DNA of 64,000 nucleotides from Mesodorylaimus sp. YZB2_4 (lineage: Eukaryota > Nematoda > Enoplea > Dorylaimida > Dorylaimidae). Positions within the stretch are counted from its first letter, which is position 1. Each line of letters starts with the position of its first letter. The position numbers were made by a program, and so were the translations under genes. Shown here one piece after another: positions 1 to 64,000 of the stretch. The stretch is taken from assembly GCA_030248295.1 (NCBI GenBank), contig JASANH010000142.1, positions 124,001-188,000 on the forward strand, written 5' to 3'. The notes beneath the pieces were generated by a model. The model did no database searches. It saw only the letters and a list, made by a program, of their open reading frames with translations, and was not told where the DNA came from.

Positions 1-1944
1 AGTCTCCCTCCTGCGTCTCAACTTGGAACACAGCCAGATGGGGGCACGAGGACCACAAAAGCAGAAAGGACTCCCAGGCGCGAACATGTCCGACTGGACA
101 TCGGCTTCTTCAGGCGACGGCAGGCGGGCTGCTGATGCTCGACAGCTGAGACTGGCTCCTCCTTGACGTGCAAGCTCACTTGGGCTTATGATTTTCAGAG
201 GGTACCTCCATCGGGGGGATCGAACTTGGGACAAGCTCAACCGCTCGAGCAAGTACTGCTAGCAGACAAAACCAAACCTCGGCAAGCACTTTCATAATTG
301 GGACCGCCGAAGCAGAACATATGCCCAGGGATGAAAAGTGCACGGGTATATCTTGTGCGATGCTTCTCAACCAGCTAACCCGCGTGCTCGCTCGTGCCAA
401 AGCTCGTGCTCGCGCCGACAGGTACACACCGTCGTACCGAGCCGAGAATCAGCACTAAATACAGGCCTAGTATTATCATTTCCTCTCTCTCCGAGATTAT
501 GACCGGCGTGTCATCTTTGATTAGCGCTTAATTATCGTAATTAAGCGTGCAAGTCACTCGCCTAGGCAGCGAGGTGGGTCGAGTCAGGCGTCATACTTTC
601 CTCTACTGTAGCTAGAATGATGATGTCGAATGATTAGGCGGCTGGTGCTTGCAATGCAGAACCATCTACGGTGAAAATAACGAGAGAGCTTGGCTTTTGT
701 TCGAACTGGCTATTCTGTGCGGAGCTTGAAAGCTTGCGAAAACGTGGAGGCGTCTCGCTAATCCTTTATAAAAGTTCGGAAGCTCCATCTAGTTTGAAAA
801 GAGATGTAAGTCAGCAAGATATCATTGCCTGCTGTATATTTAGTGTATGCACCTGTATGTCGGGTTCGAGGGGCGCTTGCAGCGTGAGACCGTCTGAGGT
901 TCAGCCGACGGACTGAGATTCTCTCTCGAGCGGCGAGCCTGTCGCCTTCATAACTTGCTCGTCGCAGTGATAGGTATGGTGTGATAATTGTGGTGAGACG
1001 ATTTTAGGATAAGGTAGGTGTGGTAACAGGGTCGGATTAACGTCCTTGGATAAAGGGAGAGTTGTTGTGAATTTGAGCTAGATATTCAAATAGTCGTCGT
1101 TTTTCACAAACCTACAATTATTTCGATTATGTACTACGGTGTCTGGCTGGTTAAGGGGTTTGCCAGGGAACTTTATGTAGCCACAAAATCTATATATTGA
1201 TTTAGAAACTGGGGCACTCGTCAATGACCTGGTGTGGTGGTGCGATTAATCGTATGTGCTTTGCGGGAACCATGGCGACGATAGATTATTGTCCTATGGA
1301 GCTAATCGTGCTTCTTCTGTTACGCCGAGTCCTTCAATATATTTCCACATTGATGAAAGTTTTATAATTTAGTCATCTTGCTAGGTTGTGTCTGTGAGCA
1401 TCAAAGGGTTGATGAGAGAAGAAAACCTAATGTACAGAAAAAATTATATTCCCTGGACTGAGATAGTTGCCCGTGGCCTGCATTCACTTTGACGTAAGAA
1501 CTCGAACAATTAAGCGCTTTAGGGTTACGGTTTGCTGTTCGATTCGGAAATGACTGACGTAAACGGAAAGTCTACATCCATTTTTTTGCACGATTTTAGG
1601 ATCGTGCGCTAATAATTCTCATTCCGACGATTATCCTGCAGCACCGTTCGATTTACGCATTTCGTGGTTTATGGTGGCATCGACGCCTGGAAAGTTGGAC
1701 ACGTACCAATTGTGGGTCAATGTCAGCTGGAAGCCGACTTACGAAAGTAAGCAAATTATGACCCGTTTCAGGGGGGCGGACGGTATTGATTGGGTTCTTT
1801 TGCGCTAAAAGGCCAAACCCTAATAAAAAAAATTTTGCAATCGATGACCTTTGATGTTGATTCGAACAGCGAAAGGGAAAGGTCAAGTTGCATATCAACA
1901 ACGGGAAAGTATCAACGTGGGCTAGATTTATTATTCCATTTTAG
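1..1944. other. Spacer or 5' part of the SEFIR gene, no exon identified
   Basis: No coding region can be supported here. The first identified exon of the downstream receptor gene begins at 1945 with two bases completing a split codon, so at least one earlier exon, expected to hold the signal peptide, must lie upstream, probably in this stretch. At about 208-245 there is a T-arm-like sequence on the minus strand (GTTCGATCC), suggesting a decayed tRNA-derived repeat. The remainder is unremarkable in composition. Confidence 0.4.
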
Positions 1945-4900
1945 AAAGCATCAATAAAACGGATGGTTTTGAACTGACTATCACAGACAAGGATACGAAT
2001 CGTGAATATTGCTTTACTTTTAATTTGGATCAACCGCAGTGGGAAGACATCGACCGACACACTTCCGTGAGTTTGTGTTTATAACATCTGGTTTTCTACT
2101 TTGTAGTGTTTTATAATCGCTTTTATGTAACTGTTTAGATCCGGTTCCAGTTCTCTACGATTGACGTTTTCGATTTTGGTCATAATTACTACATCGAAGT
2201 TCATTCATTACCGAAACCATCTCCCGATCTAAATCCAAAGAGGCATAATTTTATTGGACGTGACGTAACCATGCCCCTTCATCCAGGTACGATAACGAGC
2301 GCGAAACGTGTAGGATTGCACTGTGTGGGCGTGTCTGTCTTATTGGCGCAATATGTCAGGGCCTCATCAGAGGAACCCCGCGAAGAAGGGGACCCGCACA
2401 TTTATCCCATGGAGGGGCCATCCAGACACCCATCATCAGAGAGACTGTGCTGCCTCCTGACTCGGTTACAAAGCCATCAGGCAGTAGACTGCGCTAAGAC
2501 ATGTGAGGTAGTACGCGGAATGTAAAAGGACCAAACAGTCTCTAAATCCTTCAAAAGCAAAAGTTTCAGGGGCCTTTCCCACGGAGTCGTCTTGCTATCC
2601 CCCCCCCCCCCTGACATGGTGGATCATCTTGATACCATCCCTGGGGCAGACAAACAAGCCGCGCCACGTTGATTCTGTGGTATTCGTACATGTCATGTCG
2701 AATTAAATCACCTCTTTTCATTTGCAGAGCAATTTTTATTGGAACAGTTGAATCGGACTGGCTATTTTGGTAATTTAAGATTTTTCATATTTTTCCCTTA
2801 AGTAGATACTGTTGTAATTGCGTGCATACAGAAAACACTTTTCGTGTGGCTGAGGGCGATATTCAGAGGCTATCACCAAGTAGCGCCGCATGCGGAGTTT
2901 CTACGCGCATGTCGTTGTCACGGGCGTGTTACTAAGTAACGCTATTGTATTTGACATATCAAGCAGTGTGAGACCCCGGTAGGCGGGACGAAGTAAAAGG
3001 AGAGTTAATGATTGGAGAAAGACGTGAATGCAGACTAACTAATTAGAGCAGCGAGCCTCGGAGCGAGTCGGTGAATGTATAAAGTTGAAGATAGAACGGG
3101 ATTGAAAATGGCCAGCACATCCTAGGCTAGAATGCAGAAAAAACGTCTTGACATTTACAGCTGTTAGTGCAAACATGAGAGAGCTGCCGGAGTACACAAG
3201 ATGTTTTGATTAGTCACGATTTAATAAGTTGCAAAATTGCAATTAAATGTGTTGACCTAGGCTTGTTTTAATTTTCAGAATCGTCAAATTCTCAACTCGA
3301 ATCTTTAACAGCCCATTGCGCGCCGTCGACTGATAAAAGTCGTGAACATGGCGAGGGTGCGCATCCGCAAGCAAGCAAGTGGGTGGCGGCGTTTCGATAC
3401 GTTTATATTCAACCCAAAGCTAAATTTATCTTCGTCGACTTCGTGGCCGCTCCTCCTCAATATTGCTTCGAAGAATATGAACTGCGATTGCTAAGGAATA
3501 TCCATGAAATTGTTGATCATAAAAGAATCCGCCGGGAGGACCTAAATATCGAAGTACATGGCAATGTGTCAGTGGCATTTGGAAATTATACATTTTATAA
3601 TGTCACACCGGGTGTTTATGAAATTGGGGTAAGTGATGAGTTAGGCTTTTTCCCTTAGAGACCTTTTCACAGTTGCCTGTTCCTAGGTGATACCAATCGA
3701 TCATTCAACCATCGATTCAAGATGCCTATGTCCGGCTTTTGGTCGAATGTGCACGTGCGCTCAAGCTATATGGCCCGAAGTGGTCATGCCAGGTTAGTAT
3801 TTACGTCTGCTCACGGAGGCTGCTTGAATATGAATAGAATAGAATAGAAATGAAATGAAATGAAAAGAGGTCTGCGGAACTTGCTGGCGTCATCGTGTCT
3901 CGATGGTGTCTGGCACTATTCGCAACAGTGGTATTAATTAGCATCCTTTATCACTTCCTTCCTAAAATATATTCTTAGCCAGATCCTGTTAAAGTCAGCA
4001 GGGGTGTGCTTCTGTAGGACTGTCTGGACTCGGGATGACAGTACCCACTGAAGTGGCTAGGACTGCTGCTTTTTTAGATCCACCCAAGGTCATTGATCAG
4101 CCATCGAATCCGTGCGATCTCTTGCCCCCAATGAAATTGCCCCACGACTGTCCTGTAAAATCCAACATTACGAGCCCCGTTTCGCCCTACCGCAATCAAG
4201 GAAACGTCAGCGTTGCTGGCACCGTCGTCACTTTGAGTTGCTTGCTAATTGGCGCTTTGGTATTAATCGTCGCCGGGGCTATTTTACTGCACTTGTATTA
4301 TAGGCGCCACAAGGCTAAAGGTAAGATACGGTACAGTAATTAGAGAATTCAAAATATAGTCGAATAAATGCGTTTTTCTGGTCTTCAGCTGCGGCTCGAA
4401 TTTATTTGCTGCCAATAAGTGGAACGACGGACTTTGATCTGAAGAGCACGACGGATAACGGGCATCCTGGCGTGGAGATGACGCCTATTTTGCACCAGGT
4501 CAAAGTGCTCATCATTTATTCAAGAGATTGTCCGGCGCACGAAGCGGCTGTTCAGGCATTGGGCGAATACTTAAATTCACGTTGCGTATGCGAGGTCGCA
4601 ATCGATAGTTTGTGCGTGACCGACATCGATGCTAACAAATTCGATTGGGCGTACAAATCGATAGCGGAGGCCGATCGGGTTTTATTGGTAAATTCGTTCG
4701 GGGCGTATATGCGGTATCAAGCAAAGTTGATGGTCGACAATGCTGGCAAAACCAATAGTCATATACAGGAAGAGTCGACAGTGGTCGAACGAGCTGATCC
4801 CAGTCCTTATGATGATCTGTTTCTATTGCAATTAGATTTGATCACTCACTGTCAACAACGAGATGCGAGTATTGGTCAAAAATTTATTTCCATCCGATTT

Positions 4901-5865
4901 TCTTATACGCCAGATCATTTCATCTTACCTCACGCCAATCCGCACATTCGCTACGAAATACCGCGGCATTTCCGATCATTGGTAGTTGATCTTCATCAAT
5001 TGAATTCGTTGGCGTCTGCTGTCGACGACGATAACTTCGTCGTCGCTTCCTCGTTGCCGCCAAGATTGCGCGATGTGAATAAACGAGACTACGAACGATG
5101 CGCAGAAGGACAACGATTAAAACTGTGCATCTCAGCCATGGAAAGGTAAGTCGTTCGGTTGACTGCGTTGTGTTCATAATCTGCCATGACTTTTGTGAGC
5201 AGAGATGCAGAAAAGCGATGATTATTCTCGAATGGAATGCTTGTTTGTGTTTCAGATATTTGGAGGAGTGTCCAGACTGGTTCGAAAGGCTTCATGTTCG
5301 ACGCCCGGTTCTTGCACCGACTTGGAATGTATCAAAGGCGTCTCCTGTAAAAACGCCAGTACGGACGAATGGTTGCGTCATTGCGCCATTGGCCATGGAG
5401 GAGCAGCTCGAATCTTACTTACCTCCGCACGTATCGTTTCCGTCGGCTCCAGCGAAACTGCGTTCGAATACGGACAGCGGTTACGGGGAACCAGAACCCG
5501 CACCGTCGACCAGCACCGTCCACGAATCGGCTCAGATAGGGTGTGCGCGTAATGACATTGTTTACGAGGACAGGGTTTTGTTTAAAGACGACGGGTTAGA
5601 GATTGGCCCCAGCGAATGTCTTTTGGGAAATGATGAAGACTATGTCAAATCGCCGGCCAATATGGACTCTTGTGATTCGGGTATTGCCACCGATTTCCTG
5701 CACAGTACCTCCAGCGCCAATGATGGCGTTTGTAACGATAGCGCTTATCAGTTTTATTTACCAAAAGCGGGTCCTCGACCACACGCATTGAATGGCGTCC
5801 GAAGTCCTAGTAAAGTGAAGAAAATTGTGGATGCTGCATCAGAAGCGCAAAGGCTCATTTGTTAA
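1945..5865 (+). CDS. SEFIR-domain transmembrane receptor (IL-17 receptor-like), 5' incomplete
   Basis: Eight exons join in phase: 1945-2066, 2139-2286, 2728-2769, 3279-3628, 3687-3792, 4018-4320, 4389-5145 and 5256-5865, giving 811 residues plus an unseen N-terminus. The ectodomain has scattered Cys and N-glycosylation sites and a Cys-rich segment (exon 3687) containing CLCPAFGRMCTC. One membrane helix in exon 4018-4320 is followed by a basic stop-transfer (HLYYRRHKAK). Exon 4389 opens the SEFIR domain with KVLIIYSRDCPAHEAAVQAL, and continues with a W..SIAEADRVLLV segment typical of SEFIR box regions. The last exon is a Ser/acid-rich cytoplasmic tail. SEFIR proteins recruit ACT1-type adaptors to signal from IL-17-like cytokines; nematodes have ILCR-1/ILCR-2. 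Which of these it matches cannot be decided. The assignment rests on SEFIR motifs and membrane topology. No adaptor or ligand gene is seen in the window. Confidence 0.8.
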
Positions 5866-7002
5866 ACGTTTATCGGTCATTTTGCTTACACCGAAGATGG
5901 AAAAGGTATTGTTTAGCTATGAAGCTTTTCATTTTGTAAATTTGTCGAGTACCTATTCAGTTATATTTCATATTTTCGTCAGTAAGTTTGTGAATGTCTT
6001 CAAAAAAAACATGCATAGGGCCAATCTATGAGGCAGTGTATTGTTATCACGATCTTTGTCTGAACTTGCGCAATTCACATAGCGTGTGATCAATCGTGCG
6101 AACAGGTAGACCGGAAATATGGGCCACGTTGGCTGGTGATGGAATCCGGTATTGGCAATCTTCTATCTGGCTTTCGTGTACAGCGTGTTATTGGTTTCCT
6201 TAGGTCGGAACCCATTTTATGCCCACTCCTCCCAATGTTTGTACGTCGTGCAGCTCTCTGTCGAATGGTATCGTTGGGCGTGATAGAAGATGTTAGGATA
6301 ACAATATTGTGGACATGGGTTTTCTAAAATTGGCGAGTCATGTGTAAAACTTTTGTTTCTTTTCCGCCTTTGACATCTTGGTGATAACGGCAGGTACCTG
6401 AGGTCTTTATGTCGGGAGTATCTTTCCACAATCACCCCTTTTCTTAGGAGCTAGTTCTTTACTATGTCTATTCTTGTTCTACTGCGTAAACGTACGTGTT
6501 GCGTGGTGTTTAGCAAAACTGAGAAGTTTAAGGTCGGTTGGCGCTGGCACGTCTAATCGTTTGAGGTTTACCTGATGGAAGTCACATTTCCTGTCGAATG
6601 TACTATGTAGTGCGGAGAGTGTACCCTCTTCTTGATGACAAGCATCGAAGCGATGGTTGATACATACGCGGTAGAATTTGATGGAGGATGTGATGGAAAA
6701 TAAAGATGTGTTTTTGCGACTGCAACGAAATTTTTCGAGACGGGAATTTCTAAAACCCAAAAGATATGTTTGAGCACGTGCACAAGGTACGAACCTTGGA
6801 CTGTCTCGATGACTCTGTGCGCCGAGGGTAGTACCTACATGTATGATCGTTCGAGGCGGCGGGATTCGCTGCGTGCAATGTGTTATTATTGACATAGTGT
6901 CTGGTCAGAGAATGGGTATGTACATTTCTACCTTATAAAGACGACGAAGGCGTGTATGTTTTCAGCACTTCACTTGACGATAAGTTTATCAACAATCGAA
7001 TC
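5866..7002. other. Intergenic spacer upstream of cupin copy A
   Basis: No gene is supported. From about 6630 onward the sequence is the left part of a duplicated unit that recurs at about 9870, including a conserved stretch around 6850-6985 just upstream of the cupin start codon. This conserved part probably holds promoter and 5' UTR. Confidence 0.5.
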
Positions 7003-8510
7003 ATGGAAGGGAAATCAAAGGCAGCGCCATCAAAGTAAGTGACATAAAAACACAGAAAAATGTGCTACATGATTTTTGCCCGTTTTCAGCCCAGAAGCAG
7101 CAAAGATATGCGAAATTTTAAAAATGGACCGGCATCCAGCTGGATTTGGATGGTACAAGGAAGTATACAGGGCCAAATTACAGGTCAATCGTCAGACTGA
7201 TCATGCGGATCGATCGGCGATGACATCGATTTATTTTCTCCAAGAAAGTGGTGCTAAGCCACTTTGGCGCCGCCTCAAGTCGGACGAATTGTTTGTGTGG
7301 GTGAAGGGATCTCCTGTGGAGGTAAGCTGGTGCTGATGTCCATTGAACTCGACGTGGCAAGGAGCAAGCGAAGAAGGCATAAGCAATCGACAGGTGACAA
7401 ATTACATCTCAGCATCTGTAATTATCAGATGAGTGACTGGAAAAACACGTGGCTCTCCTTAACGACATTTGCGGTTCCCCAACCACGGCTTGCGCTGCCC
7501 CTGCGCATGAGATACCGATGGTTAGGACACATTACGTCGAAAAAAAGGTCATTGTTGGAACATTGCTGATGAACTTTGATCTCTTATCAGTCAGCAGCAG
7601 TAAAGAATATAAAAGATATTAGAGTCAGAAAACTAGCAAAGTTTGGTAAAGCAGCTATATCATCTAGTTTACTATGTGAAAACACAGGTGGGAAGGCAAA
7701 AGAATGGCGGTAACAGAACACACAAAGCATTTGAATTTCGCTGGCAAAATTCCGCAGATATTTGCTACACCCCTTCCTGTTGCTCCAAAACAGACGCGTC
7801 AGGTTGGGCTCATAATTGGCAACTTTCCTGTAAAACTTGCCGCTATTTCAGTTCAAAAATTTGAAATATGCGTTAGTACAGCTGCCAATGCTTATCGGCA
7901 TTGTCATTTTGGAACATGATCGTTCTGTCACAAATGCGAATGTTCATGGTCCCCGATGCACGAGTGCAGACTGATTTGCCTGTCACTGCGAGCTGATTGT
8001 TAGATTTCAAAAAGTATTGTCGATTGACGCCTTTAAATGCATTGCTGTGCTCTAACAGTCCACAGTCGATGGCAGTGATCGCTATCGTGATCAGATAATC
8101 TTTCCACTATTGTCAGGCCATGGCGATAGCCCTCTGAAAATCATCCGCCTAATTTGTTTTTTAAGTTGTACCTACTTGATGATCAAACTGGCCAGGCCGA
8201 CCTGGTCATAATCGGTGATATTCTTGACACTGGAAAGCAGGTTGATGGCGATATAAAAGTCGATGGCAGCCAGTACACTGTGCCTGCTGGAATATATTTC
8301 AATTCTGACGTGATCGCACCCAATAGTTATGCATTGTTTGTTTGTACCGTCGCCCCAGGTAGTAATTTAGCTCATTTTTTCGAGTTCCCTCTATTAATCA
8401 GGCATCGTTTCAGGGTTCGAATTCGCGGACTTTCGTTGCATTCCGCAGCCCGAATTGCGCGACTGTTTTCCAAAACATAAGGCCATTATTGATCGATTTT
8501 TCTGATGCAT
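6630..8510 (+). repeat. Tandem gene-sized duplication, unit A
   Basis: This unit and 9870-11880 share near-identical segments in the same order: an upstream block (…GACAAGCATCGAAGCGAT…), the 5' flank, four exons and the intron between exons 3 and 4. Exons are most alike. The large second intron has diverged in sequence and length (844 bp against 991 bp), so the duplication is not brand new. Confidence 0.8.
7003..8505 (+). CDS. Cupin_5 (DUF985) family protein, copy A
   Basis: Four exons, 7003-7034, 7090-7321, 8166-8358 and 8414-8505, join in phase to encode 182 residues, close to the usual size of the family. Family landmarks are visible: an N-terminal helix (AAKICEIL), HPAGFGWYKEVYRA matching the HPEGGxYREtyR signature, TSIYFLQESG, then RRLKSDELFVWVKG corresponding to the HRvrSDElWhwyaG strand, VPAGIYFNS, and CTVAP joined to GFEFADF at the last junction, the family's CTVAPGFdFaDFe motif. 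The metal-like first-motif His of typical members is replaced by Arg (PLWRRLKSDE). Structures such as yeast YML079w are RmlC-like cupins, but no reaction is established. There is no signal peptide, so it is probably cytosolic. A second copy lies 1.7 kb downstream. The family is commonest in bacteria and fungi, so ancient horizontal acquisition is possible, though introns show it is fully naturalised. Confidence 0.85.
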
Positions 8511-10222
8511 GTTTTTGTGAAGGAACCATCTCTTGGGTTTTTTAAATTAGAAACAATTTTAGCTGCGAATTTAGGACCAATATTATGCATTGCCTCTACT
8601 GATACACCTTTATAAATATTTTTGAGTTAGATTTGTGAAATGCGTACATACGTGCTGTGGCACCTGAAATAGTCCAAAACTGAAGTTGGATATTGTCTGA
8701 CTGAATTCTGCATCACATAGCTTACTTCGATCCGTTTCTTTCACGCAGATCAAAACACAGAACTGTTGTATGCACTAACCTGCAAAAGGTCCGTATTCGA
8801 GTGGAGCTCGGTTTTATTTACTGGTGAACAAAAAGCGAGTTATTTCTGTCATTTGTCCAAAAAATTGGCATTGTGAGAAATGGTATCTCTAACTACGAGC
8901 CAATACGGAAGGGTATTATGACCACAGGAGTGTGCAGATCACTGATGGTCAGGTTTCGATGCGCCTGCTTCTGACAAGGGAACATAGCCAATCGTTAAGT
9001 CGAACTTCGTCAGAGTTGAAGCACTGACCACTGCTGACCAGCTGGCCAGACGCCTCTGATATTTTACGCAGAGCTTTTTTTAGCACCTATGAGCATATTA
9101 CAATTTTAGGTTTTCCAATGTTCGACTTAACGGTTGGCGATGTTCCCTTGTGAGTGAAATTCTTCAGGACTAGCAGTGTTTTATTAAACTTGGTTCAGGC
9201 GTCGAACTTAGCACCTTTTTCATAGGTGCTGTTTGGACATTTTTAACAGCTACCATATACGCGCGTAAACGGCACTCAGAATCTTGAAACAAGACACTGT
9301 ATGCACTGCAGGTTATAAGGGGCTATCACGACGGAATTTATGGGGCGTCAAAAAAACTTGAGCTTTATGCTCCATCCCGCGCTGCCATCAACAATGATTA
9401 TCAAAAGCGTAGTTTCGTTCAGGATCAGACGCACCATTCTGGATCTGGACCGCACATGGTCGAACCCAATGTGCTGTGGTCAGTTCGTGTTCAAGGAAGT
9501 TACGGCACTGTCATGGATCACTTAAAAATGCACTGTACCACTGGCCACGAGAGGTTAGACGCTTCTAACCTTTTCAGTTGCGCTCATGCTGGGACATTTT
9601 GAAAGATCACCAAAAATAACCTAGAGCTGCCACCAATGTTACGTCCCGCAATACTGATCCTTAGTTTTGATACTTTTTAAGCCCTTCTCTAATCAGTTTT
9701 ACTGTCGTGCATACCAGCCATCCTAGAACTCATGTGGAGAGAGGAGCCTAACGAATAAATAAACTAAGGTAGTCGTCCCCATACTGTGGGGTCAAGGCAT
9801 ATCGCAGGGTTAAAGGGGCAAAATTCACCGGTCAACATGAAACTCGTATTCTAGTGCCGATTGTGTCCTCTTCGTGACAAGCATCGAAGCGATACAGGGT
9901 AGAATTTGATGGAGGATGTGATAGAAAATGAGACATGTTTTTGCGCTTGCAACGAAATTTGTTGAGACGGAAATTGTTTAAAGAGAACGTGCAGAAGGTA
10001 ACGAATTTCAGGCTGTCACGATGACTCTGTGCACCGAGCGTACCTACAGTTTTGTATGATCGCTGGAGGCGGCGGGATTCGCTACGTGCAATGTGTTATT
10101 ATTGACATAGTATCTGGTCAGAGAATGGGTGGGTGTACATTTCTACCTTACAGTATAAAGACGACGAAGGCGTGTATGTTTTCAGCACTTCACTTGACGA
10201 TAAGTTTATCAACAATCGAATC
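8506..10222. other. Spacer between the tandem cupin genes
   Basis: No gene is supported. Two segments, around 8965-9000 (AACATAGCCAATCGTTAAG) and 9115-9150 (its near reverse complement, ending TGTTCCCTTGTGAG), form a diverged inverted repeat about 130 bp apart, which could be the ends of a short non-autonomous transposon. From about 9870 the duplicated unit B begins. Confidence 0.4.
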
Positions 10223-11880
10223 ATGGAAGGAAAATCAAAGGCAGTGCCATCAAAGTAAGTGACATAAACACACAGAGAAATGTGCTAGTGCAGGATTGTT
10301 GGTGGTTTTAAGCCCAGAAGCGGCGAAGATATGCGAAATTCTGGAAATGGAGCGGCATCCAGCCGAATATGGCTGGTACAAGGAAGTATACAGGGCGGAA
10401 TTACAGGTCAATCGTCAGACAGATCATGTGGATCGATCGGCGATGACATCGATTTATTTTCTCCAAGAAAGTGGTGCTAGACCACTTTGGCGCCGTCTCA
10501 AGTCGGACGAATTGTTTGTGTGGGTGAAGGGATCTCCAGTGGAGGTGAGTTGGGGCTGATGCTCCTTGAACTTGGTGTGGGAAAGAGTAAGCGATAAAGA
10601 GGCGGAGAATCAAGAAGCAAGCGATAGGTGATAGAGTAAGTTACATCATTGCATGTGTCTCAGATGAGTGACTGGAAAAATCTATAGTCTCCCTAACGAC
10701 TTTTGCAGTTCTCTTAATCATGGCCACTACACAGGAGATACGGATTGAGGCACACGATCGAAAGAAAAAAGGTTTGTGGTTGGAGCATTGATAGTAAACT
10801 GGAATCTTCTACCAAGGCACTGGTGAAGAATACCAGCGTTAGAAAACTAGCAATATTTGGTGGGCCTGGTGATTACGCACGCTTATGACGTGAATGTCCG
10901 CCTATTGCAATGCCAAACCACATGAGCAAATGAGCATTCGCGGCAATAGGCGAAAGAATGGCATAGTGAGATCAGAACGAGTAAAGCATTTGATTGAATT
11001 TCGGTGGGAAAATGCTGCAGTAGAGCACTGAAGAATGCCTTGTAATACCCTTAACGTATCAGAGCTTACTAATAATAGCACCCTTGAATATCGCTAACAC
11101 AAAACGCCTTTGAAGTGACTTATGATTGGTCAAACAATATTTGGAGTCTTCTCTGTGCAACGAGCAAAACTTTTTGACAAACAGTATATTGATATCGTGA
11201 ATTTTTCCATGGCCACTACTTTGTCCTGTCCTTGTAGCCTCTGATGTCGTTAAGTTGGATTCGTCAAAAACTTGTCGACGGCCATTGTCCACCAAAGATT
11301 TAATAGGCTGCCTATCACCATGCAGACTCGCTCCTCAGCCCGATATTTCACGTTTTGATGCCTTTAAGCTTTACAGTCGTGGCCGGGGGGGGGGGGAGTG
11401 ATTTCTTAAGCCGTTGTATTTGACAGCCCCAAGTCAATAGCAGCGATCGCTATGGTAGTCTGGTATTTTACCCACTATTGTCAGACCATGAAAATGACCT
11501 CTGTGAAAATAATCTGATTCGGCTACTTGTTTCAGCTGCATCTACTCGATGACAAAACTGGCCAGGCTGGCGTGGTCATAATCGGTGATATTCTTGACAC
11601 TGGAAAGCAGGTTGATGGCGATATAAAAGTCGATGGCAGCCAGTACACTGTGCCTGCTGGAATATATTTCAATTCTGACGTGATCGCACCCAACACTTAC
11701 GCTTTGTTTATTTGTACCGTCGCCCCAGGTTGTAATTTAGCTCATTTTTTCGAGTTCCCTCTATTAATCAGGCATCGTTTCAGGGTTCGAATTCGCGGAC
11801 TTCCGTTGTATCCCGCAGCCCGAATTGCATGACCTTTTTCCGAAACATAAAGCCCTTATTGATCGATTTTTCTTTTAACA
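9870..11880 (+). repeat. Tandem gene-sized duplication, unit B
   Basis: This is the second copy of the unit described at 6630-8510. It includes the upstream conserved block, the complete four-exon cupin gene and the matching short third intron. The homology ends shortly after the stop codon. Confidence 0.8.
10223..11878 (+). CDS. Cupin_5 (DUF985) family protein, copy B
   Basis: Exons 10223-10254, 10313-10544, 11536-11728 and 11784-11878 have the same phases as copy A and encode 183 residues. Differences from copy A are conservative over most of the domain: HPAEYGWYKEVYRAE, LHLLDDKTGQ, CTVAPGFEFADF. The stop codon is one codon later than in copy A, and the tail reads HDLFPKHKALIDRFFF. Both open frames are intact and all splice sites are preserved, so both copies look functional. 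The acceptor of exon 2 (TTTTAAG) is weaker than in copy A. Function is unknown beyond the cupin fold. Confidence 0.85.
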
Positions 11881-14150
11881 TTATTCTTTGGACAGATCCT
11901 TCGAAGAAAATAGGTTTTTTGGAACTAGAAATAAGTATATGAGTGTGAATTCAGGATCTTTAAATTATGTACTGCATCTACCGATATCTTTCAAAATACG
12001 TTTGGTCTATATTTAATAAAGCGCACAATACGCTGGGCATCAGCACCAAGACTGAAGTTGGAAGCGTGCAGAAAAAAGTGTAACTGTGAATTCAGGATCT
12101 TTGAATTGAGTATTTTTTAAATTTGTTCATCATTATTTCAATTATGCAGCACTGAACAGGAATACAAAGACAGCAAGATATATCAACCAGTCATGACATA
12201 ACAGAAGTAACTTGCCAGAAATAGTCACAGTTGAACGCTGGGCTAACTATTTTCCTAATGTCCTTGTACAGCGGAGGTTTATCGCCTAGCTGTGATAAAC
12301 TTGTCTTCTCTACTGTATGCCATAGAAGTAATCGAGGAAAAAACCATACAGCTTTCTGTGATGTTCCTAGGTCTCAACCAGCATCGACCAATCCGACCCT
12401 AGGCCTGGATCCCGATCCGATCCAGGGTCTGGATCCAGGTCTGGAAGCCCGCTTCAAAAAATAGAAGATAGATGGGGATTACGTGTTTGGCACTGTTTCC
12501 TCATCAACCTGCCCGGTTTCCTCGCTGTCACTCTCTGTGTTAGACCACTCCAAAGGACATAGGAGAGCTAATCAGCACCTAAAGCGTGATTAAATGCTGA
12601 TTTGAGACAAAAACCGGGATTTCTCGTTACAGTTTGTTACACTTTATCATTTCCCAGCAGATAAACCGCGAAAAATATTAGTTTCCGATCCGGCCAATCC
12701 AGCAGTTGGAACCGATCCAACCCCCCCGGATCAGTGGATCGGTCGATGCTGGGCCCTCAGTCCTAATCACACCACAGCTTACTACCCAGAGAGCGCAGCT
12801 GATTACGGGTGGTATCGACCTTGCCGACAAATATTGGCGATACGAGCCGCCAAATGCCAGTTGAAAACGAAAACAGACGGATTCGACCAAAAACCGGTTT
12901 ACTCGCTCTAACGGTAAGAAATACGCACAGTGACTGATATGCCCAGGTCTCCTCCTTATTTACCTTTCCCGCACAGACCTAGTAAGACTAGTTGGCGATC
13001 GGTGCAAATAAAAAACTGGAATTGCAGTCTGAAGTCAACATGCAAAACGTGATATTCCGCGTGCCTATGCCTAATTAGTCGTTATGCAAATCCATAGAGC
13101 AAAATCCAGAAAGTCTGACAGAATGAAGTACGAAACGTATCTATCTATTCCTAATGAGCTGGCTTGCTTTGATCCTGACAAAAGAAAAGATGCTCACTCT
13201 AATTATGAGGCAAATCCAAATAACACATGTGACCAGCACGCCTGGCGGTCGGGAGTAATCGATACGCTCCCCTGGCTGGGACGTCAACCTCTTCGGTTGA
13301 TGTTTCTAGAGCAGGTATAGTCGCGAGACTTGCCTAGCTCCAGTCGGAGGTTTTGCTTAGAGACTTCGGTCTCGACTATCTCCCGCCGCCTGGGTGCGCT
13401 GGTTACATACATCACACAAACAGTATGTAGAGGCTCGACTGGCAATCGATACTTTGCACGGAGCCTGTGTCATGACGTAATGTGTCCGCCCGGACACGTT
13501 TCGATGTCGAAATGTGTCCGACCAAAATAGACATTGTTTCTCCTCCATGACACCACGATTTGCCTTTTCCAAGCTTTTTATTGGTTATGTCTATCTAGTT
13601 ATGCCACTACACCACTATGCCACTATAGTTACTATAGCGTCTCGGGTTTCCAAATTCATCCCTGTGTTTGATAAAGATCACACTAATTAATAATCAGCAA
13701 TCAGGTCAGAACTAATCGATAAACGAGTATATGCTTCTGAATAACTCATTAGTATCAGTACTAGTTCACACTTTGCTGTAGCATATACTGCGTTCTACAG
13801 CACTGTACAAAAAAGAAAAAACTTAGTCCAGCGTTCTGGTGTTACAGCATTCTTGTTTCTAAAATATTAACAAGCCTTTTGAATGAGTAGCTCGTCAAAC
13901 GGGGCGATGTATCATAACTTATCGGAGCAGATATTCCATTAGTGAATAAAGTCATTAATAAGTACTCATTCCGTTTTGAGTGCACTTTGGCTATGCCTTT
14001 GCTCTTTTATAATTCGACCTTTTCTGTGAGGCTTTTGACGTGTCCTTCGTTTGATTCCCCTAATTTAGCAAGCGGGCACATTTCGATGACCCCGGACTTA
14101 ATACGACAGGGGCTGACCCCGTCGTAATGCGTCCGCTGGACACATTACGA
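11879..14150. other. Repeat-bearing spacer
   Basis: No gene is supported. The stretch holds a member of a dispersed family marked by GGTCGGTCGATGCTGG or its complement (about 12370-12900). It also holds two blocks with palindromic GTGTCC/GGACAC clusters (13476-13527 and 14075-14165). Confidence 0.5.
12370..12905. repeat. Dispersed repeat, GATCGGTCGATGCTGG family
   Basis: The segment contains CAGCATCGACCAATCCGACC at about 12379 and the opposite-strand form GGATCGGTCGATGCTGG at about 12733. The same core words recur at 50640-50840, 51660-51745 and 52610-52755, in both orientations. The arrangement, with opposed cores near the two ends, suggests a non-autonomous element with inverted ends. Boundaries are approximate. 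Confidence 0.5.
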
Positions 14151-14165
14151 TCCGGACACTTTTTG
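13476..14165. repeat. Possible small TIR element flanked by palindromic GTGTCC/GGACAC blocks
   Basis: The left block reads TAATGTGTCCGCCCGGACAC and the right block TAATGCGTCCGCTGGACACA, each an imperfect palindrome. A second motif (CATTTCGAT and its complement) also occurs near both ends. The roughly 600 bp between them has no convincing ORF. A MITE-like origin is an inference. Confidence 0.3.
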
Positions 14166-14402
14166 ACGCAACACCGGTAGCTGGGATGAGGATGAGTTAG
14201 TGTGCAGGCGCCGAGGCTAGTCGGGCCTATCTCTCTCTCTTGTTTGTGTGTCAAGATACCTCTGAAACCAGTTATAAGGAAAACGTGGAAGAACCTTTTG
14301 GCCATTTCGATTTTTTTGACTTATTTATCAACTTTTTTTCACCAAGTAGCCTGCGAGGGCGAAAGGTGGCATTAGAAGAGATATTGGAAAAATTGATCTG
14401 CG

Positions 14403-15904
14403 ATGGACGCGCCAGAGATCATGATGGAGAACGAAGAATTATCTGAGAACGTACGGCGACGAAAATAGGAGAAGATAAGATTGCCTTCATTCCACTTGAA
14501 ATCAACAACCTGCTGAACAAGCAACCTGGAGAAATTGTCAAATCGATTGCTCTGGAAAACCCGAAAGAGAAACACCCCATCTGCGCTTTGCGACTAAAGA
14601 AAGTGATCAAACTGATTTTTGCCACGAAAGAAGCCAGAGATTGTGCTGTCAAAGAAAAGTTGTCGCTCTTCGGCCTTCGGGTCGAGCTCGATTATCCGAG
14701 GCCGTACGTCCCGATGCAACGGAAGACCATCTACTTATACGGTATTCCTTACGAAACAGATGGCGATGAGATCAAAAAGTGGTTAAAGGAGCAAGGCTTA
14801 AATACGGTATCAGAAGTTAGGAAAACATGCTGGAGGGACACAGAGATCGAAAACGGAGGAAGATCAATCGTCGTCCAGGCCGCACCAGAAAAAGAAATTC
14901 CTGGATTCGCCTTCTTCAGGCCATCCCCGCGATCGAAGCCAGTAACAGTGCAGATTTGGTATCCTGGTATCGATGTGTGGTGTTGGAAATGCAAAGGAAA
15001 AGGCCACATCTCGAGACAGTGTCCAGCGATGGATTATCAACCACCACCAGGATCCTATGCCGCGATGGCGAGTGGCACCGCCGGAGGCGGATTTCGAACA
15101 GTATCCAACATAAACGAGTCAGTCGCAGATCGTACCCAAGGAGCTGGAGGCGTCGACAACGAGAATTTCCCCCCTCTGACAGCATTAAATCCGACGCAGC
15201 CTCTGGTCAGGAGAAGGAAAGAGAAAGATCACAGAACCAGTGCAGAATCCGAGGTGCTTTCCAAAGCGGATATCCATCCTTTCTTCAAGGCTGAAAATCC
15301 TCTGTCAAACCACCACTCGTGCTCATTTATGATCGAGGGCCAGACCTATGCATCGACAGAGCAATATCTCTTCAAGGCGAAAGCTGTAGCCATGGGAGAC
15401 AAAGCGGCGGAGAAAAGAATTATGAAGGCGAAGTCAGCCAATGAAGCCAAACAAATCGGTGAGAAAATACAGTGGGACGAGGAAGCAAAGGGGCCTTGGA
15501 TGGCCTTCGCAAAAGAAAAACTATGGCTCGCTAATGAAAAGAAATACGAACAGAATCTTGGATTGAGGAAGCACCTGTTTGAAACGGCTCCCAAGCTCTT
15601 GGTCGAAGGGAATCCGAACGACGATCGGTGGGGCGTTGGAATCAAATGGGACGATCCTAAGATACAGGACCCGGCCAATTGGAGAGGAAAGAACGAATTT
15701 GGAAAATTGCTTACACAGCTGCGAGACGATTTGATGTCACGATCGGTGTACGCCGAGGAAGTAGACGAGGTGGCGAGGCAAAGAGAACAAGCGGATGAAA
15801 GAAGCAAACGACCTTTGAGCCCAGACAGCGAATCGAGCCAAGACGACGACCATCGATCCAATCGCAAGCAGAGGACCGAAGACCCAACGGACACAGACTT
15901 TTGA
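14403..15904 (+). CDS. LINE ORF1 protein: CCHC zinc knuckle plus NADAR domain (start frameshifted)
   Basis: The main frame is open from 14447 to the TGA at 15902 (about 485 codons), but has no ATG near its 5' end. An ATG at 14403 opens a short acidic frame (MDAPEIMMENEELSENV) that would join it by a one-base shift near 14455-14465, so a frameshift mutation or assembly error is likely. Numbering from 14588: an RNA-binding-like N-terminal region (residues 1-125), a CCHC knuckle (CWKCKGKGHISRQC, about 132-145), a low-complexity linker, then NADAR at about 226-383. NADAR landmarks are all present: NPLSN, YASTEQYLFKAKA, W..FAKEKLWLANEKKYEQN, LLVEGNPNDDRWGVG and GKNEFGKLL. An acidic, Arg-rich tail follows. 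Known NADAR proteins remove ADP-ribose from modified guanine in nucleic acid or act on related N-glycosides. Here it probably travels in the retrotransposon RNP; this role is inference. Confidence 0.8.
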
Positions 15905-16033
15905 ACACGACGGACGGACGATCGACATCAGCATTATTGCCGAAAGGTGAGCAAGGGCCAGAGTACCAAACTGACCTTGTGTTTCCCCCTGGGGTTTTTT
16001 TGTGGGTTAGCAGAATAACCTTTTTTACTGTGT

Positions 16034-19000
16034 TTGGTTTCCTTTTTTTCTAAAATAGGTGGCAATAGGGTATCCTTTGCGACTTTAAATGCAGCAGGAC
16101 TGAGAGATAAACCAACCAAGACTGTATCCTTTTTTGACTTTGTAAAATTATATTCGATTGTGTGCATTCAGGAAACCCACTTCAGAAATAAGAAAGAGGC
16201 ATCGTATTTTGACAATGTTTTTGAGGCCAGGTTTAAAGTTTTCCACAGCTTCTCAGACGAGTTTAGTGCAGGTGTGTGTTTGCTCATTAATCGATCTTCC
16301 CTGTTTTCGGACATTACCCGTTTGACGAGTGTTGATGGGCGTGCTATCCTTTTGACTGCCAAATATGAAAGTAGAATTTTTCTTGTGTGTGGTTTGTATG
16401 CTCCAGCTCAGGAAGCGCCGAGGAAGATGTTTTTTGAGAGTCTTCTTGAGAAGGCATTACAAAGGTTTAGGTACCATGATGCGGCTGTGTGTCTGGGGGA
16501 TTTTAACTTTGTAGAATCGAAGGAGCTCGACCGAAGTGAACTTACTTTATATACTGAAGCTGGACATAAAGAATTTCGAAAGTTCTCTTCGAAATTCAAG
16601 CTTCTCGATATTTTTCGGTATCATAATCCTAGTATCAAACTTTTTTCGCATCTGGCACATAGTACAAAAACTCAGGGCAGACTTGATAGAATTTATTGTA
16701 CACAAAACTTAGTTGAATCTTATGTAAACTATGACTTCATTGACACAGCTCTGTCTGATCACAAAATCTTTTATGTAAATTGTAACTTTGCGTTTGCACA
16801 GATTAAGAGGGGACCGTCTTACTGGAAGCTTGATGTTGATCTACTGCAAAGAGACGAAGTTTTGCGGGACCAGATCAGAGGCAAGCTGCAGTCTTTGCAG
16901 ACTAACATGGAAAGTGCGCACGACAAGGAGGTACTGTCCATGTGGGAGGATTTCAAGGATGAGATAGCGTGTTTGTGCAAAGCACATAAAAGGTACATTG
17001 AAAGGGAGAATAGAAGGCAACGAGCAGAGTTGGAAAAGGCACTGCAAAAATGTAAGACGTGGTTAGGAATGCACCCAACTAGCGAAATGCTGAAAGCGGA
17101 GTTTTCGGACATTCGCGAGCGACTAAGAACGTTTGATCGTGAGGAAATCAGGAGAAGATTGGGAAAAACACATTTTAGGGATTTAGCAACGGATCAATTT
17201 ACGTTGGTGACTGCTAAGTTAATGCAAAAAGCCTCAGCGGAGCAGAGGACAGTGTATGCGATTAATGATGAGAATGGGGTCACTCACTTCAACCAGTTGG
17301 ACGTGATAGGAGAGATAAGGAGGCAGTACGAGGGTCTGTTCACAAGTGTGGGCAGAGTGGACACTGCGGCAGCTGATATTTTCCTGACGCAACAGCCGCA
17401 CGGCACAGCAGGGGACGAGGACAGAGCAATTCTAGGAGAAGAAGTGAATGAGGACGAGGTTGAGAAAGCAATGAGGTCTTTCCAGAAGAGGAAAACACCA
17501 GGCAGTGACGGATTGCCCATTGAATTCTACGCCATGTTTCCGGCTGAACTGTCTAGTGTCCTATGTCAGGTATACGCATCCTCTTTTCGCTTAGGGAAAT
17601 TGCCGCCGAGCTGCTACTTTGGCATCATCTCTCAACTGTACAAAGGGGAAGGGGATAAGAAGGTCAGGTCCAACTGGAGGCCATTAACAATGCTGAATGT
17701 CGACTATAAAATATTAGCCAAAGTTCTAGTAATGAGACTGAGGAAGGTAATGCGCAAAATCGTTCATCCGGATCAAACCTGTGCTGTGCCAGGGAGGGAT
17801 ATTAGGGACGGGGTGCTCACCCTCTATAATGCTGCAGAATATGTGAAGGAGCAAGAGATGGACGCCCTAATTTTGTCGGTGGATCATATGTCAGCTTTTG
17901 ACATCATCGAATGGGAATATCTTTTCCGAGTGCTAGATTTTTTTGGACTGGGGCCTGTTTTCCAAAAATGGGTTGGTATAATCTACAGAATAGGATCAGT
18001 GAGTTCGTCAGTTCAGGTAAATGGATACGTGTCCTCGCCTTTCAGTCCGACCAGGGGAATCAGGCAGGGCTGTCCCCTGTCGGCTTTGCTCTACGTTTTG
18101 GTCTCTGAGACTGTAACCAATTTCATAAGGAGGGACAGAACAGTGAAAGGCATCGATGTGTTTGGGCAACAACTAAAACTGAACAACTATGCAGACGACA
18201 CAAATTTTTTGCTTGCTGACTCAGAGTCTGTAAAACGTGTGTTTGAGGTATACAATTTGTACAAGCGGGCTTCTGGGGCAACATTAAAAATAGCCAAAAC
18301 GAAGATTCTGTTGCTGGGAAAGATGAAAAAGGACTGCTTGGAGGCTGACCTGCAGGACCTAGTTGTGAGTCAAGTGAAAGTATATGGTTTCTTAATTAAA
18401 AACGAGGGAATGGAGATAACAGAAAATTGGGAAGCAGTGCGAAGACACATAGGCAAGCTGGGGGATAAGACTCCTCACACTGAGGTGTCCTATTTTGGTA
18501 GGGTATACGTGGCCAATACCTACTTCCTGTCCAAACTTTGGTATTTAGCATCAGTAATTGCACCAGAAGATGATTTGCAAAGGTTTGCTGAGACACAGAT
18601 GGATTCATATCTTAGGCATCCGGCTAAGCAGAATGTGATAAACAAGCTCATTTTGAAAAGGACCAAAGAGCAAGGAGGAGTGGGGTACCCTGACATTGGC
18701 TTTAAGGTGCTTGCATTTCGCTTGATGTTGTTGGTACGCAGGCATTTGGCTCAGGAGAAGGCTGTATGGCACTCTTTCTTCGATTACTTCTATGGTAAAG
18801 TAGAGAAGGCGACTTTGTCGCAGATTAGCTCTATACAGGCACCCCGTTTATACAAGGACGTTCGGAAAGCCGTACTGAGTGCTAAATTTAGTATTTTGAG
18901 TGATCATAGTGTAGGTCTGGATTCGAAGACTTATCCAATAAAGCATGTAAAAACCAAGCTTTTGTATAGACATATGCTTGAAAAAAAGGTGGGCAAGGCC

Positions 19001-19591
19001 AATAGGGCAATTGAGAAATATTGGAGGGAGAAGTTTAGGAAAGAATCGATTGACTTTGGTGCATATTGGAGACTAAATACAACAAAGCACGTCGATGGTC
19101 TAACACGAAGCATACATTTCTCCCTTCTGTACAAAGGATTGTATACAAGGAGCAGAGTGTCCAAGTTTACAGATGTTAGTCCAAATTGTAAGTTCTGCAC
19201 AGAGATGGCTGGCGAGGATAAATGCGAAGACGTTTATCATGTTTTTGTCGAGTGTCACAGGTTTCAGCTTTTTTGGAACAGAGTAAACGTACTCATTCAG
19301 GGTTTCGACCCGACCATCACTTTGAAAGAGGAAAGCAGGATTTTTGGAGTGACTGGCGGAAAATCCTCACATCTGAAGGTGATTGTAAACTTGATTTTAC
19401 AATCAGCGCAGAGATGCATCTGGTTTGCTAGAATGGATTATGAGGAAAAGAATTCAGACACTGACCTTTGGGTTTCACTTTTAAAGCGCCTTCGACTTTT
19501 GTTTAAAAGAGCTAGGTATACCTTGACACCGCATCTGTTTAACGAGATCTTTGTAAAGTCTTCTTTTTTGTTCAGAATTAGAGAGGGATAA
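16034..19591 (+). CDS. LINE ORF2: endonuclease / reverse transcriptase
   Basis: An uninterrupted frame of 1185 codons. The endonuclease runs from about residue 14 (VSFATLNAAGLRD) through IQETHF, GDFNFV and ALSDHKIFYV, so the catalytic Glu, Asp and Asp-His pairs are intact. RT motifs include TPGSDGLPIEFY (about 486), RQGCPLSALLYVL (about 676) and NNYADDTNFLL (about 716). A C-terminal CCHC/zf-RVT-like segment (CKFC…VYHVFVECHRF) starts near 1051. RT sequence style places it in the L1/Tx1 group. The frame has no ATG before the endonuclease core. ORF1 and ORF2 are in the same frame but separated by two stops (15902 and about 16016), so translation by reinitiation, a non-AUG codon or another mechanism is implied. 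No inactivating stop or frameshift was seen. Confidence 0.92.
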   Translation: MVSFFSKIGGNRVSFATLNAAGLRDKPTKTVSFFDFVKLYSIVCIQETHFRNKKEASYFDNVFEARFKVFHSFSDEFSAGVCLLINRSSLFSDITRLTSVDGRAILLTAKYESRIFLVCGLYAPAQEAPRKMFFESLLEKALQRFRYHDAAVCLGDFNFVESKELDRSELTLYTEAGHKEFRKFSSKFKLLDIFRYHNPSIKLFSHLAHSTKTQGRLDRIYCTQNLVESYVNYDFIDTALSDHKIFYVNCNFAFAQIKRGPSYWKLDVDLLQRDEVLRDQIRGKLQSLQTNMESAHDKEVLSMWEDFKDEIACLCKAHKRYIERENRRQRAELEKALQKCKTWLGMHPTSEMLKAEFSDIRERLRTFDREEIRRRLGKTHFRDLATDQFTLVTAKLMQKASAEQRTVYAINDENGVTHFNQLDVIGEIRRQYEGLFTSVGRVDTAAADIFLTQQPHGTAGDEDRAILGEEVNEDEVEKAMRSFQKRKTPGSDGLPIEFYAMFPAELSSVLCQVYASSFRLGKLPPSCYFGIISQLYKGEGDKKVRSNWRPLTMLNVDYKILAKVLVMRLRKVMRKIVHPDQTCAVPGRDIRDGVLTLYNAAEYVKEQEMDALILSVDHMSAFDIIEWEYLFRVLDFFGLGPVFQKWVGIIYRIGSVSSSVQVNGYVSSPFSPTRGIRQGCPLSALLYVLVSETVTNFIRRDRTVKGIDVFGQQLKLNNYADDTNFLLADSESVKRVFEVYNLYKRASGATLKIAKTKILLLGKMKKDCLEADLQDLVVSQVKVYGFLIKNEGMEITENWEAVRRHIGKLGDKTPHTEVSYFGRVYVANTYFLSKLWYLASVIAPEDDLQRFAETQMDSYLRHPAKQNVINKLILKRTKEQGGVGYPDIGFKVLAFRLMLLVRRHLAQEKAVWHSFFDYFYGKVEKATLSQISSIQAPRLYKDVRKAVLSAKFSILSDHSVGLDSKTYPIKHVKTKLLYRHMLEKKVGKANRAIEKYWREKFRKESIDFGAYWRLNTTKHVDGLTRSIHFSLLYKGLYTRSRVSKFTDVSPNCKFCTEMAGEDKCEDVYHVFVECHRFQLFWNRVNVLIQGFDPTITLKEESRIFGVTGGKSSHLKVIVNLILQSAQRCIWFARMDYEEKNSDTDLWVSLLKRLRLLFKRARYTLTPHLFNEIFVKSSFLFRIREG

Positions 19592-20052
19592 GAGGAAAAA
19601 AAAAAAAAAAAAAAAAAGATAAAAATCAAAATTAAAAAAAAAAAAAAAAATTTAATGGAAAAAAAAAAATTTATATATAATAAAAATATTAAAAAAAAAA
19701 GAAGAAAAATTGAATAAACAGTAAAAAAGGAAAAAAAAAAGAAAAAAAACGAAAAATATTATATTTAAAAAAATAAATAAATAAATAAAAAATAAATAAA
19801 ATATAAAAAAAAATTTAAAAACAAAATAATAAAAAAAAATGGAAAAAATGTGTGCGTGTGTTGCGCTACGTATAGTACCTGGGGAGGGGGACTACTCCCC
19901 GCTCACCAAGTAGGCGGTGGCTCGATGGAGAGAAAGAAGATTAAAAACGACAAGTGATTTATAGTGATATGATTAACCTGGTGGTTATGTTTGTATTGAT
20001 TGCCTCAATTCCGTTTATACAATAAAAATGCATAAGGAAAAAAAAAAAAAAT
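19590..20052 (+). other. LINE 3' UTR with A-rich tract and terminal poly(A)
   Basis: Immediately after the ORF2 stop comes about 260 bp consisting almost only of A with interspersed T, G and C. A short complex segment (19851-20020) follows, with a hairpin-capable GGGGAGGGGGACTACTCCCC-like block, then AATAAA and a second A run to about 20052. The second A run is taken as the element's true end. The long internal A-rich tract may come from an older poly(A) captured inside the element. Confidence 0.65.
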
Positions 20053-21370
20053 TTTGCACTTTTTGATGGGACTGTTAACATTTTCGCAGCTGTCGTTCAC
20101 TAAACAGACGGAATTTTGAAGCCTGATATGAACCTTGAAAACCTTGAAACCTCTCTTATTTAAGAAGTCGATATTTTCATTCCCCAATAATTCCCGTTTG
20201 CAATCAATAATTTCCACGTCACTTATGTACAGTGGGTGGTCGAGGTCAAGAGCTTTGGCTGCCCTCACTAAAACGCGAGTGTTGAATCTAAATATCATAC
20301 AATTTTTTCATTATTCCGACATCGATTTTGCAGTACACTTCGTCTTTAAGCGTCATCATCAGGACTTGTTAGTATTACAGTCATTTATGGTAAGGCCGCC
20401 TTGTTTTGGCGTGTCGCTAAAGCTTGGTAGAGCTGATCGATGAGACGCTTCTAATCGTAAAACTCCTGTCAAGAAACACGGTCAAGTACGTGACATCTAC
20501 TCAAACCCTATTCTGCGAGTTTTAGACGTCGATGCCGTGACTTGAGCGATTTTAAAATCGAAAGCGTAATGTGCATACGAGGCCAACAGCCTGAGCTGGT
20601 GAAACGAACATCACTGACGGCTCTTCCCGTCTGTCTCTTCCGCTCATACTGCATTCGGGTGTTTCGAACGATAAAAGTTAATTAGAGAACGGGCATGACT
20701 AAATCGCCGCCCATCGTTCTTGTAATTGAAATTAACGATAACGACTCCCAGTGAGCATCCAAGAACCACAGCTTTTCAAGCGCTATCAAGCTCCTCTCAG
20801 TAGCTTTGTCTTTGATTAGTTGCCCGGGATCTGTGCTTGAACAATAAAGGAGCCGTTCGAATATTCTATTTTTAGGCTCCGTTGAGCGAGCGGAATTCGC
20901 TGATAAATGATTTTATTGTCGTTGAACATGATGAGTAATGGTATGCACCTAAATATAAAACGAATTAAATACCATAGCTCTGTTCCGACAATCAGCACCC
21001 TTGTTCCATATGGTGAACTTATTCGATCCCTGACTGCCTGATGGGTAAGTCATATGCGTGGTACTCTCAGGGATGGTACGAGTAGGTTGTTAAGGGATGG
21101 CTGCAATTCAGTGCATGGGTCAGCACGATGCCTCGAGCTACCTGACTTGGGTCAGAAGAGAACTTTTTGGGTATGTCCTGGCGCAAATATCTTCGGGTTC
21201 TGGAAACGTATTTTCAATCTAACCATCAGGAAGATACGCTAAAGTGCCATCCAATCTCTAAAGTCCGTTAAAAATTGTAAGATTAACATTTGAAGATTGT
21301 GTAGAATTTAAATTTAACTTTGCTTGACTTGCCGTCACCTAACTTAATTTTCCCGTGACCTTTCAGTGAC
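20053..21370. other. Spacer; possible disrupted minus-strand exon next to the LINE
   Basis: On the minus strand, 20298 down to about 20058 encodes an unbroken coding-like stretch (for example KALDLDHPLYISDVEIIDCK) that runs straight into the LINE poly(A). It resembles no family known to me. The remainder of the stretch shows no supportable gene. Confidence 0.3.
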
Positions 21371-21909
21371 ATGCGTCACGTGGTCTTCATTACTTGCTTG
21401 CTGATAGAATTAGTTTTCATGGCCAAGGCTCAAAACGGCAATGGAGGGAGAAAAGATTTAGGCGATAAGCAAGGTTTGCTGGTAAGTAACTAATGAGAGT
21501 GGCTTGTTGATGGGATCCAGAACATTTGCAAAAAACCCTGGACGTAGAAATACTTAGTTTTCTTGGCATTGCATCGGCGCCAAGCAAGAAGAACCCAAAA
21601 ACAAGAAAGATAATGTTGAAACTCTTGGTCGATGAATTGAAATTAGAATCAATCTTGTCTGAACATGAAGCGGGGAAGCAAGTTAAGAACACTTGCAAAA
21701 GATCCACGAGCTCAAAACCCTCAGCCACGCCACAATGTGAAATCCCTGAAATTCCACCCGCTGACGTCGGTCTTTTTGAGGGTGAGATTATTCTGACCGC
21801 TGAACAAGTTCAAGCTCCTATCGACGACTCGAAGAGCAGGGCTAAGCGAACTGGCTCAGCACATATCGCGGACCCGTGGTTTCAAGAACAGCTTAACAAT
21901 ACTTGGTAA
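21371..21909 (+). CDS. Secreted protein resembling an astacin prodomain; catalytic domain not found
   Basis: Exon 1 (21371-21473) encodes a signal peptide (MRHVVFITCLLIELVFMAKA). It joins exon 2 in phase across a 47-bp intron (donor AAG|GTTTGC, acceptor at 21520), giving about 163 residues. The first part of the prodomain-like region is EHLQKTLDVEILSFLGIA. Near the C-terminus, GLFEGEIILTAEQV is followed by a basic SRAKR site, the layout of nematode astacin (NAS) zymogens: FxGD switch motif, LTxEQ, furin site, mature enzyme. The switch Asp is Glu here. The frame ends LNNTW then stop, but TG|GTAAAA could be a donor into a missing catalytic exon. No HExxHxxGxxH coding was found in the next several kilobases. 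It may be a truncated gene, a pseudogene, or a prodomain-only product. A TGF-beta-type prodomain is the main alternative. Confidence 0.45.
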
Positions 21910-24575
21910 AAAATTGTTATCCTTAGCAAGAAATAATGAATCCTTATTGAGACTTTGCGAAGCGTTTCATGCTGTGGCTTTAGTTGTGAGTTTTAGTTTG
22001 GACGTAGTGTGCTGATAGTAAGACTTGGGAAAAATCACTAAGAATAAGACTGCAACGCGTTTTCCAATAAATGAACCATCTTTTATTCTTTTTGGTATTA
22101 TTTCTTTAATCATGCTCGAACGGCATAGAGTAAATTCCTCCATAATTCACGTGTGCATCACAATGCGCCAGAGTACATCATTTAGACAAACAATGAAATT
22201 CCATCTCGTTCATCATCTGTGTGATCAATGATATGAAAATTGCTGCCATATGGCACTAAATATTGCATGTTCGAGAAATCACTCCATAAGGTGTACAGCT
22301 CAGAATCCTCGCAAGGTGGAATTTCATCAATCAGCCGACCTACAACGTAACTCGTAACTACGTAACTCCTTACATAAAGCAGTATACGAGAACGAGATAC
22401 ACAAAGAAAGGGTATAAAACTTCTGAACTCACAATCTCCCAGTATCTTTCTCTCAAGACCACATTGTGACTCTGAAATTATGACATTTGCCCAGTTCTCA
22501 ATTTTTCTGCATTGCCTGCTGATAAAAAATCCAGATATTTTTAGTTTGCCAACTGCTCAGGACTTCATTTTCTAACCCCCTTCCCCCCCCCCCCCCCCCC
22601 CCCCGACTGTGCGGCTCGAATGACAGGATCTTGGTCTTATCGTTAGTCTTTGTCCCAGCCAGTCTTGTACCTGATGCTCGTTTATGCTTTGCATACAGTA
22701 TCATAGACGTGACAAATGTGTTTTATCGTTTCGGGATATGCAACCAGAAAACTAGTTGGTCCCCAAGGTCGTAAACCATCGCTTACTCTGGGGCCTGGCT
22801 TGACTATGGGGGACTCATCCGATGTTATGGGTGTTCCCAGAGGAGAAACAGAAGCCAGAGTAGACAGTCCCACCTGCCGAACCCTCCACTTTCAGAGGAA
22901 GATATCCAATTAGGATGCTCTCATGTGGGGTGCTTCAATTCAGACATGTAGACGGAAGCTGCTGACGAGTCCCGACGCCCTCTGCTCAGAAGGTCTCAAC
23001 ACCGGCTATGAGCGTAAGGAAAAAGGCAGAATTTATTATTTTACCTTTCTTTTTGCGATTGTATCTGAATCATAGAATTACAAAATTGGCAGAAAAACAT
23101 TGTTGTCGGGACCATGATTAGCTTGCCGTAAATACAATGTTAGTGTTGGCATGTTTATGGGAATTATACCCAAAAACAGGAACAGGGCATTTGATAAACA
23201 ATTCAGTGGACGTGATTAAGCGTCATTAGTTGCTAATGCCCATCATTTGCTGGAAACTTGCGCCTTGCTTGGCATGTTTGGTGTTTTGGAAACTTGGCTG
23301 AGCGGCCAAATTCGATAAAGTCGCGCCCGATCGTAATTTGGCTCGAGCCTCGAGGTACCCAACGTCCACTCTACTCTTTCCTGTTCGGAGTCCCTTTCCT
23401 GCGCAAACATCCTCTTTTGTTTCTCTGCTGTAAACGTACTTTAAGTTTTGACGTACCCATGCGTCGATGTTTGTGACCCAGTCCCAATCGCGCCATTTCC
23501 TAATAACCGTTATGTCCCACATGCTCCCCTCCCACTCTACCCGGGCCTTTCCCAGAATAGACAACTAGCATGAGGTATAAAATTCTTATTTCAATAAAAG
23601 CAACAGTTCTTGCTTTCGATCTATCGATAAAAAAAAGGTACGAGAAGAGCAGAGTCAATGCTTGTCTTTAGAGTTTCCCATGAAGCGAATTGGAGGGTAC
23701 GCTTCGGGGTCAAGGAGGGAAGGGCCAGTTCAAAAGCTGAATTCTGATTGTCCGAGTTTAACTACTGCCCACTCTTTTCCTATCCAGCCCGAGTCGAATC
23801 CCCCCTGATACGAGTGGAGCTCAAAAATTTTGCTCCTGCGCAAGAAACTCAAGGTACTCAAGCTCAAGAACTTTTTGAATTTCCTACGTCCATTCAGATA
23901 CACGTAGTCAGTCTGAAAGAGGTTCGGTGGAAACAGCGCAAATGGCAAAGAAAGAAGTGATAACAGCGCAATCAACCTACAAAGAGTGTGAGCATATTGC
24001 CAGTTGTAATACTGTCTATCCAAGGCGCCAAGGCATCTGGTCATTTCTAGCAATTGACCAATGATGGCCTTTGATGTTCCTCCAGGCACCCTCTATTCCA
24101 TAGTGCGACTACGGTCCGAAAGTCCCAATGTTTCAATTCTTTGCTGCTCGTAGCTTTTCGAAAACGGGTCGAATGTTATTTTCCTTTCGACTGCCCGCAC
24201 CTTCTTACTTCCGCTAATTTCTTACGAGATGTCGTAAGTTGAGCAAGGGCATCCGGTCGGGTGACAAGTCACGAGCTGTCCGGTGGAAGAGGATAATCGT
24301 CAACAAGTCATTAAAAGTGCGGACGGTCGGCCGAGCGCACAAGTGTGGTCCGTACTCATGCAGTGGGCGTATCGGGGTCCATTTTTCGAAGTCTCGAAGG
24401 ACGTGCGCAAAAGGGGACTCATTTTCGCCAAACAATCGATGCCGACAGGGGTATAAATATGACACCTCCTTCAAATAATGATCTGCTGTATGAAAGGGTT
24501 TGGCTTCGGCTTCTCATCGTGTTCATACTTTACTCCAGACGCAAGCTAGTCGTCCTCTCAGAAAGCTATACATAA
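21910..24575. other. Spacer without supportable gene
   Basis: I looked for the expected astacin catalytic exons on the plus strand and did not find them. A run of C residues lies at about 22585-22603. A TATA-like box of the following neuropeptide gene sits at 24452. Short ORFs in this stretch look like chance frames. Confidence 0.5.
24452..24458 (+). promoter_or_regulatory. TATA-like box of neuropeptide gene 1
   Basis: TATAAAT lies 124 bp upstream of the chosen ATG, preceded by a G-rich CAGGGG flank. It is the best core promoter candidate in this stretch. Confidence 0.4.
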
Positions 24576-25360
24576 ATGGCTATTGCTATGTCTCTACGTC
24601 ATTCGTTCAAGCTATTCTTTTTGATTCTTCTGTGCTTTGAGGCGATATGGATCATAAATGCGTCCGATCGCATAGATCCTAATCCCGATCAGATCGTGTA
24701 AGGAACCAGCTGTGTACTATGTACTACAAAGGCGGGACCCGATGACGATTCGGTGGGAAATTTAGGGGAATGTCAGGGCCATAGCAATGTCCCTGATTCA
24801 GGATCCCGTACACCAATGGAGCTAAATCCCAGAGAAAAACACCCTCCTGCAGACCAAAAACACGATGGATGGAGGAAAGTAAACCTTAGTCCACTCGAGG
24901 CAATGGACAAACAAAACGAGGCCAAAAGTAGAAAAGCAGACCCTGCCCCAAGGCGGGTCAGCGAGACTAGGATGATGGACTCTCGGGAAATGATGTAGAT
25001 CAGGATCGTAGAAAGCCGATACCTTAGGACCAAAATGTCCAAGAAACGCTCTCGAACAGCCTGCCTGACGTTCATCTGATTTTCAGAAAATGGCGACACA
25101 GAAGACAAGATCCCAGCCGCATTGACCGAAGTTCCTCGACCTTGATACTACCCTGGAAAATGCCTGTGGTCAAGCTGACTCCATCAATTCACTCAACCGA
25201 TAGTGGTTCATCGCAACAACTGAAAGATATTTTGGCTCGTTTGGCATTCCGTCGTACAGCCAGGCAAAGAGAACATGCGGCTAAGAAAGGCTTCAATAAC
25301 TGCTACTTTTCCCCCATACAATGCTTTCTCGGCGGTGCCAGAGCTAATCGCCATCAATGA
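24576..25360 (+). CDS. Allatostatin-C/somatostatin-like neuropeptide precursor 1
   Basis: Exon 1 (24576-24697) encodes a signal peptide with a strongly hydrophobic core (LFFLILLCFEAIWII). It ends in phase 2 at a GTAAGG donor. Exon 2 (25087-25360) restores frame and ends the 131-residue precursor. The C-terminus carries a Lys-Lys site followed by GFNNCYFSPIQCF and a short tail LGGARANRHQ. Two Cys separated by six residues (C-YFSPIQ-C) match the cyclic core of arthropod allatostatin C (CYFNPISC). A helical DILARLAFRRTARQ segment precedes the peptide. The product should be a secreted disulfide-ringed neuropeptide acting on somatostatin/allatostatin-C-type GPCRs. Intron position and phase match the paralogue at 34.7 kb. 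A different internal exon in 24753-24998 was considered but is not needed for frame. Confidence 0.8.
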
Positions 25361-28108
25361 TGTGAACACGCAGTAGGGACAGGGAGGTAGGGGAAAGCTA
25401 GGTTTTGTCAGGTCGCGCGTGCTTTTGTCAAGCTTATTTCAAGTACTCCCAGAAATCACAGTAAACAAGTTTGTGATGCATGATATTCTGAACCATTCGA
25501 AAGTGATGCAGCTGATATCATCTTGCTTGTTCTCCTTGTTTTGAGATACAGTCAGTCCCATGTTGGGGCGTATCGTAGATATCTATACTTCGATTTCATA
25601 AAGGGGATGAATTTAGTTGGGCTTGAGAGAAAAACAAAATTGAAGTCAGGTTGGATGATCATGTGCCCACATTTTGGATATATGAGGGCATAAAATCCAG
25701 TCTTTTCCAGTAAGAAACTCGTCTTGTTCTGACAGCATACTCGAAGTTTCCGAACTGATCAGTCCGACCCTGTTTTGCACCCAGCATTGGGAGCGGGGTT
25801 ATCCAAATGAGTGCTTATTTCATAACGGAAAAGCTAATTGACGTCATGTTCGAGAAAGATACAATTTGGAGACCATGGAAAAGGTGAGAAGGTACAAAAC
25901 ATGTGATTAAGAAAATGTGCGCAGGAATTTCATATAATTGCATCCATATAGCCGTGCGTCAACGGATGTGTTTCCGCTTTTGAATTGCTCATGTGGCATT
26001 TTCATGCGACAGCTGATTAGACCCTGAGCGGAAAAGGCATATTCGATGGGAAGGAAAAATAAAATACGCGGGTCGTTGAGTCTTGCAGCCTAGAAAATAA
26101 GCGACTGCTTCGTGTGCTTTTATGATGTGTGTCAAAACCATTAAAAGTGCTTTTCTCCATTTTTGACGTGTACTCCGAGTGTGGGCAGGCATAAGGGCCG
26201 ATGGGGTCAGGTTGCGCATCTGCTAATCTCTTGGGAATGGTGGGGCTAAAATTAGATCATTTTAGGTTTATAAATATTCGTATTTTATAGGGCAAGGTTA
26301 TTCCGACCTTACTTTGCATACACTGCACCCTAACCATCGCCGCACCACGACCTTATGCATGACAGGCAGATAACTCAAAGCCTGTCCAGTTCAGAATTCG
26401 CTCCACGTTTAGCCTTCCTGTCGCAAGGGCCCAAATAAATCACACTTCTCCTACCCATGGACATGTTGCATCAAGGGAGTAAAGAGAAAGCAAGATTGAT
26501 TAGTTCAGTCCAGGAACCTTCTTTCATATTTATCGACTAAGCAAACCTTGAAATTTGAAACTGAGCTAGGCGTCTAATGATGATTGAAGATGATTCCTGT
26601 CCTGTTGTTGTGTACGAGATCCGGGTTCATCCATATGACACTTGTTTATCGCGTGAATGTGCAACTTCTACATTGTCGCTCCAGAGCACGGAAGAAAAAC
26701 AACCTATTTCGAGAATATTTTGCGGTATTCTTTGACTACCTATTCCACTCGACCATAAAAGGCATGCCTAGCATTCAAACTTCCTTCCCGATCTTTTCTT
26801 CAAGCTTTGGAAATAAATGTTTTCCTGTTTGATGAAAGAAGGATCGTGTGGTCGAGATAGGTTTTCGAGAATTTTTTATTCGCTCAACGGCGATAGTTTT
26901 TCAGAGTGTCTGCCTTTCTGACCAAAGCATGCATCAAATAAGACAACTAATAAGGCTTTGCCAGTCTAGATACAAGAAATCAAAGGCAGTAGACAATGTG
27001 AAAGACAACCGTGAAAAACTGCTTATCATCCTTCTCCCAACGTCAAGTCAGCATTTGATTTAGTTGTGTGGGAAGGGTATTATGCTTGGAACAGACCTTT
27101 GGTCTTTGTCATTGACACTGATTTGCTTGCGTGCCTGACGAATGACATGGTCTTCGCTGGCAATCTTATAAGCTCACAACTGTACGAGTTAAGCTGATGA
27201 AATCTACGTCGAGTACAAGGTATTGAGGGCATACAAACACGATCAGAGACAATGCAATTTGTTGAAGAGACACTGTGTATCATTGATAGGAATAGAAGGG
27301 GTGCCACGATGCGCATAGCCAGTGCCATCTCTCTGCCACCTGTGGAGGATTCGAGAAGGAATTAGTTTATGCGCACCAGGCACTACCTTCAACGTGTTTT
27401 TCAATGTCCTTTTGCTGGGCCCGTTATGACCGAAAAAACGTCTACTGAGCTATCAAATCAGCACATTAGGCTCTGGGCCGCTGCGGAAATAAAAGTGCCG
27501 CGGCAGGATATTGAGTACAGCATTAGCATGCTACCTCGAACTCGAGCGAGGCCTTAGTGTTTCTATGGCTAGCTCTCGAGCTAGAGTGACATTCCACCGT
27601 GTTCACCTCAATCTCTCCAAACCAATAGAATGAGTCGATGGGTTTTATACACGCCAGGCAAAGACGATTATGAGCTTGTAAGAGTCTCTTTTTGAGAAAA
27701 CCCTAAAATGCCTGTACAGGACAAGCCTAGCTAGCGCTGTGTTTAGTTCCTGATGCGCGATGCACGCAAGTAATGAATCCCTACCTATTTAATTAATTAT
27801 AGATCGAGTCGTGTCATAATCTTTAACGCGCGATTACCTTGATGGCATGTGACATTTCGAATCTGACTGCTTTCAGGCTGATGCATGACACCTGCACGTG
27901 CAAGGTTTTCATGAGTCGGTGGATCTTATTTTTTCTTAAAGGCGTTTTGTCATGCTAATGGAAAGTGCTTTGAAAAAGATCTTTATAGTAGGGCATTCAA
28001 GAAAGGTCTTGAACGGTGCGGCATAAAGAGGAGATTAGATTCTTGTCGCCCTATAAACATTCAGGAGCCGGACATCGACGCTTCGGGAAGTCTATCATAC
28101 ACGTTGCC
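25361..28108. other. Spacer without supportable gene
   Basis: No coding, tRNA or clear transposon signal was found. Short ORFs on both strands lack domain features and splice support. Confidence 0.5.
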
Positions 28109-29706
28109 ATGCTTATCTCAAACATGAATTCAACATTTTCGATCTGGAATACAAGTGAAATTTCCAACACGACACTGGATCAGGATGTGATTGATTTGCA
28201 TATACCGCCCAGTCTCTTGATATCATTCGCTATAATTTTGTTGACGTTACTCATCGTCGGAGTTTTGGGCAACGTTGCTGCCATAATCTCAATTTTGAGA
28301 CCAGGAATAAGCTCGTCTGTTGGTCATATGCCGAACGGTCGAGTGCCTACTAAACGACGACCCCACGATATGACCACGACGAATGCTTATATTGTTAATC
28401 TGAGTGCTGCTGACTTGCTATTTCTACTCTTCTGCGCTCCTTTTCAAGGCACCGTCTACATTTTGAATCATTGGCCGTATGGTTGGTTCATTTGCAAATT
28501 CGCACATTTCTGTCAGTTTTGTACGACCTACGCGAGTGTGTGGATACTGACCAGTAAGTGCTTTGAAAAGCAGGAAGAGGAAGCCAGTTAGGAGGGACAC
28601 AAAAGAAGGAATAGACGGAATGATTGCGCTTGAGGGGATTCTTATCACATTGGGTGGCATCTCTGTTTTTCTGCTGTCTACTTCATATTGTTTCAGCCAT
28701 GTCTATCGATCGCTACACTGCCATCGCCCATCCTTTCCAATCAGTCAAGTGGCGTCGATCGCGTCGGGTCGCCAAAGTGAGTGTGGTCATTTGGATTGCG
28801 GCAGCGTCGTTGTCATCGCCCTGGCTATACCTGTACGTTACGACGGACGTGCGTAAATCGACGGGTGCTGTGGCTACGGCCTGCTACGATGTATGGCCCT
28901 ACCATTTGTACGAATATCGCAAATGGCTTTTGCTTGGAGTCACGTGTGTGGGATTCCTAATACCGGCCCTTATCATTTTTACAATGGCCCTACTAATATC
29001 CAAGACCATTCATTCCACGTTCACCGAACCATTCATGTATCACTTGGGCAAAAGATCTATGACCATGTTAGCATCGTATTCGGAAAGTGCAAGCCTGGAT
29101 TCGGGATCGATTAATCTCCTTGAACGTCAACATAACGCTAATCAGGCTGCAGCCGCTATTTTCAAACGTCGACGCCGAGTGTGCTGGTTAGTCTTTGGGT
29201 TGGCGTTAATTTTTTTTGTTTTTCAAGGGCCACAAAATATTAGTTTGGTTTGGATTAATTTCGATTCTTCAGCTGCTGAGTGGATTGGACGAAGCCACCA
29301 AATCTTTTTCGTCCTACGTTTGATTGCTCATATGTTCGCTTACATAAATTCAGTCTTGAATCCGCTTTTATATGGTCTGGCATCAGGACGGATTCGTCGT
29401 TTTCTTATGGGAACTAAATCACCAGCTAAAACACAAGTCGAACGCGTATTGGCTGCTTTGCCAAACTCTGCTGGTTTAGGCGTGAGACGAAAGAATCGAC
29501 AAACACAAACGGTGATAAGTGATGGCAAAAGTGGAAAGGATTCCAGTTCGGCTGGACATAAAGTCAAGATCGAAGAAAAAGATCAAAATGGTTCGTCGAA
29601 AGAGAAAAAACCATTAATGACCAATGGCAGCCAGGGACAACATGAACTAAGGCGAAAGATATTGATGCACGAGGCCATGCGGTCAGGGAAAGGCGAGTAT
29701 GTGTAG
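28109..29706 (+). CDS. Class A (rhodopsin-like) neuropeptide GPCR
   Basis: Two exons, 28109-28553 and 28697-29706, join in phase to give 484 residues (479 from the second ATG at 28124). The N-terminus has several N-glycosylation sites (NST, NTS, NTT). TM1 has the GNVAA motif; TM2 reads VNLSAADLLFLLFCAPFQ with the conserved LxxxD. A Cys precedes TM3, and the intron falls just before MSIDRYTAIAHPF, so the DRY motif begins exon 2. TM7 carries NSVLNPLLYG (NPxxY). The C-terminal tail is long, basic and Ser-rich. The LFxxPF TM2 end and W-x-F/Y-G-x-xxC-K style favour the galanin/allatostatin-A/somatostatin-related peptide receptors, but the exact subfamily is not certain. It lies between two allatostatin-C-like ligand genes, all on the same strand. 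Confidence 0.85.
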
Positions 29707-30188
29707 CACAGTTATGCGTCAATGATGAGCTGGACTTTGATTTTTCTTGTCTAATTATCTGTTCTGTGGCCTGAGGTAAAAGGCGTATGATTTTTGTTGG
29801 ATAAATGCTGTACAAATAAGCACCGACCGGAGGCTAAGTCAAAAGAACCTCACTGTTGCGGGTGCATGGCGAGCTGTCAATGTTAGCTGTTCTGTTCTCT
29901 GAGTGGTCCCTCCCACACAAGCACACGGATTTTGCTCGCTTGCTATCGTCATCGACGCCCGCAAAATCTAGTTTTGCTTGAGACTGTTGCGGTCACAGAA
30001 AACAGCAGGGTGAATAAAGGATAAGAGGGCCTGTTAGTTTGCAAATGATGAAAATCTACGCAAAAGGGCGGAGGATTTTGATCTGTTTGTCAAAAGACTA
30101 GAGTCACATCCGTTTATAAAAATATAAAATGAGATCAAGAAGAGCACAAGAACAAAACAGAGAAAACTAGTGTAATATTGGTTGGAAA
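29707..30188. other. Spacer with promoter of the repeat-protein gene
   Basis: This stretch contains the 3' flank of the GPCR gene and the upstream region of the GGQ(F/L)PS gene, including the TATA cluster annotated at 30115-30129. Confidence 0.5.
30115..30129 (+). promoter_or_regulatory. TATA box cluster of the GGQFPS-repeat gene
   Basis: TATAAAAATATAAAA lies about 60-75 bp upstream of the ATG at 30189, a typical core promoter distance for a compact, highly expressed secretory gene with a short 5' UTR. Confidence 0.55.
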
Positions 30189-30782
30189 ATGAAAGCTCTT
30201 GTCGCCTTACTGATTGCTGGCCTTGGTGTGATGACGTTCGGACATGGTCGACCTGGAAGCGGCGGTAATGGCCGATTTCCAAGTGGTGGTCAGGGTGGTC
30301 AGTTCCCCAGCGGTGGCCAATTCCCTAGCGGCGGTCAGCTTCCTAATGGTGGTCAGGGTGGTCAGTTCCCCAGTGGTGGTCAGCTCCCCAGCGGTGGTCA
30401 GCTCCCCAGCGGTGGTCAGCTCCCCAGCGGTGGTCAGCTCCCCAGCGGTGGTCAGTTCCCCAGCGGTGGTCAGTTCCCCAGCGGTGGTCAGTTCCCCAGT
30501 GGTGGTCAGCTCCCCAGTGGTGGTCAGTTCCCCAGTGGTGGTCAGTTCCCCAGTGGTGGTCAGTTCCCCAGCGGTGGTCAGTTCCCCAGTGGTGGTCAGT
30601 TCCCCAGCGGTGGTCAGTTCCCCAGCGGTGGTCAGCTCCCCAGCGGTGGTCAGCTCCCCAGCGGTGGTCAGCTCCCCAGCGGTGGCCAATTTCCAAATGG
30701 CGGTCAGCTCCCTGGTAACGGACAGTTTCCAGGTGGTCATCTTCCTGAAAGCGGAGACGATGAAAACCGACGTGGAAAATAA
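30189..30782 (+). CDS. Secreted GGQ(F/L)PS hexapeptide-repeat protein
   Basis: A single-exon frame of 197 codons. Residues 1-20 form a signal peptide (MKALVALLIAGLGVMTFGHG). The mature region is about two dozen copies of a six-residue unit, GGQFPS or GGQLPS, with a few GGQGGQFPS and NGG variants. The tail (LPESGDDENRRGK) is acidic then basic. There is no Cys. Such Gly/Gln/Pro repeats suit an extracellular structural, adhesive, cuticular or silk-like material, but no named family is recognised. The opposite strand and other frames are also open through the repeat because of the 18-bp periodicity; the plus frame is chosen for its signal peptide, TATA box and bounded start and stop. Confidence 0.8.
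   Translation: MKALVALLIAGLGVMTFGHGRPGSGGNGRFPSGGQGGQFPSGGQFPSGGQLPNGGQGGQFPSGGQLPSGGQLPSGGQLPSGGQLPSGGQFPSGGQFPSGGQFPSGGQLPSGGQFPSGGQFPSGGQFPSGGQFPSGGQFPSGGQFPSGGQLPSGGQLPSGGQLPSGGQFPNGGQLPGNGQFPGGHLPESGDDENRRGK
30284..30735 (+). repeat. 18-bp coding tandem repeat
   Basis: Units of GGTGGTCAGTTCCCCAGC repeat with mainly third-position or F/L (TTC/CTC) changes. Runs of identical units suggest recent expansion by slippage or unequal exchange. Length is likely polymorphic. Confidence 0.9.
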
Positions 30783-31615
30783 GCGATATTTTATTCAAAA
30801 TGACATAAACATGTGGCATATTTTGAGGACACTCTGTTCTTGTTTAGCTGCATAATAAGCTGTACTTATGCTTGTAAGCCAGTGTGCATATGCCTTCATA
30901 AATTTTTTGTCAAATGCTTTGGATTCGTAGTCGTCGAAATGGGTGTATTGCATAATACATCAGCAAAAGAGCTTTGCTGAAGCGCCGCTCACCGCAATCA
31001 ATCTTATCAAACTCATGCTCTAAGAATAATTTCAAAAAGACGACAGAAATAATTTTTTATGTGCAAGGGTGCAAACAAGCTACGACTGTGTTCCCGAACG
31101 TGAGTTGAAATCAGAAGCAATGAAAATAGGAGCAGACAAAAGACTGACAATAAGCCCCATCTCTGTATTCCCACCTGCATATCTATGACATACAGTACAC
31201 ACACTATCGAGTGGGTGGCTAACCGAATACGATCCCATCGATGGTACGAGTTCAAGCAGCGACATTATGGAAAACAGGTCTGACAAAAGAACAAAGCCCA
31301 ACAACGACTGCTACGACTACTGCACATACGCCAACCCAATCCAGGCTCGTGCACAATTTAACCTATTCCAGCAGCTGTTATCGCTCGAATAGTGATGGTC
31401 TATTATAGGGACAGGAGAAGCTGGCTAGTCACGGATCGCTTACCTTCAACGCGGCCGACTCCAAAAGGGATCCTACGCTCCGTGCGCCATGGATTCGCTC
31501 TTGCACAAAAAGCTCTATCAAGCCTACGTTTTACTGGCATTCCCGTCTCGCGTCAGTATTGTATATACAGTGGCCTGGTGGGCAAGACGGACTAGTCTTC
31601 ATGTAGTTTACGATC
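30783..31615. other. Spacer without supportable gene
   Basis: No coding or RNA gene is supported between the hexapeptide-repeat gene and the small membrane protein. Confidence 0.5.
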
Positions 31616-32032
31616 ATGATAAAGACTGATAGCGAACTGTTCTATGCGTTACTCGCAGCCGGTGCCTTTCTATTATTAGTGGCAATTGCGATTGTGTTAT
31701 GCCAAGTAATCCAGCGCTGTTTGGATTCGGATGCATCTCCAAGGCCGTGTTGGAGGGAGCAATATGAAGAAGAAAATAAGATTTTCCACGAAACTGATAA
31801 AGAGATTATAGTTTATCATCAGAATATTCCAATTACTCTGAGATTGGTCCATACACCTTGGGGACCTCATTATAGAATATTGGATGAATGTCATCAAGCC
31901 ATTTTGGAAGCCGATGCACATTTGGCGGTGGAACCTAGTCGACGTAAATCCTACAAAGAAGCCTTATTAACTCCTCAACGCACACAAGATGAGAAGAGTT
32001 CACAACCACCACCTTACAATCCAGCTTATTAG
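31616..32032 (+). CDS. Small single-pass membrane protein with C-terminal PPPY motif
   Basis: A 138-codon frame from an ATG. The N-terminus is short and is followed by one strong membrane helix (LFYALLAAGAFLLLVAIAIV, about residues 8-28) and a Cys-containing juxtamembrane segment. The cytoplasmic-type region is charged. It ends SSQPPPYNPAY, with a PPxY motif at the very C-terminus, a known ligand of WW domains of NEDD4-type ubiquitin ligases. No signal-peptide cleavage site is obvious, so the helix may be a signal anchor. No family is recognised. Upstream coding exons cannot be excluded. Confidence 0.6.
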   Translation: MIKTDSELFYALLAAGAFLLLVAIAIVLCQVIQRCLDSDASPRPCWREQYEEENKIFHETDKEIIVYHQNIPITLRLVHTPWGPHYRILDECHQAILEADAHLAVEPSRRKSYKEALLTPQRTQDEKSSQPPPYNPAY

Positions 32033-32163
32033 AAAACTCTTTTTCGATGTAAGGACTTGAATTGCTGTTGGAATCGACAAGAGAGTTGTCTTTTCTGTTT
32101 TGCTGAGCAGATAATTTTTTATGTGGTTCTAATCCGTGTAAGAGTTAAAGCCGCGGGTTAACG

Positions 32164-32500
32164 GGAGAGTTTTGTAGTCGCGGTGCAGCGGTTTGGCGTT
32201 CGTCTAGCCGCATTGCTTGGTAGGGAATAGCTGACCCGAGGGTTCAATCCCCGGTGACGGGGGCAATTTGTAAAACATAAACCCTTGCTGACGTTGCACG
32301 CCAGATCGTGGGAGACTGAACAAGTACAAATCCACTTGAAAGACGGAAGTTAAACTCGGCTGTCGAACACGGACAGGGTCCACATTTCGCCCGCCGTAGT
32401 AGTATAGGAGAGTCGTGCTCGCGTAGTAAGCTGGGGGCCAGCCTATATAGCAGCTTATTATCACCCCTGCCGCCAAACCACAAGCTGAAAACCGGCTAAT
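32164..32500 (+). repeat. tRNA-derived SINE-like element, family B
   Basis: The head has an A-box-like GGTGCAGCGGTTTGGCGTT and a B-box GGGTTCAATCC within a good T-stem, followed by GACGGGGGCAATTTGTAAAA. A related head occurs in reverse orientation at 42540-42632. A proper tRNA acceptor stem is missing, so this is not a functional tRNA gene. The 3' body extent is approximate. Confidence 0.55.
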
Positions 32501-32559
32501 CACGCCAGCCCCCGCAGGGTCTTACTAAGGTTGCGCCCTACTGAGTGTCCCTTATCACA

Positions 32560-32800
32560 GCTTACTGACCATCGTCAGTCCTTTGAGACCCCCCTTATCA
32601 CCTCATGATTAGCGATCGCAGCTGACTGACTGGGTAGTTGGCTATCGCTAGTCCCCTCAAGGCCCCCTTATCAGTAACTAGTCATCAGCTGAACCTGATC
32701 AGTAACTAGTCATCAGCAGAATCTTATCAGTGATTGGTCAGTTGCTGAACCTTATCAGTAAATATTCAGTAGCTGAATCTTATCAGCTTTAATCAACTCA
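32560..32800. repeat. Irregular tandem repeat with CTTATCAG units
   Basis: Diverged units of about 30-50 bp recur, each with TTATCAGTAACTAGTCATCA or close variants followed by GCTGAA. They decay toward the right end. It looks like a small minisatellite. Confidence 0.6.
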
Positions 32801-32999
32801 GAAAACTCATCCACTACAGTTAGCACCCAACTGAAGTCTCGACACCTACCCGTCATGACGTCACCATTAAGCAAACCTGTCTGCCGACCTTGGACCACTT
32901 TCAAGTCCTCACCTGTCTAGGAGCCAATAGACACCAAACCCTGTAAACCGTCACTCGCGGCTGTCAATCTGTAAACGTCACTACTTAAACAGTTTTCTC

Positions 33000-33230
33000 C
33001 TCCTTGTTGGGGAGCTGCCCTATAAGCTGTTCAATTTATGGCAGGAGCACCTCGTCATTGGTGGGAGCTGCTCGGAGCAGCTCATTTCGTGACAAGAGCA
33101 GCTCCTCCTCCTCCGTGGGGGAGCTGCTCATTCAATCAGATGAGCATCAAGTCACTACTTCAGGGGTCCATGTTGCATTTTTAAGCTTAAAATCCCGCTC
33201 ATGTTAGCAGGGAGCAGCTCGTGGTGGCGT
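33000..33230. repeat. GAGCTGCTC-rich repeat
   Basis: The near-palindromic word GAGCTGCTC and variants (GGAGCAGCTC, GGGGAGCTGC) occur repeatedly with short spacers, able to form several small hairpins. Origin unknown. Confidence 0.45.
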
Positions 33231-34652
33231 GAGACATGGCTTAATTGAAAAAGATGGGATAATTTATGTAAATAATAATGACTCATATAACATACATTAC
33301 ATCAGTTATGGAGTATAATATCAAAGTATCAATGTTGGTGGACAGTAAATTCTATAAAAGCAATTCTACCAAGTCAGCTGGATGAATTAATCACTGTCTT
33401 CTTCTTCTTCTTCATCATCTTCCTCTCCACTGTCTGATGTTTCCGCATAGGTTTTAACTACGTCTAGGTTGTCATTTAAAAAATTCACTAGCAATGTTTT
33501 TCTTTGATCGAACGCCATTTGAAATGCTGGAGGTGCCTTCGTGTGGAGGTGCTCCTCGTGGAGGGAGACGCATATGGGGATGCTGCTGTGTGCGCCTTGA
33601 TTGACTGCTGTAGGCAAAACCGGCTCAGGCCAAAAAAAAAAAATTTAAAAAAGAAGAGATTCAAAATCCGTGAAGTTTTTAAACTTGCGAGGAAGAAAGA
33701 GCAGCAAAAATAACCAAAAGTGGCGGATAAGATACTAGCTCCTGGCATACATCGAGAGGGTGAAATTTCGAAGAAGCTAAGAGCCGCTCTAAATATCTCT
33801 ATAGTACCAAAATTTGGGCATTACGAGAGCGGCACTGACAAAGAGTAAGAAAAATTTTCTTCCTACAATGGATTTGTCGTTTGGTGAATCGAATGCCGGG
33901 AAGCAAGAGTTCTGGCAAAAGCTTTTATTGATTTTTGTTAGTTGCCTGTAAAGTGATTTTGAGAGAAGTATGACTGCTTGACGCACACTGTCGTTCTTGG
34001 ACAAGGCATTGCGTTGGGCTTGAAGTTTAGGAATTTTTTCGTTTCTATGCATGTAATACTTCTCTTGTCACGTCGCTTGTCAGAGCAGCTTGCATCCTAT
34101 TCGTAAAATACAGGTACTGAAAAGTAGCCGTTTATTTTACTGGCAAAATAGCTGTTTTAATTCTTACACTTGGACTTTAACCTGTGCCCTTTGATTACTA
34201 TCTGAAAGCCACCAGGGTCTCCTTACTTTGAATATACGCGATATGTTTTGAAATCGAATTATGAGGTCATTATCTTTGTCTGATTTAAAATGAGTCTCTG
34301 ACAAACATAAGGGGTTTTATTTTTTTCGTGTCTATGTCGACCTTATCAATGAAAAAGATAAGGGTCCTGTAGTCTTAATGAAAGAATCTGGACTAAATCA
34401 TAACTATGTTCCTGGCACTGGATGGTCACGCGTTGAACTAGAGTTAGCTTCTCGTTGAGGATAATGAGATATCGTGACTAATTATCTGCCTAGATTGTGA
34501 TCAAAACAGGCTTAGATATATCCATATCTACTGTATCCTGTATGCTATGGCTTTCCAATCAAAAGTACGCTCTATGCGCCGAACCTGTGAGAAATTAGAT
34601 TATAAGCGTTCTTCGTGCCAGGAAAGCAGTATCCCAGGGTTGCGCCCCGAGC

Positions 34653-34659
34653 ATATAAG
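34653..34659 (+). promoter_or_regulatory. TATA-like box of neuropeptide gene 2
   Basis: TATAAGA lies 62 bp upstream of the precursor's ATG, following a CG-rich GCGCCCCGAGCA segment. Confidence 0.4.
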
Positions 34660-34714
34660 AGGGATCAGAGTTGGCTTTCGGTCAGTTTTGTCTTCACATA
34701 ACCAACTGAGAAAA

Positions 34715-35028
34715 ATGGGTTTTATCACCTTGCTTATGTGCTGCTTGATTCTGATCTCGCTCTCTGAACAGGCTGCTGGGAAGTCAGAAGAGATGGATAA
34801 AGGGTGAGCAGGTGTCTCTGTCATAACTCCAGATGTGAATATTTTTATTGTTCAAACAGGACCAACCACGTCCAGTTGACCGTCCGTTCGACCAAGACTG
34901 GCCAGAAAGGTCAAGCTGATATTCAGACGCGGTTGCAAAACATTGGAAGGAAACTGCGCATGCGCGGAAAATCGGGTGGTTTTATCAATTGCTATTTTAG
35001 TCCAGTGCAGTGCGTGCATGTGGGTTAA
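34715..35028 (+). CDS. Allatostatin-C/somatostatin-like neuropeptide precursor 2
   Basis: Exon 1 (34715-34803) encodes a signal peptide (MGFITLLMCCLILISLSEQA) and ends in phase 2. Exon 2 (34860-35028) restores frame, giving an 85-residue precursor. The C-terminal part has a basic helix (RLQNIGRKLRMR) with dibasic and RxxR-type processing sites. GKSGGFINCYFSPVQC and a short tail VHVG follow. The C-YFSPVQ-C ring differs by one residue from the ring in the 24.6 kb paralogue. Intron phase and place are the same, supporting gene duplication. A secreted cyclic neuropeptide is expected. The two genes lie about 9 kb apart with a peptide GPCR gene between them. Confidence 0.82.
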
Positions 35029-37766
35029 TATGATGTTAATATGATGATGATGGGCCTGCGCGCATACATATACAGTAGATATTCTACCAATATATCATAT
35101 CATCATGTGACTCGTGAGATTGTGATTGAGAGCTTGACCATGATGAATACGCAACTGGTACTCTCGTGCCATCCTGGTACCAAGGCCTTAGTTGGTACCA
35201 AGGCCATCCTGGTACCAAGGCCTGATGCTAAATCATAATCATCCCCTGATAGCCACTCAGAGAATGTCCATCAATCCATGATCCTGCTTTCCCAAATCTC
35301 TAAGCTCATTTGATGGTAAAGAAACAAATGTTTTAACCCATCCTTAGTAGAACACACGCCTTCGATATGACACCCCACCCAGGCCATTATCACGAACAGA
35401 ACTCTATGACCTTTCTGGAGACTTGTCTGGCAACCGATTCTCTGCACGGGCATCTAGGGTGAGGCCGTTAGCCACGGCCTAGGTCGGAAGACGGTTCCCT
35501 GACCTGGGTTTCCGGAGTGGTCACAGACATGTTACGTTCTGTTGTATGATAGGCATCCACATACCAAATATCCTGCGCACGCCAATGCCACACAGAGTGC
35601 ATTCTCAAGGGAAGGAAATGTGGCCGCAAGGCCTCAACTCCTGGCAGCCGTGGTGTCACAAGTAGGACCCTCCTGGCCCTTTCTCTGAAACTTGAGTATT
35701 CGCACGGCCACTTCTCCGACACTGACGCAGGTACGCGGTTCATGACTTATCTTAGTTCATAGAAGCATTGACATTTCACTGAATGATTACATATTCTTAA
35801 GCAAGGGCTTTTGCACGAGCGAGCTGGCTTGCTCGCGACGCTCATGATAAACTAATTCTTTAGGTACACAATTTGTCCAGCTTTAATAAGTCATGCTTAA
35901 TTAAGTTCGATTAGGGTTAGCTAGTGGAGATCGAATTGTGTTCATAAGCAGGTGAATAGATGTCTTGAATACCTTAGATCCTGATTCTCACCCGTTACCC
36001 ACAGGGCTATGAGATTAAAGGTGTCTGATCCAGGGGCCTTATTTCGAACAAGATTGGCGTCTGTGTTCTCACACAAAAGACAGCGCATATGGTTGATTAG
36101 CTGGTTCGGTATGTACCCTCTGTACGTGTGGGCTATCTTGCACGGGTCTTGCTGGTTCGAGTCACTTACTACGCGGTCCCTAAAGCAGGACAAGCAACGT
36201 ACAGGGTTTACTATGCTGACTTGCGGACACCTCCACGACGAGTTGGTCGTGAACAAATACGACCAGCAGAACTTATCGTAGTAGAAGGCGAAGCTATCTG
36301 AGGTCCTGGAGTTGGTACCCACCGCACTGCCCATGTTCATCAACACATGCAGAACTCATCGACCTGACCTGGCCAAAACCGGTTGCTCCCTTGGATAGGG
36401 AGAGCAACTGGTTTTGGCTAGATCTGACGTGAGTGCCAAAGACGGCAGGGCACGAGGAAGTAATTCACACCTGGAAACACACGCGCCTTGCGGCATGTCC
36501 CAGGGATACACACAATTACTGTGTGTGTCGTTTACAGCTTGACCTCTGCTTCAAAAAGGTGACAAATGAGCCCTCAAGATGTGTCTATTGACTGATAGGT
36601 AGGTCTCCTATTTTAAAAATCCCCCCCCTCCTTGAGGATATGTACATAATAGTGAAGAGGTTGGCTCAAGTCGATCAGACGATATGCAACCTAGACGCCG
36701 CTTGACTGAAGGGATACAAGATTTGCAATAAGTTATTTCTTCTCGACAATGCGCTGTCAAAATGCGAAATCTCAAACTCTGATTGTGAGTTGGAGCACGC
36801 CAAAGATTGAGCAACACATCTGGTAATAGTGCGTCTGGCATTCCCATATCGAGTTAAGCTTATCACTTTTGTCAGGCCTACGTGCCATGCACGCTGGAAA
36901 ACAAATTAGGTGACATTGTTATGGGAATGCCAGTCCTGCATTGCCATTGCTTCTCCCCTCCCAACTAACGAAGGCTAAAGCACACCTGTAGGGTCACCTT
37001 CGTTAGCCTGAGCATGCACGCACTTCCTCGATTTGAGCCAGGTGAGCCTAGGGTGTCCCTGTCATCGAATATCCATGGTATACTCGCTCACGCATGTGAT
37101 CAGTGCGAGCACGCGTCATCTGGGTCATTGGACGCATTATGGCCATGGCAAAATGAGAGGCAGACAGAGAGCAACGCAATCAGACACGGGACGGGTTTTT
37201 TAAATTCTGATGACAGCGATTTTGGGTAAAATAAAACTGGACAATGCGCTTGTTGCCTAGCGGGCATTTTGCGACTGATTTGCATTGCTTGCAGAAGTCT
37301 TATCTGGAACCCCGACGGATGGCTTAATCGCAAAAGTTTCCCTTTATCGTTAGATGTAATGTCATGTCATACTTTATCCATAACAAGCACTGTACTGCGC
37401 AGTCGAGGGCTAAGGAACACATCATACAGTATTTGACATTTTTTACCCAAGCGGGAGTCGAACCCTCTCCTGTAAGAGCGCACCCAGCGTGAGAAGCAGA
37501 CGCCTACCGCTAGGCCACGACCCAGGCCTTAAAATCTCACTGTCAGAAACACTCTCTAGGGATGGGGCAGCTGCGCATGTTAAAAACAATGTTCTTCGGC
37601 GAAGGACAGGCGAAACCAGCTCACGGTCTGGTCATGGTTGTATGTCGAGTCAAACAGCCAACAGCCAAGATGAATTACTTGTTACTCTGTGCAGACAAGC
37701 CAAAAAGATAACGCAGTCACCATACACCAGAGCGCAGTCATCGCCTTCGGTCACTATCTGTTCGAT
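35029..37766. other. Spacer with a SINE copy
   Basis: Around 35170-35222 the motif GGTACCAAGGCC repeats three times in a short tandem. At about 37378-37532 lies a family A SINE. No protein gene is supported. Confidence 0.5.
37378..37532 (-). repeat. tRNA-derived SINE-like element, family A
   Basis: Read on the minus strand, the head has GTGGCCTAGCGGTAGGCGTC (A box) and GGGTTCGACTCCCGC (B box). A tail containing CCTCGACTGCGCAG follows. The same head-plus-tail structure occurs at 56617-56778 and 59724-59868, with a head-only copy at 63538-63650. No acceptor-stem pairing is present, so it is not a tRNA gene. Confidence 0.7.
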
Positions 37767-38543
37767 TTAGGGTTCCACGACTGGTTTCAGGCGCGAATAT
37801 ATTATGGTTTTTCGTTTCGTTGGTTTCTTGGACAAGTCGAAGTACCTGGACGGTTGATGACTGAGGCTGCTCATTTCGGACGATGCATGCGTCAGTTCAG
37901 AGAAGGCCCATTTACTTCCCGTGCTGATCGATTTCCTTTCTTCCGACACCTCGGTGGTGGTACGACTGTGATTTTCAACCGCGCTGTCATCGACCACAGC
38001 GATCGATTGCGATGACGGTTTCTCGGACTGTGATGTTATCGACTTGGACTTGGTCAAAGCCGATGAGGGCCTTTGTTTTCGGTGATGTCGAACGAATAAA
38101 TAAATAAGCAATACCGTGAACAGCAAGACGATGATAGCACATAGTGCACCTACAATTGGGTAGACCCAGCTTGGCAGACCCTCTTTCGTGCTGGCACCAG
38201 GCGTATCGGAACTAAACACTTCTTTCGAGGTCGCTGCTGCATTTTTCGACGCTGTCGTCACTACATCGCTGATAGAGGAGCTGTTCGATGCGTCCACGGT
38301 TTGATCCGAGTCCGGTGCCGATGTAGTCTGTCCTTCCGTAGCTTGGCCGTGACTCGTTTCACTGCTCGATGGAACCATTGGATGAACGGTCGTCCCCGTC
38401 GTACTTTGCTTTTGGGACACTGACGCGATAGCACTCGACGTTTTGGTTGATGGTTTCTTCGGCTTATTGGGTATGGAGGCCATCGATATTTGCATCAGTC
38501 GCAACAAAACACAAAACACAATCAAGCATTTTAATGCGACCAT
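37767..38543 (-). CDS. Mucin-like type I membrane protein
   Basis: An intronless 258-codon frame. An N-terminal signal peptide (LKCLIVFCVLLRLMQISMAS) leads into a Ser/Thr-rich ectodomain of about 100 residues with few hydrophobics, suited to dense O-glycosylation. A single helix at about residues 126-150 (VYPIVGALCAIIVLLFTVLL) is followed by RHHRKQR. The cytoplasmic tail of about 100 residues is Ser-rich and basic, ending IIYSRLKPVVEP. No folded domain is seen. It could be a cell-surface mucin or syndecan-like receptor; no family is recognised. Confidence 0.65.
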   Translation of the reverse strand: MVALKCLIVFCVLLRLMQISMASIPNKPKKPSTKTSSAIASVSQKQSTTGTTVHPMVPSSSETSHGQATEGQTTSAPDSDQTVDASNSSSISDVVTTASKNAAATSKEVFSSDTPGASTKEGLPSWVYPIVGALCAIIVLLFTVLLIYLFVRHHRKQRPSSALTKSKSITSQSEKPSSQSIAVVDDSAVENHSRTTTEVSEERKSISTGSKWAFSELTHASSEMSSLSHQPSRYFDLSKKPTKRKTIIYSRLKPVVEP

Positions 38544-39920
38544 TCCAAGGCTGCAGACGAATCGAGATGCGAGTGCGCTACCTACCGCTCGCTAGTTTGA
38601 CTGCTGGACTGACTGTCAGCTACGTAAGTCAACTGGCTTCGAGTGCGAGTTCGAGTGCACTACTTTACACTACTGTTCTAGCCAGGTCGCTGTTGCTGGT
38701 CACAACCACCTGCATGAATGAGCCGTTCTGGTGTGACTGCGTACAATTATTGTAAATACCGTACTCGAATGATTATGATGAACACACATGCGAACATCAT
38801 TGTCCATACAGTGTCTACTGTACTCTCCTCTCCATCGAAAACGTCAAGGTGTATGAGGTGGGTCATTGAACACACTGCCGTAGGGCAAAATTCTCCACTA
38901 AGCCCACCCAATGTGCCACTCGGGATAGGTCTTGTCAGTGCATAGCGGAAACTGGTCACACCAGCTGGTGGCATGCTTACCTACTCTGGTCGCCTGTCAA
39001 GCCTTCTCGCCAAATTGTATGGTGGTTCGTAAGATGCAAACTCCTCGCCCATACTGCAAGGTCGCAGATCTACCCTACATCCTTGAGACCTATTTCTCTC
39101 CACCAAACGCGTACGTACTGTACACTCGAGAGGAAAAGGGGCCCATCACAAGAATTTTTTTCTGGGGCACGAATATCACTCGACAGTACAGAATGCAAAC
39201 AGAACGTGGAAGGCAGACGTCTAACCCACTTGGCCATAGAGAGGGTACACGTGACTTGTAAGAGATAATAATTTGCACGGTCGACTGACAAATGATTGAG
39301 GAACAGTTGATGAGGCCGTACATTTTGGTATGCCACATAATTTGTACCAAATCACTTTCTGCCCATTGGATAATTTTTTCTTCTTGTTCCTCTCAAGTAC
39401 GCCGTGCCAGAAAAAGGATGATAGCATATATTTTTCTATATTTATGTGCTGCGCTTTTTCAAAGTCATCTTTGATTGGAAAAAAGAAACCAGCTGATTCT
39501 CTGAAAATTTGCATTTTTGCAGGCATCGCACTTGCAGTCTACAGTATTTCATACCAAACGAGTTCTGTTGATGGAAACATGAAAGTAAAAGATGGACTCA
39601 AGTTTTTGTAGTGAAATGGTATTAGTTACGGGCGCGGACTCTGGACTCTAATGACGTCACTGTTAGGACAAGAGGACATTGGACTGATCCTCCCCGTTGG
39701 CAGTGAGTTATTAGATCTATGACCGCTTCGCGACGTCCGCCACTTCTTTCTTTCGATCCTGAGGGAGAGAAGGGCGGACTCGAATTCATTCATACCGTGC
39801 CAATCAAGCGTGACTGGACTACGCAATTTTCTTATTGTTATCCGCGGACAGTACTGGAAGTTGAACTCGCGATAAAGGGAGAGGGAGAAGGGCGGAGTGC
39901 CCTCATTGCAATCAGAAGAC
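38544..39920. other. Spacer between divergent genes
   Basis: This is the intergenic region between the mucin-like gene (-) and the ZP gene (+). No further gene or RNA is supported. Confidence 0.5.
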
Positions 39921-42900
39921 ATGGCACGAGGTAGGCACATTGCGGCAATTGTGGCCACTTGGTGTGCACTCTGTTACGGCCATGATCCAACGTGTAAGTG
40001 ACTAGAGGCAGAGTAGGGCGCTTTATCTCGACCTTGCTATTCTAGTGTTCACCTACTGTTCTAAGGATTTCATCAAAGTGCGAGTGCTCGTTAATCTGAA
40101 TTTCTTCGGTATCGTCTACGCCAATGACCCGGACACCTGCTCATCACCGGGTGCAGGAGAGAAGAACCTATTCTTGTATTTACCCTTGCAGGAGCCAGGA
40201 GCTAATGCGTGTGGCTTAGTGCACGTAAGACCCCTGCGACTGGTAAAGGGCATGGGGTCAGCGGGGTCTTCTTCAGGATCAGCGTGGTTGGTCGGCCATT
40301 GTACGAGTGCAGGCACACCCCGAGGTGGAGACGACGAGGGACGTCTTGTTTCTGATTCAGTGCACGCAATGGGATTTGGAAACCAAGAGGTTTTAGTGGG
40401 TGAGGAATCCGAATAAAAGAAAGGACTGACTAATCATTTTCAGAAGTAGGCAGCATTTGCCAGTCTCACTGGAATTAATGCGGGATGGGAGCGCGGCCAC
40501 GATGGCGGTGGTTGGCCAAAAATATTATGTGCAGATCACGTTGCCGAGTGGTAGGTGCCACAGACCCGTGTGGGCACATGTATGAGGGGAAGTAGCGTTT
40601 CAGGTGCGATGCACAGAATCAGTTCGTGTCTGGCATTCAGTGGTCAACGTGCGCAAGATATGACCCCCTTACTTGATGGCGAAGGGTAAGTGGCGAAGAG
40701 TGTTCATCTGGTCTGGGCATGGTGAATCCTTGACTCGTGCAACCCCCATCTCTTGATGAGGGTTCCTTCTCCGTTCGGTGCAGCCCGGGACCGCGCAGGG
40801 TAGATTCGAACCTAAGCACGCGTGTAGGTCTTCCACCCTATACCTGGGGAGGATACCACACTCGCCCTAGGGTAGGACTAGGGCCGGCCAGAGGACGGCT
40901 CGAGCCGCAGGAACCAACCCACGCAGTCCACGGACACTGCTCAATAACTTTTACTATCCCAGACCTGAGCCCCGAAGTGCTCATAGAGCAAGTCCAGACC
41001 AGGAACTCAAGACTAGTTCTCTACCGATGCCTGCAACCAGACGTCACTCAACCTCGGTCTCGCCCTTGGTCTCGTGTTAGCCCTGACTTAGGAGAGGCGA
41101 ACCAGTTTTCTGAACCAGTGCACTGATAGGCCGGAGAGCATCGTACATGCATAGTCCATGCCTATCACAATGTCCACCCGTCTCTCTCTTTCCAAAGTAT
41201 GTATACTTTTTATACAGTACACATATCCAGACTAGACAGAAACCCGGCGGGTTGATGCTTTACCCCCTAGTGGCTATGACAGTGGGTACAGTTTTTGAGG
41301 GTACCACCTACCGCATTATCATCCGACCCGTGGCCCAATGGATTAGGCTTGTGCCTCTGGTACTAGTACTGGGTGCCCCTTGACCCTCAAGTGCGCATAT
41401 GGTAAAACATGAATGAACATCATGGTGTAAAATTTTCAGATGCGCAGTGGGTGACATGATGAGTACATTTCGTTCTGGCTCGACACTCAACACATTCGTT
41501 TCTGACCTGACCATGTTCAGATTCAATGGCAGTCACGAATTCCATATCCAATGCGCAATAGTGCAGTGTTTCGGCAAGTGTCCCCCGCCCTTGTGCTTCT
41601 CGTCCAGGCGTCCACATTTGACCAACACTGCCGACAGTGACACCCATGGTGGGGATATACAAGTAGTCCGAGCTGGCAGTGCATCGAAACGTGTCTTCGT
41701 GTCTGATACACCACCAAGGATAAGTAAGCGCTAGGATGGGGGATTGGGCGGCACTGGTTACCATAGGGCAAAACAGCCACTGAGACCTCGTGTGTGAGAC
41801 TGGACGTCAAGGCGATGGTACTGAAGAGAGTGACTGGCGGAACTGCACCACGCCAAAACCCCAGGGCAGCAAATCAAGTCTTTCGACCTAGTCCATGGCT
41901 GAAACATTACCCTGACGGGTGACGCTCCCAGCTCTGTGCAAAGTATGGATTTCCAGTCGAGCCTCTACGCCGACACCTGATGGCACCAAGAGCTGGAGTG
42001 CCGACTGCATTTATTTTAATCTCTTGAGTTTGACTGGGTAGAAGAACCTTTTAGGCGATCCTGATTATTAGTCCAGGAGCCCCGCACATCTTGCAAGGAC
42101 AAAAGGCAAATCAGTTGTGCTTTTGTCTCGCTCCAGTCCTGACGAGGAGCGAAGATAGTCCAAAGGGGACTACATGAGTGTCTAAAACAACCCGCTTTAG
42201 GTGGCTGCCATCCCCATCACTCCCATCAGCGCACTTCCAACCCAATTTGCCTATAGCCGTGCAGGACTCATGATACGATAAGTGAGGCCATCAGCCCTTC
42301 CATCTGACGTCAGCAGTTCCGCCAAGGACATCCTGTGCCCACCAGTTAGATACTTTCTGACTGGTCTTCGAGGACCAGCTTCTTGGCACCACTTTCGCAA
42401 TTAGTTTGACGAGTTCTAAATCTCGGGGGATCCCAAATACTATCCTATGTCGTCCTAAATGATAGCAAAACTGCCCCCTACTATTCTAGTGTAGCATAGG
42501 GTGAGCAACCACAGCAAGGGCTGCAAGGTCGGCGAGGGGTAGTTTACAAACCGACCTCCGTCGCCGGGACTTGAGCCCTGCCACTCTTTGTCAGGAAAAC
42601 AAACCATTGCACCACCGCGGCCTCTACATTACGTAGTCTTTTCAGCACTCATCAAAAAGCAGTGCATATGGTCCGAAGATGCTCCACTAATAGGTCTCAG
42701 CGTCCTGCTGGCCGCCCTCATCCTGCTCACCATTGCCACTTGTGCCTCAGCCATAAAGAATCGTCCATGTCGGTGTCATTTGGACGTGCGAGACAGCCCA
42801 CCCAACGAACAACGCTTCTCAAGACTCTCCGAAGAAGCCACTTCCGTTCGCTACCGTCCAAATGTCAAGTCGTCTCACATCTCGCCCTCGACCCAACCAT

Positions 42901-43271
42901 CCCAACGGACTACAGCAGCCGACACGACCACCACGTCCACCAGCTCCGCCATACTCGCTTTTGGAGACCCCGCGAAGAAATCCGAACTGGCCAAACCTAA
43001 TCCCAAACCCCCAACGCCGATGGAGAAACCCGCCTGTTGCCAACTGGGTAAAAGCATGGACGAACTACCGCAAGCGCCACGACCAACTGGCTCAGTGCAG
43101 GGTTTAGATCGGTTAGTGGAGACAAGCCTGGAAAAACTCAAATCTATGCTACCATCGAAGGAAGACTCGTCCACGGATCAACAACCTAAAAAAGAAACGC
43201 AGGCGACTGAAGCCAGTGATCAGCATCTGTACGAGACCCCGAGTGGATGCATGCTCAGTACACTCTTTTGA
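39921..43271 (+). CDS. ZP-domain transmembrane protein (cuticlin-like)
   Basis: Six exons join in phase: 39921-39993, 40046-40224, 40454-40550, 40604-40685, 41440-41723 and 42646-43271, for 446 residues. Exon 1 is a signal peptide (MARGRHIAAIVATWCALCYG). Exon 2 holds a ZP-N-like part (CSKDFIKVRVLVNLNFFGIV, then NDPDTCSSPGAG, and NACGL). Exons 3-5 hold a ZP-C-like part: DGSAATMAVVGQKYYVQI, CLAFSG, LLDGEGC, then FRFNGSHEFHIQCAIVQCFG followed by KCPP, the Cys-rich end of ZP domains. The last exon has a membrane helix (LIGLSVLLAALILLTIATCA) and a Pro/Ser-rich tail. Such proteins polymerise in apical extracellular matrix or cuticle after cleavage. The exon 3 acceptor (AAGTAGGCAG) is weak but the only one keeping frame. 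Two introns contain tRNA-like repeats. Confidence 0.8.
41325..41385 (+). repeat. tRNA-like repeat head in ZP intron
   Basis: GTGGCCCAATGGATTAGGCT resembles an A box of an arginine-type tRNA. No proper T-arm or acceptor pairing follows, so this is a SINE fragment or tRNA relic. Confidence 0.35.
42540..42632 (-). repeat. tRNA-derived SINE-like head, family B, in ZP intron 5
   Basis: On the minus strand: GGCCGCGGTGGTGCAATGGT, a middle segment, then GGGCTCAAGTCCC in a T-stem, followed by GACGGAGGTCGGTTTGTAAA. This matches the layout of the 32164 copy. It ends about a dozen bases before the last exon of the ZP gene. Confidence 0.5.
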
Positions 43272-43447
43272 TAAATTACGGATTAAAATTGCAGAAATCG
43301 ATTATCAGCAAATGATAGACATCTTCACTATGCGGAACGGAGATCCTACACGCAGTCATAGACGCGCCTATCGAACAGGTTATCACAATGGTCATTGCCA
43401 ACGCGAGAATGCCGAGTATAAAAGCCATAATCAGAGATTCAGTTCAT

Positions 43448-45372
43448 TTATGTCATTGATTTCTCCGCATCATTCCCACCTGCAGACGTGTTCTGATTCG
43501 GATCTGGAATAATGTCCAAAATCTTATGCGCGTGCGGGATGTGTACTTCGCCACCAGGCTTAAAAAAGGCGTGCGAACTAAAGATTTGCAATTCGGGACT
43601 CGCCAATATTTGATGAGCGTCCAAAATATCCGTTTGAATAGCTTGCTTCAACGCATCTAAAGGAAAAACATGAATTTCAGGTGAGAGCTTTAAAAACAGT
43701 TTCATCACGAACTTGCCTAAGCTCGGGAAAGATCTCATCGGGCGAAGATATCCTAGCATCATGATCTTTAGCAAAGATCCATAAAAATCTTGTCCGAAAT
43801 CGTTCATTATATGCGTCTCCTAAAATGCAAACATGAAAAATTCGCCGATTCGAATATGCCCTGGTAAGATAAATTTCGACCGCCCTTTCGAAGGGGCATA
43901 TTTTAATGATATGCAGTACATGGTTTCACGTATGGGCAAGGGGGTGGGGATCTTGAACCCTTTCTCTCGAACTCCCCCCCCCACCTCAGGTCCAGGAGGA
44001 AAGAAAAGAAAGGAAGCAAAAGCGATCAAACTGTATGTGGGCAGGACCACTACCTGACCTGACTGACCAAGCCCCTCCAAGCACAGGCCAATTGTCCAGC
44101 CAGCCTACAGTACTGTATGTGAAAAGTCATACAACTCATTCACTCGACTCGACCCAAACCTGACCTGGCCTGTCTCACACGCAATCAGGCTAAGGCGATC
44201 TGATCTGACCTCTACCCCCTCCCCCTCTAACCAGCCGACCTTGACCATACTTGCATCGTTTCTTCAAAAGTAGCCCCAGGGTCATGATTTCAAATACAGT
44301 ACAGAAGGGCCTAGAAGGGATCCAAGTGAGACTGGTGCTACTATTTCAATCGATCAAAAACTGGGTCCATTGCCAGACTTTTATAATTTTAAAGGGACCC
44401 AGACGGTATTTGAAGGATTAATATCGATGATTTACTATTCTCAAGGAGGCAGGGTGATCAAGAAGTCTTACGATAGATTTCTTTGTATTATTAAATTGCG
44501 GATTCCAGCCGACACTGGTCACCATGCGATAGACAGTTCCATTATCAACGTTAGCGAAGCCATAATACACGCCGCAAGGCAATGCTTCTGGGAATTCGGA
44601 AACCACTTGGTCGCTCATGTTAGCTGAAAAAAAGAAAAACCTGCAGTAGCTTAAGAGGCTGATGTAAGCATCCTGTCAAACATAGCGAGCAAGTCTGGTT
44701 GTTCCAAAAGGCACGTAGGCAATGAGCTGCGAAGTGCAACAAATAAAAAACTCAGTATCACTACATCAACGAATAGATGGTGTATTATGTATGTAAGTAA
44801 AACTCCTAGCAAAATCTAAAGTCGGTAAGCCCATACTAGTGATATGATAAGGTTTATACATGCCTATCTTGGAGTGTGTACGTAATACAGTGGCTACATC
44901 CGTCCCTACGCAGTAAAAGCCGTAAGAAAATCAGGCGGTGCCTTTTATCGCACGAACTGGTTTTCATGTCGCTATGTCACGTCACAACGTGTCACTGAAA
45001 TCAGCCAATGCGTGCGATGATGCAAGCCAGGTAGGCACACGAAAAGTCGAGAAGAGGTAAATTCTTCCTTTAAACCCAGGGAGTACGGGTTAGCTTAGAT
45101 CAGTCATCAGATCCAGAAAGAATTATACAAGCATAAAATCCCCACTCCCGTAAAGTATTTGACCTCGACCTACCTGTAGGACATCCAAGTTCTCTGCTCC
45201 CACGGCCGAATCCATGAACGACTTTCCCATAAGCAAAGTAAGGCAATAGCGATCGAATGGCTTCTGGCTGTACAATGTTCTTCATGCTAACCATACTTGT
45301 GATCAAGGAAATTCCGAATGTATATCGAAATATAAGTAGAACGAAGAGCAAGAACCAGTCACGTCGGACCAC
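43448..45372 (-). CDS. rfk: Riboflavin kinase with hydrophobic N-terminal extension
   Basis: Four exons on the minus strand, 45372-45174, 44623-44472, 43819-43717 and 43656-43448, join in phase to give 220 residues. The enzyme phosphorylates riboflavin to FMN with ATP. Family landmarks are clear: LPYFAYGKVVHGFGRGSREL, then GCPTAN across intron 1, LPCGVYYGFANV, VTSVGWNPQFNNTKKSIETH (catalytic Asn-Thr-Lys-Lys region), DFYG, MLGYLRPMRSFPSLDALKQA. Intron 3 uses a GC donor (TTAG|GCAAGT) with a normal TAG acceptor. The annotated ATG adds 29 mostly hydrophobic residues (WFLLFVLLIFRY) before the usual start region. Internal Met codons at 45294 and 45285 would give a standard cytosolic enzyme. The extended form might target mitochondria or membranes. 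Confidence 0.92.
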
Positions 45373-45614
45373 GACTGCTGAAACCCACCCACTCGCGCTC
45401 TATTTATTGTATCGCTAGGTGCTACAGTAGCCAAGCACACATAATGCAGATCAGCAGGTTCAAGCTGCTTATATCAATATGGATGCTAGAAGTGGCAAAA
45501 AACCCACGTGCTAACGTGAGTGCGACCTGTGCTGTGATCGATCGATCGAATGTTTATAATTTTGAAAATTCCTAGTTTTAGACAGTTTTGGCAACATATT
45601 ATGTAAGAATTAGG

Positions 45615-48600
45615 ATGCGTTTTACGAAATTATTGTTCGCTGCTGCAGAAACAGCATCGGGCTCAGCTGGGTTTCGTCCGAATGCTTCGAAACCTCCAAT
45701 TTCCCAAATAGGACCATTGCATTTACGACGTGATGCGCTGGCCGATCGAAGTCGTGTATTGGCGAGGAAATTGAAATCGGCGAATACTTCTATGGCACAG
45801 CTATTGCGAGTGGACGACGTGTGTCGGCATTTAATCGATTATCCTGAAACTAGAATGTTGATGGTGCAGGTGGGTGCCAGTGAGTGCTTTTTGATACAAA
45901 AATTACGGCACTTTTGCTGTTTGGTCCCCAACATGGGTTAGCTTAGGCTGGTATTAGACTTAGGCTTAGGCTTAGGCTGGCATATGACTTGGGCTTAGAC
46001 TCATACTAGGCTTAGGCTTAGGCTTAGGCTTAGTCTGGTATAATAATTAAGCTTGGGGTAGCTTGATGGGCGGTCATGGCGGTCGGTCGGGCCGGGCGCG
46101 GCTCTGTAAAAACACGTGTTTTTACCCCCTCAAACCGTAAAAAGTGGAAAATTGGTTTTTCTTACGTCAACAGTGTTCTTGGAAAGCGTGAAGATTTGAA
46201 AGCCGAAATTCTTTCCGGTAATTTTGACGTTTACGGAATTGTTGAATCGAAAATTGATAAATCGGTAACAGACACCGAAATTTCTATTCCGGGTTATTCG
46301 ATTTTTCGTCATGATCGAGTGAAAGGCGGCGGTGGAGTAGCGGTTTATTATAATTCACTTATTCCTTGTTATAAATTGAAATCGCCGTCAGATTTTGGGA
46401 TCGATTCCAAGGATTTGGAAACCTTGTCAATCTCGGTTGGAAGTGGGGATACGTCAGTTATTTTCATCTTCGTGTATATTCCCAAGACTTCTATTGATGC
46501 ACTCAATCGGCTGGAGGAGTATTTACACCGGGCCTTCATTCATCAACTGGATCGATTGGTGATTTGTGGCGATTTTAACATCGATTTGTTGTCTGCAACC
46601 ACCGCGAGGACTAATTTGCATAATTTCGTCGCTTCGATTGGTGGCATTCAAACCGTCACTCAGCCGACTCGTCTTGGGCAATCCCTCTTGGATTTAGTGA
46701 TTATTGGATATCCCGATCGACATATCGACACCCAAATCTGTCCCCCTATTGCGACGTCTGATGACAATTCGATTACGGTTTCCCTATCCGGATGTCCCAA
46801 ACATCGTCCTCCCGATAAAAGGAAAATTTGGCTTATCAAGAGGGCAGATTGGCAGAAAATTAATAACGAGATTACGGCGAAGAATCTTCTATATCAGCTA
46901 ACGAATGCTCCATCTACGGACGTGGCTGCGGAACTTTTTACGGCGGCAATTACTGAGGTAATCACCAACAATGTGCCTCAGAAAACGGTCAAGATGGCTC
47001 CTCGAAAATTATGGATGTCCTCCGATTTATTGTCCCTCGTTAGAGCCAAAAACGAGGCATACAAAAATTGGAAATCAACGGGTCATGACCAAGATCGATA
47101 TCGTTTCATCGGGCTCCAAAAGCGTTGTCGTAAAGAAATCCGGAAAGCCAAATCATCCTATATTGTCAGCAGTTTTACGAACTGTGCAACGAACAACGAA
47201 TTTTGGTCGAATTATCGCCGATTGGAAGATCAGGATAAATCGATACCGCCTCTGGAAGACAATTTTGGCCGATTATTCATTGGTTCCGGGGAGAAAGCGC
47301 AAGAATTAAACGACCGATTCTGTAAAAATTTCAGCCAAGGCGATTACGGGACATTCATTCCACCACCCACTGATCACGACGATTTCTCGGATTACTCGAT
47401 ATCGCCCGATTTTATTGAAAAAGAAATACGTCGATTGAAATCGAACTCTGCGCCTGGAGACGACGAAATTACGATTTCGATCCTCAAAAATATTGCCAAG
47501 TCGATTTCTGCCCCCTTTTCGGTTCTCATTAATCGAATAATGGAGTTGGGTCAGTTTCCAACGAATTGGAGAACGGCGAAGGTAATTCCGATTCCTAAGA
47601 CGAGTGGGAATCATTCGATCGATAATTTCCGCCCAATATCCTTATTGCCGATTCTCTCCAAAATCTGTGAACGGCATATTCAACATCTTCTTCGCCCCCA
47701 TCTTCAAATTTCTCCGAATCAATTCGGATTTGTAAAACGACGTGGAACGAATTCCGCCCTGATTGCAGTTTCGCAATATATTCACGATCAGTTGGACAAT
47801 TCAAAATTTGGAAACGTTGTGGGGATTTTCTTGGACGTGAAAAAAGCGTTTGATAGAGTCCCGCACGTCCCTCTTCTACGCCGCCTTCAATATCATCACG
47901 GAGTCCCACCAAAAATCTTGAATGTGATCAATTCTTATTTATCGAATCGATCACAATTCGTGGTCGTGGAGGGGGCGCGATCCAACAGGACGAATGTGGT
48001 ATCCGGCGTACCTCAGGGATCAATTCTTGGTCCCATTCTTTTCAATTCCTACATTGATCCGGTGCTAGAGGAATTCTCAAAGACTTTTCGAGGAGCCAAG
48101 TTATTTGCCTATGCCGATGATTTGATTCTTCTAATTCCGTTCAAAAATTTGATGGAAGCGGGGCGGATTTGTCAGCCAAAAATTGACTTTGTGGAAGAAT
48201 GGTTAACAACAATCGGGTTCGAATTGAATGCGGATAAAACTCAGGCGATGATCTTTCGCTACAATTACCGGAAATTGGAGCATTTACCGATTTTAGTCAT
48301 CCGCGACAAACCAATCGACTTCGTGGACCAAGTCAAATATCTTGGCTTGATTTTTACGGCGGATATGAAATTTACGGAACATATTTCGAACGTTTCCCGA
48401 CGGGCCAGATCGATGTTGGGGGCTTTACGACGCAAACTCGGCCGGAACGTCGACCCAGAAGTTATGGGGACCGTCTACACTGCGTGCATTCGGTCAGTAC
48501 TTGACTACGGATGTTGTATTTACGACCCAATACAACAAAAAGATATCGATGAATTGGAAAAATCGCAACTCCTCGCGGCCCGAATGTATTGCAACGATTG

Positions 48601-51600
48601 GTCCATAAAATCGTCCGATATTCCTACCAAATGCAACTGGACATCGTTGGCGGAGCGGAGAAGGTCTCTCAAACTCGTCCAATTCTACAAGTTTTATCAC
48701 GGCCAACACGACTGGGGAAATTCCAGCTTCTTGCACAAGACGGACAGTGGGCTTCGATACAGTCAGCGCCTCACTGAAGGTCATCATATCATCATTCCAA
48801 AATATCGAACTGTTTCTTCTACTCAGTCTTTTTATCATTCGGTTCTTAATTTATGAAATGCTTTGCCTGAAGACATTGCTTTTTCGTCGCTTTCAGCTTT
48901 TAAAATTGGGATTATGTGACATGTAGGTGTTTGCGCCTGGTAATTTATGTTCAGTATTTTATTGTATGTCTGTTCCAGTGGAGTGCACTTCGGTAGCTTT
49001 GGGAACAGTAAATCATGAGACATGAGCTTAGGCTGATATTAGCCTCCAGCCAGCCTTCGCTTGGACCCCAAACGGCAAAAGGCCAAAATTATTCAGCGGT
49101 TTTTTGATAGAACCAGCCGAAAGACTGATTGTACCTGATCAGTCAAAGCTAGGTTCAATTCTCAGGTGGTACCACATTGCTGCGGGATTGACCAAGTTTC
49201 CGATCCAATGGCGGGGCTAATCATTTAATTCGCCTACTTTCTTAGTGGATTATCCTAAATAATCGACAAACTTAAGTTAGAATGCACTAAAACCACCCCG
49301 ATTTATTGTAGGAAGGAGTCGTACCAACTTTGAAACTTTGGCAGCGAAAAACGGTCGATCAGGCGCTGAAAGGTCAAATCAATGAATGCTTGGCATTATT
49401 GGGACACGTACCCAGAGTGAAGGGACGTGGAATCAGGTTATTGGCTATCGATGGAGGTGGAACAAGGTATATTTCTTTTTTTAAAAATCAAATAATATAT
49501 GAAATGCCCTATTTTAGAGGACTTATGGCCTTGGAGATTCTAAGCGCAATCGAAGCGTTGTGCCCTGGCTATCGAATTCATCAATTGTTCGATTACGTAG
49601 TGGGCGTTAGTACAGGCGCTATCATAGAAGCATTGGTAGCTGGACTACAATTACCTATTCACGATTGCAAGCAAATCTATCGCGATATCGCTGCTCGTCT
49701 ATTCGATCAGAATCGAGTTCGTGGATCGTTAGGACTCATTTGGTCGCATTCTTATTACGATACGACAGCTTGGGTACGATTCTTGCGGCAAGCTATGGGA
49801 GAAAAACGAATGATGGATACGTCGCATACACCAGAGTGCCCAAGGGTGAGCGGTCACGATGCATGAGCCCGTCACTTCATGATGTGATTTTAGTTGGGAT
49901 TCTTGTCTTGCGTTGTCAATCGGCCGACAATCGACGCGTTTGTGCATCGCAATTATCACCATCCTGTCGATGTGGCATCGTGTTATCCAGGATCGTGCAA
50001 GTACAAGATTTGGGAAGCTCTACAAGCCAGTTCAGCTGCGCCTGGATATTTTGAAGAGTGTCGGTTGGATGATTGCGTTCATCAGGTACGTCTTTTGTGC
50101 CCTGGCAGGATTTTCCGTCTTGCTTGAAACCGTCTAACGGTAACATGTAATATGATCCTTCGTAATTAGTGAAAACCTCAAATGCAATCCATCATACATT
50201 TAAATAAAGCATAAACACGGGCTAAAACTGTCGGCGAGCGACAATTAAAAACGAATGGAAATTTGAGGTGGTTATGTACTGACGGTCTGATCTCTAGAAG
50301 TTTAAGTTGGCCATGCTGTGGACCAGTATTAAACCTACCAGAATGACAAAAAATGCAGGATTTCCTGCGATAAAACTGCCTATCCGACGGTGTTTTAATG
50401 TCCTATTTCTTTCTAACTCATCCTGGGATTATGGGCTTAGAGGTAGGTTTGGTTTGGTTTTTCACTTTTTACGCAACTGTCAAATCAAACAGGCTCTTTT
50501 GTAACATATTCTTTCTGAAGCTTGCGGGCGTAGAAATAGAATAGTTGCACTTATTGTAAATACCACGTCGTCATTCGTCACTGCCCATTACTAGCGCAAG
50601 CATACAGCTAGCATGCCAACCTTCGTTAATTTTTTTCGTTGTCGCTTGGCACCATCGACCGACCAGCCGATCCGAGCTGGTTCGGTTGCGGTGAACTGAT
50701 CCAAGCTGTGGGTTAGTCTGATCGGAACTTTGAATTCCCGCCAAAATATTTTTCTCTCTTTGGCGTTATATCGAGTATTTTTGCATGCAGGCAGCCACTT
50801 TAGAGTCCAGCATCGACCGACCCGACCCAACGTTGTATTGCGCCCACCCATTTGTTTTCTGGAATGATGCACATGCTTTCTTCGATGAAGAACCACCAGA
50901 CACCTGCAGTCAAGGAGGAAGGGGCTGACGGATTCCGGGCAAAAACGGACAGGGGAGGAGAACTTTAGGAAGTAGTTAACGTGGTCGTCCCTTGCCTCAT
51001 GCTGTCTGAGGCGACAGCGTAGAATTTCACAAATTTTTACTGTCCAACTGCACTTGCAATATCCCGTTTCGCTTCTATACTTGCCTTCTTAGAGTGGAAG
51101 GTGGCCGGTATGAAGACAGCTTTTTAAATGTTTTCGGGCTTGGCCCCCACCTACCCCAATTTCCTATGGGTTTGCCAGTTGCCAGCTAGCAATCATAATG
51201 AAGGGTGCGGCAGTGTGTGAGGCGATTAACTCTCATGGCGGGCTCCCTCTGATGGCCTCACTTGTAGCTGCTCCGCTGGAGCATCACCGCCGAGGGCATC
51301 CTGCGCCAGAATCGGCGTTTCCAGATGATAGAGGGCAAGAGCGGAGGGTCCGACTGGCAATTAGGACCAGTTTTCTCAATTGAGGGCACCGCTTCCACCT
51401 CCAATCGAATTTCTGGTGAATCACCCACAGCCAGTTCTCCGAGACCAGGTTTCCTAAACTGACGTCTTCAGCCAGAATAGAAATGAAGTGTTTCAGTTAG
51501 GGTCCCCCCCCAATCAACCTCTCACAAGCCAAATGATCCGCGCTCCTATGTGGACAGAAGGTGGGTGGGGTCGAAACTTGCAAAAAAACGTCGATGTCAT

Positions 51601-53394
51601 GCATGGGCGGCCAGTCCTTGGGTTGAAGTGTCGATCCTAGCTGCCTGCATGAAGACATGACCACGCCATAGAAAAAATTTTGGCGGGAATTCAAAATTCC
51701 GATCTTGCCGACCCACAGCTCGGTGGGTCGGTCGATGCTGGTGTAGAGTACACAGTGTAACTCACTGGAGGTCCCCGCAGGACGTCCATAAATGATGTCC
51801 CGCTTTTTGAGTTTTCGACCTCTACCTTTTTTTCTGGGCCGATGCCCTTTTTTGCCGGCCAGCAGTCAACTCTTCTGAGCAAGGCTGTGCGGGGACTGCC
51901 GCACACTCTAGTGTCCATTCACTTCACTATGAGCACCTCCACACAAGGGCATCTCAGACCAGACGATGGCGGGTGGGCTTTGAACCCTGTCAGTGTTCGA
52001 CAGCCGAGACCCCTGCCCGCACACTGGCCACCCACTGGCCTCCACGAGATGAAGAGATATTGCTGGTGAATTCCTTGTGTTAAAATTTGTGAAACTCTAA
52101 ACATAGCATTCGTTCGGGATCACTTTTTTCGGGAACGGGATCGGGACTCGCGCAATCCCGGCCGGGATCGGAATTTTTGAAGTGTTATTTTTTCACTTTT
52201 AATTTGCTGTAGGTAATCTTCAGCCCACCCCAAGAAGCCAGCAAATATATAGCCAAAAACTTTTTGCGCAGTATTAATTATTGCATTCAAAATCATGCAA
52301 GCGAAAAGACCTAAAATTAGTCACCAATTAGCAAACAAATTCCTCTCTTCCTCTTCATCAGTTCAATCACCCGCCTAAGTTTCTCCAGCTTACCCTTCTT
52401 CACACATCTCCACAACATTCAATCCCGACCATTTTTTATCGGGATCGGGATCGGGATCCCGAACGAACGCTACAAGCCATCAGGCGAAATCAGGGGCGAT
52501 CACGTTCAGTGATTCCTGCAAGGATGTTTCAGAAACTGACAGCTCTTGCAGGCAGGATCCTAAAAGCGATCTCTTCGCCAACCCACCCGACACGGAGCTG
52601 TTGTGTCAACCTTCGTTGGTTTGTTCATTGTCGCTGGCCAGCATCGACCGATCCGGTCCAGCAGCCCCCCCCCAGCCTTATGGATGGAAGAGAGTACTGT
52701 ACATCGCTAGAAAATAGGGAAGCAGGCGCGATACAACGTTGGGCTGGGTCGGTGACAGACGTTTTGAGCGGGGATCTCAACTTAGAGTCCTTATCTTCAG
52801 ATTTGAGTCTCAGCATGGTGTAATTTAACGATTCCTGATTTTAGGATGGGGGTGTACTGGTGAATAACCCAACGGCCATTGGTCTTCACGAATGCAAATT
52901 GCTTTGGCCCAATCGACCAATTCAATGCATCGTGTCGATCGGCACCGGAAGATCGGCTGGTGTTCCTGTTTATCCAACGACTGATTCGAAAGAAGTCGCT
53001 TACACCAGTGCCAGAGAAAAACTGATGAAAATTCTACACAGCGCTACTGAAACTGAATGTAAGTTGGTATGATTACTTGCGATTCTGACTGTACCTCGGT
53101 CTGGTTTCAGTAGTCCACAATACTCTGACTGACCTCCTCTCTCCGTACGCCTATTTTCGGCTGAACCCCTACGTCTCGCTGTCTTATACTTTGGACGATA
53201 ATGATCCGAAACGTCTTGGTCAAATGGAAGCTGATACGAAAATGTATATTAGAAAAAATAGATTTAAATTTCAAGCAGTTGCAGCAGCTTTATTGCAACC
53301 AAAACCATTTTGGCGATCAATGATGGATTCGTTGCACGATGCGAATCTGAAATCGTATGCAAACATTTTTAGCAAATTTTCATCGAATGCGTGA
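45615..53394 (+). CDS. PNPLA8: Patatin-like calcium-independent phospholipase A2, PNPLA8-like
   Basis: Six exons, 45615-45869, 49312-49466, 49518-49845, 49894-50085, 52845-53058 and 53111-53394, join in phase to encode 475 residues. Patatin catalytic features are complete: GGGTRG oxyanion loop (split by intron 2), GVSTGA nucleophile elbow with Ser, and the DGG of the Ser-Asp dyad in DGGVLVNNP at the start of exon 5. Upstream GVVPTLKLWQRK and downstream LSYTLDDNDPKRLGQMEADT match iPLA2-gamma. The family hydrolyses phospholipids in mitochondria and peroxisomes. The vertebrate C-terminal SKL is not present; it ends SKFSSNA. An upstream targeting exon could be missing, though the first Met gives a basic, Ala-rich start. 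Intron 1 (3.4 kb) carries a sense-oriented LINE and TTAGGC-like repeats; intron 4 (2.8 kb) carries dispersed repeats. It converges on SEC62, with 315 bp between stop codons. Confidence 0.9.
45940..46040. repeat. Interstitial TTAGGC-like repeat (nematode telomere motif)
   Basis: Three separate runs of TTAGGC units (for example ACTTAGGCTTAGGCTTAGG and TAGGCTTAGGCTTAGGCTTA) are interrupted by CTGGTATTAGA-like spacers. The motif GCTTAGGCTG(G/A)TATTAG appears at the left edge (about 45949) and once more on the far side of the neighbouring LINE (about 49024). Confidence 0.85.
46040..49022 (+). mobile_element. CR1/Jockey-type LINE inside PNPLA8 intron 1
   Basis: A single 926-codon ORF with endonuclease and reverse transcriptase, in sense orientation to the host gene, bounded on both sides by GCTTAGGCTG-like sequence. 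No ORF1 is present, so the copy is probably 5'-truncated or belongs to a single-ORF lineage. The 3' UTR is about 165 bp and lacks a poly(A) tail. It ends TCATGAGACATGAG, a short imperfect repeat that may be its 3' tail motif. Boundaries are inferred from the flanking repeats. Confidence 0.75.
46076..48856 (+). CDS. LINE ORF2: endonuclease / reverse transcriptase (CR1/Jockey-type)
   Basis: An intact frame. The endonuclease begins near residue 25 (KIGFSYVNSVLGKREDL), with IVESKI, GDFNIDLL (about 164) and ATSDDNSI (about 228). Most related endonucleases have Ser-Asp-His at this last motif, so the catalytic His seems replaced by Asp through a single base change. RT motifs: APGDDEITISIL (about 459), FRPISLLPILSKICER, GVPQGSILGPILF (about 643) and FAYADDLILL (about 677). 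The C-terminal domain contains a DYGCCIYDP segment typical of CR1/Jockey-related elements. The gene is not host coding; the frame is not linked to PNPLA8 exons by splice sites. Confidence 0.88.
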   Translation: MAVGRAGRGSVKTRVFTPSNRKKWKIGFSYVNSVLGKREDLKAEILSGNFDVYGIVESKIDKSVTDTEISIPGYSIFRHDRVKGGGGVAVYYNSLIPCYKLKSPSDFGIDSKDLETLSISVGSGDTSVIFIFVYIPKTSIDALNRLEEYLHRAFIHQLDRLVICGDFNIDLLSATTARTNLHNFVASIGGIQTVTQPTRLGQSLLDLVIIGYPDRHIDTQICPPIATSDDNSITVSLSGCPKHRPPDKRKIWLIKRADWQKINNEITAKNLLYQLTNAPSTDVAAELFTAAITEVITNNVPQKTVKMAPRKLWMSSDLLSLVRAKNEAYKNWKSTGHDQDRYRFIGLQKRCRKEIRKAKSSYIVSSFTNCATNNEFWSNYRRLEDQDKSIPPLEDNFGRLFIGSGEKAQELNDRFCKNFSQGDYGTFIPPPTDHDDFSDYSISPDFIEKEIRRLKSNSAPGDDEITISILKNIAKSISAPFSVLINRIMELGQFPTNWRTAKVIPIPKTSGNHSIDNFRPISLLPILSKICERHIQHLLRPHLQISPNQFGFVKRRGTNSALIAVSQYIHDQLDNSKFGNVVGIFLDVKKAFDRVPHVPLLRRLQYHHGVPPKILNVINSYLSNRSQFVVVEGARSNRTNVVSGVPQGSILGPILFNSYIDPVLEEFSKTFRGAKLFAYADDLILLIPFKNLMEAGRICQPKIDFVEEWLTTIGFELNADKTQAMIFRYNYRKLEHLPILVIRDKPIDFVDQVKYLGLIFTADMKFTEHISNVSRRARSMLGALRRKLGRNVDPEVMGTVYTACIRSVLDYGCCIYDPIQQKDIDELEKSQLLAARMYCNDWSIKSSDIPTKCNWTSLAERRRSLKLVQFYKFYHGQHDWGNSSFLHKTDSGLRYSQRLTEGHHIIIPKYRTVSSTQSFYHSVLNL
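50086..52844. repeat. PNPLA8 intron 4 with inverted and direct repeat copies
   Basis: This large intron contains members of the GGTCGGTCGATGCTGG family at about 50605-50840, 51660-51745 (inverted) and 52605-52755. The word GGCGGGAATTCAAA occurs at about 51680 and its complement at about 50730. At 51855-51985 there is a different dispersed sequence (AGCAGTCAAC, GCTGTGCGGGGAC, GAGCACCTCCAC) that recurs near 63885-63985. A G/A/T-rich GGGATCGGGATCGGGAT stretch occurs at about 52439. No exon is supported. Confidence 0.6.
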
Positions 53395-53709
53395 AGTTTT
53401 TGATATTTGGATGTGGTTTTTTGACTGATTCGAATCGATCCCATTTCTCGAACCCCCCATTTTAATAATTACACCTGTATAAAATAGTTTCAAAAACGGG
53501 TCTGCAACACAACGCTATAAGCAGCCATGCATAAAATGGCGTACCATGATCACCAAAAGAACGGTTCCAAAATTGACTACCATCACCACGAAGATCACAA
53601 TTTTGAATATTAAGAAATCGGAAAATGATCCCAATTCTATTAGAGGTTAGGGAAAAATATGCGGGGAAATATGCACTACAAACCCGAAACCGCCCAATGA
53701 TGCCAATGT

Positions 53710-55151
53710 TTAATCATGTTTAGGATTATCGACGATTTCGAAATCGCCGTTGACACTGCTTTCTTGACCATCGTCTCGTCGAATAGCCCGTCGTTTCTTG
53801 ATGGTTTTCTCTTTCGATGTTTGAGCTGCATCTTCATCTGTCGACGTACGAGCGCTACGATCATTGGAACTGGCGTCGCTTTTGTCAGCGTCATCGTCGA
53901 TATCGTCATGCGAACCTGTGCCCGACTCGTTTTCCTTGCCTTGATCTTCGTTTTCACTTTCGCTTTCAATGCCTCGACCTTCGCCTTGACTATCCTTGCT
54001 TTCTCGAATATCTTCTTCATCAGCGCCTCCTTCGCCTTCATCTTCGCTATCCGATTTTTTGCTTTTTTTCTTATCTTTATCGTCAGACGATTTGGAACCA
54101 GGTGGAACATATTTGTACGAATAGACTGGTTTAAAAGATTCCAAAACACCACAGTCTTCGGTCAGATTCGGGAACAACCTGAAAAAAGATTGTTTAAAGC
54201 GAACAATTCGCAAGTCTTGTAAAGGTTGCGCCAAAACATCAAAGAAATTGTTTCCTAATCGATCGCTTACCACAAATGGTGACGTCCAAGAGTGACGGTC
54301 CAGATAAGTCCAAAGAGAACAGTGCGAAGAAGAATGAAGCCGAAAAATGCTCCGAAGAGGACCAAGGCGCTAGAACTGATGTAATAAACACCGACTCGAA
54401 CTTGTATTGGCCATAATGGGAAGAGGCACAAGGCGATGGCACCTAAGACGATGCCTAAACCGAGTAGCCAAGTTTTCAATGGTGTCGGGTCGTATTTCCA
54501 AACGTAAATCGATGGGCCATCGATAAACAATTGCTCATTGTGCCAATCCACTTTGATTTTACGCACTTTCGACGATTTCCCTTTTCCTTTCTCATTTTCA
54601 GCCTCTCCATCGTCTTTTTCTTTCTGTGTTTCCTTTTCGCCTTTTTCCTCGTTTTCTTTTTCACTTTTATCCTTCTTTCGTCGTTTCACTTCGCCTTCTT
54701 TGACCACTTTCGGACTTTTCGGAAGCTCCTCCTTACTTTCGCCCTTCTTCTTTTCGCCACCTTCGTTTGATGGTTTTTCCTTGATCTTAGGTACCAGTTT
54801 TTTGGCTCGAAAGAACAGACCTTTCATCAATAATTGCTGCATGTAATCAACGCACGTTTGGCGATCAGTGAACAACGGTTGATTCTTTTTTGATGCTTTC
54901 TTACTGGTCGATGACCATTTCGATTCCATCAAACAATCGACGGCTTTCGATCCAATAAAATAAGCAACTTCTTCACCATTCATACCGTGCCCGAATTGCG
55001 TCTTTTTGGTTGGACATTTGAAACGAACGAATTTAGCCACTGCGTATTCTTCTTTAGTTGGTTCACCATCGCCGTGACGTTTCTTCATTTTCTTCGGATC
55101 CAAAACGCGTTTTGACGGCTTCGCGCCCGTTTTTTGTTTTACTTCGGCCAT
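53710..55151 (-). CDS. SEC62: SEC62 homologue, ER protein translocation factor
   Basis: Two exons on the minus strand, 55151-54271 and 54178-53710, join in phase (HHLW|LFPNL) to encode 449 residues. Sec62 works with Sec61/Sec63 in post-translational protein import and in ER-phagy. The N-terminal cytosolic domain is typical (EEYAVAKFVRFKCPTKKTQF, then CVDYMQQLLMKGLFFRAKKL), followed by a long Lys/Glu-rich linker. Two membrane helices follow (LLGLGIVLGAIALCLFPLWP and VLFGAFFGFILLRTVLFGLI), then GRHHLWLFPNLTEDCGVLES and FKPVYSYKY, the conserved C-terminal block. The last 130 residues are very acidic. Divergent from LSM7 with 459 bp between start codons, so a shared promoter region is likely. Confidence 0.95.
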
Positions 55152-55610
55152 TGAAGTTTATGACATGAAAAACTAAATGCTACCACACAACAAATGGTTT
55201 CGTGGAGTGTCGTCGTGCTGTCGTCTCGAGTGATTTCTGGCTTTTATTACCATGCTCCAGTTATACTGTACAGGAGTTGCCGTGACTCTGGTAAAGGGTA
55301 AAGTTAAGTTTCGGATTTGAGGATCCTTCTTGTTGTTTAGGAATCGGGTTTGTTATCTTAATTGAGAGAATGTTTTGCTTTCCTTATAATACATTCTGTA
55401 ATATTTTTGTTTCGGTGAATACTTATTTCAAGTTTGCATTCAAACGTGTTATATCTATATCTTTACTTTTACGCAAATTTTTTGTTTACTGTACCCTCCG
55501 GACAAATCTTTGACAATCGCTAATTTTCCGAACCGATCAAAACGAATTGAATTTTTTTCGCAAAATCGTTATTTTTTCATCGACGTAGGAAACGACAGTT
55601 GAAATATTGA
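55152..55610. promoter_or_regulatory. Divergent promoter region of SEC62 and LSM7
   Basis: This 459-bp region separates two oppositely oriented housekeeping genes. It is AT-rich toward LSM7 and has no further ORF. Specific elements were not identified. Confidence 0.4.
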
Positions 55611-56958
55611 ATGGTAAGTTTAGGCTATTTTCTTTGTCTTTCGGGTAAAAATTCGGTCAAGAATAATTGGCGGTTAATGAAAATCTGGCCAAAAATCTTG
55701 CAGCCTGTTTTGTTGCAGCATCGACTGAGGAAACAGAAAGGATATGATGTACTTTCTTTTCTCTGAAGGCGCATCCGCAGCAAAAAGTCGGGAGCGTAGG
55801 CGATGTTAGCAGAGGCGAAGGCTCGATCGTGGGTGCATCGACGGGGGACAAAGATAAAAAGAAGAAGGAGAGCGTTGTCGATTTGGCTCGATTTTTGGAC
55901 AAAGCTGTTCGCGTGAAATTCCAGGGAGGACGAGAAGGTAAGGATTTGGTTTTATTTGTGACGATATGAGCCATACAGATGAATTGAGTGTCAAATGTTG
56001 AGTGCAGTACACGTAAGTTCGAACATCAAGAGAAATTGAGCGAGAAGAAAATATATTTTCACGCGGGAGCCCTTTCGATGTGAATTTAACAAGATTCTGA
56101 TAAGAATCCTGTTTCTTCAGCCATTCTGTATGGCGGAAATTTTTGCAAATTGTTCCACGTTTTCATGATTTCTAACCAATAATTTTTAGCTAAACTCAAA
56201 ATCATTTCTCTTCATGACAGCAGATTTCAGGTCGCATACTAAGGCTCTATAATATATTGTAGCTACATAACTCCTTTATTTTGAATACTGATCAGATGCG
56301 GCTGTTCGAAATTCGGCCCCAAAATCGATAAGTCAGAAATAGACGACGTTTTAATGCGAGACTTGGTCAGTTTTTAAGAAATTTTTGACGTTCTAATCAG
56401 ATCATGTTCACAGTATGCAGTATATTCAGACCTAATTTTAGAGAGAATCATCTACAATATCATGCTGGGGTGGTTCGGAAGAGTAGTTTTTTTGTTACAA
56501 ATTTCTTATCAATTTTTTTAGCTAGCGGTATTCTAAAAGGCTACGATGCTTTATTGAATTTAGTATTGGACAATGCCGTAGAGTATTTACGAGGTAAGCC
56601 GTGTCATATCATACACTATCCAGCAAAGCACCATACTGCGCACTCGAGGGCTAAGGAACTTATATTTGACAATCAGATTTGCCCAGACCCAGGCGGGAGT
56701 CGAACCCTCCCCCGTAAGTGCGCACCCAGCGTGAGAGGCAGACGCCTTAACCGCTAGAGCCACAGAGCCCGGCTTTTCTTATTGCTGTTTCTTCGTCTCG
56801 CTGAAACGTTCTATTTTCCAGATCCGGATGATCCTTTCAAATTGACGAATGATGTTCGGAATCTTGGTTTGATCGTTGCCCGCGGAACGACTGTTGTGGT
56901 CGTATGTCCGCTCGAAGGAATGGAACAGATTGCCAATCCATTTATTCAAGCAGAATGA
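55611..56958 (+). CDS. LSM7: LSM7, U6 snRNA-associated Sm-like protein
   Basis: Four exons: 55611-55613 (only the ATG), 55769-55937, 56522-56593 and 56822-56958, total 126 residues. LSM7 is part of the LSm2-8 ring on U6 snRNA and of the LSm1-7 ring in mRNA decay. An N-terminal low-complexity region (STGDKDKKKKE) precedes Sm1 (DLARFLDKAVRVKFQGGREA, SGILKGYDALLNLVLDNAVE) and Sm2 (LGLIVARGTTVVVVCPLEGM), ending NPFIQAE. It is longer than the human protein (103 residues) because of the N-terminal part. The one-codon first exon is set by ATG|GTAAGT and phase. Intron 3 contains a SINE. NOL10 begins 205 bp downstream on the same strand. Confidence 0.92.
56617..56778 (-). repeat. tRNA-derived SINE-like element, family A, in LSM7 intron 3
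   Basis: Same structure as the copy at 37378-37532: minus-strand head TAGCGGTTAAGGCGTCTGCC and GGGTTCGACTCCCGCC, and tail ending in CCTCGAGTGCGCAG. It fills most of the intron between exons 3 and 4. Confidence 0.7.
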
Positions 56959-57125
56959 GTCTCGAATCTGTCACTCGTCGTTGTTCCTCGTTACGCGTTT
57001 CTTTTCTGCCTTTTGAATTTTCTAGTAAACATTTCGAATTTGATTTTGGGATTTTTTAGATTGAATTGCCATGCTTGACATGCGTGGAGGTTTTTTACTA
57101 GTCGAATTTGGGTTTTTTGCTGTAA

Positions 57126-57139
57126 AGTTTTGTTTTTAG
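57126..57139 (+). promoter_or_regulatory. Possible trans-splice acceptor before NOL10
   Basis: AAGTTTTGTTTTTAG lies 24 bp upstream of the NOL10 ATG and about 180 bp after the LSM7 stop. In nematodes such a U-rich tract plus AG in a short gap is the usual spliced-leader acceptor for a downstream operon gene. No spliced leader is visible here, so this is inference. Confidence 0.4.
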
Positions 57140-57163
57140 ATCAGTGAACGAAATTTGTTAAAG

Positions 57164-60100
57164 ATGCTTTTGGCTTGTCCAAATAATGTGAAGATTTACG
57201 ATTTGAGTAGCGGAAAATCGCTGCCTGAAGTAAGATGATGCTTGGTTTTTGTTAGTAAGAAAGCAAGGTGCAAGATTTTTAGTGGATTTCCGATCGGAAG
57301 CGAAGGAAATTACTTCAAAAAGATTCGGGTAAGATCGAGACATTTGTAGTTTGATGGTTTAAGTTATTTGGATCTGTTTTTTTTCAGATTTACGTCGTCG
57401 GATCGAATTAATCCAAGATTTTGATATGCCCGATTGTAGCAATCACGTGTGCTTGTCGAAGGATGGACAGCACATCTTCGTGTCAGGTATGCCTGCTTGC
57501 ACTCTATGGGCTTGGGGTAATTGGAATAGAGATTTTCCCGCCATTTTTAAATTAGGCTGTTTTAAACTATAATTTTAGTTGTTTTTTCAAATGAATTAAT
57601 CATCTTGTTAGGGAAATGTGCTTATTTATCAGAGTGCAGTGGTTTGTACCCTCGACCGAGCCCCCCCCCCCCTCAGGGATGGCATGATGCTGTGCTGACT
57701 GTGTCTAAGGTGTCAGGTGGGTCGAAGAAGTCCATGTCTTGTCAGAGAGAGATGGGTATTTGTTTGTGGTTGGTACTCGTATGATAGCAAAAGTATGTTT
57801 TTGAATAGTGCGGCGAATGACTCAGTGAGGTAAAGGTGGACGAGCAGGATTTAGGGATCATGGGGTTTTTAAACGAAATTTGCATAAATATGCCAATTTT
57901 AGGGGCATACTCAGCCTGCGCGCGGCACAGGTGGCCAAAACTTATAAAGTTTACGCAAAAGACAGAAATTTTATCATCAAGGCATGAATCGACATGCATG
58001 TTCAGACGTTAACAAATATGTACCGGGTCGCCTTTGCCTTAGCCCTTAGGGTCGCTGGGTGCCCGAGCCCTCAAGCTCCCCTTACGCACATGCCTGGGGT
58101 GGGTCGTCGGTCTGCCAATCGAGAGGTCCCTGGTTCGAACCTCGGCACCTGATTTCTTTGTGAGTTGAAAAATTGAATCATGTACACTAGCCACACTGTC
58201 AACCTATGAGGTCGAAACATTGGAAAAGCCATTAGTATCGGAAACATGATATTGGGCCTTCACCTGTGCCCCTTCCCTCTTTAACTAAACCTAGAGACCC
58301 TAGCAAATCAGAGAAAATGGGAATTTAGGAGCCAAAATCTGAGAAAACTGGGATGTTGCGTTTTGAGGTTTAAAATTTTGAATCAATAGGCCTTTTCTAA
58401 AACCCTGTTGATGTAAATCAGCTGAAATTGATTTTGTAATGCTGCCAATAAATCAATCTCGGGTAAATATCTAATTTTTGTCTAGAAACCAAGGGAAAAT
58501 CAGGGAAAGTCATTTTCAGCGCCCTGTTGACACAAGAAACTTGCTTTTTGCTTTCTGCCTTCCCTGTTTCGAATCCAAAAAACTGCAGAGACTCCCGGGT
58601 CAGGAGATGAGTAGGGACCACTTGGATGGAAAGCTTGGACAGCCCCGCCAAAGCTACTTTTGGCTTAAAATAATATAGTTGTCAATAGATCATAATTTAA
58701 TTTTAGGCGTCTACAAACCTCGAGTTCGATGTTACGAAGTGGCCAATCTGTCCTTAAAATTTGAACGATGTTTAGACGCAGAGCCGACGAAATTGATTCC
58801 GTTGAGTGATGGTTATGAAAAGGTATGAGGAGATATCCATTTTTGAATTTCTTGGATGTCTGAGCTCTTTCAAAGCAGTGTCAATGTATGGAAAATTTCG
58901 TTGAAATGAGAAGTACTTTTACTGACGGTTTGGCATTTTAGTTTATCGTAATGGAAGAGGATCGATGGGTCGAATTCCATGTTCAGTATGGTCATTATTG
59001 CAAGTTACGATTGCCAAAATTTTGTCGCGATGGTGTTTATTTGGAATCAGTTAGCGAATTATACGCGGCTGGATCAGGCAGTGATGTGTATCGAGTTAAT
59101 TTGGAACTTGGTCGACTTATGCCACCATTGACGACGGATGGATCATCGTTGACTTCGTGCGATGTGAACCAGTTTCATCATTTGTTTGTTGTCGGCACTA
59201 GCGAGGTAAGATTTGTAATTTTTCCAATTTGTGACTGTGACTTGACCTGGGTTTCTTAGGGACGTGTCGAAGCGTGGGATCCGAGGATGCAGAAACGAGT
59301 TGGTCAATTTGAAATTTCAGCACAGCGTGAGACGTTGATGGTCGGCGCGGATACGAGTGTCAGTTGTCTCAAATTTAAAGATCATTTGCATTTGGCGGCT
59401 GGAACTGGATGGGGCCAGGTTCGCATATTTTGTAAGTTCTGTAGTATTGTTTGGAAAGTTGATGTTTTAGGTTTACATATACGATATTCGTTCGAACAGT
59501 CCGTTAGTTGTCAAAGATCACAATTATGATTTGCCGATCAAATCGATCGATTTCTGTTCTGATCCCGATTCGGTTTTGAGCGTGGATAGCAAAGTGTTGA
59601 AGATTTGGAAGAATGATTCGACAGCTGCCACGTATGCTTCGATCGAACCTGGTCTCGCCTTGAATGGGCTTTGCCTTGTACCTCGAACTGGTGAGCGTAT
59701 TTGGGGCTGCGTCCGAAACCTGGCCAAGCACCACAGGAGCAGTCGAGGGCTAAGGAACGCGGAACAATCAGTTTTAACCCGTGCGGGAGTCGAACCCTTC
59801 CCTGGAAATGTGCACCCAGTGTGAGAGGCAGACTCCTTAACCGCTAGGCCACGACCCGGGTCATTTTTCCAGCAGTGGCATAAGTTTAAGTCTGGCAGTT
59901 TGGCACTGGCGGTTGGTCCTGGAATAAGAGCTCTAATTTTCTGGCAGAATGTCCTGGACTTCACTCGCTTCGTGACTGGGTCTCGGACTCAAGTCGGCTC
60001 GACTCCTACCAGGGGTCGGCTCGACTCCTACCAGGGTTAGCCTAAGCCTGAGTCTCGGTTGAGGGTCCGATCAGAAACTGGCCAATTTTGCCTACGCTCG

Positions 60101-61911
60101 CCCGGCCGCAGGACTGCATAGGTGCCCCACAGTTTCGGATTCTGATTCGGGCTGTTAATTAACCTTGTTTTAGGGATGCTGTTCATGCCGAACGAAGGTC
60201 AGAAAGTGTACACGTATTATTTGCCTGCTCTCGGACCTGCTCCGAAATGGTGTTCGTTTTTGGACAATATTACAGAGGAATTGGAAGAAACGGAAACGTC
60301 GGCTGTTTATGACGACTATAAATTCTTGACGATGGAAGAATTACAACAGTTGGGATTATCGAATCTGATCGGCACGAATATGCTGAGAGCTTATATGCAC
60401 GGATATTTTTGTGATGCGAGATTATATAATAAGGTAAGAATACGGGGGAGAGAGATTAGGATGAGTGCTATTGGCTTTTCAGGCGAAAGCGTTGGCGAAT
60501 CCGTTCGACTTTAATGAATATCGGAAGAAGAAGATTAAGGAGAAGATGGACGAGGAGAGAACGCATCGTGTTATTCCAGTCAAGGTAGGAAGAGGGTCGA
60601 AGTTAGGGTGCGTTTGAAAGAGGAGAATTTTTAGAAATTGCCATCAGTGAATCGTCAATTGGCACAACGACTGATGGAAGACGAGGAAGAAGCTGTTAAA
60701 GCTGAGAAAAGAATTAAGGGAAAGAAGAAAACGTCCGAAAAGAAGAGTTTATTGAAGGACGATCGTTTTAAAGATCTGTTCGAGAATCCTGAATTCGAGC
60801 TGAATCCCGAGAATGAAGATATGGAAATTTTGAATCCTGTGATTTCCCAATTGAACAGGATGAAGAATAAAGCAAGTAAACAGAAAGCGGATGAGCTGGA
60901 ACGAGAACGAGAAAAGGAAAGGATTGAGTTTGAATCGAAATTCGGGAATGAGGTGAGCGTTGGTGTGTGTTTTATGTATCATGTTTGAGAGTCCTCTGCG
61001 ATTACAGGATTCTGCTCCTGAGAGCGATGATAACTCGGATATTGAGGATGTGGATGAGGAAGAGCCAGAAGACGAAGAGCAAGAGCAAGAGGGAAATGAA
61101 GATGAGGCCAGACCATCGTCGTCGTTCAATGCCAATGCGAGATCGGGCTCTAATCGTAAGATTGTTACATTGAGAACGGGCGAGGAATTTCGGGGGTGGA
61201 AATTCGAAGCCAATAAGCAGCAGGTGTTGGAAGAGAGGATGTAAGTTTTGTGTTTTGGTTGAAGTGCAAAATTGGCTTGGAATATGATTATGCTTGAGGG
61301 CGAGTCTGGGTGAGCGATTGCGGAAGGAGAAAGAAGATCATGTTGATGCTATAGCGCTGGCTGGTAATGCAAAGGAAATGACTTTTACGGCCTCGAAGAA
61401 GGTATGTGTTAGTTTGCTTGTGTTCGGACGGAAGTTCAGTCAGGATGTGCGTAGTTTACAATAATAGGCAGATGGCAGGTGCAATAACAGCCTAAATCGG
61501 GATTATGGGAAGAAGCTAGCTGTAGAATCTTATAAATGCTAGTACTGAAGAGTCTTACGGGTCTTGTGAAGGCTAACATTTACTATGGGTGTTTTAGGTG
61601 AGGATATGGCAGAATAGAAATAAGATTCGTAATTTTCCATCAAGACACGCAAAAAAAGCTTGAGGCTTTAACCGACCATATGACATGCATGCCATAGGCG
61701 CGGGTTCGAATCCCGCTGGTGGCTTTATTTGCATGTGTCTTTTGATAGGATTTGGCAGACTGGGAATAAACTTATCGTTTGGCTTTAATTTTAGAAACGT
61801 GAAATAACGCAGGCACAGAAAATGGCCGAGCACGTTAGGGAACGAAGGAAGGTACGAAGGTCTGCACACGGCCTAGGAAAGAAGCAAGGTGGACGGGGGA
61901 GAAGAAAATGA
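57164..61911 (+). CDS. NOL10: NOL10 (Enp2) nucleolar ribosome-biogenesis protein
   Basis: Thirteen exons join in phase to encode 700 residues (human about 688): 57164-57229, 57283-57328, 57388-57486, 58707-58822, 58942-59205, 59260-59418, 59471-59690, 60174-60433, 60483-60584, 60635-60952, 61008-61240, 61299-61401 and 61795-61911. NOL10/Enp2 is a WD40 protein of the small-subunit processome. Diagnostic strings: NNVKIYDLSSGKSLPEW, DLRRRIELIQDFDMP, GVYKPRVRCYEV, SLKFERCLD, RVEAWDPRM, VYIYDIRSNSPLVVKDHNY, PKWCSFLDNITEELEE, DDYKFLTMEEL, MLRAYMHGYF. The C-terminal third is charged and helical with a Glu/Asp-rich segment and ends in a basic RRSAHGLGKK tail. Only 51 bp separate its stop from the stop of the convergent receptor gene. 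Confidence 0.95.
58085..58155 (+). repeat. tRNA-like sequence in NOL10 intron 3
   Basis: GGGTCGTCGGTCTGCC (A-box-like) and CCTGGTTCGAACCTCGG (B box in a T-stem) are spaced as in a tRNA head. The acceptor stem does not pair, so this is read as a SINE head or tRNA pseudogene. Confidence 0.45.
59724..59868 (-). repeat. tRNA-derived SINE-like element, family A, in NOL10 intron 7
   Basis: Minus-strand head with TAGCGGTTAAGGAGTCTGCC and GGGTTCGACTCCCGC, tail with CCTCGACTGCTCC. Same orientation as the copies at 37378 and 56617. Confidence 0.7.
61655..61730 (+). repeat. tRNA-like sequence in NOL10 intron 12
   Basis: GCGGGTTCGAATCCCGC is a perfect T-arm followed by TGGTGGC. A matching 5' acceptor strand (GCCACCA) is not present upstream. 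It is a tRNA-derived repeat or pseudogene, not a functional tRNA. Confidence 0.45.
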
Positions 61912-61962
61912 TAGAGCATACTAATTTTGACATTGTTGAACATGAACTTGTGGTATAAAGAG

Positions 61963-63198
61963 TTATAATCGTGCTGGTTTAGAGCCACTCAGGTCCTTAT
62001 CACACCATGCTGTTTTCGGAGTGCTATTGCCAGTTTTGACTGTAGGTTTCGCCCACAGCTTGTCCATATGGTCGAAGTGGATGGCCAGTTTGTTGGTACC
62101 GTGGGACGGTCGTGGGTTCTGAGTGGTTTTGGTCTTTGTTGTTTTTGGTACCCCGCGTACGCCCAGGCGGTAGAGCAGTGGGCCGAGCGGGTTGGTGTCC
62201 AAAAGCTGCTGCCTCAAGCGTGCATTGAAGTGGAATGCGAGGAGGGGATGGGCGATGGCGTAGATAAGACGTAAGAGGATGGTGGTACGGGCTAGCCAGG
62301 CCTTGGTGGGTGTGCCGAGGAGGGAGGCCTTTCGGATATTGCTGATACTGTAGGCGGGGATGTGGGCCAGGAAGTGAAGGGTCATCATGGGCACCACGAT
62401 GTAGTTGATCTGGACATTCTGATCGATTAGGAACCGAGATGCCAAGTTGTAGCGGGCTCGATTGATGGACATTGATTTGGCTACGTAGCCATTGTAGAAG
62501 TAAATAAAGAGTGTGAGCGCGGCTGCCACGCACTCACTGCTCAAGTAGATCTGGGCCAAGTAAGGCAGGCTTGTGGAGGGCACGAAATTACTTTCGCAAA
62601 TTGGTACCTCGTATTCGGCTGACAATGAAGGGATGCCGAAGCCGTTGACCAGAATGGCTACACAATGCGAGACGAGGAGGAGGGCGCAGGCCAGGTAAGG
62701 TCGTTTGTGCCAGGTGACACTGTCGTAGTGCTTGTAGATAAGCGTGGCTGTCACGCGTTCGACGCTCAGGGCGATCAGGGTGTAGTTGACGGTGGCTAAT
62801 GGCAAGCTGGTGGTGGCCAGGTCGAAGAGCTTACATCGAAGCTGACTCATTTGGTAGGAGCAGAATGCAGAGCTGAGCATGTAACCCGTCTTGGTGATGT
62901 TGCCCAGTGATAGCCATATCAGTTGCAAACTGAACTGGCTGAGGAGTAGTCGGAGATTGGCGGGGAATACAGTGACCCGCCAAATGACCAGCATGAGTGC
63001 CAGGTTAGGCATCAGGGCCAAACTAGATGCTGCCAGTTCAGCTGTCATGACGCCTTTATAAATTTTGGATATGATGACGGCCACATCGGCTTCGCAAGTC
63101 GAGTTGGTGGAGTTGGTGCTGGACATACTGGCGGTAGGAGGACTAGAACACAAATTGTCTCTATTCTTAAAGATTAGTTGTAGGAGGCGAGTCTTCAA
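61963..63198 (-). CDS. Serpentine chemoreceptor-like 7TM GPCR (Sra/Sre-type)
   Basis: An intronless frame of 411 codons; the likely start is either 63198 or the Met at 63126 (MSSTNSTNSTCEADVAV), which gives an N-glycosylated extracellular start. About seven hydrophobic segments are present. At the end of TM3, SVERVTATLIYKHYD replaces the DRY motif and resembles the SxERxxATxxxKxYE signature of nematode Sra/Srab/Sre serpentine receptors. The segment ARYNLASRFLIDQNVQ before TM6 resembles the YxLSxRYQLxEN block of those families. TM7 reads LLRLIYAIAHPLLAFHFN with no NPxxY. It is probably a sensory chemoreceptor. The C-terminal tail is long (about 80 residues), basic and Thr-rich. It is convergent with NOL10. 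Confidence 0.7.
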   Translation of the reverse strand: MKTRLLQLIFKNRDNLCSSPPTASMSSTNSTNSTCEADVAVIISKIYKGVMTAELAASSLALMPNLALMLVIWRVTVFPANLRLLLSQFSLQLIWLSLGNITKTGYMLSSAFCSYQMSQLRCKLFDLATTSLPLATVNYTLIALSVERVTATLIYKHYDSVTWHKRPYLACALLLVSHCVAILVNGFGIPSLSAEYEVPICESNFVPSTSLPYLAQIYLSSECVAAALTLFIYFYNGYVAKSMSINRARYNLASRFLIDQNVQINYIVVPMMTLHFLAHIPAYSISNIRKASLLGTPTKAWLARTTILLRLIYAIAHPLLAFHFNARLRQQLLDTNPLGPLLYRLGVRGVPKTTKTKTTQNPRPSHGTNKLAIHFDHMDKLWAKPTVKTGNSTPKTAWCDKDLSGSKPARL

Positions 63199-64000
63199 CG
63201 ATCAGAGAAGTTTCTAAGCGACCGCGCTGTCAGGGCACGAACTACAGCCTATAATCATCGCTGCCTACTTGCTCCTGGCGAGGAGGCATACCTTAGACAA
63301 TTATGATAATGCTCCGTGGACGCTGATCATATCAAAATGGGGTCTATTATCAGGGCGGAAGTGCGTGATAAAGGGAGCAAAGAGGAAAGGTTATGAAAAC
63401 GAAAATCCTCGATGTTGATGTTTTGTCACGAGCTAATGTACCGCAGATCATTAAGTTATCTTTCTGTTCAAAAAATGTTTGAACTGCATGGTCAAGAAAG
63501 CACGCTTATAAGGCAAGGTCATAATCTGGTATATGGGAGGCTGGCCCAACGATCCCGGTCGTGGTCGTGGGTTAAAGAATCAGCCTCTCACGCTAGGTGC
63601 GCACTTAGTGTACAGGGGAGGGTTCGACTCCTGTCGCTAAAAAGTTATAGCTGATTTATGTGTCTCAAGTGTGCTGTATGTTGCTTAAATATGGATGCAG
63701 CATGTCATGGCGTGATCTTAGAAATATGTCCCCATCAGCGTGGTCTCAGATGATGTCGAACTCATGTCAAGCCAGACTGTGACACCAATATTTCCAGTAT
63801 CAGCCTATCGCTCTAGGCGGTATAAAAGTTTCCAGCTAATGCAGCGCAGGTTTCTTTTGGCTCAAGCCTGTTTTGCCTAGCCCGCCAGCAGTCAACCCCT
63901 TTAAGCAAGGATGTGCGGGGACCAGCACACAGAAGCGTCTCCTGTAGGAGCACCTCCACGCTAGGGCATCCTGGACTGGACACTGACTCCCTCGGACAAT
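63199..64000. other. Repeat-bearing spacer
   Basis: Upstream flank of the chemoreceptor gene. It contains a head-only family A SINE (63538-63650, plus strand) and, at 63885-63985, a dispersed repeat shared with 51855-51985 (GCCAGCAGTCAAC, TGTGCGGGGAC, GAGCACCTCCACRC). No gene is seen. Confidence 0.6.
63538..63650 (+). repeat. tRNA-derived SINE-like head, family A, plus strand
   Basis: GGTCGTGGTCGTGGGTTAAA then CAGCCTCTCACGCTAGGTGC and GGGTTCGACTCCTGTCGC match the family A head in opposite orientation to the other three copies. The characteristic tail is not seen. Confidence 0.55.

What the first reader, a model, noticed from the sequence alone, without database searches (positions are those of the whole stretch)
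14403..15904. LINE ORF1 carrying an apparently intact NADAR domain
Seen: downstream of a CCHC knuckle, the ORF1 frame contains the full run of NADAR signature segments (NPLSN, STEQYLFKAKA, KYEQN, LLVEGNPNDDRWGVG, GKNEFGKLL) without stops. Known: NADAR enzymes reverse ADP-ribosylation of guanine in nucleic acids and occur in anti-phage and toxin-antitoxin contexts, fused or adjacent to ADP-ribosyltransferases. Inference: the retrotransposon RNP carries its own eraser, protecting its RNA or cDNA, or target DNA, from a host ADP-ribosylation defence. I cannot say whether such fusions have been reported before.
Basis: partly seen in the sequence, partly recalled or inferred. Interest (0 to 1): 0.88.

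Follow-up and report, generated by a model that had tools for sequence, protein, structure and literature searches.

The report
Jumping gene carrying a NADAR enzyme
A copy-and-paste jumping gene in what looks like a roundworm genome carries, in its RNA-binding protein, a well-preserved domain of the type that strips ADP-ribose marks off guanine, which could be a built-in shield for its own RNA or DNA; a similar combination has been noted before in oyster elements.

The parts
14198..20046 (+). Full-length LINE copy (5' end shared with four sister copies; 3' end followed by an A-run)
   Evidence: blastn to L019, L021, L022, L027 starts at the same base in all four; L019 and L027 reach window 20046-20048, L021 and L022 end earlier, in the A-rich tract; 5' flanks unrelated in 5 of 5 copies
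14198..14402 (+). 5' untranslated region
   Evidence: conserved among five copies, precedes the ORF1 ATG
14403..15904 (+). ORF1; in this copy the ATG 14403 frame is lost near 14.44 kb through a private one-base loss; open frame 14447-15901
14717..14968 (+). RRM-like fold (residues 44-127 of the 438-aa ORF)
14981..15022 (+). CCHC zinc knuckle (CWKCKGKGHISRQC)
   Evidence: PF00098 E 1e-3, just under cut-off; Cys/Cys/His/Cys invariant in 10 aligned ORF1s
15035..15280 (+). Disordered, fast-evolving linker
   Evidence: pLDDT below 50 at residues 161-225; mean identity 0.32 over 21 pairs of seven representatives
15290..15733 (+). NADAR domain; E258, K265, W304, E340, D345, W348 correspond to E43, K50, W89, E125, D130, W133 of P. 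nicotianae NADAR
16034..19591 (+). ORF2 (1185 aa): APE-type endonuclease, reverse transcriptase, C-terminal Cys/His cluster; L1-like
   Evidence: RVT_1 9.9e-28, Exo_endo_phos 3.5e-7; best solved relative LINE-1 ORF2p 8sxt, E 2e-66 over residues 11-889
16079..16762 (+). Endonuclease domain of ORF2
   Evidence: PF03372 residues 16-243
17657..18391 (+). Reverse transcriptase core of ORF2
   Evidence: PF00078 residues 542-786
19187..19255 (+). C-terminal CX2C...HX4C cluster of ORF2
   Evidence: read by eye from the translation and sequence
19592..20046 (+). A-rich tract and 3' untranslated region
   Evidence: sequence; tract length varies among copies

Best explanation
This is an L1/Tx1-type LINE, in a genome that looks nematode, whose ORF1 RNA-binding protein (RRM-like fold plus CCHC) has a C-terminal NADAR domain. 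Shown by sequence and model: the domain is complete; the LINE NADARs compared form one group; it occurs in at least seven divergent subfamilies (my grouping) and is held by purifying selection. Simplest reading of the small tree: one capture by an ancestor, probably from an animal-type NADAR gene. Inferred from the kept catalytic residues and from published biochemistry of other NADARs: it is an active guanosine ADP-ribosylhydrolase. Inferred further: held on the LINE RNA by the RRM and knuckle, it removes ADP-ribose from guanines of the element's own RNA, cDNA or target DNA, because such adducts would block reverse transcription or translation. Who puts the adducts on (host enzyme, environmental toxin or PARP side reaction) is unknown. 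Rough odds: anatomy 0.97; active hydrolase of ADP-ribose on guanine 0.65; acting mainly on the element's own nucleic acids 0.45.
For: Domain and fold. Presence: the 20 best NADAR matches (19 places, the window copy included) all lie in ORF1-ORF2 LINEs; 33 of 43 fetched places in all. Of ten places with the ORF1 N-part but no NADAR match I fetched five: two are cut by contig ends, two carry a deletion running into ORF2, one is decayed. Selection: NADAR dN/dS 0.135 (L023/L037), 0.18 (L016/L041), 0.10 (L010/L024), 0.08 (L010/L046, 59 codons), Fisher p 1.7e-6 to 2.3e-19. Residues: in 19 rows with a near-complete domain (several near-identical, so not independent) Glu258 19, Lys/Arg265 19, Glu340 17, Asp345 19, Trp348 18; in all 28 rows, counting residues present, 25/26, 25/26, 23/26, 25/26, 24/25. 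LINE group UFBoot 99, 13 LINE and 6 other sequences. Biochemistry: PMC11543638 passages; [quoted passage not shown]
Against: No activity was measured. Equivalents of R79 and R93 of the P. nicotianae pocket are not kept (E/K/G/D and A). Glu340 is Gly in L015, Asp in L041 and Thr in L050. The L016-type copies have Arg at the Lys50 position; in E. coli C7 NADAR that change kept in vitro activity but no longer rescued from DarT1. Four of the eight pairs tested show no significant constraint, dN/dS 0.74-1.21; L010 is used in four of the eight, so they are not independent. No DarT match and no Scabin-like match (no working control), in six-frame searches that ignore introns; PARP-type exons were found, but NADARs are reported inactive on phosphate-end ADP-ribose.
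Confidence: 0.5

Rival explanations
1. The NADAR works at the insertion site: it binds (or trims) ADP-ribose laid down by PARPs at the nick made by ORF2, helping the RNP dock or finish target-primed reverse transcription.
For: A review says PARP1 and PARP2 act at human L1 integration sites and that absence of either lowers retrotransposition by about 50% (PMC8535693, passages). PARP-type exons exist in this genome. A binder might not need the lost R79/R93 contacts in the same way.
Against: Tested NADARs do not cleave phosphate-end ADP-ribose. The catalytic Glu/Lys/Glu set is kept, more than a mere reader should need.
Confidence: 0.15
2. The NADAR acts on another substrate: a small-molecule N-glycoside (as E. 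coli YbiA does on riboflavin intermediates) or an RNA-processing event, as in the nematode SL1 trans-splicing protein SNA-3, which has three NADAR domains.
For: Passes the curated cut-off of TIGR02464, riboflavin-intermediate N-glycosidase. SNA-3 is an essential NADAR protein of nematode trans-splicing linked to CBC-ARS2 (PMC9303266, passages), and this host looks like a nematode.
Against: The LINE NADARs compared are closer to the intron-split host gene L029 than to the divergent host proteins L034 and L035; SNA-3 itself was not compared. TIGR02464 scores a family, not a proven substrate here. A metabolite role gives no reason to be joined to an RNA-binding protein.
Confidence: 0.18
3. The domain is a structural part of ORF1p (oligomer or RNP packaging) that has lost catalysis.
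For: R79 and R93 contacts are lost in the 19 rows examined, bar one gap.
Against: Glu258, Lys/Arg265, Glu340, Asp345 and Trp348 are nearly invariant among representatives that differ on average at 41% of NADAR positions.
Confidence: 0.12
4. Chance capture of a host gene fragment with no function for the element.
For: Transposons do pick up fragments: a Helitron-like element in this genome has a partial NADAR beside it. Four of eight tested pairs show no significant constraint.
Against: I saw no intact ORF1 of this family without the domain; it occurs in at least seven subfamilies with largely saturated synonymous divergence, four tested pairs show strong constraint, and four metagenomic relatives have it.
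Confidence: 0.02

Closest known systems
NADAR-bearing Tx1 LINEs of Crassostrea gigas (Repbase families noted in PMC12477816)
   Same: YbiA-family NADAR in the ORF1 protein of Tx1 LINEs (passages read)
   Different: Oyster elements, described there as divergent hits; their sequences are not held here, so relatedness to this family was not tested
NADAR-bearing Gypsy retrotransposons of Ectocarpus (PMC12477816)
   Same: Retrotransposon that has taken up a YbiA-family NADAR
   Different: LTR element; [quoted passage not shown] the paper reports almost exclusively bacterial blastp hits outside Ectocarpus
Human LINE-1 (ORF2p 8sxt)
   Same: ORF2 endonuclease-RT alignable over residues 11-889, E 2e-66; RNA-binding ORF1 (recalled)
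   Different: Human ORF1p is recalled to be a coiled-coil trimer with one RRM and a CTD, with neither CCHC nor NADAR
DarT1-associated NADAR antitoxins and E. coli YbiA
   Same: Fold of YbiA and of P. nicotianae NADAR and the catalytic Glu/Lys pattern; Glu at the YbiA-type position (E340)
   Different: Bacterial, stand-alone or in a toxin operon; the R79/R93 contacts are not kept in the LINE domains
Nematode SNA-3 and host NADAR genes
   Same: NADAR in nematode proteins, SNA-3 being RNA-linked
   Different: Host genes with two or three NADARs; L029 looks intron-split and shows no LINE ORF2 match

Membership tests
NADAR superfamily (PF08719) | Score above the curated Pfam cut-off over the whole profile | tested here: met
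   101.3 bits against 35.1, profile 9-162/163
NADAR superfamily (PF08719) | YbiA fold | tested here: met
NADAR superfamily (PF08719) | Catalytic residues equivalent to E43, K50, E125 | tested here: met
   E258 19/19, K or R265 19/19 (15 K, 4 R), E340 17/19 rows. Arg at the Lys position is reported to keep in vitro activity but not DarT1 rescue
NADAR superfamily (PF08719) | All eight ADP-ribose contacts named for P. nicotianae NADAR | tested here: inconclusive
   Six of eight kept; R79 and R93 equivalents are not; whether they are needed in this subfamily is unknown
NADAR superfamily (PF08719) | Hydrolysis of ADP-ribosyl-guanine | not testable with these tools
   needs protein
L1/Tx1-group LINE | ORF2 with N-terminal APE endonuclease and L1-like RT | tested here: met
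L1/Tx1-group LINE | ORF1 with RRM and CCHC | tested here: inconclusive
Tx1 clade proper | RT phylogeny with reference Tx1 elements | not testable with these tools
   no Repbase library held
NADAR-LINE as reported in oyster | NADAR in ORF1 of an L1/Tx1-type LINE | tested here: met

The most novel reading that the evidence does not exclude
An animal retrotransposon carries its own eraser because its genome (or a toxin its host meets) attacks retrotransposon nucleic acid by ADP-ribosylating guanine: a nucleic-acid ADP-ribosylation defence, known in bacteria against phages, would also operate against transposons in animals, with the LINE NADAR as the counter-defence.
Probability: 0.22. Interest if true: 0.88.

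Novelty: new member of a known kind. Interest (0 to 1): 0.55.

Why it matters
The physiological role of eukaryotic NADARs is unclear (PMC11125620, passages). A mobile element that has kept one through wide divergence, joined to its RNA-binding protein and under purifying selection, suggests that reversing some ADP-ribose mark helps retrotransposition. Retrotransposition assays with and without the domain could therefore reveal whether nucleic-acid ADP-ribosylation restrains transposons in animals. It also shows that the oyster case is not a one-off.

Tried and rejected
Chance motif: rejected. Passenger fragment: held very unlikely. Bacterial or viral origin: profile scans of genome contigs and viral contigs with the LINE NADAR alignment gave 56 and 113 pattern hits, none confirmed as a relative; these patterns reach near relatives only, so an old bacterial source is not excluded. 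A protein search with the NADAR piece alone found nothing at 1e-5 among only 10 candidates. A profile search with ten ORF1s returned the same four proteins as the single search. Target-site duplications: of five copies three gave an 8-base repeat (that of L019 lies inside the element's own 3' end) and two gave none; by my estimate 8-mers turn up by chance often enough that I make no claim. SL1 leader RNA: the Rfam search had no working control; the exact 22-mer gave 0 matches. Separate trees of the ORF1 N-part and of NADAR agree on L016+(L023,L037) but are otherwise weakly supported. Placing the host by COX1 failed because the machine did not answer. Literature: one search listed 20 of 104 papers, one search listed 15 of 11,695 (two of three terms), all 15, all 4, both of 2, so the first two lists are partial. 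PMC9503650 has no occurrence of 'transpos' in its main text. The first description of the NADAR superfamily (recalled, 2012) was not looked for.

Full report
WHAT IS THERE. The open frame 14588-15904 (438 aa from its first TTG) scores PF08719 NADAR at E 9e-29 over residues 235-382 and zf-CCHC at E 1e-3, just under cut-off, over 132-146. TIGR02464 gives 1.5e-30, above its cut-off, and the defence library PADLOC gives the candidate family PDC-M42C at 9.1e-25. Downstream, ORF2 16034-19591 (1185 aa) has an APE endonuclease (3.5e-7) and a reverse transcriptase (9.9e-28) and aligns with LINE-1 ORF2p (8sxt) over residues 11-889, E 2e-66. Four sister copies in the same genome begin at the same base (window 14198) and share 95.5-98.6% DNA identity over the aligned stretch, with unrelated 5' flanks. 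So this is a full-length LINE, 14198 to about 20046.

STATE OF THIS COPY. The ATG that starts ORF1 in sisters L019 and L021 corresponds to 14403, but here a private one-base loss near 14.44 kb shifts the frame; the open frame continues from 14447. The NADAR part is unaffected. Other copies with both frames open exist in the genome.

HOW WIDESPREAD. The genome (145 Mb, 1067 contigs) has 75 NADAR matches. I fetched DNA for 43 distinct places. The first 19 (the 20 best matches, the window copy among them) all carry ORF1- and ORF2-homologous sequence. Of the 24 fetched later, 14 are LINE copies (L030, L036-L039, L041-L043, L045-L050; L048 by the end of the domain and the tail only) and 10 are not or not visibly: host-like L029, L031, L034, L035; L032 and L033 with a partial NADAR of the Helitron-linked type (the link was checked for L032's contig only); unassigned L040, L044, L051, L052. 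The other matches were not fetched. Starting instead from the ORF1 N-part (43 matches), ten places had no NADAR match. I fetched five: two are cut by contig ends (L054, L055), two have deletions running into ORF2 (L053, L057), one is decayed (L056); five weak ones (two on C199, one each on C208, C91, C40) were not fetched. I saw no intact ORF1 of this family without NADAR. In the 5.8-billion-protein set four metagenomic ORF1 relatives (35-44% identity) have the CCHC-linker-NADAR order (P0002 lacks the end of the domain, P0003 the N-part).

CONSERVATION. Among seven representatives (my grouping into subfamilies) mean pairwise identity is 0.59 in NADAR (21 pairs), 0.48 in the RRM-CCHC part (12 pairs), 0.32 in linker and in tail (21 pairs each). 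Over 19 rows with a near-complete domain: Glu258 (E43) 19, Lys or Arg265 (K50) 19, Trp304 (W89) 17, Glu340 (E125) 17, Asp345 (D130) 19, Trp348 (W133) 18. Several rows are near-identical copies. Nine rows of the 28 were left out there (L026, L027, L038, L042 in two pieces, L045, L046, L047, L050: partial, frame-shifted or decayed); over all 28, counting residues present, the figures for 258, 265, 340, 345 and 348 are 25/26, 25/26, 23/26, 25/26 and 24/25. The equivalents of R79 (now E, K, G or D) and R93 (now A) are not kept. The correspondence uses residue roles from PMC11543638 passages and the 8bau alignment, allowing for a two-residue offset in chain numbering that I inferred from the motif spacing.

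SELECTION. I put eight pairs to a test. NADAR dN/dS: L023/L037 0.135, L016/L041 0.18, L010/L024 0.10, L010/L046 0.08 (59 codons): Fisher p 3.8e-11, 1.7e-6, 2.3e-19, 6.3e-8. L011/L038 0.95, L010/L050 0.74, L013/L012 1.07 and L010/L009p 1.21 are not significant. The pairs share sequences (L010 in four). In L023/L037 the N-part has 0.13 and the linker 0.71. Where synonymous sites are saturated, pN in NADAR and ORF2 is alike: 0.21 and 0.23 (window/L016), 0.25 and 0.25 (L016/L010), 0.24 and 0.24 (L023/L016), against 0.30-0.40 in the ORF1 N-part; window/L023 departs (0.22 and 0.10), its ORF2 being mosaic. In these three pairs the domain is therefore constrained about as much as ORF2.

ORIGIN. In a small tree 13 LINE NADARs, three of them metagenomic, split with UFBoot 99 from the six others: host L029 domains 1 and 2, L034, L035, 8bau and YbiA. 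The window NADAR is 36% identical to host L029 domain 1, 32% to 8bau, 28% to YbiA. A single capture from an animal-type NADAR gene is the simplest reading; with so few references it is not proven.

HOST. 133 matches to the cuticle collagen N-domain PF01484 (that the family is nematode-typical is recalled, and no control genome rang) point to a nematode; the SL1 22-mer gave 0 matches.

MECHANISM. NADARs reverse guanine ADP-ribosylation (PMC11543638 passages; [quoted passage not shown] A NADAR joined to an RNA-binding ORF1p would meet the element's RNA and cDNA first. That is the most economical function, but substrate, attacker and activity are inferred. Six-frame searches of this genome, which ignore introns, show PARP-type exons, no DarT match (control rang in 1 of 14) and no Scabin-like match (no working control).

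PRIOR ART. PMC12477816 (passages read) reports YbiA-family NADAR domains in Ectocarpus Gypsy elements and in ORF1 of several Tx1 LINE families of Crassostrea gigas, and suggests RNA processing. I saw no other paper on NADAR in LINEs in the listings (20 of 104 listed; 15 of 15; 4 of 4; 15 of 11,695; 2 of 2); the library holds open-licence PMC papers only. Hence a new member of a known, barely described kind, here with evidence on distribution, selection and pocket residues; no nematode case turned up in those listings.

Noticed in passing
G000:C289:2-8531 (L058, L060); similar partial NADARs at C929, C765, C491, C936, C134, C444: A Helitron-like element (2248-aa open frame running off the contig start, HIHYH motif by eye, Pif1 helicase 2B domain, C-terminal UCH peptidase) is followed about 1.5 kb downstream by a partial NADAR (profile 2-101 of 163, lacking the last third with the catalytic Glu); the segment joining them recurs at 81-82% identity in the two other copies compared, C936 and C765. 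Looks like a captured gene fragment.
   Followed up: partly
window 16034-19591 against L023:2740-6285(-): ORF2 mosaic: synonymous differences fall from 0.55-0.83 to 0.22-0.30 per 60-codon block after codon 840, while ORF1 is saturated, suggesting template switching between LINE lineages.
   Followed up: partly
L029 (G000:C18:335400-338400): Apparently intron-split host gene with two NADAR domains, the closest non-LINE relative among those compared.
   Followed up: partly
L031 (G000:C230:15800-18900), L034, L035: Divergent NADAR proteins; L031, with NADAR in two large frames, may be the SNA-3 gene of this genome, not compared with SNA-3 itself.
   Followed up: no
window 46076-48856 +: A second, different LINE ORF (926 aa; RVT_1 2.5e-37, Exo_endo_phos 2.3e-6).
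   Followed up: no
window 19592-19850: Long A-rich tract between ORF2 and the 3' untranslated region, of varying length among copies; in two of four sisters (L021, L022) the match to the element ends there.
   Followed up: no
window 4406-5149 +; 49330-49866 +: Host frames with a SEFIR domain (3.1e-15) and a patatin-like phospholipase domain (2.3e-14).
   Followed up: no
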